From the NCBI GenBank assembly GCA_001695595.3, contig MBPM02000065.1, positions 124,001-188,000 on the forward strand: DNA of 64,000 bases, written 5' to 3'. The notes under the pieces are model-generated. The model searched no databases, had not been told where the DNA came from, and worked only from the letters and a program-made list of their open reading frames with translations. Positions 1 to 64,000 of this stretch are shown in pieces. The stretch's first letter is position 1. Every line of letters begins with the position of its first letter. The translations under genes and the position numbers were made by a program. This DNA comes from Plasmopara viticola. Taxonomy: Eukaryota; Oomycota; Peronosporomycetes; Peronosporales; Peronosporaceae.

Positions 1-2306
1 GACAGGGCTTAGCCCCAAAGAAATCGGTTATCATTAAGACGAATTGAGCGTTAAAGTCTGGCTTGCTAGTGATTGGGGTACCTTGAAGGGGCTTAGTAAA
101 GCATAAGTTGTCCTTGTCGACTCAGGGCGTCGAACAAATATGTTCGACACTCCAAACAACCGAAGGGTATCAGTCACATGCTAACGCTCTACAAGTAGAT
201 CGTTGCGGCATTTCCACTATTTTTGGCGCTAAAAAGAAGGGTCATTGTATGATAGTAATAGATATAAATCTCTCCAACTCCAATAGCGTCTGGCGCTATT
301 TAGTCGTAGCCTCGGACACGAGATATGACTTATGGCATGGCTGGAATACCACAAAGCGTACGTGGACTGAATGTCGAAAACCTACACGCCATCCGCTCTG
401 AACCCAGCGGTGAGTGATAGATTTTTTCTGCCTAGAATCAGAAAAGTTACTTGCGTGGACACTGGACAAAGCGGTTAGCGTGCCGAACATTAATGGTCTT
501 GAGGACAAGAGTCCGGAGCTTGGAGTGAAGCCAAAGCCATTGTGCAATACTTGTAAGAAACCACACTCATTGGTTATTGGTTTAGCTGGAGTAGTGCAAA
601 CTGATGACGGAATAGTGAGCTTCTACTGCTCCACGTGGAGTGGTGCACTCTACACTGAGATGAGTGTAAAAGGCAGCACTTGCTGCATGTCACGGACGTC
701 GTGATTGGCTTTAAGTCAAGACATTTAAGGTGAGTCCTTATCAATGCGCGTGTATTAACACATTGTGAAATGAGCAATGCGCGTATAGAACGTCGATTGC
801 TGCACGTCATGCAAAATTAGGCATAAGCTAGCACGACTTTTACAATACACTTGAAGTGGCAAATTGCCCATTCATCAACGCTTGTCCTACTCCTCTGCGC
901 TCAATTTGAAACACCTGTTGTGACAGTTGAGCATTAAGAGGTAGATTCGGTCGAACCTAATTGCGTGTGCATATCCAGGTACACCAACGTGGTCGTGGAA
1001 ATAAGTGAATGAAGCTCGCCCGCACGTATCATAGATAGCTATGGGTTAATACATCGCTAAAGCTGTTGCAGGATCCTGTTGCAAGAGCAGCAAGATGGAA
1101 ACTCTATGGCAAAAGAGGCTTAGCAAACTTAAAACTCTTCGAAGTCAAAGTCGACGAGCCTCGGTACTAATCTCGGAAGTTGAGTTCACTAATGCAGTGC
1201 GAAAGAGGCTCCTATCGGCAAGTACTGAAGCAATTCGCCGTCCAGTGAGATGTCTACTCACTATCTTGCCAGCAAGCCCGGCATATAATTGAGGAGTGTA
1301 CAATCCGGTCATTGTAGAGCATGGCACCGAACACTCCTCGAGACTACAAAGCTCGTCGTGAGGTTTTCGGGAATTGAGCGGCTTGACTTGGCTTATAATA
1401 TGACGTTGTTCCAGCGGGACTTTACAGCGGATGTGTAGGTGCTTTTGGCCCCTTAACAAGTCTTACTCAAGCGTCATTGAAAGCCAAGACGCGTGCGCAT
1501 CTAAAATTACCCTTACTGCCAGCACAAACAAGGTAAATATCATTCAGTTTGGGCCCAACCTTGGGTACTCCCCGGCCATGTCACCGCCACGATACAATTA
1601 CATACATTTGTTAAATCTTCAGGGTGTTACAATACAAAATATGACCGCATTAAACGAAGTGCTTTGCACCTAAAGAATGAATTACAGTTTGTTTACGTTT
1701 GTTTACGTGATGGGCTGGAGACAACTCACCTCCAATATGCCTTGGCTTCAACATACTGCTGAGATATAGGTTGGAATCGTAAATATTAAGCGCGGGTTTG
1801 AAGTTACTCTTTTCAGCTGTCTAAAAACCGCGGGTTACGTAGAAAGGCTTTGTTGCATCTGATGTCAATTTGCAGTGGCCTTCAGATAATCTTGCGGGAG
1901 CCGATGAGCTCTACGAAGTGGAAGAACCACTTTACTTACAAAGCGGCTATGAAAGAACCTCTGCTTCATGTAGCAATCCACATGGAAGAGCTACTGGTCT
2001 TGTCAATGCACGGTGTTGGGATTGTTTCTGAGGGGTAAAACTGCGAATTTTACAAGGCGACCCCGGATCATGTAACTTATTGAGCAGACGGGTCACTTTT
2101 ACTTGAGCATTACTACTATTTCAGCTGCCGCGCTCCTTTGCGTATGACTTTAGGCTTCGTCGAGAAGTGGCTTACGGTCTAGTAAGCCCTAAGACTGGCT
2201 GGTTAATCAATTTTACACCTTGATAATCAGTTGATACTAAAGGCTTATGTGGTGGCACACAATTCTGATACAATTCGATCGAATTATGAGTGGGTTTTGA
2301 TTTTAA
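1..2306. other. gene-poor stretch, nothing recognised
   Basis: Only short open frames of up to about 100 codons are present, on both strands, and none resembles a family I know. The frames at 108-401 and 414-704 have an uneven Cys/Trp-rich composition that could be old Copia-type retroelement sequence, but no catalytic motif supports this. I see no RNA gene. Confidence 0.5.
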
Positions 2307-2628
2307 TGTATTGTAATGTATTACGTTATCGCGTTGCCAAGTTATGCACGTGCTAGGCTCAGTCTGGCTAGTCCACGGCATAGAGTGGTGTCCGCATACG
2401 TCGGGTCTCGTTCGGCGGGCAGTGCAGCCAGCACCGAGGTCGTGAGGGTCTTCCATTACTTTGTTTAGCTCCGACTTGGTAAGAGCCCAGGTGGCGCCCT
2501 GGTGCTGGAGACCGTCGCGTCGAGGGTGAGACTCGTTAGAGACCTGCAGATGCCCGAGAGCACCTGCCGAAGCGCGCGAGCATTTAGCCCCCGCGCTTGG
2601 AAGGAGGGCGTCACCCCAACTTTTCCGA
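2307..2628 (-). mobile_element. short LINE-derived retroelement, copy A
   Basis: About 320 bp almost identical to five other copies in the window. Read on the minus strand, it starts with a GGAAAAG-TTGGGG head and ends in an ATTACAT-type tail. It joins the head, a small middle block and the 3' end of the longer element at 24.7-25.9 kb, so it is an internally deleted, non-autonomous derivative. Both flanks share TTGATTTT, a possible short target-site duplication. It encodes no complete protein. Confidence 0.75.
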
Positions 2629-2634
2629 AGCTTG

Positions 2635-5600
2635 ATTTTGATATTAATTTTAATAGTAAAATTAGATTTACTTTTTCCGTATATTGCGTCCTTAAAACCA
2701 ATATTGCAACAAATTTTAGTAATTGATTTTTTCTAAAAATATTTTGAGGATTTAGCTTTGTTACCACAATTGAACACAAAGCAGCCGGATTGACAATTAA
2801 AAAAAGCCAAAGACTAAATGCCGATGCTTGTCAATTCATCAAAGAGAAAAGCGGGAAAGTAATTTGAACTATTAGCTCATGTAGGAGAATCAACAGCGAC
2901 AATATCACCAGCCAAACTCACCTTAGCAGCAATATCAAGCGCAAGGGCAGCGCTTCAGGGCATTATAGGACTCATGTGAGGGTAAAACGTTATTGATCTT
3001 AATTTCTCTTTGGTGTCCCCGTAAAGTTTTAGGTGCTTCGATAACATTTGAGAAAGGTAAATGGTGTATGCCGACCTTGTCGTTCCAGAACAAATAAAGT
3101 TTTTGCAACAATGTTCCCTTTTCTCAAATACCAAACTTCCCTTTATAGCATATTACAAATATACAACATTTGTTAAGATATAATAAAGATTTTTTTTAAT
3201 TCTTCTTTCATGTTACACAAAAACGAAGTGAGTGGAAACAAGCACATTAATGTGTTAACAAGCACATTAATGTGTTGCAAATTCTGATAATTTCATTTTA
3301 AAAAGCCGAGCTCAATCAAAAACTCAAGGGACCCACATGCTTTTCAGAAATACTCACGCTTTAAGAAAAAGTAGAATTTTAGGGCATCTTAGCTTGCTTG
3401 TATAAAAAGGTGAAAAGCTCATACATCAGTGTTGAGTGCAAACCCAACCATAAGAGAGCTTAACGATTTAAAAATGCGGCGACTCCGCGCACACATTTTC
3501 AAATAAAACTTTGAGCACACAATTGAGCTGTTTCATTCGAACGAGCATCCTCAGAAAGCATACTTTCAATGCAAAAATTTTTTACATGAAGAATGACAGC
3601 TATTTTTTTAATTGTTGAGGCAAACGGATGTATATTTCGTTTTCTTATAGTTGCAAGATCAGAACAGACCACAAAGGGTTAAGAATCTAAAGATGAAATT
3701 AGGACATTACCAGTGCATATCGGAGTCAAGAGATACGTTGTCTTGAGCGAAGAAGTGACGTTTGGCAGCCCTTAATTGCCAGGGCTTTGAATGAGACCAC
3801 TCGCGTACGACTGTCCTCAACGAGTTGCAGCAACGCGCAGCCGATGGGATAGTATAAAAATGTCGCAAACGACGTTTAACAGCTTGTTCATGTCTAAGCT
3901 GAAGCAAGTACCTGGTGAAGGACGTCTTTGTCAAATGATTTCCTTGTGATTGCTCTCTCAGCATCCTTTCAGTAGAACACGCACAGGCTTTCTGAGATCC
4001 GCATAACATTAAAATTAATGGTTGGCCAGGCTACACCACCACACCAACCTTTATTGCAAGCGTGGCATACGCAAAACCAAAAATCCTTTCACTTACTCGA
4101 GGTCTAAGTGAGCATCTTGGCTGCATACAAAGCAGCTGAGTACTCTGATTTCCTCTGCTGCAAAGTCACAATTGTTGGTGTTGGACACAAATGTTTCTAC
4201 TTCTAATACGTCTAAGCAAAGGGTAGCTTAGATGGGAAGGCGTTCCAATCTACTGATCTCTTCCAGAGCAGCTATGTACTTATAACGTCAAAAATGTTTG
4301 GTCGACAGGCCGTAATGGTCGAACCTTTTGTGCGATGAGATACTAAAACGTCGCTGGGACGCTAGATAAATTTGTGGCATCAGTTATAGCTCTATAATAT
4401 GCCAATAGAAGTAATTATCGTAAAGCGACTCCCTTGTCTGGATTTGATCATAGTAACCTACAGATCCAGAACGGGTACCTGAACGCACTGTTATACAACA
4501 CGAGTCTCATTGAGACGAAGTCCAATTGCACTATCTAATTTTTGGAAGCATGAGCTAGTCACAGTTTTCTGGCACAAAGACGCGGTGGAGAGCGCAGCCT
4601 CTCGCACTATATCATTCTTTGTACACCACGTCGAATTTTTTTTCAATAAACAATGCACCAAATCTTAGGATCATTAAAGCTTAGGTATAACGTACGCACG
4701 CTGCCTCAAAAGCTGACCCAAGATACCTTGATTCAGGCGGAGCATGAATTTAAATTCTTAATGGGACATCAAGGATATTCTTGAATTATTTGCTTTCAGC
4801 TGTACATGCAGTCTTTGGGGTTCGGCCTTTGAGAGAGACTCAATTTATATTGCACCTACTGTGACACAACGACACGTTAGACTGTCAGAAATCCCTTTAA
4901 GTGATATTTATGCTAGTTACAAAGGTATTTGTGTTATTAGAAGGGGGTCTCGCATCGCTTCCTCACTTCATGCCAGCAAAGCTTTCTCACCCGTTCTTAA
5001 TGGTATTTTGTTATCCTCCGGTGGTCCTTTCCGTTTTGCGGACCCAATTTACTCGCTTGTGAAACTAAAAAATCCGCAACCGGTGCTTTTGGTTGATTGC
5101 TTGTAAATCATGTTACCCAAGTTTAGCTTATTATCATTTGCGTTGGAGCCGCTAGTGGAACTTGATCACCTGTTTAAGAAGGCAAATACATCGACACGTC
5201 TATTTCAGAAAATACATTAGTACTTCGATACATCTCATATTTATTTTTAATGTATACGTGCGCACGGCAAAGGTGCCGTGCGCACAATAGGGCCGGCAAC
5301 ATGACAAGCCAAAGCCCTATTATACGTAATCAGTCAGATGACTCCTCTGGAAAAGCCCAGATGTGTTCATGATCAAGTTATTCTGATTTTTGCTAAGGAC
5401 AATAATAATGTGCAGTCAAAAATCTTAAATATAGAACCGGGTGTAATATGATCATGTAAACATCTAAAATTGGCCATTTAACGTAATTCGGCTTGTTTCT
5501 GTTGCTCCCTTCAAGAGCAACAGGCAGCATAGTTTAGCTTACCACCATTGTTTGCCGACGTGCAAACTTTCTTGCCACATTAAAGCTTACACGACTTAAT

Positions 5601-6590
5601 CGGGAATTACAGACTTGCACTCTTGTGTGCAGCCAGCAATCTAGCGCTTCAAGCTCCTCCTTTGAGAGCTATCAACCTCATAAAGGCTAAGCTGTCAGCA
5701 ATTACACACCAATCATGAAAACTATGGTAGAACGTTTTGCACTTTATGAGGACGCGGCTTCTGCCAGCAAACGTATAAAGCTTTCTTGAGGGAGACAAAG
5801 GTATTTACGGGCCAGGCACTGATCGTGTGCATTTGTTTACGACAACCAAAGCATCAACTTTTACTATGCTCAGGAACGCATAAACCCATAGAGGCTAGAC
5901 TTTAGTCAGCGTATTCATCAACCCTTCCTCCGATAGGAGAAAACTGCCTATCCACGGTAGCGAGTCTACCTACGGCTGAACTTTTTAAAAGTAGAGCAAA
6001 TAATTGCCTCGTCCATCGGTGCTGCCTGGTATTCAGCAAGGTGCGTGCAAAACTGGTCCAGTTTTAAGCCTTTAATAAGCGCAGGCACGTTGACTTGTAA
6101 CATAATAACATATCCATAAACTTCACGACTTCCTGCTTACAGGCGATAAAGCGTGGACCCTTACGAAACCGAAGCACACAGGAAGGAACGTTGCCCTTAG
6201 ATCCATCTTCCGATCTACTCAGGACGCAAAGTACCGGGTAAAGTCAAATACCTTTCCCAGGTGTGAGAGTGGGGAACCTAATTATCCGCCGCCTGAGTGG
6301 CTACGATGTAATATGAATTGATAGCTGCATTTTTAAGTTAAGAAGGAAAACGCCAGAGCGCGTATGCATGTATTTGGCCAATTTTTGATGAGTGGAGTGC
6401 AAAGGTTTCACTAAAGTCAATTGGGTAGTCGACATATTCAATTCTTAGCGATTGCCCCGGCAATATGACCTATAACGCGTGCATCCACTGGTACAAAGAT
6501 CGTATCTTTCTCTAGCATTTACAAAGGCGAGCGAGCGCACATCGTGAGGCGGCAATATCTCCGGTGTTTTAATGATCTTAAGCGCAGGAA
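2635..6590. other. gene-poor stretch with a short tandem repeat
   Basis: I find no supportable gene. A 19-bp unit (acaagcacattaatgtgtt) is repeated in tandem near 3238-3276. The open frames at 3707-4009 (-) and 4861-5106 (+) are short and unrecognised. Base composition is AT-rich, typical of oomycete intergenic DNA. Confidence 0.45.
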
Positions 6591-6601
6591 TTACAGGGGT
6601 A

Positions 6602-6917
6602 TTGTATTGTATTACGTTATCGCGTTGCCAAGTTATGCACGTGCTAGGCTCAGTCTGGCTAGTCCACGGCATAGAGTGGTGTCTGTACACGTCGGGTCTC
6701 GTTCGGCGGGCAGTGCAGCCAGCACCGAGGTCGTGAGGGTCTTCCATTATTTTGTTAAGCTCTGACTTGGTAAGAGCCCAGGTGGCGCCCGGTGCTGGAG
6801 ACCGTCGCGTCGTGGGTGAGACTCGTTAGAGACCTGCAGATGCCCGAGAGCACCTGCCCGAAGCGCGCGGGCATTTAGCCCCCGCGTTGGAAGGAGGTCG
6901 TCACCCCAACCTTTTCC
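6602..6917 (-). mobile_element. short LINE-derived retroelement, copy B
   Basis: Same mosaic and same internal junctions as copy A. The 11-bp sequence ttacaggggta lies on both sides (6591-6601 and 6923-6933). I read this as a target-site duplication, the mark of target-primed retrotransposition. Confidence 0.8.
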
Positions 6918-7047
6918 TAGACTTACAGGGGTAGTTCCTATATTTACAGTAAATGAGCAGCAAGCGGATCATAAGCTATAAAGTTGTTAATTGACAACAT
7001 TGCGTTGATAGGCGGTGGTTTCGCTTATTTTTATGTCGAAAACCCCA

Positions 7048-7108
7048 AATGTCACGTATCTTAATCAACAATAATTTTGTTAATGTCACGTATCTTAATC
7101 AACAATAA
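7048..7108. repeat. 27-bp direct repeat, two copies
   Basis: The sequence aatgtcacgtatcttaatc plus eight further bases occurs at 7048-7074 and again at 7082-7108, with a 7-bp spacer. No function is apparent. It lies just upstream of the 3' end of the ribokinase gene. Confidence 0.85.
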
Positions 7109-7168
7109 CTTTCTCACGTCCGCGATATCATTGCCAAATTAGATTGTCTTTAACTATCGCGTTGCAAG

Positions 7169-7288
7169 CAGGAGGCCGAAAGGTATTCGGTTAAACCCAT
7201 CTATGTGGCCTTGAGGAAGTTTGTTGATCGCATTGGTCGGCAAAAGGACGGCGACGTTGTTGCGAGTCACGACAACGTCTCAGATTAA
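7169..7288 (+). CDS. possible 3'-terminal exon of an unidentified gene
   Basis: A 39-codon open stretch ends in TAA. It is rich in charged residues and looks coding (QEAERYSVKPIYVALRKF, then DRIGRQKDGD). It follows a plausible splice acceptor (gttgcaag). No upstream exon could be linked and the family is not recognised. It could be the last exon of a gene decaying in the flanking repeat-rich DNA. It is convergent with ribokinase. Confidence 0.25.
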   Translation, partial: QEAERYSVKPIYVALRKFVDRIGRQKDGDVVASHDNVSD

Positions 7289-7397
7289 TAAATTTTAGCT
7301 CTAAAGATTTGCAATCAGTACCAATAGAGCACCCTTTATTGTAAAGAAACCTTGTGGGATAAGTAGAGACGAAAATAAAGAAAATTAAATAAGCTTC

Positions 7398-8369
7398 CTA
7401 TTCGTCATACTCTTTAAGGAATGCTACAACCTCGTCATCGGTCGGCAAGCTAGTGAGTGCACCAGCACGCTTCACGCACAAAGCGCTGGCAGCAGCAGCC
7501 CGAGTCATACACTCTTGCACTTGCCGACCTTCAGCAAGCGCAACGGCAAAGGCGCCACGAAAGCAGTCGCCGGCCCCTGTCGTGTCGACAACATTTTTTA
7601 CCTTAAAACATTTCTGGTGCACGACTTTTGAGTCATCAACGGGTACCAGCACGGAGCCATCCGAGCCCAGCGTGACCAATACATTCTTTGCGCCTTGTCC
7701 TTGCAGAAACCGCGCAGCAGCAATGGCGTCATCAATACTGTTTACCTCACGCTTAGTCAACCGTGCCAGTTCTGTCTCGTTAGGACACACGTACGTTAAA
7801 AGCGGTAGCAGATCAGCCGAAATTGAGATGTCATCACCCCCTGTGTCCCACATGACAGGGATGTTTGCCTTTGCGGCCGTCTTAGCCACGAGTGCATTAA
7901 TGTGCTCAGGGATCTCACACTGCAGCAAAATGATTGCTGCTGATTTGATAGCATTTGTTAAAGCGGTTGGAAGGTTAGCAGGCCACGCGCGATTGGCGCC
8001 ACCTACGATGACGATGGAGTTGTCACCGTCCGGGTAGACAAAAACGATTGCTTGACCCGATGAGCAGACTGAGTGATTTGCCAGCGTTGTATCTACGCCA
8101 GCACCTTCCAAAGCGTTTTTAAGCGCCTCCCCGTGCGCGTCATTACCAAATTGACCCGCAAACTTCACGCACAGTGTCGGGTGATTAACGCCGATGATCT
8201 TGGCGGCTGCCGCTGCTTGATTGCTACCCTTACCGCCTGGAAAAAAAATGCCTGTATCTGCCTTGGATGCGGATAGCGTCTCGCCACGGACGGGTAGGCG
8301 GCTGATTTCTACGACGATGTCGGCATTCACCGAACCAACAACTAAAATGTGCTTGCGAGTCTGCGTCAT
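7398..8369 (-). CDS. ribokinase
   Basis: PfkB-family carbohydrate kinase that phosphorylates D-ribose to ribose 5-phosphate with ATP, probably in the cytosol. The 323-residue intronless frame has the usual family length. The N-terminal substrate signature GGKGSNQ is at residues 45-51. The second PfkB signature, DTTGAGDCFRGA, is at 262-273 and includes the catalytic Asp268 and the anion hole. The ATG at 8369 is chosen because LVVGSVNADIVVE follows directly, as in the family. The gene is divergent from the CENP-X gene, with 82 bp between start codons, so the two probably share a bidirectional promoter. No damage is seen. Confidence 0.93.
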   Translation of the reverse strand: MTQTRKHILVVGSVNADIVVEISRLPVRGETLSASKADTGIFFPGGKGSNQAAAAAKIIGVNHPTLCVKFAGQFGNDAHGEALKNALEGAGVDTTLANHSVCSSGQAIVFVYPDGDNSIVIVGGANRAWPANLPTALTNAIKSAAIILLQCEIPEHINALVAKTAAKANIPVMWDTGGDDISISADLLPLLTYVCPNETELARLTKREVNSIDDAIAAARFLQGQGAKNVLVTLGSDGSVLVPVDDSKVVHQKCFKVKNVVDTTGAGDCFRGAFAVALAEGRQVQECMTRAAAASALCVKRAGALTSLPTDDEVVAFLKEYDE

Positions 8370-8451
8370 AACGAGATCAATGATTAATTATGTAAGGCAT
8401 ATGTATCAGGTGTAGTGGTATCAAACTAGTATCAGCTATCGCATTAAGTTG
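8370..8451. promoter_or_regulatory. bidirectional promoter between ribokinase and CENP-X
   Basis: Only 82 bp separate the two divergent start codons, so both core promoters must lie here or inside the genes. I cannot identify individual elements with confidence. The assignment rests on gene layout. Confidence 0.5.
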
Positions 8452-8778
8452 ATGGCGCCGCCAACTTTTAAGCAAGCGCTCGTGGAAGAGCTCTTTCAAT
8501 CTGCGTGGGCGTCTAATGCGGCCATTGCGGCTGAAAGAGTGGTTGCCAATAGCAGCGAGGAGGAGGAGCTGATCGACTCTGCTCCATCAATCAGTGCGGC
8601 GGCTGCACAGGTGCGCAAGATCCATGCGGATGCCGTAACGCTCAGCGCCGAAATGTTGCGGCTTTTTGTTATCGAAGCCTGTCGCCGCTCGCAGATGGAA
8701 GCCATGGTGGACGACAGCGAGCAGGTAGAGCCGCAACATGTGGAGCAAATCCTAGCACAATTGCTACTAGACTTCTAA
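8452..8778 (+). CDS. centromere protein X / MHF2-like histone-fold protein
   Basis: A 108-residue intronless protein of the CENP-X (MHF2, STRA13) family. In other eukaryotes CENP-X pairs with CENP-S, binds DNA at kinetochores and supports the FANCM repair pathway. Visible features are an N-terminal helix starting TFKQALVEELF, an acidic linker (SSEEEELID), and a histone-fold core with VTLSAEMLRLFVIEACRRS and a C-terminal EPQHVEQILAQLLLDF. The final Leu-rich stretch is typical of the family. The ATG at 8452 is preferred over the TTG at 8449. The stop codon overlaps the stop of the opposing FHA gene (8775-8777). Family assignment is by pattern; MHF1 is the nearest alternative, but the length and C-terminus favour CENP-X. 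Confidence 0.8.
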   Translation: MAPPTFKQALVEELFQSAWASNAAIAAERVVANSSEEEELIDSAPSISAAAAQVRKIHADAVTLSAEMLRLFVIEACRRSQMEAMVDDSEQVEPQHVEQILAQLLLDF

Positions 8779-11744
8779 GCGCGTGCTGCTGGTTTCGTTA
8801 GTCCAAGTCGTTGAAACTGCAAAAGCATTGTTGAGAGATGGGTTTGCTGGCGCTGGAAAAATGCGTTGGCTAAGAAGGTGCTATGCTGAAGACGGTCGGG
8901 ATCGAGCGAGATGCCGGTCACATTCGAAACCGCTGCAAGTTTTGCTAATGAGTGGTGAAGCTGCTGAAGGCGCGTGAGGCGCTGAAGGAGAGAAGAAAGA
9001 CTCTTTAATAAAGCTAAAAGGCATAAGGGAATGACAAAAAGTTTACCTGCTGCATCATGTCGTACAGGTAACGACAATTAGGAGAGAGCTCCAAGTCAGA
9101 CTTTTTAGCGGGATTTTGATTTGAAAAGGCTGTGGGATCTTCAATATACGACGTAACAAGACAGAGACACTCGTTGGCGTTGTGTATTTTCTGTTGTATT
9201 GTGGAGTCGACAAGAAACTGGAGGGAAACAATCAAGTGAGATCAAAAAGACAATTGTGCTTACTATCAGAGATACAAACCTGGGCAGCACCATAGCGTGC
9301 ACCGTAAACATCATCATCAGCACTTTGTAGTAGCTTTTCGAGTTGATCACTAGCTTGTGCAATCCGTTCATCGCACTATTGAACAAAGGACATAGGCTCA
9401 AAAAGTGAGAAAACAGCAAACCTAGAGTGTGGAAGGCAAGTGCAAATACGGCACTGACGTAAGCTATTGCTTTTTCAAGAAAGCTGCGAAGATCTTGCTC
9501 CAATTTCGTTTGACATGTGGCCTTGATATAATGTATTGTCAGCCAGCTATTATCGCAAACATTGAAGCATTCGTTGACGCCTACTAACCTTCCGGATCAC
9601 TTCTGTGTGTTGCTGTCGCTTTAGTTGCTCTAGCTCTCGATCTTTATTTGTTATGACAAGCATGAGTTTCTGGAGTTGATTTGCATGACTTTCCTTCACA
9701 ATTGACAGCGATTCGTCATGCTGGCATGTTAAATGAGCAATGATCTGTTGAATTTGCTCCTCGGTCTGTTTTTTTTCGTTCGTGATACTTTTCAAAATCA
9801 ATGCAGTCTCAGTCCACTTTGTCCAAGCCCGTCGAGCTTGTTTTAAAAGGATACAAAGTAACACTTTTCGCAGGATGTGTTGCTGCTTCTTGTGCCATTC
9901 CGCTGTCTTTCGCCACCTTCGCATGACCTGTCTGAGCAATGGCTGTACAATTTGTCGACTGTAGTGACGGTCCGACATTCGATTGGTAAAAACGTCGAGC
10001 TTTTGCTGCTTTAAACATTGAGCTTCGGGCGACTGATTGCGGGTCAAAAAAGTTTGAAAGAATTGTCGCCACCGTTGAAAGGCTTTAAGTTTCTCCTTCA
10101 TTACCTTTTTGATGGCCAGTCCTCGTAATAAAATTGATCGCCGTTTTGCTAAAAAGTACCAATTACGAAAAGCTACCCACCACTCTCGAAGGAGTCGATG
10201 CTGAGATCGCTGCTGAAATGCTTTCAATCGACGAGTCATTGCTTGGCTACGTAAAATCGCAAATGCTCGCCAGCGAAGAAAAGATTGGTCACGACGCAGC
10301 TGTCCGAGCGCCGCGCGTACTTGTGCAAGCTGTTGAGATTTGCACTGTCGGTTTTGGCTCTGGATCTGAAGACCTCGCTTCCATCGCACAAATATGCTTT
10401 TCACAATCATGTTCGTCTTGCTTTGGCTGGTCTGGCCAGCATTTGTTTCGGCCATAGGGTTTGCCGCTTTTTGCCGTTCTGTACTAGTCGGGCGACAATG
10501 TGAGCGGGTTAAATTGTTGACTCCTAGCTCCATCGCCTTCGACATGAAGTTGCGAGTTACTGGCACTTTGTACGATTGGTGCGGACTGTTAGAAAGATGT
10601 TGCGATTGAGAAAAATCACACTCTACTTCTCTCTCTGGTGAGTAGTCCGGAAGTTCATTTTCCTCTCCGCGTACTTCTTGCTCTGAGTTCTCTGTCTGGA
10701 TCGAGACTGAAAAGTCTACAGGGTTTATTGAGGATCTCAAGTTGCTCGTTTCCTTCTGCATCATATCTGGCAGCTCATCTGTACCCTCTATTTCACTCCC
10801 TTCTTCATCAGTGGCAACACTAATGTCTTCAACTGGCGGCAAAATGCTGCAGCAGCCTGTAGAATAAGTCGTTTTGGCTAATCCATGCGACTTTCTCGTT
10901 CTTACACTCTTCGCAGATGGCGATAAGTAGCTCTCTTGGAACTGAATGTCCCCGTTTAGGACCTGCACAAGAAATAAAACTCAGCGGCACATCAAATGTC
11001 CTAACCCATTCAACTTACATCATTGACTTCCCGAATTCGCTGAGAAAGCCGTAACTTTTCCACTTCAGCCACATTACGCTGCTCTCTTGACTGCCGCATA
11101 TCTAAACCACCACATTGACTGGTATTTACGATAGAAGACTGCCTACTTCGGCGTTGTTTAAGTTTGCGCTCGACATAGTCGCTAAGCAGTGAGTCGGTTG
11201 ATGCCTCTGACAAGTATTTGCTTAGCTGGTGTGAGGTGGAGTCAGTAGACAAACATACGCTAGTGCGATGCTGGATAGAAGGAGAACCTGGTGTGTCAAG
11301 ATTAAAGTGTTTGCGATCGCTGCACAAAGAATCTACCGTTTGCTGATTAGCACGCTTTTCGCCAGTCCGGCTAGCAGAACACTGGTCTATTTCCTCTTCT
11401 TTTAATGAACGCTGTGTAATCGCCGACTTTTGGGATTGCGGTGTGATTTCAAAAACAAAGTTGTTATACGGGTTCCCAAAGGCCAAACGATCTCCGTGCA
11501 CAATAAAAGCTCCTTCTTGACGCAATACGACGTCGTTGACGTAGCAGATTCCATCCTTAGTTGCACAAAGTGGAATTACCTTCGCGGACGCCTTGTTTGT
11601 TGCTAAGTCAAGCAGAGCATGTAATTCCAAGACGTCGTCACCAGAGATCACCAAGTCGCACGTCGACACCCCAGAGCCGATTAAAGTTTTCGAGCTGCAC
11701 AGCTCATAACAGCTGTTATTCTTCAGCGACCGCAAGAACGGCAT
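8775..11744 (-). CDS. FHA-domain, SFI1-repeat, coiled-coil protein (six exons)
   Basis: Model: exons 11744-11019, 10962-9589, 9521-9459, 9375-9280, 9217-9047 and 9002-8775, all joined in phase 0, giving 885 residues. The introns are 44-83 nt with GT-AG ends. Residues about 1-100 form an FHA phosphothreonine-binding domain (start TLIGSG, then LHALLDL and LAFGNPYNNFVFEI). The centre (within exon 2) carries repeated Trp-rich helices such as FVRWKRG, FLRWRAF, LREWWVAF, FQRWRQFF and MRRWRK, spaced like the centrin-binding repeats of SFI1. Exon 2 ends in coiled coil, and helical segments follow. I infer a centrosome, basal-body or spindle-pole protein that binds phosphorylated partners and centrin. 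The orthologue is not identified. The 44-nt last intron and the exon 3 donor are the weakest points of the model. Confidence 0.7.
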
Positions 11745-11961
11745 AGCATGCGACTTTTGGTCTGCAACTGGTGACTGTTCGCTAACATGATCGTCGATTT
11801 TACAGAATTCAAGCGAGTTTCGACAAAGTAAAGAGACTTAACAACACGGTAAAAGACCCTTTCATATGCTTGTCCATTTAACGATAGCGAAAGTTGTGGT
11901 CGCAGACCTGAACTTCCGTTCCCCCTCATTACTTTCAGCGTTACCCGCCGCTACAACTTAC

Positions 11962-12455
11962 TTAAGCCTTGACGCGACGGCTGCGGATAGCCTTCTTCTG
12001 AAGTACACCTGTGGAAAAGCATTCAAATATCAGATTAACATTCAAGGCTGCAAATGACTACAATGGACTAAAATTGACGCACCCTTCTCGACCTTAGCGA
12101 TTGTAGATAAGCGCGACCATTTAGCTAGAGCAGCCTTTTTCAAATCACGGCGATAATAATTGCGTGAAATGTTGGCACGAATAGTGTTCGCACCACCGCG
12201 GGCACCCTTGCGAAGGGGCACGAGGTTCTCGGCCTTTACTGGCTTTTTGTATGCCTTTTCGATCTTGGTGGTAAGTGTCACCTTCTTGTCCTCAAGCGAG
12301 ATATCGACGGCCTTTGTAGAGGCCAAGCCCGAGTACTTGCGGCAGTTACGGTTCATCAAGTTGAACTTTTCGCGAGCAAACTCGTTGCCATTGCGCTTGA
12401 CGAGGAAGGACGAGGTGTTCTTGGTCAGCAGCCACGTAAGGGTATCACTCGACAT
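11962..12455 (-). CDS. RPL28: large-subunit ribosomal protein eL28
   Basis: Cytosolic 60S subunit protein. Exon 1 is 12455-12083 and exon 2 is 12008-11962; the 74-nt intron (donor GTGCGT, acceptor CCACAG) splits a Gly codon. The product is 139 residues, the usual eL28 length. Recognisable parts are the N-terminal MSSDTLTWLLTKNTSSFLVK, the NLMNRNCRKYSGL segment, the basic centre and a C-terminal KKAIRSRRVKA. The start at 12455 is chosen because it matches the family N-terminus. A consensus acceptor (attgttcag) directly precedes the ATG, so a 5'UTR intron of about 70 nt is likely, as is common for ribosomal protein genes. Without splicing, the frame would end in an unrelated tail. Confidence 0.93.
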
Positions 12456-12831
12456 CTGAACAATCAAGGTATCATCAAGCTCTTAGTTTTGTGCACCATG
12501 GCCATTGCCACAGTCACGATACAAACCTTTTCCGCTTCTTCGATGGAAATAATGGGATGGATGGCGCTAATGGCAACAGCAAGCAAAGCGCTCGACCAAT
12601 CGATTTGCCCGTGGGAGGGGCTGAGTTTGGATTGGTCAGAATTCATCGCGTGGATTTTTTTGTACGCGTAAAAGGCAGAATTATTGTTGCTGATTGCTTA
12701 TTAGAGTTGTTCACTTCCTTTAACTGCTCCTTGAGCACTAATGACATTTTAGGTACGTCGGCCTGATCCACATCGCTACACGCTTCATCGTCAGCTTGGT
12801 TTATTGTACCAGATATCTCATGTTAGCTGCT

Positions 12832-13929
12832 CTACAGCATCATGACCTTTTCACCTATAGCAAATCCGTACTTTTCATTAAAAGTTGCAATTTCATCATA
12901 TTTTGATCGACACAGATATAATTTCCGCTCGAGATGGTACATCAATGGTGGCTTGATGTAATGAAACGCCACGCTATCTGGGGCAGCGCTTTCGTCTTGT
13001 GAGCGCAATCCACCAATATCCTTGTGATATTTCACATACCAATTAGCTGGATCAACCCACGTGACATAAACATATTTTGGGTCAAATGCATGCCAGCGAT
13101 CTCGACCACGATGATCTCTTGTATCCCAAACGTAAACGTCATTCCACATCATGCAAAAGGATACGCCGGCGTCTTCTGGTACTGTGCTACTCTCTTTATC
13201 CGACAAGCATGTTACTTCAGGTAATGACTCGACAATCTTGTCGAGAAACAATCGATTCATGGCGTACCCCGCGCCTCCCGAATTGTATAACATTCGATTC
13301 CAACGTAAATGCCACCTAGCCCGCAAAGTTGAATTTTTTACGTAGAAGTCCAGTGTGTTCATGGGCATACTAAAGCGATGTCCAAGTTGCATGGGCTCTC
13401 GATGAAATCGTTGTAAAATCTCTGGTCTTTTTAGATAAGCGCGTAAATTCTCGACTATTACGTACGTGTCGTCGTCGCACTTGTAGAACCAGTCGTAATC
13501 ATGGCGAAAATGATCGTACAAATACCTGAGTGCAGCTCTTGTGCGCAGCCAAAGATGTTCGTGATCAGCGATGATATTAAGTTGCACCACGTCGAAATGA
13601 TGTTCAGCTGAAGTGTTTGCACCCACTACAATCCGATCACTCACGTTGCTGAAAAAAAGAAGGTGGTTACAACGCTGCCCCCACGTCTCTGCTACGGCTT
13701 GAACGCGTGTTTGATGCTGCGATGAATACGTAATTGCGAAACAAAGAATACGTGGATATAAATTCTCGTGATGAATCTGCGCCGGCTCCGGTGTGACCTC
13801 GAGCATTTCGATTACCTGCCGAGCATTTTCGCGATCGAATGCACACAGCTCTTCCTTTGAAGGTGTTGGTGCTGATGATGCTTTAGCGGGCAAGATGAAT
13901 AAGACAAGCAGGAGCGGTAGTAGAAGCAT
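12832..13929 (-). CDS. core-1 beta-1,3-galactosyltransferase-like glycosyltransferase (GT31)
   Basis: Type II membrane or secreted GT31 enzyme resembling C1GALT1, which in animals adds galactose to O-linked GalNAc in the Golgi. The in-frame ATG at 13929 gives 365 residues. An upstream TTG has no ATG before a stop. The N-terminus is a hydrophobic anchor or signal (MLLLPLLLVLFILPAKA). The domain starts YPRILCFAITYSSQ, then TWGQRCNHLLFFSN, and has the metal-binding DDD motif in WFYKCDDDTYV (residues about 152-154). Further conserved blocks are LYNSGGAGYAMN, PEDAGVSFCM and FHYIKPPLMY. The acceptor specificity in an oomycete is unknown. It lies in tandem upstream of RPL28. Intact. Confidence 0.87.
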   Translation of the reverse strand: MLLLPLLLVLFILPAKASSAPTPSKEELCAFDRENARQVIEMLEVTPEPAQIHHENLYPRILCFAITYSSQHQTRVQAVAETWGQRCNHLLFFSNVSDRIVVGANTSAEHHFDVVQLNIIADHEHLWLRTRAALRYLYDHFRHDYDWFYKCDDDTYVIVENLRAYLKRPEILQRFHREPMQLGHRFSMPMNTLDFYVKNSTLRARWHLRWNRMLYNSGGAGYAMNRLFLDKIVESLPEVTCLSDKESSTVPEDAGVSFCMMWNDVYVWDTRDHRGRDRWHAFDPKYVYVTWVDPANWYVKYHKDIGGLRSQDESAAPDSVAFHYIKPPLMYHLERKLYLCRSKYDEIATFNEKYGFAIGEKVMML

Positions 13930-15132
13930 GAGAAGGGTTAAGTGGAATATTTTCCGCAACGGATATCCTACTAATATGAATAATCATTTTTATACTGATG
14001 CTGCATCTACAAGCATACCGGTAGTAATACAAGTATTAATTTCTAAACTTCGCGTGCCAGGCGAAGGAGTTTGAGAAGATAATTAGCGAACGCATAACCC
14101 ACGTCCGCGACGAAACGTCTTCTCAGTGATCGTGGCTAGCTGCAGCTAAGCTGTTTAGTATCAAACCGGCAACGTGTTCGCCGGCCGTAGAGAAGATCCG
14201 AATGGGGTAGAGACATCCCCTTCAGAATTCTCGCCACATCGGGTCGAGACATCCCACTCTGGTGAGAATTCTTAAAAAACAAGTTCGAGCAATACGTCCT
14301 TATTGGAGATTGACAGTGGAATTATGCGGCCACACTCTTCTTCAAACTGCCGTCAAAAATGGAGGCGAAGAAGAAGGGTCATAGCCTGATCGGCTACGAA
14401 ACTTTTTAGCCTCTTGCGCGTTGGACCAGGCCACCTAAAATGCACCTGGGCTCGAATTTTTAGACAGACCAGCCGGTTTTGGTGGTACCACTATAAACGG
14501 ATGTGGACGACAATCTAGCAAGCTTAAAACTTCCCAAGCAAGCAGAAATGACCAACAGGATCCGCCGAGATATAAGAGCGAGACAATCTAGAGCTGCAGC
14601 AGCCGATGAACGAATAAGGCTTGTCTGAATAAACAGATGAGCAAGTGTGTCTCGCAGATTGTGAAGTGCAATCAGCTCATAATTAGATCTTATTCCACCT
14701 GCCACTATTTCTGTTAAGATCCATCTTCTATTCGATTGGGTGCCAGCGTTTGCATGCACACTTGTTCTCAAGGCAACAAAACTTTTGATATCTGATGGTG
14801 AAACAATTCAACAAATTAAAGATAAAAAGAAGATGATTCAATCTTCTTTAAACTCACGTTTTACGTCAAAGCAGAAGTTTGCATGGCAATGTACGTAACT
14901 AGTGGCATTCTACAATCTGAGAGAGTCGTGTGTGACATGAACACGTTTTGTTTTCCATTGCGGAGTAAACGCACAGTCTGCTTTCCAGCGCATTTGTGAC
15001 GAGCTTGCCTAATTGGATGCACTACTTTAGATATAAAAGTTGGCTTACAAGCTAATTATAAGTTGACTGTACAACTATATAAATGGGTGGATTGACAAAT
15101 TATTAAAGGAAATACCAGCGTGAAAAGGAGCC
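13930..15132. other. intergenic stretch without a supported gene
   Basis: No gene could be supported. Two copies of a short motif (agaattctcacc-type, GAGACATCCC) occur near 14208-14270. The 103-codon minus frame at 14460-14771 is unrecognised and low in coding character. Confidence 0.4.
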
Positions 15133-15487
15133 ACATGCTTGATCCGTAGCTTGGAAAAGGTTGGGGTGACGCCCTCCTTCCAAGCGCGGGGGCTAATTGC
15201 TCGCGCGCTTCGGGCAGGTGCTCTCGGGCATCTGCAGGTCTCTAACGAGTCTCACCCTCGACGCGACGGTCTCCAGCACCGGGCGCCACCTGGGCTCTTA
15301 CCAAGTCAGAGATAAACAAACTAATGGAAGACCCTCAAGACCTCGGTGCTGGCTGCACTGCCCGCCGAACGAGACTCGACGTATGCGGACACCACTCTAT
15401 GCCGTGGACTAGTTAGACTGAGCCTAGCACGTGCATAACTTGGCAACGCGATAACGTAATACATTACATTACATGCTTGATCCGTAG
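15133..15487 (+). mobile_element. short LINE-derived retroelement, copy C, with 17-bp target duplication
   Basis: The element spans about 15150-15470. The 17-bp sequence acatgcttgatccgtag is present on both sides, at 15133-15149 and 15471-15487. The copy has the CTTGGAAAAGGTTGGGG head, the same two internal junctions as the other short copies and an ACATTACATT tail. The perfect duplication implies a fairly young insertion by target-primed reverse transcription, with enzymes supplied in trans. Confidence 0.88.
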
Positions 15488-17793
15488 TAATAAAATCTGT
15501 CACGTTTTTAACCATGACATATTGTTTTAGACGAGAGATATAATTTGCTTGTAACATGAAAGAATCTCACGATACAACCGGATTGTCTATAAACGACGCC
15601 GAGCTTTTGCAACAACACGAATGTTCGATGTATTGGACAATATTGGACATTTATGTTAAAAATAAAGCGTTGCTATGTTTATACAAAGCCAATTTTTGAG
15701 CTAGTGCGGATCTTCCGAAAACTGAATAAGCTTGTTGGACTTACACGGGGTTGGTAAATGAGCCCTATGTGTGCTGCCTGCAATATGCGTATCTCAATAT
15801 TATAGTAAAACAAATAGAGTCAATTGACGCAAAAATGAATATCAGTAACGATTTGCGTCAAATTAGACCATCTACTTGACGTAATGCTGCATACCCTTAG
15901 TAATTTACTCTTTAAACGGTGAGAAATATCGTACATGACCTTCTCAATTTTCAGCATGCTCAATTACACTACTCCACATTGATCCAAAATTCATGAATTA
16001 TGTCAGCTTTTGATTGCATATATAGTAGTAGTCGGGACTTAGAGAGACAAAGCCGGAAAGGATATGCCGAACAGTAACGCAAGCTCAAATACTTTTCGTT
16101 ACGGGTTGAGCCTCGCATTATCTTGTCGCCCTCAACGCTAGAAGCATTTGGGTTGAAATAAAAGCGACAAATGAAGAGCATTAAGCCTAATGGGAAGTGC
16201 TCTGCTTTGATATTAATTGAATTGAAATACAGACTCTTAGCTTAATTAGATTTTATTGCTCATTCTGTAGTAAAGCTTGCATGAGAAAAAAGTGCTTATG
16301 AGGTTTCACGAGGATACGACAGAAACAAACGAGTAATTATCGCGAGTTATAGCCCATCGCAATAGTCTCAAATAGACTACACGAAGTTGCATTTTATTGT
16401 AGTATCAGTTGTGTCGGCTTTAATTTTAACACTTGAGTAAGTTTAAATTTGTACTCATTTTTGCAGGAGATTTGTTGCATAAAGGCAACACCGTCTATAC
16501 CGCTAAACCTTATACGATTAGCGCCCGAAGTTCTTTATTTTATAAAGTTAGCATGCCGAGCCAACTGATCTTCGCTTTTATTCTATTGTCGGCGATTGCA
16601 TTGCGATGAGGCTACAATCTAGTCGTTGCAGAGATGAGCGCGTATATGTCGTTTCTCTCAAAGTCAGAAGCTCCAGTTACCAGTTAAAATTGATCAGATC
16701 TGCATAGATCTAGTTCGTCGTAGTAGTCTGCATTGTCATAGCGTTGGCTCTACTTATTCTTGACATTTGGCAAGATTGTCCATCGACATGGCTCTCAAAT
16801 TAGCTGGCGCGCGCCGTCAAAACGGAATGATAACAAACTTCTTGCACTCAATCCTATCATGCTGATTTCGCTAAAAAAAACCTTTGACAATCAAATGTCT
16901 CGTGTCCACACTAGCCAGTAGGTGAAATTTAGAAGAATAAGACCGTCTTATCCTCTATCAGGCGTTGATTTCGCAATCACAACATCCAGCCAAATTATCT
17001 CCATGATAACGCTTACCGCAAATATATCCTTTTGCTTCATCCGACCGTATGTAACACCGTGGCAATTGCTGTAGACTTGCTTTCTTGAATCGATCCATTT
17101 AAAAATGTACTGTTCATTTGTTTGTAAAGTGACATTTGGTGCGGTCATTCCTATTATATCGTCCTCGCCTCTGGCGTACATTATTATCTTTAATGGCTAT
17201 AGCGATAAAGAAGCAGCCTAGCTTCAAGTTTGTTGTGCAGTCCGATTACTCCGATCTGCCGAAGTATGGTCGAGCGTCGTGTCAATACCTTAACAGATCG
17301 AATAATTAATATCTTGGAACATGCAGACAATATCTGCTAAAGAGCCGAGGCTCCTAAATTGTCGCACTGTATCCACTCTCTGGGTTCAAAATTTCGAGTG
17401 GTAAATGTTATGTGTAGTCATCATCTTGCACCAGCGCAGCCGAAATTTAGGACTTCTTTGTGTAGACTACTACTACGGTGGCCGATATCAATTAAATCGC
17501 CGTGGCACTGGAGTGGTCGTGATCTCGTGTATCATCTACTTAATAAAGTATGAGATTGATACAATTTGCCAGCGTACCCGAATCAATTTGATCTAATGTA
17601 TAGCTTTTTTGTTTAACATTTAATTAAACCACCATGCGTAGTTCACGCATTGATTGCGCTGTGTTCGACAAATTTACAGCAGCCGTTAAGACTGCCAAGG
17701 AAATAATACATTGGTTGTAACATTCACAGAAATGCCACAGACATGGCAGATCGATCAGCTTCTCGAGATCTTATCAAATTTTTACTAGTGAGG
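15488..17793. other. AT-rich stretch without a supported gene
   Basis: Only short frames are present. A 77-codon minus frame at 16948-17181 looks moderately protein-like (EQYIFKWIDSRKQVYSN) but has no recognised domain or start context. Nothing else could be supported. Confidence 0.4.
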
Positions 17794-18187
17794 TCAATAG
17801 AGACGCACAGTTCTGCTGTGAAAATCTGTTCGTGGCCTAAGTAAACTTCCATTATTTGTGAATGACTGTCGTGCGTAGACCCGCATCATCTGAAATTAAT
17901 TTACGCATTACGCTGAGCGTATCGATGCTGCACAAGAACAACTCACGGTCGATCTGACAGCGGTGAATTCAGCTGCGTGTGCTGGTTTGGCGTGGTGGTT
18001 GATAGTGCCCTAAATTACAAAAGCAGGTTATGCCGACCCGATGCGCTGCGAATTTTCTGTCAAGCAGAAGCACTCTCGTCATACTCACGCCCGATGACAC
18101 GCCGGGTGTAAAGCTCAGACTTTGATCGTCCATGTCGTGGTCAAAAGACAGACGACTTAAGTCTTGCCGCGGATTTGGAAATAGGCG
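17794..18187 (-). CDS. last three exons of an unidentified gene
   Basis: Three consecutive open segments, 18187-18089, 18009-17947 and 17889-17794, join in phase 0. They use consensus donors GTGAGT (twice) and acceptors TTGCAG, AATTTAG and TTTCAG, and end in TGA. The 85-residue joined tail includes PRQDLSRLSFDHDMDDQS, FTPGVSSGGTINHH and RQSFTNNGSLLRPRTDF. The consistent phases and splice sites argue for a real gene or a recent relic. The 5' exons could not be found upstream and no family is recognised. Confidence 0.35.
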
Positions 18188-19493
18188 CTGCAAGAGTGCA
18201 CCAGCTTAGACCAAAACTCATTTGCCTTTCGACTAGATAGTTTATTAGTGCGCCCTGACACGAATGAAAGCTATGAAATCTTGTGCTGAAAAAAGTTAGG
18301 ATGATTTGTTGCAGTAAGCAGCAACGCGTTATTGACGTAGGTCAAAAGGTTGACATGCCAAGATGCTACACTTTTATCGAAAGCTTTGATTCGTCGAAAC
18401 TTGTAGCCCCTAACGCATTCTCTATAGTTGCTGTCGAATTCCATCAAGGCACACCCAACGGTTAGTCGCTTGAATAACAGACGATGTGAAAAAGCTTTGA
18501 GTCTTTTAATAGCGACGAAGTTGGAGCCCATATTAAATTGCCATCGCGGCATTTGATGATGACAACTTGCTTTGGTAGGAGTGAGAGCAGCTAGATTACT
18601 TAAGCATTAGTTACAATATACTTGTTGCACACATACATGACCCAAGCACAAGTCGTTGACGCAATCTAATCGGACATTTAAAAACTAGCCATGTAGATAG
18701 GGAGGTCAAGTCGGATCAGTACATGACAAGTACAGCTCCCAAAAGAAGTTGCTCAAGTCTCGGGATTTAACTTTTGTGTGCCGGTCATCGGCGACGTGAA
18801 GGCCAGCAATTTTTAGTCTTAGATTACCAATTTCAGTGGTGGCATTTTTAATGTGCCTTGACCATAAAGGACCTGGAAGATCGGGCTCCCGCTCAGAACT
18901 CTGGACTTCCATTGCAGTCAGTAGGACGGCCCGTATCTTACAAACACGAAACACGACTTTTTTGCGCTTTCGGCCCGAGAAAGCTTTGAAGGTTTCATGA
19001 CTCAGCATAAGAATTGTGTTCGGCACACATACTCGCGATAACAAGACTTTATGCACCAGAAGCACGACAATGAAAGACCCATCTTGACGCTACGACCACG
19101 ACCACCGCCCTAAGTACCTCTGCACTGGGAGCCATGCACCGTAGCCTCGTTGATATCCATTGGCTCCTGCATGAAAACATGGTTTGCTAAAGTTAGGACT
19201 TATGATGCTAATCTTTTGCTTCGTTAAAATTCACGAAGCAAGATGACACGTCTTCGAACGAAGTCGCGCATCAACGACTTGCCTTTCTCAAGCGCAAGAA
19301 TATCATACAAAAAGTTGATTTGATCGTAACGATTGGTACGGATATGTATCTACGGGGTGGACTACTTGGTGCATGGACTTGCGCACACTCACAGCCCCAT
19401 CTTTTTTTTTGAATCGGACAAGGCATGGATTAAAAACTTGATCGACAAATTAGTGTCAGCTGAGCAATTAGACACTAAAATTAACCTTGACAT

Positions 19494-19889
19494 CTAATTA
19501 AGGTCATGACGCGCATGCTGCATGGATCTTGTTGCGTTGCTAAGCCAAGGTCTTCTACCTTGGGGATAGCAAAGTTTTGTTAGGGTGCCTTTTGCCATTG
19601 GTAGAGATAGTGAGAGAGACTGCCGAAACCCAGTACAAGCGACGACATTGATCGAGTAAGGTCCAGCAAGTATTTGTAAGCAAGACAGTACATCAGTCAA
19701 TGGTACTGTAACATCCTCATCTTCTCCATAGCGATTAAATGCTAAAATGTGAATTGCTATTGCTGCTGTCAAGTATCCTTGCAAATTTGTGCACAAGAAA
19801 TATGAAAAGGCCGTTATCATCACTAAAGCATTTTGCAGTGCGGAAAATAACATCTGATTAGTTCGAAACGAGATAAATTCTTTTATTTC
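19494..19889 (-). CDS. hypothetical hydrophobic exon, partial gene
   Basis: An open frame follows a good splice acceptor (gctttcacag, ending at 19890). It encodes EIKEFISFRTNQMLFSALQN, then two hydrophobic stretches (LVMITAFSYFLCTNL and YLTAAIAIHILAF) that could be membrane segments, and then VPLTDVLSCLQILAGPYSIN. A donor is possible near CCCCAAG-GTAGAAG (around 19550). The upstream exons are not found and the family is not recognised. The frame at 18706-19065 on the same strand might be a further part of it. Confidence 0.3.
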   Translation of the reverse strand, partial: EIKEFISFRTNQMLFSALQNALVMITAFSYFLCTNLQGYLTAAIAIHILAFNRYGEDEDVTVPLTDVLSCLQILAGPYSINVVACTGFRQSLSLSLPMAKGTLTKLCYPQGRRPWLSNATRSMQHARHDLN

Positions 19890-20268
19890 CTGTGAAAGCA
19901 TTCATGTGCTTACTTGGCTTACTCCAGTGTAAAACATATGCCATAACTCGAGCCTGCGAGTGTTCTACACGAACACAATTTTCCGTAGTCAGGCTTTCGT
20001 TTTACCGACGCACTCACAAATGTCAAATGGTACGATCCGTTTGTGATACCCATAGTTTAGTTACTCAAAACCACAAAGAATATTAGGTGTTTTGGCAACC
20101 GAATTTTCGGGCCATAATTGCATAATTCACTAATAATCGAAAATTTTGCAAAATCTAGAGCAGCTGACTTGCCAAAAAGCGTTAAGGCCAACGTTGAGGA
20201 GCTGCGCGTCCATCGTCCGAGTTGGTACACAACACCACAGAGCGCTATCAGTTTACCAGTCTTGTACA

Positions 20269-23029
20269 ATGGCAGAAAAGGGCGCGAACAACGTGGGTGT
20301 TACGCTATACCAGGCAGACTACGAGGCCGTGGAAATGGTGACAGATCAGGGCAAGGAGATCCTCCAACAGTAAATTCACTCAATTTGTTTCAAATATTGC
20401 AGCTTTCGGGCTAATAGCTTACTTTCATGTATATAGAGAATTTACAGAGGCTCAGCTTTTTTTGCACTCGATTCAAGAGCTTGAGCGTGTGCGCACGGAA
20501 CACAAGAAGAAAAAACAAAAGACGAAGAACGTGCCCGAAAATCAGATCGATAAGATCAAGATTGAAGACGCTATCGAGCCAATCGACCATAATGATCGTG
20601 TAGAGGAGCAAGAGGAGACAGCAGAAGATGCAAACGAAGAGGACGATGTCATTGACCCGAGAATTTACTACCGCCCGATGGTGGCGGAGCTGCAAGCGGC
20701 AGTTGCAGAACTGCATCAGCTTATCAATTCTATCGATTTGATTCGGCGTCGCGATTTTTTGGAGGAAATGCGCTGTATTCGAGAAAATACGGCGCCCAAG
20801 AGAGAGGAACTCGAACATGTGGTGGAGGCAAAAAGAGCACAGGTGAAGGAAAGTGGCACAATTTTGCTGGATGGTGTTGAAGCGCTGGCAAAGACGGTAG
20901 AGAAGGAAAGCGTGTTTTTTCAGGGTATCACGCAGATGCTGCGCAAATGGAAAATCTGCGCACCCATTCATGGAAACATTCCCAAGCCGTTCCGTGCGGG
21001 CGAGCCTCTGGCAGTGGATTGCAGCTACAGCAGCGGTTAGTGTCTCTGTTCATAGAGTTTAGTGGGTGGGCGATTTGATAGAGTGCATCGTCATTGTGTT
21101 TTAATAGCGGGGTCGTTGTTCGTGCCGCAGACTCGGTCGATCGCTGATCTCGCGTATGCCGAGGTATATTTTACCTGCGACAAATGTAGATATATTTATT
21201 AGGTGATGTTGTGCTTTTGTTGCTAGCTAAGTCGCACTGAAAAGGGACTTGTTCGCGTGAAGACTCCTGAGGATTTTCTTGCTCGCACGATTCAGGTAAA
21301 AAAGCAAGTGATCATTTTTTAACCGTGCGAATTTTACTCATGTTTTGGTTACTTGACACAGCTTACACTGGAAGCTAAGGATACGGGAAAGCAAGGAACG
21401 TACACATTACCATCACCACCTCTTGTTAACATGTACGATCGTGCTGCCGTGTGCACACATGAAAAGGGCAACAGTACTGAATCAGAGGATCTGTTTTTCG
21501 AGTGCAGGACTTTATCAGAGATGGATGAGTTAAGCAATACACCTGAGGACTTGAAGGTGTTGGAGGAGCGCAACGTGTCACTTCTGAAGGCCGTCCAGTT
21601 TTCTGTGTTCTGTGAAGAATTATTTCACACACTGATGAAGGAAGCGCTTCAAAATTCGTCAAAATGGACAGACACAGTCTACAATATCAGCAATTATACT
21701 GTCAAGAAGCATGGCAGGGACGAGAGTTTATCAGGAGACACGCAAATATCGGTTTTGCAAGTGTTGGATGATGAAATTCGGCTACGCGTTAATGAGCGAT
21801 ATCAGCTGACTATAAAACTTGTAGACGTTAAAAGTTTGCTAAAAAGAAACGATGGGACTACGAAAAGAGACTTTGGGGTCACAGAGGCGGTAATTGGAGA
21901 GCAGTCAGATCGCACAAGCGTGAAAGAAGAGCTGCAAATAGATGAAGCTCTGGCATCGACAAGCAGCCCAAGCAAGCCTCGACGTGCGGCCTCCATTTCT
22001 TATGAAACTGCTGCTGACAGTGACGAAGCCTTTTTAACACAGACTTGCCGGTATACAATTTTGCTGCTGCAGCAAGAAATTCGGACCCGTCACGGTCGAA
22101 AAGATATTTCCCGGGCATTGTTGTATACTGGCTTGGATCTTCTGACAACCGGTGGAGGTGGTATCAGCTCTAGCAACTCGGGTGCTGGAATGGGCCATGC
22201 GACTGAGATAGACAAGCTCGATAGTACTCCGGGAACCCTGGCAACAGTTTTAAAAGTGCTCGCACATACCTTGCTCAAAAATGAGGTGACTCGGTACTTG
22301 GATGGGTTTTCTTCGGTGCTTGCTTTACAAAAGCTTCAGACATCATCATCGGGTCGTGTTTTGGACGATGGTTTGCTGCAACCTATTTGTGATTCGGTAC
22401 GCGGCATATATGTGAGCCCTCGGTGGAAAACGTGCGCATTTGATTCGACTTTGTCAGCCTTTGATTTGAATATCGGGAAAAACTTTTCTACTGAGGTACT
22501 CATTTCCGGAGCGCGACTTCTTCTTCAGACAGGCATTGCATCCAAACGCGAGTTGTTGGGTGTGGAAGGACTTCGCGAGTTTGTGGAGACAACTCTTTGC
22601 TCTCAAGTGGTTTTAGCATTGCATCACGATGCCGTGTCTTTCGGCGTTAAACAGAGTTTGATGAACCTCGACTGTTCTAGCGTCCGCCTCGTAGTCACAG
22701 GTGAATGGGACGGCAGTTGCATTGGTGAAGGCCGTGTGTCCGATGCACGGGTAGTTGGCTCGATCTTTTTAGTGCCATACTTTGCTTCTGATGGAAGTTT
22801 GGCCATTAACTGTTTGCTGCAATCTGTCGATGCGAGCAAGCTAGCACCTGTACAAGCTACATTGTGCCGCTCTGCAGCTGGAGAGGTGCACAAGGTGAAG
22901 TGGAAGAGAATACCTGGTTCTAGCGACGCGGGTAAGATGCTCTGGCTTATGCAAAAGACTGGCGTGTTACCGGAGCCGTTTAAAGTGTCGACTAAATCTA
23001 AGGCAGTATTGCTATCTAATGGCAACTAA
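20269..23029 (+). CDS. MED17: Mediator complex subunit 17
   Basis: Head-module subunit of Mediator, which bridges transcription factors and RNA polymerase II in the nucleus. Model: exons 20269-20369, 20437-21035, 21108-21163, 21227-21295 and 21362-23029, giving 830 residues. The four introns are 63-72 nt with GT-AG ends. Hallmarks are the acidic region after the N-terminus, a helix with ESGTILLDGVEALAKTVEKE, the conserved SAGSLF motif (restored exactly by splicing exons 2 and 3) and AVQFSVFCEELFHTLMKEAL. The C-terminal half lacks simple motifs but matches the family in length and order. The ATG at 20269 is the first in frame after upstream stops. The gene is convergent with the P5CR gene, 151 bp away. 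Intact. Confidence 0.85.
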
Positions 23030-23180
23030 TGGTAGTCGTGCACAATAATACCAATATGCTTTTCAGTAGAAGGACGTCTAACGCCTTTGAAGTAGGCAGG
23101 CATCTACACAACACCAGTATCTTGATCTGCTTATGGGCCCCAATGTGTCAACCTAGAAGTAGATTAAGTGCATCAAAACC

Positions 23181-24076
23181 CTAGCTGCGGCCAGGACGCG
23201 GGGCGGGGTCAGTCCCTGATAACCGTTTGAAGATGGCGTCCAGTTGATCTGCTACAAGGTCGTAGCCGCCGTTTCCCTGCAGTGCGCGGTGCACTTGCTC
23301 ATTCAGCCCACCAGGCGTAGCAGCCTCATTGGCCATTTCACCAAAGTTTTCCTTCGACTCGGCGCCAGCCGTAGCCAACGCGGAAAAGAATGACGCAATG
23401 AATTCTCGCGATGCATGATCCCCTGATGGTAACATCACACGATAGCAATTAGTACGAAGCCACCTTTTTTTTCAGCTTCTAATAAAGAGTAGCACATACC
23501 GACACCGTTGTTGACACACCACTTTTGCGTGGTATCGCAAGTGGCGTAGAAAAAAGAGATAAGGGCAGTGATGCCTGTAAGCTTGGTAATCTCGGCTTCT
23601 TGCGCCACCATGACAGGCGTACCAATTTGTGCAAATAGATCGCGAGCATAGGCATTGTCAGGATATGCCAGGATGGGACCCGAACGATTGGCAGCGGCGG
23701 GCAGTGGCACGGAGCGCACGACGCTCTCGGTAGGCAGCTTGACGAGCTGCAACAACTCTTTGTACGGAATAGTGGCCATCATGGACACCACTTTTTTTCC
23801 AGCAAATGAGAGCTTGGGCAACTCCCCGCGCGCTACATCAGGCAACAGCCCGATAAAAATCACGTCGCTCTTGTCCACAATTTCCTGATTAGATGCACTA
23901 ATGCTCACACGGTCCGGGAACTTGTCCCTAAGTGCGTCTGCCTTAGTCTTTGTGCGCGCCGACACGAATACGTGCTTGGGCTTCCATCCATTCTCACTGC
24001 AGAAGCCCGAGAAAACAGCCGAGCCGATCTTGCCTGTGCCAAGTAGACCCAGAATTGTGTCGGGGGAAGGCACCAT
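23181..24076 (-). CDS. pyrroline-5-carboxylate reductase
   Basis: NAD(P)H-dependent last step of proline synthesis. Exons 24076-23500 and 23422-23181, separated by a 77-nt intron (donor GTATGT, acceptor CATCAG) that splits a Gly codon. The product is 272 residues, the usual length. The N-terminal Rossmann motif GLLGTGKIGSAVFSG is visible, followed by VIFIGLLPDVARGEL, then VVRSVPLPAAANRSG (the family has RxMPN here, so the Leu-Pro variant is slightly unusual). The C-terminal dimer domain has AATPGGLNEQ, matching the P5CR signature. Without splicing, the frame stops after a nonsense tail at 23438. Intact. Confidence 0.92.
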
Positions 24077-24195
24077 GGTGTCAAATCGAGTCTCTTGAAA
24101 ATCTTACTTGACATGATTTAAGAGTGACGTGGTCACTATCACAAAAATCAATGTTCACGTAAATCTGTGTCCGACCCCATTCGTGCTGAGTCTAC

Positions 24196-24591
24196 TTATC
24201 TTTATCATTGTATTGTATTACGTTATCGCGTTGCCAAGTTATGCACGTGCTAGGCTCTATGGCTAGTTCACGGCATTGAGTGGTGTCCGCATACGTCGAG
24301 TCTCGTTCGGCGGGCAGTGCAGCCAGCACCGAGGTCGTGAGGGTCTTCCATTATTTTGTTTATCTCTGACTTGATAAGAGCCCAGGTGGCGCCCTGGTGC
24401 TGGAGACCGTCGCGTCGAGGGTGAGACTCGTTAGAGACCTGCAGATGCCCGAGAGCACCTGCCCGAAGCGCGCGAGCATTTAGCCCCCGCGCTCGGAAGG
24501 AGGGCGTCACCCCAACCTTTTCCGAAGCGCGCGAGCATTTAGCCCCCGCGCTTGGAAGGAGGGCGTCACCCCAACCTTTTATCTTTATCAT
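24196..24591 (-). mobile_element. short LINE-derived retroelement, copy D, with duplicated head
   Basis: The element (about 24209-24578) is flanked by the 13-bp duplication ttatctttatcat (24196-24208 and 24579-24591). Its 5' head of roughly 60 bp (GGTTGGGGTGACGCCC to TCGCGCGCTTCGG) is present twice in tandem, which the other copies lack. The extra head may come from a template jump during reverse transcription or from later unequal exchange. Confidence 0.85.
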
Positions 24592-24732
24592 GTCCTTGTT
24601 AATTAATTTTGTGCATGATTGTGCTGCAATCAACAAATTGTTGCTGCATGCTATTTAGACTGAAAGACAGTTACCAGAGATGACGTGTAAAATGATCTAC
24701 GAGCTACCAAAAAGGTATATTTATGAAGATAA

Positions 24733-25890
24733 GCTTGGAAAAGGTTGGAGTGACGCCCTCCTTCCAAGCGCGGGGGCTAAATGCTCGCGCGCTTCGGGCA
24801 GGTGCTCTCGGGCACCTGCAGGTCTTTAACGAGTCTCACCCTCGACGCGACGGTCTCCAGCACCAGGCCAAACCCCCTTCCACGCCCTTAACCGCGCCAA
24901 CCGCATCCGGGTTGGCTCCTTTAATGTAAATTCTCTAGGTTCGAAGCGCAAGAAGCACGAAACACTCCCCGAAGATCTCTGGCTACCGCGTCGATATCCT
25001 TGGCCTCCGAGAAACCAAGATCTACGATAGAGGTGAGCACCGCATTGATGACTTCCTTCTAACCCTGAAAAAAAAAAAAAAACGAAGCCAAGACCGAAGT
25101 CACCGAAATCCGCCGCCACTGCAACCCGTCGGGCGCCACTCGACACGCTCGATCCCGAGAAGAAACCTGGCGCCACACTCAGAAGCTCGGAACACTCCTC
25201 GGCGATATTGAAGATCTATCCCGACGCAAGTCCCTGGCCACCCTCGCGCTCCACCGCCTCTGGTCCGTCTGGCTCCGCCCTACGCTCATCTCACCCAAGT
25301 CCCGCATTCGACTGTACAACACCTACGTTCTACCGATTCTGCTGTACAACTGCGCCACCTGGACTCTTACCAAGTCAGAGCTCCACGGCCTCGAGAGTTT
25401 CCATCGCCGCCAGCTTCGCTACGCTCTTGGCTATCGCTACCCCCGACACATTTCGAATGCAAGACTCTACGACCTCTGTGATGAGCGGCCGCTGAGACTA
25501 CGGCTGACACAAGCTCACTGGCGCTTGTTTGGCCATGTACTTCGCCGCAATCCCGACATTCCAGCTAACCTCCAGATGCGTGCCTACTTCTTCTCCACCG
25601 CAGCAAAATGGCGCGGACGTCCCCGCACCACGCTCCCCTCAACACTCGACCACAACCTTGTTTCCCGTGGCTCCGGCTCTCGACTCCGGATAGCACAAGA
25701 CCTCGAAGTGGTACGTACCCTTGCACAAGACCGAAAGAAATGGAAGAACCTCACGACCTCGGTGCTGGATGCACTGCCCGCCGAACGAGACTCGACGTAT
25801 GCGGACACCACTCTATGCCGTGGACTAGCCAGACTGAGCCTAGCACGTGCATAACTTGGCAACGCGATAACGTAATACATTACATTACAT
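24733..25890 (+). mobile_element. LINE-type non-LTR retrotransposon, internally deleted, copy E
   Basis: The longest copy, about 1.16 kb. After the shared head come remnants of an AP-type endonuclease (RVGSFNVNSLGSKRKKHE, then DILGLRETK in other frames), an A-rich stretch at 25067-25081, and the tail of a reverse transcriptase ORF: RLYNTYVLPILLYNCATWTL (about 25306-25365), RRQLRYALGYRYPRHISNAR and LFGHVLRRNPDIP, ending in a stop at 25854. The catalytic RT core is missing, so this copy is inactive. The 3' end is an ACATTACATT tail. It gives the reading frames from which the short copies derive. Confidence 0.8.
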
Positions 25891-28800
25891 TAAAGTGATG
25901 TTCTGCTCCTTTCACTTCTTGTCCCATCACAACTTAATAATAATACTGCGGCAATTAATATGACAGCAATTTAATCGCTTCCGACCGTCATTCATAAGTT
26001 TTGGCTGCCACCAATAGTTCCCTACACAAGCATTATTCCCAACTTTAGTAGTCGCTCATTTGATTTTCCATTTCGACCACCTCTTCTTGACAAGCCACAG
26101 CGCACCCGATCAAGGCAGAAATCCGTAATCATCTGAAATATCTCCGTATGCAAACCGGTAAAGATATCAGATGGGTGTCTATCGTCCACCATTAACGTAG
26201 GCTCTTTAGCCGATAACCAGGCTTAACCACAAGAGCTTGTTGCATTGAATAAAAGAAAAATGGGTTTTATCCATAGAATTTGACCAAGTCAGTTAGCTCA
26301 TAACAATGACCGAACAGACAAAAAAGAGTGGTCAAGTTCGTCCGGGTCACATTACGATGACCAGGCCAACAACTTTGGTGCAATTGCACTAATGTCGGCC
26401 TTTGTAGCGAACTATATCAGTGTGCTATACGCCGCGCATGCAAAGGCCGCATCAGTAGCAAAGTCTGACCTCGCAGAGGCTTTACCTCAACGAGAATTAT
26501 AAAGGTCATCTACCAGAACGCCTCTAGACCCTGAAAGAGACTCTCACGCGACAAAGAGCGCGTGTCTTCCTCCCGCTAGTCCTCAAAAGCTTTTGCTTTA
26601 GGAGCATCCGTCTGGATCTTTAATTGCTAGGATTGTCCAAAAATTTAGGCTTTGACAGCTGTCGAAAGATTCACAGAGTCTGGGAGTACACTTTATTGGG
26701 TGTTGGACTGAGCATCAGGCTCTTTCGTCAAGTAAATGGCCCCACGCAAACGGCCAATAATTTAAGGGGATACGCCCGGCCAACGACGCCCTGGTTAACG
26801 AAGTCAGCGATATTGATGACTAAGAAAAGAGAGCGAAGTCAAAGACGACAGTCCTGGGTACATCGCTTGGATGGGTCCGAGTCCAAATTACCAATGCAGT
26901 GGGTGAGGGGCTATGTGACTCGCTCACTGTGGGGTACCGACGCAAATCTCCGTCTAGTGAGAGGTCTACATACTCCTTAAATAACTCGTCCGACGAGGAC
27001 ATGATGCCGAGCAGTAAGCTTACCTACTTCGCGCACCGCGAGGGCTCTCTGAAGGCCATTCGTAGTATCTACAACTGTCACTTGGCTTTATAAAAGCCTT
27101 TGTTTCAGCGCGACCAACAGCGGCTATGTACGAGCTTGCAGCTTTGCATAAAAAATTCTCTAAATTGTACACTTGGCGTTGTATAAAGCCTGGAGACAAG
27201 GGAAGGTGTAAGTACACCCTTGCAAAATCCCAGCACTGTCACCACTAGCGACTAAATGTTTTTTAAGGATGTTACAACCCGAAACCAACATGTCTGTGAG
27301 CCAAAAGTAAACCTACGCTACGAGTGCGAATTTGAAGTCACTTGTTTTATACCCCAACGAGCGGTCAAAAGACTGCAATTGAAATTCGAAGCGTCCGTTG
27401 CTTCGGATGTAGGCCGTAACGATCTTTGAATGTCGTATTGGAGCTGGTCGAACGGAGCTCACGAGATCTGTCGAGAAAAGCTGCTTTCCTCTCTTATACC
27501 CTGCTTCCCAAAGCACCACTTTGGTGGCCTTAGCAATTATGGGTCACCGGAGTCGGCCGCTTTCGCCTTGAGATTGCACCTTTTTATGATTTGTAAGGAG
27601 TAGCAGCTCCTGAGCAACTCAATGTACGAGCTCGAGCTTGATCTTGAGTGGGCCCTGGTAGTCCGGATGCAAATTTTACGGGTAGTGCTTGAATCTTTGG
27701 AGAGAAGAAAAACTCCTTTGCTCATGTGACCAACGACCTTTGCAGTCAGACTTACCGCCGTACGTCTAGCTTGAGGTCTTCGAACTTCAATGAAGGTCAC
27801 TTTTTCCGTTATGAGCTTCTGATTCATGTAACCATGTTAGACACGGTCCCTCAGCTTTATGGCCAACACTGTAGAAGCTCTGAAGTCACATTATGACCAC
27901 GCAAACTGGCTTTACTAGTTAAGTTAGCGTGAAAACAGATCTCACATGAAGACCGGATACCTGAGAAGAAAAAATCTACACGTAAATATTGGGTGCGTCG
28001 ACACCGTCTTACCTTTGGTTTAAGCGAATACAACTTTATTTTTGTGTAAATCATTCCTTTTGTCGATCTTGAGCGATTCAAATTGCATCCTTTGCGCTGC
28101 TTACAAATTTTTACAAAGCCAATAACTATATCCACGAAAAAGCTGTCGTCACATCGCAAACGTGGGGAACGAAACTTTTCTGAGCCTCTTTCACTTTTTC
28201 CAGGGGCATTAGTGCTTCGAAGTGCTAGGCTAGTGGGGACTGTAACATACTGATTCAAGAGGGTAAAAAAGCCCTTGGATGCATGAGCTGCATTGTTGAG
28301 GGCCAACTACACCATAGACGTTTTGTCGGCTCACGATTGCGAAACTATAAAAAAATGATGCGCAGTGTTTCCATGTACGCCTTTGATATCCCTTCTATCT
28401 GCTGCAGACATCAGCAAGCGACTTTCTGATAAGTATAACAGCGGTTATCAAACTGCAGCGGTAAGCTGCGAGTCTCAATCCAACACCCTCGGCTCGTCAT
28501 CGCGGATATATCTCGCCTGTCTGTGGCTTACCGGATGTCAATAACATCGCGGGTATAAGTATCTCGGCACCTGGTCCAGCCAGTCCATTTAGTAAACAAA
28601 CAGCGAGGGGTTCTATACAAAACTCAGAAATGACGGGAAGAAGCCGTCATGTGAGCCACAAGCTCGACCTTCTAGTATGTATCATAGGTCCTCGCATACG
28701 TGTACATGTGGTGCCTCAAAAATCTAAGAAGCAAATTCTTTCGGCCCAAATGACCACAAACGACATCGCATCATGTGCCTGTAAGCTTCCAGGTTCTTGT

Positions 28801-29850
28801 CGCTTTGAATAATCAGCTAGGTCGGATCGGTCGAATCCTTCCTATCGTGAAGAAGACCGCCTTCCCACTCTAAGAGATGCAGCTGCTGAAGCTGTCCAGC
28901 GGCTCGACTTTTGAAATCTTGCCTGCGATTACAAATTAAATTTGCGATTCTAGACCGACGCTCGGTTTATATGCCTGACAAATCCATTAAATATTGCTGC
29001 AGCGAAATAATCATCATCATTTTTCAGAAAGAGACCTCGGCAACATTCCAGGCTTGTATTCAATTTTACAAAGAAAAATCTCAGTATAGAAACCGGTATA
29101 ACTATTAATAGGGTGCTGTCGTGCACCAGACACCATTCTTCTTAGAGCTTGAACTCGGGTTTTATAGTGATCCATTACATAAAGTATGGCAAAGGCGAGG
29201 AAATATTCATGGAATATCGCAGCAGGTAACTTTGCTTTTTAAATGTGAATGGTGTGTTGGCGTCAATTGCCTCAAGAAATCAAGTCCGCCAGTAAAATGT
29301 CGCGGTCCCCTTCACAGACAAAACATATATATATATATATATATATAGTGTCCCGCGCTTTACGAGTGCAGTGCAATTATCTGAGTGGAAGATACTACAA
29401 GCGGAATGTCGGTTATACACGATGTATCAAAGCAGCAGCAAAATAGCGTGGTCTGCGCTTAGAAGGTTTTCGGCTGAATCATATGAACATGGAGCGCTTA
29501 AATATATGTGGTGACTTCAGCCTCGTGATAACCTGAAGTACGTGCAAGGCGAATGGGCTAACTCCGCTGCCCCGTCGTGGAGTAGTGAGAAGCTCTTGCA
29601 GTGCCGATTTTGCCATTTCCATTTCGGCTTTTCAAAGTTTTAAGCTTAGAAAATGTGGCCCGACAAGCACATTTATATACTGAGTTTAACAAAAAAATAC
29701 TAAATCAAATGTGGGCTTAGCTTAAACTGACACAAAGAATTATGAAAAAACGTATTGCTTTTGCAAACGTTAATAGTGGTCGTTTACCGGGCTGTCAAAA
29801 CTTATGATTGATTCGTGTTATCTTCAGAAAAGTATAATTCCCTACAAAAT
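25891..29850. other. gene-poor stretch with decayed coding fragments
   Basis: No intact gene could be supported. A run of frames at 26620-27220 (+) includes NNLRGYARP, a following acidic stretch and KRERSQRRQ, which loosely resembles an RXLR-EER effector leader that has broken up. Minus-strand frames at 27313-28306 are unrecognised. A (TA)n microsatellite occupies about 29327-29347. Confidence 0.4.
29327..29347. repeat. (TA)n microsatellite
   Basis: A simple run of about ten TA units. No gene feature is attached to it. Confidence 0.95.
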
Positions 29851-31861
29851 TCATCCGTATACGCGTGCGGGAATTTGGCTGCTAAAACTAGCCCTCTGCT
29901 CGATTGCATTTGCCACCTGCAGCACTCGCTCTTCGGTCTTGCGAGCGCCCATGAGCTGCAGCCCGAGAGGATAATTACCATCCTTCGTCAATGCAGCTGG
30001 AATTGATACGGAAGGCAAACCAGCCATGTTTGCTGGCACGGTCATAACGTCGTTAAGGTACATGTTAACCGGGTCTTCCTTCGTCTGCTCGTTTTTGACA
30101 AGGAACGGACCCGAAGGCGTTGTTGGGGTCAGTAAAACATCGATACATTGTTTTTCAAAAGCTTGCTGAAAATCATGTCGAATTCGTTGGCGCAAAACCA
30201 CGCCTCGCTCGTAGTAGTCGCTCATGGCACCTGCGGATAACACGAAGGTGCCGGACAGGATACGCCGCTACAGCACGGGTACAATTGATTTTAAAAAAAC
30301 AATTGCAATGCAAATTGCTAATTTGGCATCATTTACCTGCGCTTCTTCACCAAAACCCTCTGATCGTGTTCTACAGTACAACTCACGGAGGGCGTCAGAC
30401 TGGTCCTCATGGCTATTAAGCGCAATCTCCTTGGCTCTTATGAAGGCATCCGAATGTTAAGTAAATTCTAGATATAAAGAATAAGTCTATTGACACAGCT
30501 TACCTATAGCCATATCGCACACCGTCATAACGAGATAGATTGGAAGATGCCTCGGCGCATGCCAAAATGTAGTACGCAGGGATGCATAGCTTTGTCGTTG
30601 GCAGCGACACACTAACGACCTGAGCTCCCGCATCACGGAGCCAGGCCACACCATTATCCCAAACGTCTAAGATTTCATTGGGCAGCTCTTTCACAAAGTA
30701 CTCCACAGGAACACCCACCCGAACACCGGTCAGGTCAACCGTTTCATATCGCTGTGATGCTTCCACCGTATTCAAGCACTAAAGTGCACATTATAAGACC
30801 GCTGCCATCAATTCCAATATTTAAATCATACCCAATTATCAGCTAGTACGTCGGTCATACAGGTCGAGTCCATATGATCAGGACCCGCTACAGCTTTCAC
30901 AACGACGGCAGCATCACTACAACACGCCAAAGACTAAGTGAGTGTATCTTTCTACGATTTTCAAACTTTTACACTCACCCGACAGATCGAGCAAAAACAC
31001 CCGGCGTATCTAGTGAGCTCGCGTACGATATCATACCATGACGCGACACACGACCATACGACGGCTTGAATCCGACAACACCACAATATGCAGCAGGCTT
31101 TCACCAACAAGCCGCGATCAGTACTTGTAAAATAGTTGTATAAGTGCTACCACTCAAAGTGTAGCTCACCTGGCGTACTGAACCTCCAGTATCCGATCCT
31201 AGCGCAGCAAAGCAGCATCCCGATGCCACCGCAGCCGCACTACCACCCGAGCTTCCACCAGCTACAACTGCCTTATTCCCAACACCTATAGACCATGGGT
31301 TGATGGTGGCCCCATACGTAGAATAGAGCGTGCCGGAACCCATGGCGAACTCGTCCATGTTGAGCTTGCCGAGTGGCACGGCGCCTTGGTCCAAAAGCCT
31401 TTGGGTAGCTGTCGACTCATACGGAGCCACGAAATTCTCTAATATTTTGGAGGCGGCTGTCGTGGGTACGTCCTTCATGCAGAAGAGATCTTTGACTCCA
31501 ATGGGAATGCCGTCCAACAATCCTAGTGCCTGGCCGGATGCGCGCCGCTCATCCGATGCCTCGGCCAACTCCAGCGCACGATCAAAGTCCGTAAAGACAA
31601 ACATATTAAAAGTCCGCGTTTTCTCCACTTGATCAATGCAGATCTGCGTTAATTGTACGGCTGAAATGTCACCTGTGGCGAGCGCCTTTGCGGCAGATAT
31701 TAGCGTCTCCTTGCACCATTTGCTGACGCTGCGGGATGATGGTCCACGCCACGCACAAGTTATACTTTTTTAAAAAACTGTGAGATCACACTAATGAATT
31801 ACGTGATCCAAATGGCAACATTTACTGGCACGCACCGCCGCGAGATCCCCATGAGCATCAT
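29851..31861 (-). CDS. glutamyl-tRNA(Gln) amidotransferase subunit A, organellar (seven exons)
   Basis: Amidase subunit of the GatCAB complex, which converts Glu-tRNA(Gln) to Gln-tRNA(Gln) in mitochondria. Model: 31861-31836, 31728-31170, 31097-30979, 30916-30832, 30778-30504, 30436-30337 and 30267-29851, giving 526 residues. The introns are 53-107 nt. The amidase signature is clear: the catalytic Lys in [11 protein letters not shown], and the two Ser in [14 protein letters not shown] and [10 protein letters not shown]. Splicing yields the family motifs [30 protein letters not shown] and [20 protein letters not shown]. The first exon (26 nt, MMLMGISRR) is the least certain; its splice restores phase. 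The gene is divergent from TAD1, 125 bp away. Confidence 0.88.
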
Positions 31862-31986
31862 TCTTGTCTTATCGCATACGAACGTACAAGTATGGGTATA
31901 ACTAGTGTTTTTTTTGGTGCTGTCAAAAAATACTGGGCGTAAAAAGGCGTGTGTGGACCACAATCTATAGTTTGGTCAACGACGAT
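31862..31986. promoter_or_regulatory. bidirectional promoter between GatA and TAD1
   Basis: 125 bp lie between the divergent start codons of two tRNA-related genes. No element is identified with confidence; a T-rich tract sits at about 31908-31916. The call rests on layout. Confidence 0.45.
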
Positions 31987-33432
31987 ATGGTGTCACCAGC
32001 CATGGCATCGGGCGTGGCGCATGCCGCGCTAGAGTGGTTTGAGAGTAGTCTACACTGCCAAAAGAAAATTCCTGCATCGCATTGGACGGTTTTGTCAGTC
32101 ATCGTCGTATGTACAACTTCAATTTCTTCATCCCTCGCCTCCCAATGTAGTTATAAATTTCGAGTGCTGGCAGCGGCTACAGGTAACAAATGCCTCGGTC
32201 GACGCGACTTAAACGCTGATGGTCTAGTGGTGAATGATTGCCACGCTGAGGTGCTGGCAAGGCGCGCATTTATCCGGTACTTGTATGCCGAGACGCTCTT
32301 TTGGCAGGATAAAGGACCGAAGTCAAGCCAGAACTCGATCTTTGAGCGGCACTCAACGTCTCACCGATTGGTGCTCAAGCCACAAAATTCTATCCATCTA
32401 TTTATCACTGAAGCACCTTGTGGAGATGCTGCTATCTATGAATTACGCAAAGAAGTCGTCGATGAGTTGGTACAGCATCGAGAAGCCAGAGAGATAGGAC
32501 AGTCTGATGAGAGAGAGCGTACGGAATTACGTCTGACGGGTGCTAAGGTGCACAACAAGAAATTAAAATGGGATGATTTACCGAAATATCGAGACACGCC
32601 ATTGGAAAAGAAATTTTCGCAAGTAGTTGGCATTGCGCGTGTCAAGTCTGGTCGATCCGATTTGCCACTGGAGAAACAGACGCTGTCCATGAGCTGTTCT
32701 GATAAAATAGCAAAATGGAATGCACTAGGTCTGCAGGGATCTTTGTTGTTGCAATGGTTTGAGCCAATTTTTTTAAGCTCAGTTGTTGTAATTGAAGATG
32801 ATCAGGCAGTGTCAGTCGAAAAGCAGGAACAGGCACTTTATCGAGCTGTGTGTACACGATTAGTCGACCGCAAAGCACTAATAGAAGGGGCATTGCTATC
32901 GTGCGAGACGTTAGTTGTTTCCGGTCTTCCCCAATTTGGTCGTCGACGAACACCCGATCGAGCACCGTCCAGCCTGGCAATAAATTGGACCACTAGGGAA
33001 ACTTATTGGACCCGAATAGGAAAGAATGATTTCTCTACTAAGAGGTGGAACTTGGCTCCTCAATCAATGGAAGCAAACAACTTCACAACCAAATTCTTTA
33101 ATGAATTTGAATATGAGTTCCTCATGGCAGCTAACGGATTCAAGCAAGGCGCTAACAAGGCAATCAAAATGCATCGAGTTGCAATGGAGAAGGTGGCGTC
33201 ACGTTTAGCGAAAAAGAACATGCTACGGGCATTTCATTACCTTCTCGGACAGCTATCAGACTGCTTTGTTCACCTCGATTACCTCCAACTCAAGCGATTG
33301 GATGAATTAATAGCATTGCCCGATGCATCTTCGACAGCTCTCACTGGCTGCAAAAAGCGGAGAAAACAATTTTTTATAGCTTTTAGCGATTGGATTGGAA
33401 TTCCTGCTACGTTTAAGCAATTTAAAGTTTAA
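31987..33432 (+). CDS. tRNA-specific adenosine deaminase 1 (ADAT1/TAD1)
   Basis: Editase-family enzyme that deaminates adenosine 37, next to the anticodon of tRNA-Ala, to inosine. The ATG at 31987 gives 481 residues; an upstream GTG frame has no ATG. The zinc-deaminase core is visible: NDCHAEVLARRAFIRYL (His-Ala-Glu at about 86-88), then EAPCGDAAIY, and the second Cys in SMSCSDKIAKWNALGLQG. The C-terminal half carries WTTRETYWTR and NFTTKFFNEFEYEF, typical of the A-deaminase domain. No dsRNA-binding domain is present, so it is TAD1-like rather than ADAR. Intronless and intact. Confidence 0.9.
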   Translation: MVSPAMASGVAHAALEWFESSLHCQKKIPASHWTVLSVIVVCTTSISSSLASQCSYKFRVLAAATGNKCLGRRDLNADGLVVNDCHAEVLARRAFIRYLYAETLFWQDKGPKSSQNSIFERHSTSHRLVLKPQNSIHLFITEAPCGDAAIYELRKEVVDELVQHREAREIGQSDERERTELRLTGAKVHNKKLKWDDLPKYRDTPLEKKFSQVVGIARVKSGRSDLPLEKQTLSMSCSDKIAKWNALGLQGSLLLQWFEPIFLSSVVVIEDDQAVSVEKQEQALYRAVCTRLVDRKALIEGALLSCETLVVSGLPQFGRRRTPDRAPSSLAINWTTRETYWTRIGKNDFSTKRWNLAPQSMEANNFTTKFFNEFEYEFLMAANGFKQGANKAIKMHRVAMEKVASRLAKKNMLRAFHYLLGQLSDCFVHLDYLQLKRLDELIALPDASSTALTGCKKRRKQFFIAFSDWIGIPATFKQFKV

Positions 33433-34511
33433 AATTGCCCGTGAACTTCAGCTGCTTTTTAGTGTTGCCCTGTATGCATTTCAGTGTTCGTTTGGCTTTT
33501 CTGCGGTCATTAAAAATAGTCTCTCATAGATTATGGATCCACGTTTCCAATTGAAGTTGCATTACTATACACCATAGCAAATGATGTCACACACTCATAT
33601 ATTCAAAAGACACCGCAAATAATCCTATGACTACAATTCCCTAGTGATGGCGTTAACTGCGTACATACATGCGAGAATTGGACTGGTCCAAGCACAAAAA
33701 AAGCCAGTAAGAGAGGTGATAATAAGTGACCCTTGCTTTTGAAATTTAAATTGTCGCGCTGGATGAAAGACGTACACAATTACCATGTACAACCAAAAAC
33801 CATCTAGACCGTCAGCAGTAGGCCTGTCAAGGCTAAATTTGGAATAAAATATATTCAGGGAGCTAATTAATGTGAAGGGCATGTGAAGGGTATAAATTCG
33901 TAAACATTCCAGCATGTCTTTATGTAATGTACCAATTTAGCTACATCACTAACGCATTGCATTGAAGCTCTTTTGCTGGCCAGAACGCAACAGCTCTGCT
34001 GCACATCGTAGAATATTTTTACTGTCACCAAAAAAACTACCCAAGAAAAAACTTGCCATTGTCACCGTCACCAAAAACTACACTTGGCTCTGTAAGTAAA
34101 ATACATTTATCGTATAATTATTGAAGTACATATAGTCGACCCTCAATGGGGTGTAACATTTAAATAATCTATTTACGTTATGTTACGTATGACATGTTGA
34201 ACACCTACACCGGTATAGACACGGTGTGGATCATGAAGCTGAACAAACTGTAACGTGAAGCCTTTGAATTGTGTGTGGCCTCAATTTGCGGCGGATTTTC
34301 GGCCTGTTTTAAGCTACTGCACAAGTTTGTGGATGTCACGAGAAGAGCTTTCTTGTCTGTCATACATCATAAGCAAAAACACAGGCATGCCGTGAAATTT
34401 CAGCAATCTCGGGTTGCAGAATTGATGAGGCATTTACTGATAGGTGAAATGCTTTGTATATGAGTATATTAGGCAGGGTCTTCAAAAGCATCTATCGCCA
34501 CACCTGTCGAT
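33433..34511. other. intergenic stretch between convergent genes
   Basis: TAD1 (+) and QSOX (-) end facing this 1.1-kb stretch. Only short unrecognised frames are present (33631-33915 minus, 34269-34463 plus). Nothing else could be supported. Confidence 0.5.
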
Positions 34512-35963
34512 TTATGCAATATGAGTTCGACTTTTCAATGCTTTCAGTCGTACCAAACGATACTTTTGCTGCAAAATTACCACGATGAAGCTTGCGATCA
34601 GCAAAGCGACTGCAGGGATCGACTTATTATTCCACGACGAAGAAGGGATAGAAAGTTGATCAACTTTTAATGTGTCGTCATACTTATAGACACTTCTGAC
34701 GTATGCAACAATGTCATCCATATTCAGCTGCGTGGAGTCCAAAGACTGCGGCTGATCCATGGCAAAGTAACAGTTGGGGCAAGACACAGTTGTAGGCCAC
34801 CTAGGTTTGCCAAGATTTCTATTGACATTGTTGTGCATCAGCCACATCCAGAATATCACAGCGTGAGAGCCATCTTCATCCGCAAGCGCCAATTTTTTAG
34901 CGATGCTATCTGGGTTTGCTTTAAGAAAATGGTGTCTGCACTCTTCGCAGCCGAAAAAGTGCTTGACAACAAGAAGAATAGCATTCATGACCTTGCTCGG
35001 CTGTAATCGATCAGCATTGACCGTCAAGCTGTGAAACAGCGTCCAAAGCCCGCACGTATGTGTTGCGCATAAGCTCAGGTCGTCCTTGCTCGCAAATAAC
35101 TTCGTGGGATAACTCATCGCATTGGCCACACCTTTCCACTTTTCCAGCATAGTGTTCCAGTCCATTTGCCTCCATGTGTTCTGCTGCTTGATCATATCCA
35201 CAAGCAGCGCTAACGCGGCTTGATTCTCCTTCAATGGAAAAGCGTTCGATAGTGTCTGCACCCACGTTAGTGCAGCCTCGTATCGCTCTCCAGCCAACTC
35301 CGTCGTGCCCATATAGAACCCGTCCTCAAAAGTTAGCAATGCCGTAGCTCCTGCGTCTCTCAGCCTCTTCAGATGAGTATCCATAGAATTCTCATCGTAT
35401 AATGGCTCAACAGGGTCTCCAAAATTATATGTTTTCTTCAGACCGCTACGCATAGAATTTTTCGGATATACCTGGTCTACATTGATCAGTGGCCCCATAC
35501 CGTTTTCCTTAAGCGTCTCCTCGATCCAACTGGCAATATGTCGGGCGTACACGTTGTTATCATGAGGCATGTCGATGGACTCCTTACTATTAGGTGGCAC
35601 ATGGTACATCTTAACACCAGGATACAAGAGTACGCCCTCGCGGTCGCAGATCTCGTTTTGTCTCGTACAGTCTATGGCACCTAGTTGTATTGAATCAACC
35701 TTGCCGTAGACTTTAGCCACCTCCTCCCATTGAGGGCCAAATCGAAGACAATGGGGACAGAATGGGGAATAAAAGTCCAAGAGCCAAACGATATGCGTGT
35801 CGTTCAGCATGGCTTCGTAACTGCTAATGTTTAGTGTACGCACGAACTTTGAGTCGGAAAACAGCGGTGCACGCTTAGAATGCGCCGGATCGAGTGCATG
35901 GGTTAAGTCCAACAATTTCAAGGCGACCGCCGCAAACACAGCGGACATCATCAGAGCTTGCAT
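34512..35963 (-). CDS. QSOX-type sulfhydryl oxidase, membrane-anchored
   Basis: Flavin-dependent oxidase that makes disulfides in secretory proteins and reduces O2 to H2O2. The 483-residue protein has an N-terminal signal (MSAVFAAVALKLLDL) and a thioredoxin domain with CPHC at 69-72 inside LLDFYSPFCPHCLRFGPQWE. The Erv/ALR domain has GLWTLFHSL at about 305-313 and the redox CEEC at 339-342 in HFFGCEECRHHFLKANPDS. WLMHNNVNRNLGKPRWP is the conserved His-Asn-x-x-Asn FAD-contact block, followed by CPNC at 395-398. A single membrane segment (about 449-464) precedes a short basic tail. Only one thioredoxin domain is present, as in plant and protist QSOX. Intronless and intact. Confidence 0.92.
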   Translation of the reverse strand: MQALMMSAVFAAVALKLLDLTHALDPAHSKRAPLFSDSKFVRTLNISSYEAMLNDTHIVWLLDFYSPFCPHCLRFGPQWEEVAKVYGKVDSIQLGAIDCTRQNEICDREGVLLYPGVKMYHVPPNSKESIDMPHDNNVYARHIASWIEETLKENGMGPLINVDQVYPKNSMRSGLKKTYNFGDPVEPLYDENSMDTHLKRLRDAGATALLTFEDGFYMGTTELAGERYEAALTWVQTLSNAFPLKENQAALALLVDMIKQQNTWRQMDWNTMLEKWKGVANAMSYPTKLFASKDDLSLCATHTCGLWTLFHSLTVNADRLQPSKVMNAILLVVKHFFGCEECRHHFLKANPDSIAKKLALADEDGSHAVIFWMWLMHNNVNRNLGKPRWPTTVSCPNCYFAMDQPQSLDSTQLNMDDIVAYVRSVYKYDDTLKVDQLSIPSSSWNNKSIPAVALLIASFIVVILQQKYRLVRLKALKSRTHIA

Positions 35964-36129
35964 CGTAATGACTTATGAGCATTTTTTCCTAGGACCCATC
36001 ATGCATCAGGACCATTTCATGCTTTTTGACAGGATGTCACAAGTCTTTGAAAGCATGGAAGTGCAGTAGTTTGTGGATGAGACTTTTTAATAAGGCGAGT
36101 ACGAGTGGAGACACGGTGGCTGTTCGTGC

Positions 36130-37067
36130 CCATACCTATCACCACATTGGTTAGCGAAACACATTGCTGTGTTTTGTCACGGTCACGTGTTCAAGATACC
36201 GCTGTTTGAAAAAGGGCACTACGGTAAGTTACTTACTAAATTTAAGATTCAACGCCAGTTCGAGTGGATAGAATCGACCGCTTTGACCATGGATCCTCCT
36301 ACGAAATCGGAAATTTTTTTGGCAGCTTTGACAGCTGTTGAACGCATCGAGTGGGTTCAAAATCGCGAGCAGTTCTTCTCTGGTGGCGTGACCAGGCGTT
36401 TGCTGGGTCGGCAGTGTTCGTTGTGGTGCTTCAGAACGATGTGGCCAACGATTGGACGTCAATGGGCAAAGATTTGATTCATGGCACGCGTGGCAACCGC
36501 TGGTTTGACAAGTCTTTTAATCTAATTATATACAAGAATAGTGTCGCTGGGTTCAATGCGGAACATGCTTGGGCGGATGCTCCTGTGATGGCTCACGCTT
36601 GGGAACAAGTGTATACGAGGCAGTGCTTTACGATGCCGTACGATGACAGTGGGGACGCTAAGGTGCAATCATAAGAAGAGCGGGTGTCAAAGTTGCCGCC
36701 TTGCCGGGTGCTTCCATGGGATTATTCAACCGGTCTACAAAGTACAGTGCTCAAATCACTTGAAGAGGCTAAAAAAGCAATTAGTGACTTTGCTTTGAAA
36801 GTTATATCTCACACCTAATACGACCAGGGATTGAGTAAGAAATTTCGATTCAGTCCTAACGCTTTTATTCAAATGGCACTACAACTTGCGTACTGCCGCA
36901 ACTCTGGTACAATTACACAGACGTACGAGTCAAGTATGACTCGTTTGTACTGGGACGGTCGTACGGAAAGTGTTCGACCTGTCACGGATGAGTCAAATTA
37001 TTCATTCCCGACGCGGGCCTGTACGACGGCTTTAAAGCAAAGGGCGTTGCTAAGAGATAGTCAGTCA
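36130..37067 (+). pseudogene. carnitine O-acyltransferase, broken and truncated
   Basis: The middle and C-terminal parts of a carnitine acyltransferase are readable. FCHGHVFKIPLFEKG and ALTAVERIEWVQNREQFFSG are in one frame. After a frameshift near 36390 come GTRGNRWFDKSFNLIIYKNS, then GFNAEHAWADAPVMAHAWE with the catalytic His, in another. That frame has TAA at about 36672 and 36819, then FRFSPNAFIQMALQLAY and TRLYWDGRTESVRPVTDE. The 5' third and the C-terminal end are missing. Such enzymes move acyl groups onto carnitine in mitochondria or peroxisomes; this copy cannot make a functional one. It starts about 170 bp from the divergent QSOX start. Confidence 0.82.
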
Positions 37068-37748
37068 TGAAGCTGAAAATTGCCTTTACATAAGTGCACT
37101 CATTCACACCACGTCTGGAACTGGCTGGTACTTTTTCTCTTTGCTTTTATATAACTCTAGACCCTATATTTTGTTGGATTGAATTGGTGTGTTTTTAATG
37201 CATTTGGCAAGTCATGATCAAGGTTATAGTTTTTTGACGTCAAGTCTCTTACACGTCACCCTTCGCTACGTGCTTAGTACTAATTGCTGATGATCGACGT
37301 CTACACTGGTTTTCTTGTATTAACATCTATACGAGTGAAAATAAATAGGCCACCATATTGGGACGAGATAAGTCTAGGGGAGTACGATCTCGACCAACGA
37401 GGCCTAACAGACGGCGCAAATCGAAAGCCGCTAGTGTCGGATTGACGATAGGTATCGAAATTTAAGGCGATAGTGGATTTGCTTGACTGAAGAGCTTATA
37501 CTGACGAATCCTCAGTGGTGCAGAGAACGTATTCGACGCCAGAAAATTGCCTCCACAGATCCACCTTTCGATTTTGCATAGGGCCGATACTTCACTTCCA
37601 CCTTGAATCTTTGGTTTGCGGTCCACGTCAAGTCACCGGGATGAATGGCATTAATGCCAGGAGCCTGCATTCGATCTTAAACTTTTGGATACTTTTTCGT
37701 AAATCGATCCATGCGACATCAATTACAGATCACTAGTTTCACTTGCAG
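37068..37748. other. stretch without a supported gene
   Basis: Only short unrecognised frames are present. The segment lies between the broken carnitine acyltransferase and a hypothetical minus-strand frame. Confidence 0.45.
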
Positions 37749-38129
37749 TCAGCACTGCGAACATTGAAAAGCGGAAGAATTCTTCATGGGCACACCAAAA
37801 GAGAATTTCACAATGGAGATTCTACCATCTTCAAACGCCATTGCCCTTGACAAAAATGCTTGATTCTTGTACCTGACATAACTCTCCCAGTTTTCCAACG
37901 AGGCTTCGCGAATTCCGGATCCAGGTTCCGCATTATCGCTTTCTACAGAGAACAAAGTAGCTTTGGCTTTCTGTCGATCCAGCTTCTTGATTAATTCATT
38001 AATCCATGCTCCGCGCAAGTAAAACAGCTGACGCAAAATTTCAATCCCCGTCTCTAATTTAGCAACGCTCATGGTCTCGACCCAAAAGGTATGAGAACGC
38101 ATGTCAAAATCTTCTTCTCGTCCGCTCAT
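37749..38129 (-). CDS. hypothetical protein next to the CRN relic
   Basis: A 126-codon frame from the ATG at 38129 to the stop at 37749, beginning MSGREEDFDMRSHTFWVETM. The composition looks coding (LRQLFYLRGAWINELIKKLD, AMAFEDGRISIVKFSFGVPM). No family is recognised. The open frame continues upstream into the tail of retroelement copy F, so the true 5' end may have been separated by that insertion. It could also be the 3' part of a gene whose start was lost. Confidence 0.4.
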   Translation of the reverse strand: MSGREEDFDMRSHTFWVETMSVAKLETGIEILRQLFYLRGAWINELIKKLDRQKAKATLFSVESDNAEPGSGIREASLENWESYVRYKNQAFLSRAMAFEDGRISIVKFSFGVPMKNSSAFQCSQC

Positions 38130-38185
38130 CGTCCGCTCTTTCTCGCACAGAAAGTGCGTCTTACGATAAGCAATAATGTACCATG

Positions 38186-38516
38186 TAATGTAATGCAATG
38201 TAATGTATTACGTTATCGCGTTGCCAAGTTATGCACGTGCTAGGCTCAGTCTGGCTAGTCCACGGCATAGAGTGGTGTCCGCATACGTCGAAACTCGTTC
38301 GGCGGGCAGTGCAGCCAGCACCGAGGTCGTGAGGGCCTTCCATTATTTTGTTTAGCTCTGACTTGGTAAGAGCCCAGGTGGCGCCCTGGTGCTGGAGACC
38401 GTCGCGTCGAGGGTGAGACTCTTTATAGACTTGCAGATGCCCGAGAGCACCAGCCCGAAGCGCGCGAGCATTTAGCCCCCGCGCTTGGAAGGAGGGCATC
38501 ACCCCAACCTTTTCCG
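38186..38516 (-). mobile_element. short LINE-derived retroelement, copy F
   Basis: Same mosaic structure as copies A-D, with the tail at 38186-38210 and the head at about 38500-38516. It sits at the 3' end of the Crinkler relic and extends its reading frame. I found no convincing target-site duplication, which may have decayed. Confidence 0.8.
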
Positions 38517-39868
38517 TAGTAAACGTTATGGTCAGCTGAATTAAATTCAAAGTGGGGTTTGCGAAAACGGGAATAGATCGAGAGACTTGGTTCGCTACAG
38601 CACGCGCCATCTCAATGTCGGGACCCAACACGCTTGCGATATCGTAGTATCGTTCGATAGCAGCGCCAATACCACCGCTATTACCACCTTTCCTGATCGA
38701 TGGCAGCACATTCACCAGCTTGCGTCGTTTCACTGGTTCTGCAAAGCACGGAAGACTAATCTCTGCGTCCGCAGACGCCGATTGTGCAAGAAGAGTCCGG
38801 ATCACTGCAAGCGCCGTGCTTGGATCAGGTATAATCACTGTTCGGATGATGGCATGGTTGTCGTTCTTCTCGGCGACCCAGAAGAACTGCCAATGGCCAG
38901 TCAAGTCAGACAACAGTGCCATCACTGGGTCATCGAAGAGAACATCCAGCGCGATCAGCTCCGACAAGGCCTGAAAGACAGCGCCTCTTTTCACCTTTCT
39001 CTTCACTTTGATCAGCATCTTCACTTCAGGTAACAACTCCAAGTAGGTCGGGAACTGCTTTGCAAGATCGCTCAGTACGAGCGTATCCGTGCGTCCAACG
39101 AGATCAACATCGTGACCAGGGACAGCAGCGCTGAGGAGTTTCTTGCCTTTTCCCAAAACGAGTATGCAAAGCTGCTTTCTCGCAAGCACGTTGCCAATGC
39201 TGTCTTCCACGTACTCCGGTATCTTTCGCGTTGTTACTCCTCAGTGAGCACATCTACTTGGCCACGTTCATCGCGCACATTTTCCCATGTGAATGGTTGG
39301 ACCGGAGTTGGGTCTTCAGTAGCGAATGGAACCGAGCGCGCCGGCACCACACGAATATTCAGGTCTTGCAAAAGAGCGAGCCCCTGGTTTGAGCTCATCT
39401 CCGAATGGACGTATCGCTTGCGCTTGGTCTGCACAACTTATTCGTGCATTTCCTTGACCATTCGCGCCGTCGACGATGTCTCGCCCACAACACCAACCGC
39501 AGCATCTGGCAGTTCCACCAAGATGTGAATTTCTTTGTCTCCAGGCTGGAACTCTTGTTTGAAGTACTCATCGTCGTCGAGCTTCCAGGAAGGTCGCAAT
39601 TCCTCGTATCTAGCGCTCTTGCCAGCTTGTAAGAAGATCTTCACACGGTGGTCGTCCTTCAACCACACGCCGTCCTTCTTCGCCAAGTACAGCGTTAGTG
39701 CGCTTGGCGGAAACGAAAAGCGCTCGCGGTACTGTTGATCGTTGAATATAGCCTTCTGCAGCGTGCTCACTTTCGCATCACGTGCGATTTTAAAGGAAAC
39801 ACAGTTCCTTCGCCATACACCACGCACTCCAGCTCCACTTCGGTCGCGACGACATGGGTATCGGCCAT
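38517..39868 (-). pseudogene. Crinkler (CRN) effector gene, broken
   Basis: The ATG at 39868 begins MADTHVVATEVELECVVYGE. After a one-base loss near 39795 the frame continues into the CRN N-terminal domain with LTLYLAKKDGVWLKDD, the variant of the LFLAK/LxLYLAR host-entry motif. The end of this domain is KEIHILVELP. In-frame TAA codons stand at 39438-39440 and 39234-39236, each where CAA (Gln) would fit. A second frameshift follows near 39220. The CRN C-terminal domain is then readable (VPGHDVDLVGRTDTLVLSDL, DIASVLGPDIEMARAV). CRN proteins of oomycetes act in plant cell nuclei. The damage indicates an inactive copy. Confidence 0.85.
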
Positions 39869-40591
39869 TGTACTTTTCACCAGAAAGTTCGTATTATAAG
39901 TTCATATTATAACCCTTTATAATAACAATCTCTTTTATAAGAGCATACCTACGAACCTGATAGAAGCCCAACCAATATAGAAACCGGTATGTCACTCGTG
40001 GATCACTCTTTCTATCACAGCCTATTAAAGCAACTTTAGATAAGAAACAAACCGAGTGTCCAGAGGTGGCCACCTTCATTCTCGTCATCAGATGCAACGA
40101 TATCAGCAATGGAACACGCGTGTGCTATTAATCTAATCAACATAAGAAAAGTGGCCACGTCCAGCTAAAAAAAAAACTCCATTATAGATTTTACACTTTT
40201 TTATATAGGGATACCCTATTTTATATATAAAATTTCTATGACAATATAAAAAGAAGGTGAACACGGTACATAGATTGATTCAGAACTGATATCGTCGCTT
40301 CTGGTGAAAAGAAAGCTGGACATCAAAGCTGGACACAGCTGGACACAAAGCTGGTCCCAACATTTTACTTCCCATCTAAGAGCAACTACAGATGATCAGC
40401 CCCCCTCTTTTCGGCCATGCTTTTTTACAAATCAAAGCTGGACACTTTTATAGATACCACGAGTGATTCTTTAATCGCTTCTATGGGAGGAACTTCCGGG
40501 TGATACAAAAAAGGGAATCCATCTTGAAGGACAGATATACAGTATATAGTCAGATACAGATACAGATACAGATACGCCAGACATACATATA
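39869..40591. promoter_or_regulatory. left flank of the viral element with short tandem motifs
   Basis: No gene is present. The nonamer agctggaca is repeated at about 40313-40352 and again near 40435. A (cagata)n microsatellite fills about 40551-40575. The sequence tatatagtcag at 40543-40553, about 40 bp before the first viral ATG, recurs just before the capsid-type gene (46446-46456) and may be a viral promoter motif. No terminal inverted repeat could be defined. Confidence 0.45.
40551..40575. repeat. (CAGATA)n microsatellite
   Basis: About four tandem copies of a hexamer precede the first viral open frame. Confidence 0.9.
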
Positions 40592-40900
40592 ATGTGCGTT
40601 GCTATTAAGCCAAACGGGGGGCAGTGCAAGCTTGCTCCAAAGAAAGATCGATGCGCAAAGCATGCAATTAAAAATACAGCCAAAGAAAATAATGATGAGG
40701 TTAGTATAGTAGAAGAAATGCCGCCTCAAGTTTGTACTCAGGCTGTTGTTGATACATCAGCACCATCGGCGATCAAGCCCGTCAAGGCCTCGAGTGTCGA
40801 AGTAAGCAAATTTTCAGAATTGGATGAGTCGATTGTCGAACCAGTGATCGAGGATCAGACTGTATATAAAGAGAGTCAAAGTTCGGATTGCCAGAATTAA
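40592..40900 (+). CDS. viral protein with N-terminal Cys/His zinc motif
   Basis: A 102-codon frame starts MCVAIKPNGGQCKLAPKKDR with Cys2, Cys12, Cys21 and His24. This C-C-C-H pattern (GxQC...C..H) is common at the start of small virus-encoded DNA-binding proteins. The rest is acidic and low in complexity. The frame ends at a TAA, but one base of shift near 40885 would join it to the next coding block. It may therefore be the N-terminal part of the primase-helicase gene rather than a separate protein. TATATAGTCAG lies about 40 bp upstream. Confidence 0.5.
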   Translation: MCVAIKPNGGQCKLAPKKDRCAKHAIKNTAKENNDEVSIVEEMPPQVCTQAVVDTSAPSAIKPVKASSVEVSKFSELDESIVEPVIEDQTVYKESQSSDCQN

Positions 40901-43104
40901 ATAATTCTGATGACGAGGAAGATGGGTTTTTCTTCGAGACTTACGTTCATTCCGGTAAAGAAAGTCAGCATGAGGTCAAAGGTGTGATGAACAAATTCCC
41001 GCTTGGCATTGCAGTTGTTATTAATGCCTTCAATGCCGAACTGAAGGATAACACTATTGGTATCAACCCATCTATTAAGCCGAACCATTTGGTTTACGAG
41101 CATGGTTATCAATATTGCTTTTACATTCAGCAAGACAATAAGACATGGTGTCATTACTCTTGCAAGACTCGACGAATGATGGAGAATATCGAAATTATGT
41201 TAAACGAAGTAGATGTCGTTCAATATTGCTTGGGTACCAAAAAATGCGACCGTCGTCTTTACTCGCTTTGTTCAATTGTCAAAAATTTTTGTTGAGAGAT
41301 ATGACCAATCTATGGCAGTTAGCTGGTCTTTCGGCAACTAAGCCTCTCACGTATCGATGTATTCTGAAGTCGAAAATGTAGAAAATGGACGCGGTTGCCG
41401 CCACAAAAGAATTCTTGGGAATTCACAAGGACGGCAAACCATTCAATGGAGTCGAACGGAAATCAAAAGCTGTTGCTGGTGGAAGTGATCCCGATGCATA
41501 TAATAATTAGAAATTCAAGTATGAGCCAAAAGAAGTCGTGGTGAAGAAAGAAAAGAAAGACGAAGATTTGATGGTTCCTTATTATCCAAAGTTCTATATC
41601 ATATACGAAAACGGGGAGTTGCCCCCCATCTTCGATTGTAAGAACACCGAAACGTATCTCGATGTCATCAGTCTGAAGAAAAACGTAATTACAATGGAGA
41701 CGCTACAAATTTATCAAAAACGACATCGCATACATTTTGCAAGGAGGGAACGGGGAGTACTTGACTAGAAATCGAGATGCTTTCGGAGATATCGATTATA
41801 CAGTTCTCTCTTCGATCAAGCGATTTGATGTGATGTTCGACATTAAGAATGCAATCGAATCAAATGATGCTGGACTTATTTAGACTGATAACACAGAATT
41901 TGATAAAGATAGCATCATAAGTGTGCCAGTGATTCACCATTATCGGGATGATATCACGTTTGGTAAAGTCGAGTTTATGCCATATAACGCAAAAACAGGA
42001 GCCTGTGATACAAACTCAAGTGCATTCGATTAGAAGTCAAACAAAGTGTTTAACAAATTCAATGGATTTGTTCATGCATACGATCCCACCTTGGTTGTTA
42101 ATGGATCGAAGTTCAAGTGCTTCCGAGGGCATTTCTAACATATTTGTTGTGGCGGTCGTGATGATTTAACTAATCACATTATGAATCTCTTCGCATGGTA
42201 TGTTTAGAAGCCATACGATAATTCAGGAGCTTGTAATGCTCTTGAGGGAGAAGAAGGTTACGGTAAGAATATTGCATTTGAGATTTTCAAAAATCATGTA
42301 ATCGGAACCCGCTATTGTCTTGAGACACCAAAGATGAAACTTTTGACTGGTCGCTTCAATGCTGCTCGAGAAAACAAGATTTTGACTGTCTTTAACGAAG
42401 CGGCTAATGTCAAGCAGCCCTCACATGAAGATCAAGATGAGCTCAAAGATTGTATCACTGAGCCGACTTGTATGATTGAGAAAAAAGGTATCGACCCATA
42501 TCGTGTCAAAGATTGTAATAACTTATTTATTGCATCCAACAATTCGTACAGCGTTAAAACGTCAAAAACAGATGCGACGATTTCTGTATTTGCTATATAA
42601 GCGTGATCGTCTTGGCGATCAAGCATACTTCGAGGCGATGCTTGCCGATTAAAACATGGTATTCATTTGTATCACTATCTTATGAGCATTAACTTTGATG
42701 GCTTTCATCCACAAAATGACGCACCACTGAACAAAGAGAAGTCTGATATGCAGAAACCAGCTATTGAGAAACCAGTTCGATGGCTTGTTGAATGTATAAC
42801 CAATGAGACTAAGAGCAGCATTTTTCAAATCTCTCAGATTGAGAATACGCCTGGTAAATTAGAATTCGTATCATTGGATACTATGCTCAAGCAATTCACC
42901 AACTGGATGATTGAAGAATCTAAAGACACATCATCGTATTCACGAGATCGTTTCTTAAAGGCGTTCAGTAAGGTCCTTGGGCCTAACGAAAAGAGACAAG
43001 TTCTGAAGATCCGTCAAAGAGGCTACGACCTATCTGTTGATAGTCTCAAAGAAACGATCATTAAATACACTCGACGAAGTGGTTTGTTCGTCGATGAAAA
43101 GTAA
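40888..43104 (+). pseudogene. viral SF3 (D5-like) primase-helicase, decayed
   Basis: The core is the replicative helicase of a small eukaryotic DNA virus. Walker A is EGEEGYGKN (42244-42270). The Walker B-like block is ILTVFNEAAN (about 42379-42408) and the motif C region is LFIASNNSYSVK (about 42522-42557). KDCITEPTCMIEKKGID lies between and fits the family. The frame from 41689 to about 42590 is continuous except for UAG at 41881, 42031 and 42205 and UAA at 42136. The last UAG falls in WYV-stop-KP, where relatives usually have Gln. Frameshifts occur near 40885, 41210, 41380, 41690, 42590 and 42655. The C-terminal block, SINFDGFHPQND to FVDEK, ends in UAA at 43102. It cannot be translated as it stands under the standard code. 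Confidence 0.78.
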
Positions 43105-43134
43105 TTTAAAAACGACAAAGAATTTTTCTTTCGT

Positions 43135-43330
43135 TCAATCGGATTTTGGTTCAACGGGCTCTGCATTGACTTCTGGTTCTTAGGGCTTATCGCGATTCCA
43201 CTTGTGCTTGTTCTGTTCCCAATAGTTGGCTTTGTAAGCTAATAGCTTCTCACGGTTCTTCCCATAATACTTTTTTGAGCTCGCTTTTGTGCTTCACTGA
43301 CTGGCAGGATATGTGTCTGTATAATATAAA
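43135..43330 (-). pseudogene. small basic viral ORF fragment
   Basis: Readable as VSEAQKRAQK, then after a one-base shift in a poly-A tract KKYYGKNREKLLAYKANYWE and NKHKWNRDKP, an in-frame TAA, EPEVNAEPVEPKSD and TGA. The KNREK-type repeats resemble the linker of viral GIY-YIG proteins, so this could be a paralogous tail of the neighbouring nuclease. Its function is unknown. Confidence 0.4.
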
Positions 43331-43379
43331 GTTTAATGCTCAATAGAAAAAAATAAGAGTCCATCTACTGAGCAGCGGC

Positions 43380-43870
43380 CTATTGAATATGCTTTTTGGA
43401 TATGAAATGACAAGTCTTGCTTCTAAATTGGTAGCGACCGCCGCATTCGCATTTAGTAACTTCGACGAGACTCTCATTGTGTAGCTCGTTGTATTGCTCG
43501 CTTCTTCCATTGAGTGTTACATTATTCGCTTCCCGATAACGCTCTTGACTCATTTTCCGATTGTTTTTTTTAAGGCTCAAAGGGCGAAGTACTATTTATG
43601 CAATTCTTCTTGAATATATTGATCCATAGCGTTTCATAGGCTACCAGCTGCGGTCTATCAACGACTTCATACTGCTTGATCAATGTAATCTAAAACTCGT
43701 ACGGACCGCATTCTTGAAAATATGGATAGATTGCAAACTTGATCATTGTTTTCCCATCATCCCAACATTATAGTGAGACCGATGCTGTTTTATACGTACT
43801 TCTAATAAGTTAAAAGTAGAATCAGTATAGCAAATGTCAAGCTGACTGCAAACGATATATAAATGGGTCC
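43380..43870 (-). pseudogene. viral GIY-YIG nuclease with C-terminal zinc motif, decayed
   Basis: Pieces in several frames match the homing-type GIY-YIG nucleases of giant viruses and Polinton-like viruses. DICYTDSTFNLLEVRIKQHR corresponds to the YxGST...R..H block, with the active-site region already altered. ITLIKQYEVVDRPQLVAYET and LWINIFKKNCINSTSPFEP follow. A linker, then KCECGGRYQFRSKTCHFISK, forms a Cys/His zinc motif, and the gene ends at the UAG at 43380. An in-frame UAG stands just before ITLIKQ. There are frameshifts near 43590 and 43760. Confidence 0.6.
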
Positions 43871-43905
43871 AAGCATGTCTGATATGTATATGTTTTAATC
43901 AGATA

Positions 43906-44420
43906 TCAGAATAAGGCGGATCTACCCAAGTCGAAAGCTCCCACTGGCAGCAACACCTTTCGACGACGAGTCATGGGAGGCGCGATTCCAAATTCCGCTA
44001 ACTGTCGCACGCTCTTTCGAATTTCGTGACTGAAACCACAAATCACCGGATTCTGGGCCAGCGACATTGGCAATCTTGTCGAGTGCGGTTCCAACAATCG
44101 GTTTCCAGTTGTCTTTGTGGAATCCATTAATGCTCTTAGCAGTAGATTTGATTCCATTCCACAGATCTCCTAAAACCCACTGCCACTAAGTCACGATTGA
44201 TGGGTTCGCAAGACCTCGCCATGTCCGCATATGTAAGTTGTTCCTTTGCCCGATTCGTATGCCTTCACAAGCTTCTTGTGGCTTTAAGGGTGTAAATAAT
44301 GCGCGAGGCCTTTGTTCAATTGAGAATGTGTCAAACGAACGGGTTTGCCGTGAAGGACTTTGACAGCCTGCGCATGACTCAGATCGACAGAAAATTCTTT
44401 GTAAATCGAAATTATATATC
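43906..44420 (-). pseudogene. minor-capsid-like viral protein, decayed
   Basis: Read on the minus strand: FSVDLSHAQAVKVLHGKPVR, LTHSQLNKGLAHYLHP, stop (TAA), SHKKLVKAYESGKGTTYICG, two further stops, then ICGFSHEIRKSVRQLAEFGI with APPMTRRRKVLL. The pattern (a short head with HSQL-type helices, an S-G-x-G-F segment and a basic hydrophobic tail) resembles small capsid-associated proteins of virophages and Polinton-like viruses. The stops here include TGA and a probable Trp to TAG, so this gene shows plain decay. Identity is inferred from pattern only. Confidence 0.4.
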
Positions 44421-44452
44421 TGGGATCCTTATATACAGAGCGAGAGACAAAA

Positions 44453-45723
44453 ATGTCAAAGGTTAATAAATCTAAAAGCTCAGTCTGGACTAAATTGAAA
44501 AAAAACTTGTTCGTGACATTAGATTAGGAAGCGAGCATGATAATCTGTCGGACACTACAGTTAAGCTATACACCAGACAATTGATCAAGCTTTACAAGGC
44601 CGGTGTTGTAAAACAGCAATGGTCCTATAATGAGTTCATCTTTAATATCCTTATCTTACTAAGTATGACCACGATTCGTCTCAAAAGACATTAAAAGATC
44701 AGAACTCGAGCATCATCGCGCTTCTGATGAGCATTTATACAAGCAAAGAAAGTCTCATACTAGCACTGAACGCCATGTGCAAGATGGTCAAGAATAGATT
44801 TCGCGATGCATTTGCATATTTCAATACGACTCGAAAGGAACTAAGTAAGCAAAACAGAGCTACAAAGCTGAATAATTAGCTCACTTCAGAAGAAAAAACA
44901 AAGTATATCAGCTAACAAAAGCTAATGTCAGTTCCTGGCAAGGTGAAGAAGATATTCTCCGAGACCTATGGTAAAGTATTTCTATCGAAAGCTGAGTATT
45001 AAGCTTTATCCAAACAGAAAGAGTGATTGCTTAGATATTGTGTTTTATTACATTACACTCGTGGTTGAACTTACATTACCCGCTGCGTTAAGTTAGGCAA
45101 AGCGTGTTGCTCACTCCGCAGGAAGGCTCAAAGTACCTCCAAGGAATCAAGTTGCATTTAAATGACTTTAAAAACTTTCGACTAATACGATCTCGGATAG
45201 TTTAACTGGATAATACGACGATGAGTTTAATAAAGTCATATCTCAATTTCTTGACTGATACCTTCGGTGAGAAACCAGAGAAGTTACTATGGCAAGTCGC
45301 CAGCCGGGTGAGTATGATTATGCAAACTCAAACAATGGATTCAGTCAAGTCATATCCAAGCCCTTCTCGAAATACAATACGGAAAGCCATTATCAATGAA
45401 TATGTTCTGACACATCGCTGAATCTCATATAATCCAATCAACAAGCTACGCTAAGCTCACAAATCGATAGAAGAATGATCTACATGCCAAACTACTTCAC
45501 AGCACCATGGCTGCTAGCACGAGCTACAACAAGATTGCAAATAGAGCAACTGCTGCTGATGTATCTTTTGAACCAGACAACTCATACGACCACGAGCCCG
45601 AGCCTACTGCAAAGACCGCTGCAAAGCCTCTAAGCCGACCTATAGACCGTCGGAAACGTAAATTCCATGGAGATTTTACACCTTCTGGTAGCGACAAGAC
45701 GCTTGAGACTGATATCTACTAAA
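44453..45723 (+). pseudogene. probable viral tyrosine recombinase (integrase), decayed
   Basis: The ATG at 44453 begins MSKVNKSKSSVWTKLKK. After a shift in a poly-A tract the frame gives LSDTTVKLYTRQLIKLYKAG, like the SAM-like N-terminal domain of phage-type integrases. Helical segments follow (LILALNAMCKMVKNRFRDAF), then LSKQKE, stop and LLRYCVLLHYTR. A block NTIRKAIINEYVLTHR could hold the conserved Arg of the catalytic domain, followed by SYNPIN and a tail ending LETDIY and TAA at about 45721. Stops are UAG after KLNN and UAA after YIS and KAEY. The catalytic Tyr could not be placed with confidence, so this is a tentative call. Confidence 0.4.
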
Positions 45724-45736
45724 AAAATTTTTTGCT

Positions 45737-46185
45737 ATGATATACAAAGCGATCATGGAGCAAAATCAAAAGAGAACGTATCGCAAAGCCGGTCCATTCC
45801 ATGTGAGATTCCGTAGACTTCAAGCTTGCTTAAGAAGTGACAAATCCCAAGAAAATATCAAATCAATGCTTGTATCTCATGTATTTGTTGATGTCTGGTG
45901 GTTGATAAGAGAGGACAGGCAGTACAATAAAGCCTTGTTTGATCTTCTCGACGAGCACGAGTGAGACTCCATGCGGTACTGCCTAAAAAAATGTAAGATT
46001 ACTTCAAGACAGTTTGATAGTTCATACAATCAGCTTCTGGATGGTCTCGTAAAACGCTGAAGATGCTTGGGGACCGAAGAGAATCGGCGATGAGTCACTA
46101 ATGATTAATACTGACAAGCTTTACGATAAAAATGTCTTTTCGGCATCGTACTATAGCCAATTCAAGCGTCTGATGAAGCTTTAAA
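45737..46185 (+). pseudogene. unidentified viral ORF
   Basis: Two coding-like blocks. MEQNQKRTYRKAGPFHVRFR to LFDLLDEHE ends in TGA at 45962. After further stops and shifts, AEDAWGPKRIGDESLMINTD to SASYYSQFKRLMKL ends in TAA. No family is recognised. It is convergent with the next minus-strand frame. Confidence 0.35.
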
Positions 46186-46382
46186 TTGCCGTTTAAAACC
46201 CAAAAGAGCTGACGTATTAATGTATTTTGGTTTCTTAAATTTTTTTGCTCCTTTACAAGATGACTAACGCTGATCTGACTCAGTCTGTTAGTCAGAGTCT
46301 CAATATTCGTTGAGCCATTATCATTTTTCGATGAAGCTACGGGTTTCAAGTGATCCACGTCGCCTGATCCATCGATCTCCAT
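46160..46382 (-). pseudogene. small unidentified viral ORF
   Basis: Starts MEIDGSGDVDHLKPVASSKN and continues NRLSQISVSHLVKEQK. A one-base shift in a poly-A tract leads to KFKKPKYINTSALLGFKRQF and a TGA stop. No family is recognised. Confidence 0.35.
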
Positions 46383-46445
46383 TTGTTAAGGCATCATTTG
46401 TCGGCGAATTCTCTTTCGTCGATGCGTATTTATTTAAGTGTGTTA

Positions 46446-46456
46446 TATATAGTCAG
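46446..46456 (+). promoter_or_regulatory. shared motif TATATAGTCAG before the capsid-type gene
   Basis: Identical 11 bp occur at 40543-40553 before the first viral ORF. Here the motif ends 9 bp before the ATG at 46466. I infer a viral promoter or initiator element. Confidence 0.4.
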
Positions 46457-46465
46457 TGAATAAAG

Positions 46466-47190
46466 ATGTCATTTCCGATTTTGTTAAATATCAATAACCA
46501 GGTGGCTACTCACCAGTTCCGATACCGATATTCACAACCAGTTGGTTTTTGCCAGTATAAAATTGCCCTGGCATCAACATCCATTTATTAACATGGCGAG
46601 CAATTACTACTCAACGTCAAAATAATAGCTTTAAAATCATATGGCCAACTGCTTCGACGACAACGGCATACACAACTACGCTCCCTGATGGAACCTATTA
46701 AGCTGCTGATATCAACAACTACCTTCAATACTCGTCAATTTAAAACAATCTTTACTTGACCAACAACACGATGGGAACAAACTACTATTTCATCTCGTGT
46801 GCTGAAAACCCATCGAGCTACGCCTTGCAATCTACAATGCAACCAGTCGAGACTATCACGGGCTACATTGCTGCAAGTGGCTTTCCGGCGATGCCAGCTA
46901 CTGCATACACTCCTCAGCTCCAGGTAGTCGATTCCGCATTCGGTTCTGTCATTGGAATTAGTCCAGCTACGTACCCAGCGGCTCAAACAACGAGCGTTTA
47001 TGCAGTCAATAGTAATTCGGTGCCTCAAATCGATCCAACAGCCGCTGTTGTTATTACTTATTCAAATCTCTACAATCTAATCGCAAACAACAACCAAGTA
47101 TTACACACATATACGTATGCTGGGGTTAGATATGGCAGTCTAATCACAACGTCTCAAGAACAAGGATGCAAAAAACCAATTCAGAACTGA
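46466..47190 (+). pseudogene. capsid-type (penton-like) viral protein, decayed
   Basis: Begins MSFPILLNINNQVATHQFRY, then QPVGFCQYKIALASTSIYY. After a shift come NNSFKIIWPTAS, the LPDGTY...ADINNYLQYSSI block, NNLYLTNNTMGTNYYFISCA and a Ser/Thr/Pro-rich beta-type remainder (ATYPAAQTTSVYAVNSNSVP). This layout matches a family I know from virophage-like and Polinton-like elements in protist genomes, probably a jelly-roll capsid component. Two UAA codons interrupt the frame, in GTY-stop-AAD and SSI-stop-NNL; the second lies where relatives have Gln. Coding character may continue to about 47255 in another frame. The exact role (penton or other) is inferred. Confidence 0.55.
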
Positions 47191-47289
47191 CGCTGTCATT
47201 TTTCGATTAAAATATGATCCCTTGGTATTATTGTTAACAACGTATGCATTCGTTTGTTGATTCGACCAAAAAAATGCAACAGTGAAAAG

Positions 47290-47946
47290 TCATAGACAAT
47301 TAACCTCTTTTTTACAAATCGCCGACCAATTCGATAACGTCTTGTAGATCTTTTCATCAATGATATCCATTAGCATGGTAGTCATCGTTTCAGATGTTGT
47401 TCGTTTATATAGATCGATGAATGTTTTAATTGAGATGTCAGTGGAAAATTCGCGGCCTATGATTCCAAATCTCTATGTGTTGGATTTCGATCGAGTATCA
47501 CATATTGTTTATTCATTCGAATAGTCTTTGAGATGCCAAAGTAGCTCTGTGAAATGTAAATCATACTCCTATCTTGCTTACGCGTTTGGATGAAATACTA
47601 AGAAATCTGTGCTTGAGTATGCTTTGGTTCCATTACCAAGTCATCGAATATGATTAACTTGCTCGTTCCGCTATCATATTCAGTCCTTGCTGAAACCATC
47701 CCTTCTTCAATCAGTTGGACATTATTGATAGTGTTTTAAGACAATCGTAAAGCGTCTCGTTGGTCTTTGTGCAGATGAAGATTTTGGTAAAGCATTTGCT
47801 CAAAAGCGCTATCATATATAGCACGGTGTTTGACTTCCCCGATCCACTTGGACTCGCAACGCACATCCTAAATGGCTGCTCGAAGTGAGGATTTCTTGGG
47901 AACTTTTAACTTTAGACTTCGGCATCGATTCGTAGAGGTTTTGCAT
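47290..47946 (-). pseudogene. viral A32/FtsK-type DNA packaging ATPase, decayed
   Basis: Starts at the ATG at 47946 (MQNLYESMPKSK). After a one-base shift, NPHFEQPFRMCVASPSGSGK gives a clear Walker A (about 47828-47851), followed by NTVLYMIALLSKCFTKIFIC. After another shift, Walker B reads LIIFDDLVMEPKH (about 47657-47620), and then IQTRKQDRSMIYISQSYFGI with the sensor SQSYF. The last block, TFIDLYKRTTSETMTTMLMD, ends in a TGA at 47290-47292. An in-frame UAG stands at 47600-47598 (QIS-stop-YFIQ). The order Walker A, Walker B, Q/SQS-Y-F is diagnostic for genome-packaging ATPases of the virophage/Polinton/NCLDV group. It is divergent from the fibre gene. Confidence 0.78.
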
Positions 47947-47948
47947 TG

Positions 47949-48670
47949 TATAGTATAGTGATTTTAGATTCCCTTCCTCCAATTGTCAATTCTCCTTTAT
48001 GCAATAGCTCTTACTTCAGCGCATCTAATGGATATCTTACTATAACTACAGGTGATCAAAGATGCTTACGGTTTGGTGGTGTTGGAACGTTATCTGCGTT
48101 GAGTGTGATTGGCAATCTTGATTGCGATTCTCTAACCATTGGTAGTTCTGCGTTAGACTTATCATATATTTCAGGCATCACATCCGGAACGTTTCAAGCA
48201 TCAATATCAATGACTATCGATAGCTCTGGCGTTGGCTTGATGCCTTTAGGTACATCGAGCACAAATAATCTGCGGTTTTACAGCGGAGCTTCGAAACGAT
48301 GAACATTTATCGAGTATCGGATACGAATGGATTGGTCATAGCATCAAGAACGACATCAGGAACAAACGGTAAATCGTATCCGTTGTTGAATCAGATATCA
48401 ACTAATAATACAAGTTCTTTTGTAGGTGGCATTCTATCTACAACCGCGGATTTAGTCAACGTCAATTGGGATGATTTACCATCTGTTGGTTTCATATCTC
48501 GGACACATAAGTTCTGCTTTAACGATGGGAACACACAGCCATACAAATCGGGATATCTTCATACATTCGGTTTTGTTTCAACTGCAGATGCGCTAAGTTT
48601 ATCTCCAGCGGCTTCATCATCATTTTACCAAATGGAAATGGTTGTCTTTACCTTTTTTAGACACTTTTGA
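47949..48670 (+). pseudogene. viral fibre-like protein, N-terminal part, decayed
   Basis: Two Ser/Thr/Gly/Asn-rich frames: LCNSSYFSASNGYLTITTGD to SSGVGLMPLGTSSTNNLRFY (to 48302), then after a shift YRVSDTNGLVIASRTTSGTN to 48670. The composition and repeated beta-strand pattern are those of trimeric fibres. I read it as the head of the gene whose S74 end lies at 49057-49491. The start codon is unclear because the frame opens with TTG. Confidence 0.5.
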
Positions 48671-48699
48671 TAAAATGATCTTCAACAACTATACGAAAT

Positions 48700-49085
48700 A
48701 GTGCCAATTGGTATAATTGTGATAGATGAGTTGGATTAAGCTACTTGCAAAGGCGCATTTGGTGATCTAGTTTCGATACCAACTCTGCCAGTCGATGTCT
48801 TCGTGTATTTGCAGTCATCAGAGCCAAATCGTTGGTAGCTGTAGTTTCAAAAAACGCACTGTTAGTGGATGTAGTATTCGTTCCGTTGTTCAGTTGTAAT
48901 CCAAAGCCAATAGGCGAGGCGTTTGACCATTTAATGAAATTGGGTATATCGTAGTCAGCGGTTCAATCGTTGAGTGCATTAGATGCTTTAATATAAATAT
49001 TACCAAAGGTTAGTGTGATAGGCGAAGTTCCAAATGAACTGGAGTATGGTGTATAAGTGTATGATGTAGCGTCTAACTCGTGGGC
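48700..49085 (-). pseudogene. inverted segment of the viral fibre gene
   Basis: On the minus strand this reads TPYSSSFGTSPITLTFGNIY, a TGA, then NFIKWSNASPIGFGLQLNNG, TNDLALMTANTRR and, after a shift, STGRVGIETRSPNAPLQVA. The last block is the typical repeat found just before the chaperone domain in S74 fibres, yet it lies on the strand opposite to that domain. An internal inversion is the simplest explanation; a separate minus-strand fibre gene is the alternative. Confidence 0.5.
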
Positions 49086-49491
49086 AAATCGCATGGGCGG
49101 ACCTTTTACTCTAACAAACGTCTCAGCTTCTTTTGGTAGTAATACTTTCATACAAGCTGGTATATGGGCTACGTCTGATCGTCAATTGAAAGAGAATATA
49201 AAAGAAATCGATTTACCGTTTGATCGTTATAAGTATCTTGAACCGGTCAATTATAACTATAAAAATGAATCTAATGTAAGAGTTGGTTTAATAGATCAAG
49301 ATGTTATGCATGTTTCTTCAGAAGCAATTACGATGATTGAATACCCCAATTTGAAAGATGAGGGTGAACACTCACCCGGCGGAGTTCAACTGTGCTTAGA
49401 TTACAATGCTTTAAAAATATTGAATGTTAATATCAGCAAGAAGCTAATTGATCGTATCAAAAAAGTGGAATCGACTAAAAAAAAATTGTAG
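49057..49491 (+). CDS. S74-type intramolecular chaperone domain of a fibre protein
   Basis: A clean 140-codon frame. YDVASNSWANRMGGPFTLTN leads to the S74 auto-processing domain, which opens ATSDRQLKENIKEID (the SD(R)xxKxN motif, about 49171-49215). VGLIDQDVMH and LCLDYNALKIL follow, with a terminal helix (KKLIDRIKKVESTKKK). In phage and viral fibres this domain helps trimer folding and then cleaves itself off before the Ser of the SDR motif. The Ser-Asp, Lys-Glu-Asn and the trailing helix are all present. The 5' part is displaced by the inverted segment. It ends in TAG, 7 bp from the end of the convergent minus gene. Confidence 0.75.
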   Translation: MYDVASNSWANRMGGPFTLTNVSASFGSNTFIQAGIWATSDRQLKENIKEIDLPFDRYKYLEPVNYNYKNESNVRVGLIDQDVMHVSSEAITMIEYPNLKDEGEHSPGGVQLCLDYNALKILNVNISKKLIDRIKKVESTKKKL

Positions 49492-49498
49492 CACACAC

Positions 49499-50456
49499 TT
49501 AAATAATGATTCCATCGAGCCAGCCTTTCATTTCAGTTTTGTATTGATTTATAACATCGCGTTCCGTTCGATGCTTTCTTGGCGGTTTAGGAGCATTGTC
49601 TTTAGAATAGTCTTTGCCTTTGCGCAGCTCGACAGCTTCGCCAAATCTATTTCGGATATCTCCGTACAAGTTTGCTGCAAATTGACTTTTGTAGCTGTTG
49701 ATATCGTCTGTATATACTTTTTTATTCCATCATTCAACTTGCGCAACCTCTTCTCTTCCTTTATTTCTTCGTCATCGCTGTGTCAAATAGTTGAGGGATC
49801 CGCCTCAGCTCGCTGAGCAGCCTTTTTTGTCGCCCATTTGTCGCTGGGAGATGTATTTGGAGGAGTTGCGGCTCGTTTTCGTTTTGGAATTCTGATTCTT
49901 TCATGACTTCATCAGCAAGCTTGGCAGCCATTGCTTGGCGTCTTCGATTTGAATCCTCTTTTCGAAACTCCTTTTGTTTGTTTAGATAAATTTGCACATG
50001 GTCATCTACCACCCCTTTCAGAGTCTTTTTTCCTTTGATGTATGCTCGAGTATTGACGACTTTGTAGGCAACGTCATCTACTCCATTGTCGAACGAATCT
50101 TCAAGTACAGCGGGCTATTCCATACTAACGTCTGCGTCGGTTGATGTAGGGACGTATGAATGCTTTGTCTTAGTGGATTTTGGAAATTCATTTGTTTCTC
50201 CTTTGACAATTTCAGGAGGACCTTTAGGACCTTCCAATAGCTTTCTTGTGATTTGATCAAACTCATACTCACGAATCTTCCCCATTACTTGCTGAAATAA
50301 ATTCTCAAGGGAATTAGCACTTGCATCATCCAATGACTCGTTTTGAATTAAAGCCTTCAGCTTTTTGCCTTGAACAAAATCGCTCTTTGCCATCGTTTTG
50401 TAATAGCGATCATATGTCTTTTGCTTGGTCTGATTATCAGAGAAAAAGCCACTCAT
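49499..50456 (-). pseudogene. unidentified viral protein, nearly intact
   Basis: Starts MSGFFSDNQTKQKTYDRYYK at the ATG at 50456. One frame runs 232 codons to 49761 with a single UAG at 50117-50115 (SME-stop-PAVLEDSFD). Two one-base shifts (near 49775 and 49665) then link KEEKRLRKLNDGIKKYIQTI and KGKDYSKDNAPKPPRKHRTE to a UAA at 49501-49499. The joined product would be about 317 residues: charged, Gln/Lys-rich, probably helical, with no recognised domain. As the most intact gene of the element it may be the youngest in decay. Confidence 0.5.
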
Positions 50457-53400
50457 GCTTGATTTCGATCAAATCACGTATATTGAAGATGATTGAAATA
50501 ATGGTCAACAAAATTACAATGAATTATCAATCGAGGCTGTCGAGCCGCTCTACCTCGGAACCTTAATCAGTCACAAAGTCTCGAAGCCCGCTACGCTCTG
50601 AAGCAGTGTTCGGAGCACCACAAGTCTAAAAGGAGCTTAGCTTTTTACCTATCAAGCTATTTTCACATAAAGTGTTGGGTGTGTCGACATTGTCTTAAAG
50701 AAAGTCAATGGTATGAGTTAAGCCATGTTTATCCAAGATCGCGGAAAATCCGGTAAATTAATTCAAATTTAGCTCGAAACATCAAACTTACCCTTTGGTA
50801 TATTTAGCTCAGTAAAGCATCTTTCAGATAGGGGTTGGAAGACATCGGCCCTACATGGCTTCACTGATGAGTAAAAAAACGCACTTCAAATAAGAGTAAG
50901 ACACACCAATTTATAAGGTCACACTGGAGATATTTGCGTTCCGTATTGATGTTGTGAATTCTCTCTTATTTTGCCGCAATATACTAAGTTCTAACCGTCC
51001 CTAGTAGTACAAATCATCGATTAATCGAATTGGCAGTCAGGTCTTTATGTCTTGGCCAATAAAAAACCGAAAGAAATGTAGTCATGGGTCTGGGCCAATG
51101 ATGAGCGTCAAGCTTTGTAGTTTATATTTGTAGTACCAGTAGAGCTGAGTTGAGCTTAAAGAAGCAGTTCAAGCACATGGGATTGTATTGATTGTAACTA
51201 AGTCGTTAAGAGACGATTTAACAACACTTTGTTCCAGACACGCTTAACAGACGGACAAATAAGCGCCACGCGATTTTGAAGTATAAGTAAGCGCAGCCTG
51301 TGAGCAGGAAGTGAATACTACGTATCGCTCAATATTTCAGCTCCCTGGACCATTTGATCAAATTCAGCTTGTCATTTGTACTAGCAGTCACTCCATTTAT
51401 TATGATCAAAGCATTGTTCAGCAAATGCTCATCAAAAAATTTTGGCAAATTTTAGTAAAATACTATGTAAAGTTAGATAGATTTTGTTTGCGATAATGAA
51501 CGATGCAGTGTCCTTTTTAAGATTCCGATTAAACGCCTAATCGACTACCAATTATTATTCATCTCATTTGGCGTGAAGTCAGCTAGTTGCTTTTTTAGAA
51601 AAATGAGGTTAGAGATTAGGGTCCTGAGAGGAATTGCCTTTTCTAGACTGATCTCACAACTGCTTGTGCTCTTGGAAACAAACAGTAAGTACGCATTCGT
51701 AAGCTTTCTTCAATTCAGTAAAAAGAGTGTAACTACCATCGATGCATTAACACAGTGGTGAGTGAAAGTCTGTCAACTTGCCGAGAAAACAGTCTTTCTC
51801 ACGAATAACCCATATTGCCATTTGTAAACTTACACGCAGCAGCACTGTAATAGAACCGACATGATTGATACTCGCCATCCACTCAAATATGTTCATACGC
51901 GAAGTGGTGGCTGTTCAAGTAGTTGGACGTGAGCCTTATTCAGTACGCAATATCAAAACCAATTTATTTGCATTACTGAACTTCATGTTAAGTATCACGT
52001 CGTTCCCACTTACTTTGCCAATCCGGACATCGAAAAAATTCTAAGTTTTGGTCCTAGTAATTTAATATGTCATATTATATTATCTTAGATGTCAACACAC
52101 TCTGTTTCTTGCTTTTGTCCATATTACACTTGACTGACTGTTCACAACATATACCTCAACACCAGGCCCTAACATCAAGTAGGTGTTATTATTGACCTTA
52201 CTCTAGCTTGACTCACTTGCTTAAAGTGCAATAATTTTGTTATCTATACATTCTTCAGGATGTACATCTGGCGCCATAATGGTATGAATTGGCAAACACA
52301 TCAGGCTTGCGACTGCATCATTATGGCCTCATGAAGACCAGTCATCTCGCCGATCAGCCTCTTTCTTTTGCCAATCGCTACTTACTTTTCGATGTATGCA
52401 TTGCTGCAGATATCAGGAGTCTGGTCTGGTGTGGCTTACGGGCAGGTAGACTTATATAGACGTTCTCGATCAAACAAGCCCCTATCAAATTTATTTGTAA
52501 TTTAAGCCGGTCTTTCCCACTAAATCGCTGCGGCATATATTTGCGCAGATCAATTTAAAAATGAAGATATGCTTACAAGAGATCTCTTTTAGGTTTCGAG
52601 CAAATTTTCAGCGATAGCAATCAAGATTTATCGGCGACACTTGCTTGCTTGGTAGAGATTGCCCGGTGCGGCTTTTCGCGCATTATCTAATCCTTCGCAC
52701 ATTCTACAGCACAACAACATCCAGAATTTGGTGCAAAGCCGGTCAATTGGCTAGATAGCATTAATCTAGCCTTGTTGCCATTAATCATTTAAGTCAAACG
52801 CGAACAATCTTGGATGTGTTTGCTTTGTTGATTTCATGACGGCGATTCGTTAAATTCTTCCACACGAAGCAAATTACCAAAAAATATTTTTTGAGATACA
52901 GGATTGCAACTAAATTTTGTTTGCAGCTCTTTTTTTACACAAAACAGCTGAGCTTCCGGTACTAGCTGCATACAGGACCAGTAAAAAGTGACCCCCACCT
53001 TCATATATTTTCTTAAGTCTTGTGTGTGATTTTGCATGAAAGAGGCATTTACTTCCACGTTCCAGATTTAGCTTCGATCTTCAATGCGATCATTCTTAAG
53101 GAATATAGCTATTAAGATCGTCGACATGCGAATACAAGACCTTCTCACTTTGCGCCCCAAGAACTTTGCTATCAAATTATTAAACCCGAAGGGCCAGTGC
53201 TCGAGATCAATGACTTCAAGGACGCGAGATGCATTAGCAGAAGCATTAGTTGCTTGATTATAATCTGCGGTTTTCAATCACTGCGAGCCGGCTGTGACCA
53301 TATAAGAAGATACGCTAGAGACCCAAGTGCCTGCAGCGTTGGGGCTCTGGCTTAGACGCACATTAAGCGTGTGATACACACAGCCCTAAAGTCGTGCTGT

Positions 53401-54935
53401 TAATTTTGCAAAAAGTACTGTTTGCAAATTACTGTGCTCTTTTGACGGCTAAAATAGTGGGAGCTAGCTACTGCTGTAGCACCTTCACATCATGTCCCGT
53501 CGAAAATGATAAAAATGTTTTTCAAACGGCACAATATAAATTGCAAGAAGATGTAATTGCTCGCTCTTTGTGACAGCATTAGTGAAGTCGATGGGTGAGT
53601 GTAGCGGTACTTTCGATACGAGTTCGCTCAACTTATCATTACGGCTGGCGGACTGTGAACGTGTTACAGTACATTATCCCAGGAACTCCTATTACAGCGG
53701 CGTTATGAAGAAGACATGTTTTGAGTTCAAGAACTCATGAGTGTTCATGGGCCATTTTGGTAAAATCTTTGACGTCTTAGACGCTTGGGACAACTTTGCT
53801 AGCGCCTTCGGCATGACCATGCCTTCCGCCACTAATATTCAGTGTACCGGAACTATGAGCAGAGCTGATCTCAATGTCCTTACAAATTTTGACCTAAGCG
53901 ACGGCGACGTGTTAAAATCTATTTCTTATAAGACGGCAAAAACATCACATTAGCTAAAAAAGATAGCTTTCAATTATGTCTAACTTTGCATCTTAAATTT
54001 CGACTTAGTGTTTTTTCGTTTCAAACAAATATCTAGCTTTGAAATCTTGAAAAGCGAACCCGTGTCTCTTTTTAGACAAGCAAATTTGTGTCACCAGATA
54101 ACGTCCACTTCCACGACGGAAATGGGAGCTCATGAATGCCTTATTCGTCAAATTCGCACAGATTAGCATGGTGTGTGATAGAAATCTTCCATACTTGCTA
54201 CCAACTTTCTGCGGTAAAAAGCCGGACAGGAAAAAATAACTGGCTCATCTTTTAAAAAAGCAGAACTGTGCAATGATATCTGCCCGAATACTCCTTCAAG
54301 AGAAAATGCATTGTCATATTTGACCAACACTTACAAAAAGTACACTATAATGGATATTTTCAATTCTTTAGAGTCGAAGATCCTTAAGGATATTTTGAAA
54401 TTTTCTCAACGACGTGTCTGTCAATTTTAAAAATAATGGTGACGACAGGGGTACTTCTAACTACTTGGGGTTCACCTATGTTTGCAAATTTAATCTTTTA
54501 TAAAACTCATTACAGATATTGGAACTTCTACTGCTATTTTAGATTACCAGCATGTACGGGTGCATATTGTAAAGTGCTCTTGTGGTCGTTGGAACCAAAA
54601 GAACCAACAAACGCCCAAAAGTCGTTAAGTTGTCACACAATCGCTTCAACAACTACAGGCTTTCGCCCGAGACATACTTTAATAATATGTTCGTCTATAA
54701 ATGGTCTATTGCGGATAAGGTGACGCTAGGACTCCATTGTTTCACGTTTACAAGCTTTTGTCATCATGGAGACCAGTTTTTTTTTAGGTCAACATCGACA
54801 AATGTGTTCCCGCTGCAGCATAAACAAAGGTCCTTGCCTGTCTTGTGAGTAGCTAAGGTTTTGATCAGACCCTAAAAAAAGTGAACTTCGTTTCAGCTTC
54901 ACCTACGACAACAACTTGAGGGAGAGATCAGGCTA
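50457..54935. other. AT-rich stretch without a supported gene
   Basis: Right flank of the viral element. Only short frames are present. The minus frames at 52834-53058 and 53068-53277 and the plus frame at 53741-53953 are mildly protein-like but unrecognised. Parts of 54.1-54.9 kb may belong to the upstream pol region of the neighbouring gypsy element, but no motif confirms it. No inverted repeat matching the left flank was found by eye. Confidence 0.4.
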
Positions 54936-56140
54936 GCTAACGATTTTCACAAGAACGCAGCTGGCTGCGCGAGTCTCGCACAGTCTTTGTTCGGTCTATT
55001 GAAAAACTCATTGAGTGGTGAAGGGATAGCTAGCATCGAATATCATATAAAACCCAGAAAAGCCTTCAGCAGGTCTTTGGCTAGGCTGTGTCGGACGAGA
55101 CAAAGCTGTTTATCATCAATTGTGACACCTCTGACAGCGTAATCGGTCGTACGTTATTGCATTTCAATGGAAAAAGACACCTGTGATTTATTTTGTTTTG
55201 CCGAAAGGAGCTATCTCAATTTGACTAGGAGTTGCTTCCCTTCAAATGCACACTGTTAAAGCTCTTGGAAATTTTTTGGGGAATTTGTTTTATGCGGTCT
55301 ATTTCGAACAGGTTGTGCTTTCGGTATCATCAAAGAGACAACACTGAATCAATTGAGCTCATTTTAGTGAGTTGTCATTTCATTTTCTCTTAAATACACC
55401 CCACTTGTCCCAAAGAGCGGCACAACAAACGTCATTTTTCGCAGAACATGACCTCCGTGGTGAATACAGGACTATCAAATTCAAGGTGCTTGTTGATGCA
55501 CAGGTCCACATAAAAAGGCTTTGTGTGCCGGGATTGTCAGGAATATAAGTGGATTCCACCCTGAAGCTTTTAATGCAATTCTCAGCGCAGGAAAAGATAG
55601 TCGAGCGATGAGCCCCTCGAGAGCGCTCGTAGGTACATCAATATGAGTGAACAGACGGGATGCTTCATTGAAGAATGAGCGTTGTCTAAGTCATGACAAA
55701 GACAAAGGGTATGATTTGCTTTTGGAAGCACATAATGCTTCAGGTAACGACCATTAAAGCAGATGAATATTTTTTTCTTATTTCCACAACACCATGGCCT
55801 GACACACAATTGTGTCGGATATCAATTCTTGGATCTCCGCTGCGCTTACTGAAACGCGGCTTCAGCTATTGGAAGCACGTTCGCAAATGTTCACAGCAAT
55901 CCATCAACCTATGTACGGTCAGACAGGAAAATTTGTTGCGTGCTATACGACAAACTGCGTAGTGTGTGCGCTAAGGCACCACAATCATGAGCCAAAATTA
56001 TTCTATGGTTAAGCTTACATTCAACAACTTGACCCACGCATCTACAGACTCTGCACAATCCAATTCCAATCAGTTGAGGAAGCGCAGATTTAATCCTATA
56101 AATCAAAAAGTTGTACCGATACCGAGTCCTCAGCAGTAGT
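54936..56140 (+). mobile_element. degraded Ty3/gypsy retrotransposon pol fragment
   Basis: In broken frames the order RT-end, RNase H, integrase can be read. NAAGCASLAQSLFGLLKN is the block after the RT core. TKLFIINCDTSDSVIGRTLL (about 55103-55162) is the RNase H start with its Asp, and CRKELSQFD follows. ISAALTETRLQLLEARSQMF then HQPMYGQTGKF (about 55827-55930) matches the integrase HPxxxGQTE block, with FNNLTHAST (from 56012) after it. Stops and shifts are frequent. No LTR was identified. Confidence 0.55.
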
Positions 56141-57114
56141 CTTCCTCTTTTCAATTAGAAAGAAGATGAAGCATGGGTGGTGACGGCATGATCAGAAGGC
56201 TGTCACTAGATAAGCCTAAAACGTGTATCTAAGACTAAGACAGTCTTTAATGGTGAGAATATTCAATTGAGGGCAGATATGTGGCTTGCTTGTGCACGAT
56301 ATTGACTTTGTACTATTTTTTGCTGGTATAGAAGACCTTATTCTATTGTTTGCTGGATGAGTCACGGCCATCTCTTCGAATTGCGGCTTACTACCGCGAT
56401 AATAGCTGATCTACGAACCTATTTTACGGTAGTCGGAACCAGGATAGAGAGAGCTCAGTGACACACTATTGCCACTTAACCAGCGTGAATTTCGGGTCTT
56501 GGTCGTTTAAACTAGTCAATCGGACTGGGTTTACCGGCTTCACCCTGCAAGAGAGCGAATTGTCTGCCAATACATGGCGATATATCTGCGGCCACTTTTA
56601 AAGTATAGACCACTCGACTTTATTATTTTTACTGGCGTAAAAAGAGCAATCAAGGCTTCAAACTTAACGGGTTCATGATTAATTGTGCGTGAAAGCTCGT
56701 CGGGAAGCACATTGAGCTTGCCCGATTTACATTTGACTCAAAAATTATATTATTTAAAAGGGAGCCGCTAACCAGGTCCCCTTTTCGCTTATTAGCCCCC
56801 TCAATAGTACTAGTGTTCAACACATCACTTTATCTAGACGATCGGTAAAGCGTAGAATTTGTGAACGTGTTTGACGCAGAGTAGATAATATCGCGCGATC
56901 ATTGTCTTTAAAGTCGAATGCAAATACCAATATTTCTCGTTGTACAGAAAAGCTCTTCGCCGTGAGCTCGATACGTTTGCAGCAACGGCAAAGATAGAAG
57001 CTACACCAAACAATCCATCTAGCGACGGTTTGGTGCGTCTGCTAGTGACTAATGTTTAGGCTTGACAATTAATGGCTGAGTTTGGCTATCGTGCGATTAT
57101 ACATTTCCCTCCGC
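56141..57114. other. stretch without a supported gene
   Basis: Short frames only. Nothing recognised. Confidence 0.4.
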
Positions 57115-57549
57115 ATGAGTCGACATCGAAGCCTTTTGAGGCTGCATTGCATAAGTTTGCGCAGAAAAAAGGGGCGTGTACCAGCTGAACACAGCAATTT
57201 CGGGCAACTTTTCACGGAGAAAGAGCAAATTTTGGCGCAACAAAAGCCACAAGCTTTGCCAGGATCAGTGAAAAAGCGAACGGCCAGCGGGAGCAGTGCC
57301 CTCACCGGCCCCAAGGTGCGTATGTAGGCTGCATTTTTATGATTTAATGCACATTAAGGCCTATCGCGTCAGGTCTATCTTCACGTAATGCGCCGATTAG
57401 ATTACGCTTCATGTAATCAGAGCAATTTGCGGCAAAGAAGTATGTTGATTTGGACCAGCTTCGCAAGCTTAGCGAGGGTGGTATTCTTACAAAATATCGA
57501 CCTACACTTTGGCGGCTGCTATTGGTAGTGGATTACTTGCTGGAAAATG
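57115..57549 (+). pseudogene. TBC-domain (Rab-GAP)-like gene fragment
   Basis: Two putative exons, 57115-57315 and 57423-57549, join in phase 0 (donor AAG-GTGCGT, acceptor ATCAGAG). The second reads KKYVDLDQLRKLSEGGI, then YRPTLWRLLL and DYLLEN. The run Asp-Leu-x-x-Leu-Arg...Gly-Ile...Arg-Pro-x-x-Trp-x-Leu-Leu-Leu is the opening of TBC domains, which accelerate GTP hydrolysis by Rab proteins. An extra Val-Val interrupts LLL-DYL. A possible next exon begins near 57600, but the catalytic Arg finger region was not found. Probably a truncated relic. Confidence 0.4.
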
Positions 57550-57779
57550 GTACACTTTTCGCGATTTACTGATCTGAGTTATGATTTTTTGCGGTGTAGG
57601 GATATATATCGTCAAGATTGGATCGGCGGGAGGCTATGATGAGCGAAAGCGTTGCAAGTACGTAGAAGTACTTCAACGATAATATTACATTGAACATTCG
57701 CATTGCATAAAAAGTTGCGAATTTGCACGTATAAAAGCTGATAATTCGCGACAGAAGATCATTGTTCTAAGAAGCAGTA

Positions 57780-57870
57780 TACATTTTCAAGATTGGCACG
57801 AACGAGCAAACAATCAACTTATGACACTATCAGGTGATACCGGATGCGGTAAGTTGACTCAGATCCCAGC
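57780..57870 (+). pseudogene. DEAH-helicase-like Walker A fragment
   Basis: HERANNQLMTLSGDTGCGKL followed by TQIPAIL resembles motif I of DEAH-box RNA helicases (GxTGCGKTTQxP), with Leu in place of the conserved Thr. The frame is open for only about 40 codons and no other helicase motif is nearby. It may be a relic of a host gene. Confidence 0.35.
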
Positions 57871-60800
57871 GATCCTACATAACATTGAAATCCAATGGTG
57901 TTTGCTCCAGCCAATCGGAGATCATAAGGGGAACTGCATTCAGGAGAGGGGGGGGTAGTGAGCGAAAAGGAGGGAGCCAACTAGCGGCTCCCTTATTCTC
58001 TAGGACAAATTTCGCCACTTAGACTTTAAGGCTCAAACTTAAAAGATGCACTCGGAACCTCACCAGTGTACACTTGATGACTAGTCATCCCATTTTTTTT
58101 AGCATAACGGCTTCATTCGGCAACACTAGGCTGCCTTGTCTCCAGAAAGATGACTTGCTTGGAACCGTTCTTGTTGACTAAATTAGCGCGCATCCAAGCT
58201 TAGTAGGAAGGGTCGCAAACGGTTACGTAAAGGGACACCGACTAGCGCCTGTGCTTTCTGGCTCCCATGGCATTATATCTACTCGTAGAGCTTAAACGTT
58301 CTATTTGTTCCTTTGATAGATAAATTCCAGCTTTTCGTAGGGAGATGTGAAAAGCTGTCGCATACAGATAGGCTTCTATGTGTATATGATCACGTCCCGT
58401 TAACGAAGAGTTTGAAAGAATAATGACTTTTGGTGCAAGACAGACACCCTATCCATATTCATACGGGGGTGTGCATTTAGGTAAGGTAAAAGGTTCCAAA
58501 GAAAGGATAAAGAACCAGCTATAAACGAGGTATTCAATTGAGTGACGATAATTAATTGCTTGGCATCAGTTGAAGCAAGTAGCAAAAGACATATACGCCA
58601 AAAAAATTGGTCTACAACGTGTATTCTGTTGCACGCTTCGATTCCGTCATATTTGTCCCTGATAATCACCGTATCACAGTTGTAGAATTGCTTGTATCAA
58701 ACGTAAACGACATCGGCCTTTTAGCATTATAAGTGCTTTATTTACAATGTAAGCGAGTGAACAAGGAGCAGAAGGCACTGAAGGGAAACAAAAAATACAT
58801 CTCGTTGGTCAAGTATTGGACCTGACACCTGCCAAAGGGCCAAAATCAAAGCTTCTTTATCGGCATCTGTTCAAACTACAAACGAGCTGCTAGAGCATCG
58901 TGAGCGTTGACTAAAGCTGCAAAAGCTTTTCGACGCATTTCTTTGCACATATCGAGCACAAGACACCGGGCGTTATCGCAAAAGTTTTAAAAGTCGGAGC
59001 GCATAAGCTCAAATAGAAATTGATGTAAAGGAGCTTTGCAAGAATCAATTGTATAGCAAAGCCTCTTGTGATGTTCATATTGAGTCAAACTATTATTGTT
59101 CGGCTTCACATATACGTAGATAGCAGAACATGTCACCCGAGTACCAATGAAAGCCCTCGCTGATAAACTGACGATCGCGAAGGAGTTAATGGGAGAAGCT
59201 GAGATCATTCAACTGGTATAAATGAATTTCTTTTCGTAATAATTGCTGGCGTATATACTTTATGATAATTGGCTAACGCTTTGAAGCCTTTGCAGTATAA
59301 ACTGGCTTTGTATGATTAATATACCAACTTATTTGTCAAAGTTGAACTCACGCAATGCCAGTACGAGTATATACATCTGTCTGCAGAAGTTGCATTTTGG
59401 TCTGTAATATACATGACACATGTAGAAGAAGCAATATAAAACAAACGTTCTACAATCACATTCAAGCAAAGCAATTTCTACATGTATACATAAGCATTTC
59501 TTTGATCATGTACCACTCTTATTATAACGCTAAAGTACAAGAATGTTTTTTATCTTTGTTCTGAAATCACTCAATTCGTGACAAACCTGCCGATACGACC
59601 GCCTTCTCATGTCTATACAAGCCAGCAGGTCTTCCTAGCAGCGCCATTTGCCCATGCAGATGTAAATACTGGCTATCTCGTAAACATTTGCAATTTTTTG
59701 CACACTTGACCTATCTGCGTTGATTAAGGATTGATTTACAAGTGATACCAGGTGTAATAGGGTCGCACAACACCTTATACAGCGGGTCGTGTAGGATACT
59801 ATACGATCTTACGATAAATATTTGTTCACCATCGCGATTTCAAGGAGCCAGAAAGTGCAACGCGTTGCATGGTATTGTCAAAAAATTACATTCATCTTGG
59901 CCTCCACAACTGCTTGAGTGCATTTGATTAAACTTCAAAGAGTAGACAGGACATTAATTTCCCAATATGCATGCCGGTATGAATACCGATAGTAAACCTT
60001 TCGTGCCCAGATGTTACCACTCCTCTAAGGTTTTTCTATGCAGGAAGCCAGCTTTTGCTTTAAGAGTTTGACTTTATGCAGCGTCTCTTACATATAAAGT
60101 GCGTATTCCACAGATAAGCATTTATGTAGGATCGTATTTTGAGTCCCTTAGTGAACACTATTGGAGGCGTGGGTAAAGCTCTAACTTAAATAGTACGCGT
60201 TACTTCTTTTAGGATAAGAAGCACACGATTTACTTTGAAGCAGTCATTTAAGTTGTATGTTACTACAAACCATTTGAGCAGCATGTGACACATCGCTCTG
60301 CTAAAATATAGATATGGCTCAAAGCGGTTTTAAAACAAAGCAGTTTGGCTTGTAAGCATGCAACCGATTTAAAAATCACCAGTACTACCGCAAAAAAATT
60401 TCGCTTTTTGTCGTACGATGAAATTAACACTATCGAGTCTGCACACGACTTGGTTTCTAACCTAATAAGACCGCTATGCTTTGAGAATGTTGTAAAGGTG
60501 GGTGACAACGAAAACAAAGTTCTTTAGCGTAAGACTCCACGCACTCAAGTCATGTATGTTGCGTTATTCTGCGCAGCAATTCCAGCAAATTTGGGCTCAA
60601 CACGAATGAATAGAATTTTTGGGCAGTGGGAGAGTGCAAAGCTTTGTAATCATGCCTGCTAAAAAACTTTAATCGCTTTATGACCTATTTATGTGTAAAG
60701 CTGTCGTTTGACAAGCTACAACATAATATCACTGTCCAAAAGCTAAACGCTACTGTCTCCGTATTTATCAGGTAAAATAGCTACGCCTGGGCTACGAATA

Positions 60801-63800
60801 CTGTTCCCTTCTATACCCTCAATCAATCTAGCTGGTGTAAATTGACGCAATCGATTGCCGGTGCGCTCTTTTGCTAATTTTGCTTGGATTAAAAGTTCTC
60901 TTTTATAAATGTAACGAGCACATTTCTCCTTGCTTTATGTTTATTCAGATCGGCTGACATTCCTCATTTGTTTTGACTGTGACGGTACTAGTAGACAAGG
61001 TTCAACCAATCTCGTTTATTAAGAGTATCGTCAGCGCGGAGGGCAAGTGGAAGATAGCAAAAGACAAAACATTGTCGCTAAAGAGGTATGGCAGGGCACA
61101 AGTTTCTGCCAAAACATGATCTTGATAATTAACAAGTCATGCGCGATATTAGATTACCGATAAAAGCGGGGTGTTCAAGCTTAGAATTGTTTGCAGGACA
61201 GTTAGTTATAATAGTTTTTACATTCAGCCTATCTTTCGTAATACAAAGCAGACTTCCTGCTTGAAGTAGTCTAGGTTGCGTGTTTTTCTGTTGAACCTAC
61301 CCATATGCATGCCGCTTTGCGTACAGAGGTATTAAAAGATATACCAAAAAGGGGTGAAGTTCCGGCGTAAGAGAGCACACGAATGAAAGTGGCTCTATTA
61401 AATTGTCACGATTGTACACTGTGACCCTCAAGCCCGGAATATCGAGCAGTCATTAATCACGAGACAGTATACCTCCCTGCTTGCCTTAGCTGTGTAAGGT
61501 ACAGTGATATTCTGCCACACCCGTTAGTATTTTTTTATAAGACTTAGGCCTCCGTAGGTAGACTATCTACGTGAGCCCTCACGAAGCTTCTTATATGGAT
61601 TAAATATGAAGAATATATGAGTGGGCCCTCATAAAGCTTCTGAAATGGATCAAACTACCTATCCCATGTGTTCGACGGTCAAATTTGCGATACACGGAAA
61701 TATCGCTGGTGTCTATGGATCGGAGAAGGAGGCCACCACCAAAACAAACATGCGCAAATTCGCACTTAAGTATATACTTCCATTATTCGCCCCTAATTTG
61801 GTAAAGCTAAAAGAATTCTCCACCTTTTAAATGTGGAGAAATTATAATTTATATTTTTTATGATCGAGGTGAAAGTGGACACAAAATTGGCCATAATCAC
61901 ATTCTATTGAGTAAAAGGCGGGCTAAACACTTTGCACTCTTCCGTTAAATACCTTTTTTAATCTATAAGAAGCACATGAATTTGTTAGTGAAAACAGCGT
62001 ACCTTCCAGCGAGCTTTGAGCTCCTCGGGGCTCACGCCTACTTACCTCCAAGCAAGGAACGCTCGGCTTCGTAAATAAGGTCATAAGCTTGGCACCATCG
62101 CTGAGGTATCACTCCTCGAACAAGTCAAGACGAACGTGCTCAAGGATTTGTGTAAGAGGGCTCTCCCCGCACCAAGCTTTTTTAATGTACACAGTGATGG
62201 TGAAAGAAAAAACTAAAAATGCTCATCAAAAGAAGCCCAGTCATAAGTAGGCCCGCTCGTTCGGAAAACCGTGGAATGCAGTCTTACGTCCAATTGAATG
62301 GCGTCCATATATTTCTATTCAAGTTGTCGATAAAGCGGACCTTTGCCTCGTTACAGAGCGTCAAAGGGCCGCTTAAAAAGCCACGCACTCAAAGTCGGAA
62401 AAAAAAATCTGGTCATCATTTAGCTTAAATTGGGAGAGACTGCCTCGCTATTTTATCACTTGAACGTCTATGGTGACGAAGAGACATTTTGAGCTCTGAC
62501 GTGCCTGTTTTTGATTAAGGACTGTGGTCAACCAAAACAGACTGGTTGCCTTGAGAGCGTGCAACAAAGGAGCGTTAGGCTCAGCTCGAAAGCATAATGA
62601 GACACATCTGAATGTCCAACATTGAAAATGACCTGGTTGTGAAGCTAAGAATTTCGATGGCACAGAGTCAATTGTCGTCATTGACTCAGATTTAACTCCT
62701 ACTCATGCCGGCATTAGAGAAAAATGAGCCCCGGATCACTTAAAAGGAAACATTTGGTACTCAATAAACTGCAGCTGTTCTTTGGTGAGTCATGTCCACA
62801 GCTTAAGGCTTCTCCAAAAGGAAAGGAAAACTGTGTTGGTATATGCCCGAGATAAATATAAGAGACTTTAGAAACTAAGATCATCATGCAGGCAAGCGTG
62901 AAGACGCGTCGGGTAATCAAGATAGCTAAAGCGCTAAAAATAGCGCTTGAAAGTAGGTAGCATAGTTCCACCCACGGAAAAAAATGTGCGCCCAACCGCG
63001 GGATACAAAAATTTGCTAACGGGTAAGATAAGTCACAGCACTGGTCCACAGATGGGTGTACCAATTACAAATGGAAAATTCTCCCGAGCATGTATCACAA
63101 GTCCTTGCGGAAAAATGATTGTAAAATGTCCAGACGTGCATGAACTAGATTGGGTAACAAAGTTCTGCATGGAGAGAATGAGGAGTGAGATTAATCATCT
63201 ATGGATGTCACGGACCACCTTAACATTAGTAAAACGATCTTTCCACAGCGAAAACTGATGGCTCAACTGATTATTGTTGTGTCGTGGCAAGTTTACTCTA
63301 ATTAAAAAGCACCAAAGAAGTCGACGTCACTAAGTTTTTGTCAAAACTAAAACCGGCAATGTTCCAGAGTTGATCGTTTCGCAGATAAAGACCTCGTTTG
63401 AGGATACGAACATATCCTTCGCTCAACCAAATGTGTATTGCATCAGTCTTATAGACAGTATCAGCTGCGCACTGGTAAGTATCATTAATTGATAATAAGG
63501 ATCCGGTATATCCTTCTTAAGAATATTGTCGATGTGACTCATTGTAAGTAGTTCCTCCGAGTAGAGGAGAAATTGCAAAATTAAGCTTCTGCCAGTCACA
63601 AAGACTGTGTGTTCGGACATTGCCTGCCGACACGGCAGCTGTACGAGCTCATTGATACCAATTGGCAAGGATTGAAGTTGTGCGGAAGTCAATTCCCGCA
63701 TTTGTCACCGACTTTCGCGCTTAAAACCCTAACAAGACCTTGTGCCTAGCTCGTGCTTATAAAAACTTGAACAGCGCAACAGTTCCTGCACAGAAAGATG

Positions 63801-64000
63801 TTAAAATAAAGGAATGTTTTTTACGATCACCTTCGAGTGGACGTTGTAGAGTGGACTGTATTATAAGAATTCGCTACAAAAGCTGAGGAAATCGGATATT
63901 CCTTACAATGGTAAGTACACCTAGTGTCATGCTATGAAAGCAGGAGTTGATGACATAAAAGCTTTGGAGCACCCCAACCATCTGGACACGCACTAATTTA
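57871..64000. other. AT-rich gene-poor stretch
   Basis: I see no supportable gene. Short frames at 58400-58669 (-), 61621-61830 (+), 62947-63258 (+) and 63423-63701 (-) are unrecognised. An imperfect direct repeat of about 34 bp (GTGAGCCCTCACGAAGCTTC and GTGGGCCCTCATAAAGCTTC) lies at about 61571-61605 and 61620-61654. Confidence 0.4.
61571..61654. repeat. imperfect 34-bp direct repeat
   Basis: Two copies, about 80 percent identical by eye, with a 15-bp spacer. Function unknown. Confidence 0.6.

Follow-up and report, generated by a model that had tools for sequence, protein, structure and literature searches.

A decayed, right-truncated DNA virus integrated in Plasmopara viticola, very probably of the oomycete Gossevirus/GKS1 kind

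Oomycete genomes are reported to contain integrated elements that combine a Gossevirus capsid and inverted repeats with genes for a helicase-primase and a tyrosine recombinase, and the capsid of P. infestans has been assigned to the Gossevirus/GKS1 group of polinton-like viruses (Bellas & Sommaruga 2021, PMC7805220). The same report counts a cysteine protease in 90 of 155 members of this group and describes no BLASTP homology between the group and virophage capsids. Terminal inverted repeats are reported in many, not all, of the published elements (PMC7805220; Bellas et al. 2023, PMC10120064). Neither paper mentions Plasmopara in its main text.

We analyzed a 64,000-nucleotide stretch of the Plasmopara viticola genome (the window; positions 124,001 to 188,000 of contig MBPM02000065.1, here C65), in which a decayed integrated DNA virus spans 40.1-50.5 kb, a stretch of 10.4 kb. 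It is what remains, broken and truncated, of a small DNA virus whose group is already known across oomycete genomes. Judged from its sequence, the locus is very probably a decayed, right-truncated copy of an endogenous polinton-like virus of about 11 kb, of the oomycete Gossevirus/GKS1 kind, placed through the relatives that it shares with the published group. The likeness to that group comprises an oomycete host, a capsid with relatives in P. infestans and a predicted model closest to Sputnik, a helicase-primase, a tyrosine recombinase, a penton and an A32-type packaging ATPase (both in the window), a cysteine protease (in sibling copies, lacking in the window) and terminal inverted repeats (in the sibling copy C8, with one arm in the window) (PMC7805220; PMC10120064). 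The C8 copy measures about 11.3 kb, whereas 15-30 kb is published for insertions generally (PMC7805220; PMC10120064), and the window copy, unlike the published elements, is truncated and decayed.

The left end of the window copy is a terminal inverted repeat arm at 40101..40569, which matches both ends of C8 in opposite orientation. The match to one C8 arm is 75%, and that to the other C8 end is 86% within 40009-41889. The two arms of C8 itself are 82% alike over 477 columns, and this is the one copy in which the repeats were shown as a pair. No inverted partner of the window arm was found within 39-54 kb of the window at E<=0.1, and the DNA folding of the repeat end was unremarkable (z -1.47). 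At the right end, sibling homology stops at 50520..50530, and about 50,525 was taken as the truncation point. All five sibling matches to 50450-53450 lay inside its first 76 bases, and the match to copy C13 ended at 50523, shortly beyond the stop codon of the capsid gene. The original prediction, which had placed the element at 40592..50456, was right about the location, but the bounds are better set from the repeat arm at 40101-40569 to about 50,525. A 330-bp piece at 38190-38518 also lies less than 10 kb from three other copies, which had suggested a link to the neighbouring crinkler-like gene; that link was dropped, since the piece is repeated throughout the genome (of 2,233 first-look candidates, 40 were scored and all 40 matched).

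The genes recognised in the window encode a DUF5906 primase-helicase, a GIY-YIG nuclease, a pVI-like protein, a tyrosine-recombinase-like integrase, a penton, an A32-type ATPase and an S74-ended fibre, and every one of them carries stops or frame changes. A Pfam scan of 20 window pieces placed three above the curated cut-off (DUF5906, Pox_A32 and Peptidase_S74). The primase-helicase occupies 40592..43104 on the plus strand, with frame changes and stops, and matched DUF5906 at E 1e-17 on 42208-42597; the motif EGEEGYGKN stands at 42244. Its main piece matched the C13 sibling frame at 66% and contained 8 stops, and its N-terminal pieces matched at 32-67% in several frames. The C13 gene matched the PHROG family 'DNA primase' at E 1e-25. 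The original prediction had called it an SF3 helicase. The GIY-YIG nuclease, which bears a Cys/His stretch at its C-terminus, lies at 43368..43856 on the minus strand in more than one frame (49-73% to C13 pieces), and no single open frame covers it in the window. The C13 sibling matched PF01541 above cut-off (E 7.3e-6), and two frames of the window align with this C13 piece, at 66% and 73%.

The integrase lies at 44479..45725 on the plus strand as five pieces in three frames that match a 439-aa P. sojae homologue at 64-79%. In an alignment of 25 homologues, R213 was invariant, N319, R322, H323, H352 and Y361 were present in >=90%, and H and Y stood nine apart. The homologues thus carry the pattern R...(H/K/N)xxR...H/W...Y, which we take to be the catalytic residue pattern of tyrosine recombinases. 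Pfam, PHROG and PDB gave no significant match to the integrase; the best profile scores were Phage_int_SAM_1 (E 0.042, in one of the 25 members) and Phage_int_SAM_5 (E 0.7). The designation tyrosine-recombinase-like was given on the residue pattern together with the labels of three of its 76 relatives. Three further conserved proteins were delimited: one of about 190 aa with no assigned role at 45634..46181 (plus strand; 63-76% to a C13 frame over three frames), a basic one of about 105 aa at 46165..46424 (minus strand; 63-71% to a C13 frame), and a frame-broken one of about 290 aa with no assigned role at 49499..50468 (minus strand), which matched a 290-aa C13 frame at 58-76% over 49717-50468 and resembled a C66 frame in the remainder.

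Among the particle genes, the penton (minor capsid protein) at 46466..47286 on the plus strand contains 4 stops and one frame change and matches the P. lilii protein P0178 at 77-80%. The predicted model of P0178 (pLDDT 84) was closest in the PDB to the mavirus penton 6g41 (E 6.4e-9), followed by the adenovirus penton base. The A32-type DNA-packaging ATPase lies at 47335..47943 on the minus strand in four pieces and three frames with 2 stops. It matched Pox_A32 at E 5.4e-5 on 47714-47905 and bears SGSGKSN at 47848, LIIFDDL at 47657 and SQSYF at 47552, all on the minus strand. It matched the C13 frame at 65-84%, and the C13 sibling matched the PHROG family 'terminase large subunit' at E 4.3e-11. 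A small protein with 3 stops at 43924..44403 on the minus strand, which presumably resembles adenovirus pVI, matched a 155-aa C13 frame at 56%; neither Pfam nor PHROG gave a match to it above cut-off.

A tblastn search of the whole window with two sibling capsid pieces (E<=1) and a 552-aa relative (E<=0.01) revealed no major capsid protein. The original prediction had likewise found no double-jelly-roll capsid. The gene is absent from the window copy: this copy is cut at about 50,525, and the siblings carry the capsid gene immediately beyond that point. Siblings extend past the equivalent of 50.5 kb into a double-jelly-roll major capsid protein and an adenovirus-type cysteine protease, and in one copy the other repeat arm was found as well. 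Missing from the window copy are the capsid gene, the cysteine protease, a gene of about 91 aa and the right repeat. It cannot form particles, as it lacks the genes for capsid and protease and those that remain are full of stops and frame changes. The predicted fold of the capsid family was closest in the PDB to Sputnik virophage (3j26_A, E 6.7e-11), from a model of medium confidence (pLDDT 66.5) with low TM-scores (0.22-0.40), and the best 50 matches listed were all capsid entries of double-jelly-roll viruses. PDB sequence profiles gave nothing significant for capsid or penton, and the NCLDV capsid profile PF04451 was uninformative, matching neither the host genome nor the control genomes. 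Next to the capsid gene of C13, Peptidase_C5 was detected above cut-off (E 6.9e-5), and of 20 capsid loci retrieved, 19 contained a match to this protease at E<=1e-3.

Seven other copies were compared with the window copy. Five were collinear wherever they matched, which argues against a chance arrangement of the gene cluster. Copy C179 was collinear without about 43.1-47.1 kb, and C107 kept the order over about 39.9-45 kb, beyond which it held just a 47.8-48.6 kb piece, reversed. At least 131 pieces matching the capsid occur genome-wide (100 of 410 candidates scored), and the copies stand in different states of decay. The dN/dS ratio was 0.05-0.43 in 45 of 54 gene-by-copy comparisons with estimable dS, and nine were saturated. 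These low values indicate that the divergence between copies accrued mostly while the proteins were functional, under purifying selection.

The relatives found at the protein level numbered 102 for the capsid, 76 for the integrase and 82 for the penton, and the organisms named among the matches listed were all oomycetes, except for the record 'Phytophthora water mold MELD virus'. Other oomycete assemblies were compared through their proteins. The capsid was 57-59% identical to the P. infestans capsids PITG_07360, PITG_17752 and GN244_ATG19368, and P. viticola copies were interleaved with Phytophthora ones. The MELD virus (P0038), compared by its capsid protein alone, showed 61% identity across 85% of the query; it sits in the same oomycete/metagenome tree, though its subclade is not that of the P. 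viticola sequences. Single-sequence scans of IMG/VR with capsid and ATPase found no relative. The original prediction had left the exact group open; the capsid is indeed missing from the window, but the siblings' capsid relatives, shared with the published oomycete Gossevirus/GKS1 group, now make its placement there very probable.

These results bear out an integrated, decayed polinton-like or virophage-like virus in an oomycete, as originally predicted, through conserved gene order in other copies, oomycete relatives, and stops and frame changes. All four quoted motifs were present. The helicase (now a primase-helicase), packaging ATPase, GIY-YIG nuclease and S74 chaperone were recovered by profile, the nuclease through its sibling; the 'capsid-type' protein proved to be the penton, and the probable integrase is tyrosine-recombinase-like. 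The prediction had proposed a search of oomycete assemblies for intact copies, with a shared gene order as support, and other copies with the same gene order were found within this assembly. It had named matches to unrelated transposons as contrary evidence; capsid, integrase and penton queries matched oomycete proteins instead.

The same genome holds a second polinton-like lineage (locus L043 and relatives), younger-looking and mostly open-framed, whose capsid copies are mostly 90-100% alike. It resembles the window element in its capsid (26% identity, E 1e-22) and in carrying an S74 fibre, an A32 ATPase and protease matches, the last at about 31-35%, but differs in that many of its contigs show matches to DNA polymerase B. 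This lineage, the shared capsid, ATPase and protease module, and the reported presence of PolB and rve in some oomycete elements with Gossevirus capsids (PMC7805220) would all suit a Maverick/Polinton transposon proper, with protein-primed PolB and a retroviral-type integrase. That reading is nevertheless very unlikely for the window element, whose integrase is tyrosine-recombinase-like and whose primase-helicase is of the DUF5906 type; the genome has 40 DNA_pol_B_2 matches, but C65 carries none of them, and a scan of 20 pieces of the window and 10 frames of C13 gave no rve or PolB match. A true virophage of the class Maveriviricetes is just as improbable. Its core set of cysteine protease, penton, ATPase and capsid recurs here, the closest folds to the capsid and penton models are those of Sputnik and mavirus proteins, and named virophage capsids make up two of the top three matches in a viral library. 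However, none of the 102 capsid matches was named virophage in a search relying on shared words, no capsid sequence relation was detected, in keeping with the published group (PMC7805220), and the window element has a DUF5906-type primase-helicase and an S74 fibre.

Low dN/dS between copies, and the endogenous-virophage defence reported in another protist (PMC10945749), might also suggest that the host has domesticated the cluster and retained it, perhaps for antiviral defence. With all recognised window genes broken and capsid and protease gone, and since selection acting on the virus before it inserted would lower dN/dS just as well, this is more improbable still. The abrupt right end and a fibre inversion private to the window copy among those compared could point to an assembly chimera, but the arrangement is repeated at other loci and relatives of the window genes lie on long Phytophthora contigs, which leaves that explanation a negligible chance.

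For the complete form of this polinton-like virus, we propose that the tyrosine recombinase would integrate the genome into oomycete DNA and that the primase-helicase would start replication. Because no polymerase gene was seen in the complete element form as read from sibling copies, the polymerase would be borrowed from the host or from a co-infecting larger virus, which may act as a helper. The particle would be built from the double-jelly-roll capsid, the penton and the A32 packaging ATPase and matured by the adenovirus-type protease, probably by cutting the pVI-like protein. A trimeric fibre attached to the penton may have its receptor-binding tip folded by the S74 chaperone.

The identity of a puzzling capsid-less virus fossil is thereby very probably settled, and the half of the genes that such remnants lack can be read from siblings in the same genome. 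More tentatively, and with rather less than even confidence, oomycete polinton-like viruses may be circulating and infectious now or until recently, moving between Phytophthora and downy mildews and swapping fibre tips by phage-like recombination, with P. viticola keeping a young, possibly mobile PolB-associated lineage beside an old decayed one. Horizontal infectivity becomes testable by sequencing alone, because there are many copies in varied decay, exchangeable fibre tips, Phytophthora-interleaved copies and an open-framed, younger-looking lineage.

The fibre gene at 47964..49491 on the plus strand ends in the S74 chaperone (Peptidase_S74, E 3.5e-9 on 49057-49488); its pieces match the C13 fibre, and part of the stalk is without a match. 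Inside the gene, an inversion of about 370 bp at 48687..49060 was seen as an opposite-strand match against C13, C60, C42, C66 and C179. When 40 of 78 candidates were scored, 57 pieces matched, and of these the window contig alone had the internal opposite-strand piece, so the inversion is taken for a private rearrangement of the window copy, and the idea of an invertible switch like phage tail-fibre phase variation was rejected. As a separate observation, fibre tips are exchanged between element copies.

The gene map of the window copy was built by querying it with reading frames of the siblings and with homologues from public databases. It opens with a primase-helicase on the plus strand (40592-43104), followed in order by a GIY-YIG nuclease (minus), a pVI-like protein (minus), a tyrosine-recombinase-like integrase (plus), a 190-aa protein (plus), a 105-aa protein (minus), a penton (plus), an A32-type ATPase (minus), a fibre with an S74 tip (plus) and a 290-aa protein (minus). 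A Pfam scan of 20 window pieces gave three matches above the curated cut-off, namely DUF5906 for the helicase (E 1e-17), Pox_A32 for the packaging ATPase (E 5.4e-5) and Peptidase_S74 for the fibre chaperone (E 3.5e-9), and the GIY-YIG nuclease was confirmed through the sibling on contig C13 (E 7.3e-6). All four of these genes had been named in the original prediction of a degraded polinton-like or virophage-like virus at 40,592-50,456, and the four motifs quoted there are present in the window, each on the expected strand. Its identification of the element is borne out. The locus belongs to an already known kind of element, a few aspects of which are of wider interest. Every mapped gene is broken in the window by one or more stops or frame changes. 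A ~370-bp inversion in the fibre gene (48687-49060) was unique to the window copy among the copies compared.

The helicase piece matched 30 places genome-wide (46 of 46 candidates scored). Eight top-scoring places, among them the window, were analysed further, and for the seven outside the window the flanks were fetched as well. The copies on C13, C60, C42, C66 and C8 were collinear with the window at every matching part; the left end of C60 was missing within the fetched stretch, as were the right end of C42 and the 48.5-50.5 kb part of C8. C179 was collinear without ~43.1-47.1 kb, and C107 over ~39.9-45 kb, followed by the 47.8-48.6 kb piece alone, reversed. DNA identity between siblings and window was 65-92% in 500-base steps, with C8 nearest (80-92%); C42 and C66 were 82-93% alike. 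The reversed fibre/ATPase-side piece of C107 (L015, 5341-6073) and, in C179, additional remnants of another element lying a few kb past the first (L022, 5126-6249) indicate rearranged remains in more than one copy.

The first reading of the sequence had found no major capsid protein. Its absence from the window copy was upheld, as capsid queries gave no match in the window and the window's own contig, C65, held none of the at least 131 capsid pieces listed genome-wide (100 of 410 candidates scored). The gene is present in siblings past the truncation point: in C13, C66 and C8 the element runs on past the position that corresponds to window 50.5 kb and carries the gene there, on the minus strand in window orientation. 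Homology of the window to its siblings ends at ~50,525, and the 2.9 kb to the right gave no other genome match in a search that skips very common words. The capsid protein was therefore unfound because the copy is truncated. Beyond the capsid gene of C13, on the opposite strand, Peptidase_C5 (adenovirus endoprotease) passed the Pfam cut-off (E 6.9e-5). This protease has GTHW and GHCGSFC stretches, matched adenovirus proteases in the PDB weakly (E 0.02-0.09), and had a match in 19 of the 20 loci fetched from the genome-wide capsid search. The C8 copy, ~11.3 kb long, has terminal inverted repeats, since its left-end sequence is found again in opposite orientation at the other end (82% over 477 columns); the window copy keeps one arm.

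Outside this repeat, the left flank of the window copy (39650-40100) resembles the corresponding flank in C107 (L016) at ~71%, which suggests a shared older duplication or insertion neighbourhood. Directly left of the element, on the minus strand (37749-39893), lies what we take to be a crinkler-like (CRN) effector-type gene fragment in several frames, with a LYLAK-like motif. It ends in a 330-bp piece (38190-38518) that is repeated across the genome.

From what is known of the family, the recombinase of a complete virus would insert the genome, and the primase-helicase would start replication but depend on a borrowed polymerase. An icosahedral particle would be built and matured by capsid, penton, ATPase and protease, and an S74-folded fibre trimer would bind the host. 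The pVI-like protein of C13 (L009:8272-8736) has LSGSG and MKGGS stretches near its middle and C-terminus, which presumably resemble adenovirus protease sites and would fit the presence of Peptidase_C5 next to the capsid gene. The window copy is incapable of insertion, replication, particle building and host binding.

Folds were predicted for the capsid and penton families. The capsid model, folded from the P. halstedii relative P0001 with a 32-sequence alignment (mean pLDDT 66.5), had the Sputnik virophage capsid as its top match (E 6.7e-11), and its best 50 structure rows were all capsid entries of double-jelly-roll-capsid viruses. Named virophage capsids were two of its three top matches in the viral library. 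Its TM-scores were low (0.22-0.40), so the model was relied on for fold class alone. The penton model (P0178; pLDDT 84.3) had mavirus penton in its six top rows, followed by adenovirus penton base. The predicted likeness to Sputnik agrees with PMC10120064, which names Sputnik as the nearest match for the capsid models of Gossevirus.

Divergence between copies was examined by dN/dS, counting codons in separate in-frame matches, leaving out rows of <80 codons and with C8 entering twice for two genes through a pair of overlapping loci. Values were 0.05-0.43 in 45 of 54 gene-by-copy comparisons, indicating that between-copy divergence is mostly older than decay; dS was saturated in the other nine, eight of them ATPase. 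Relative to C13, C60 was nearer than C66 in the helicase (dS 0.52 and 1.77), whereas C66 was nearer than C60 in the C-terminal part of the integrase (dS 0.37 and 1.11). In the capsid, C66 was nearest of 10 rows (0.36), with C60 outside the comparison. The fibre was the sharpest mosaic. Upstream of a junction at L009:2828, all four copies tested matched C13 (77-85% DNA identity), while the C13 tip had a DNA match in C179 only (86%) and none in the other three at E<=1e-3. Among 57 fibre pieces listed genome-wide (40 of 78 candidates scored), 24 stopped at query bases 902-976, 11 of them exactly at 973; in one of the 24, on C6, the same tip resumes shortly after. We read this as recombination swapping the receptor-binding tip together with its S74 chaperone. 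The two tip types are still recognisable relatives as protein, and fast divergence of the tip alone, with no swap, might also account for the pattern.

The capsid query gave at least 102 protein relatives (7,995 candidates scored), the integrase query 76 (of 619) and the penton query 82 (of 197). Named relatives came from Plasmopara halstedii, Phytophthora species, Nothophytophthora, Lagenidium and Thraustotheca, with one viral record, 'Phytophthora water mold MELD virus'. Across 95% of its length, the 265-aa integrase frame of C13 shared 98% identity with a protein of P. sojae, to which it seems nearer than to any of six other copies in its own genome (dN 0.08-0.15). Of the 81 rows in a capsid tree, 16 were P. 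viticola stretches, 36 were named and 29 unnamed. The 16 did not join into one clade (6 changes; p-AU 1.6e-6), with these rows being single in-frame stretches, eight of them covering less than half of the columns, several branches long and support given as SH-aLRT only. Judged from these sequences, the tree favours the entry of several virus lineages over a single entry with later copying.

The Gossevirus group was defined in PMC7805220, which places the P. infestans capsid in it and describes 15 oomycete elements, five with helicase-primase and tyrosine recombinase. PMC10120064 counts as many as 299 capsid copies in a single oomycete genome and confines oomycete capsids to five Gossevirus-group clusters, and PMC12220804 describes S74 fibres as common among polinton-like viruses. 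PMC8204020, whose subject is giant-virus insertions, reports that downy mildew genomes yielded no viral sequences. Among the titles listed in searches of open-licence papers, none was devoted to such elements in Plasmopara; P. viticola may well be within published data sets of them.

A second polinton-like lineage was found in the same genome. At L043 (C254:1-9000), capsid, S74 fibre, A32 ATPase and a 537-aa protein occur together in long open frames, alongside a putative penton-like gene called by eye. Its capsid had at least 80 matching pieces genome-wide (74 of 391 candidates scored), with identities of 43-100%, and most of those listed were 90-100% identical and stop-free. Protease matches lie near capsids of this lineage, and DNA_pol_B_2 matches, which may or may not be part of these elements, lie on many of the contigs that hold its capsid pieces. 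The L043 capsid is 26% identical to that of the old lineage (E 1e-22), and the lineage appears to be a younger relative that was amplified more recently.
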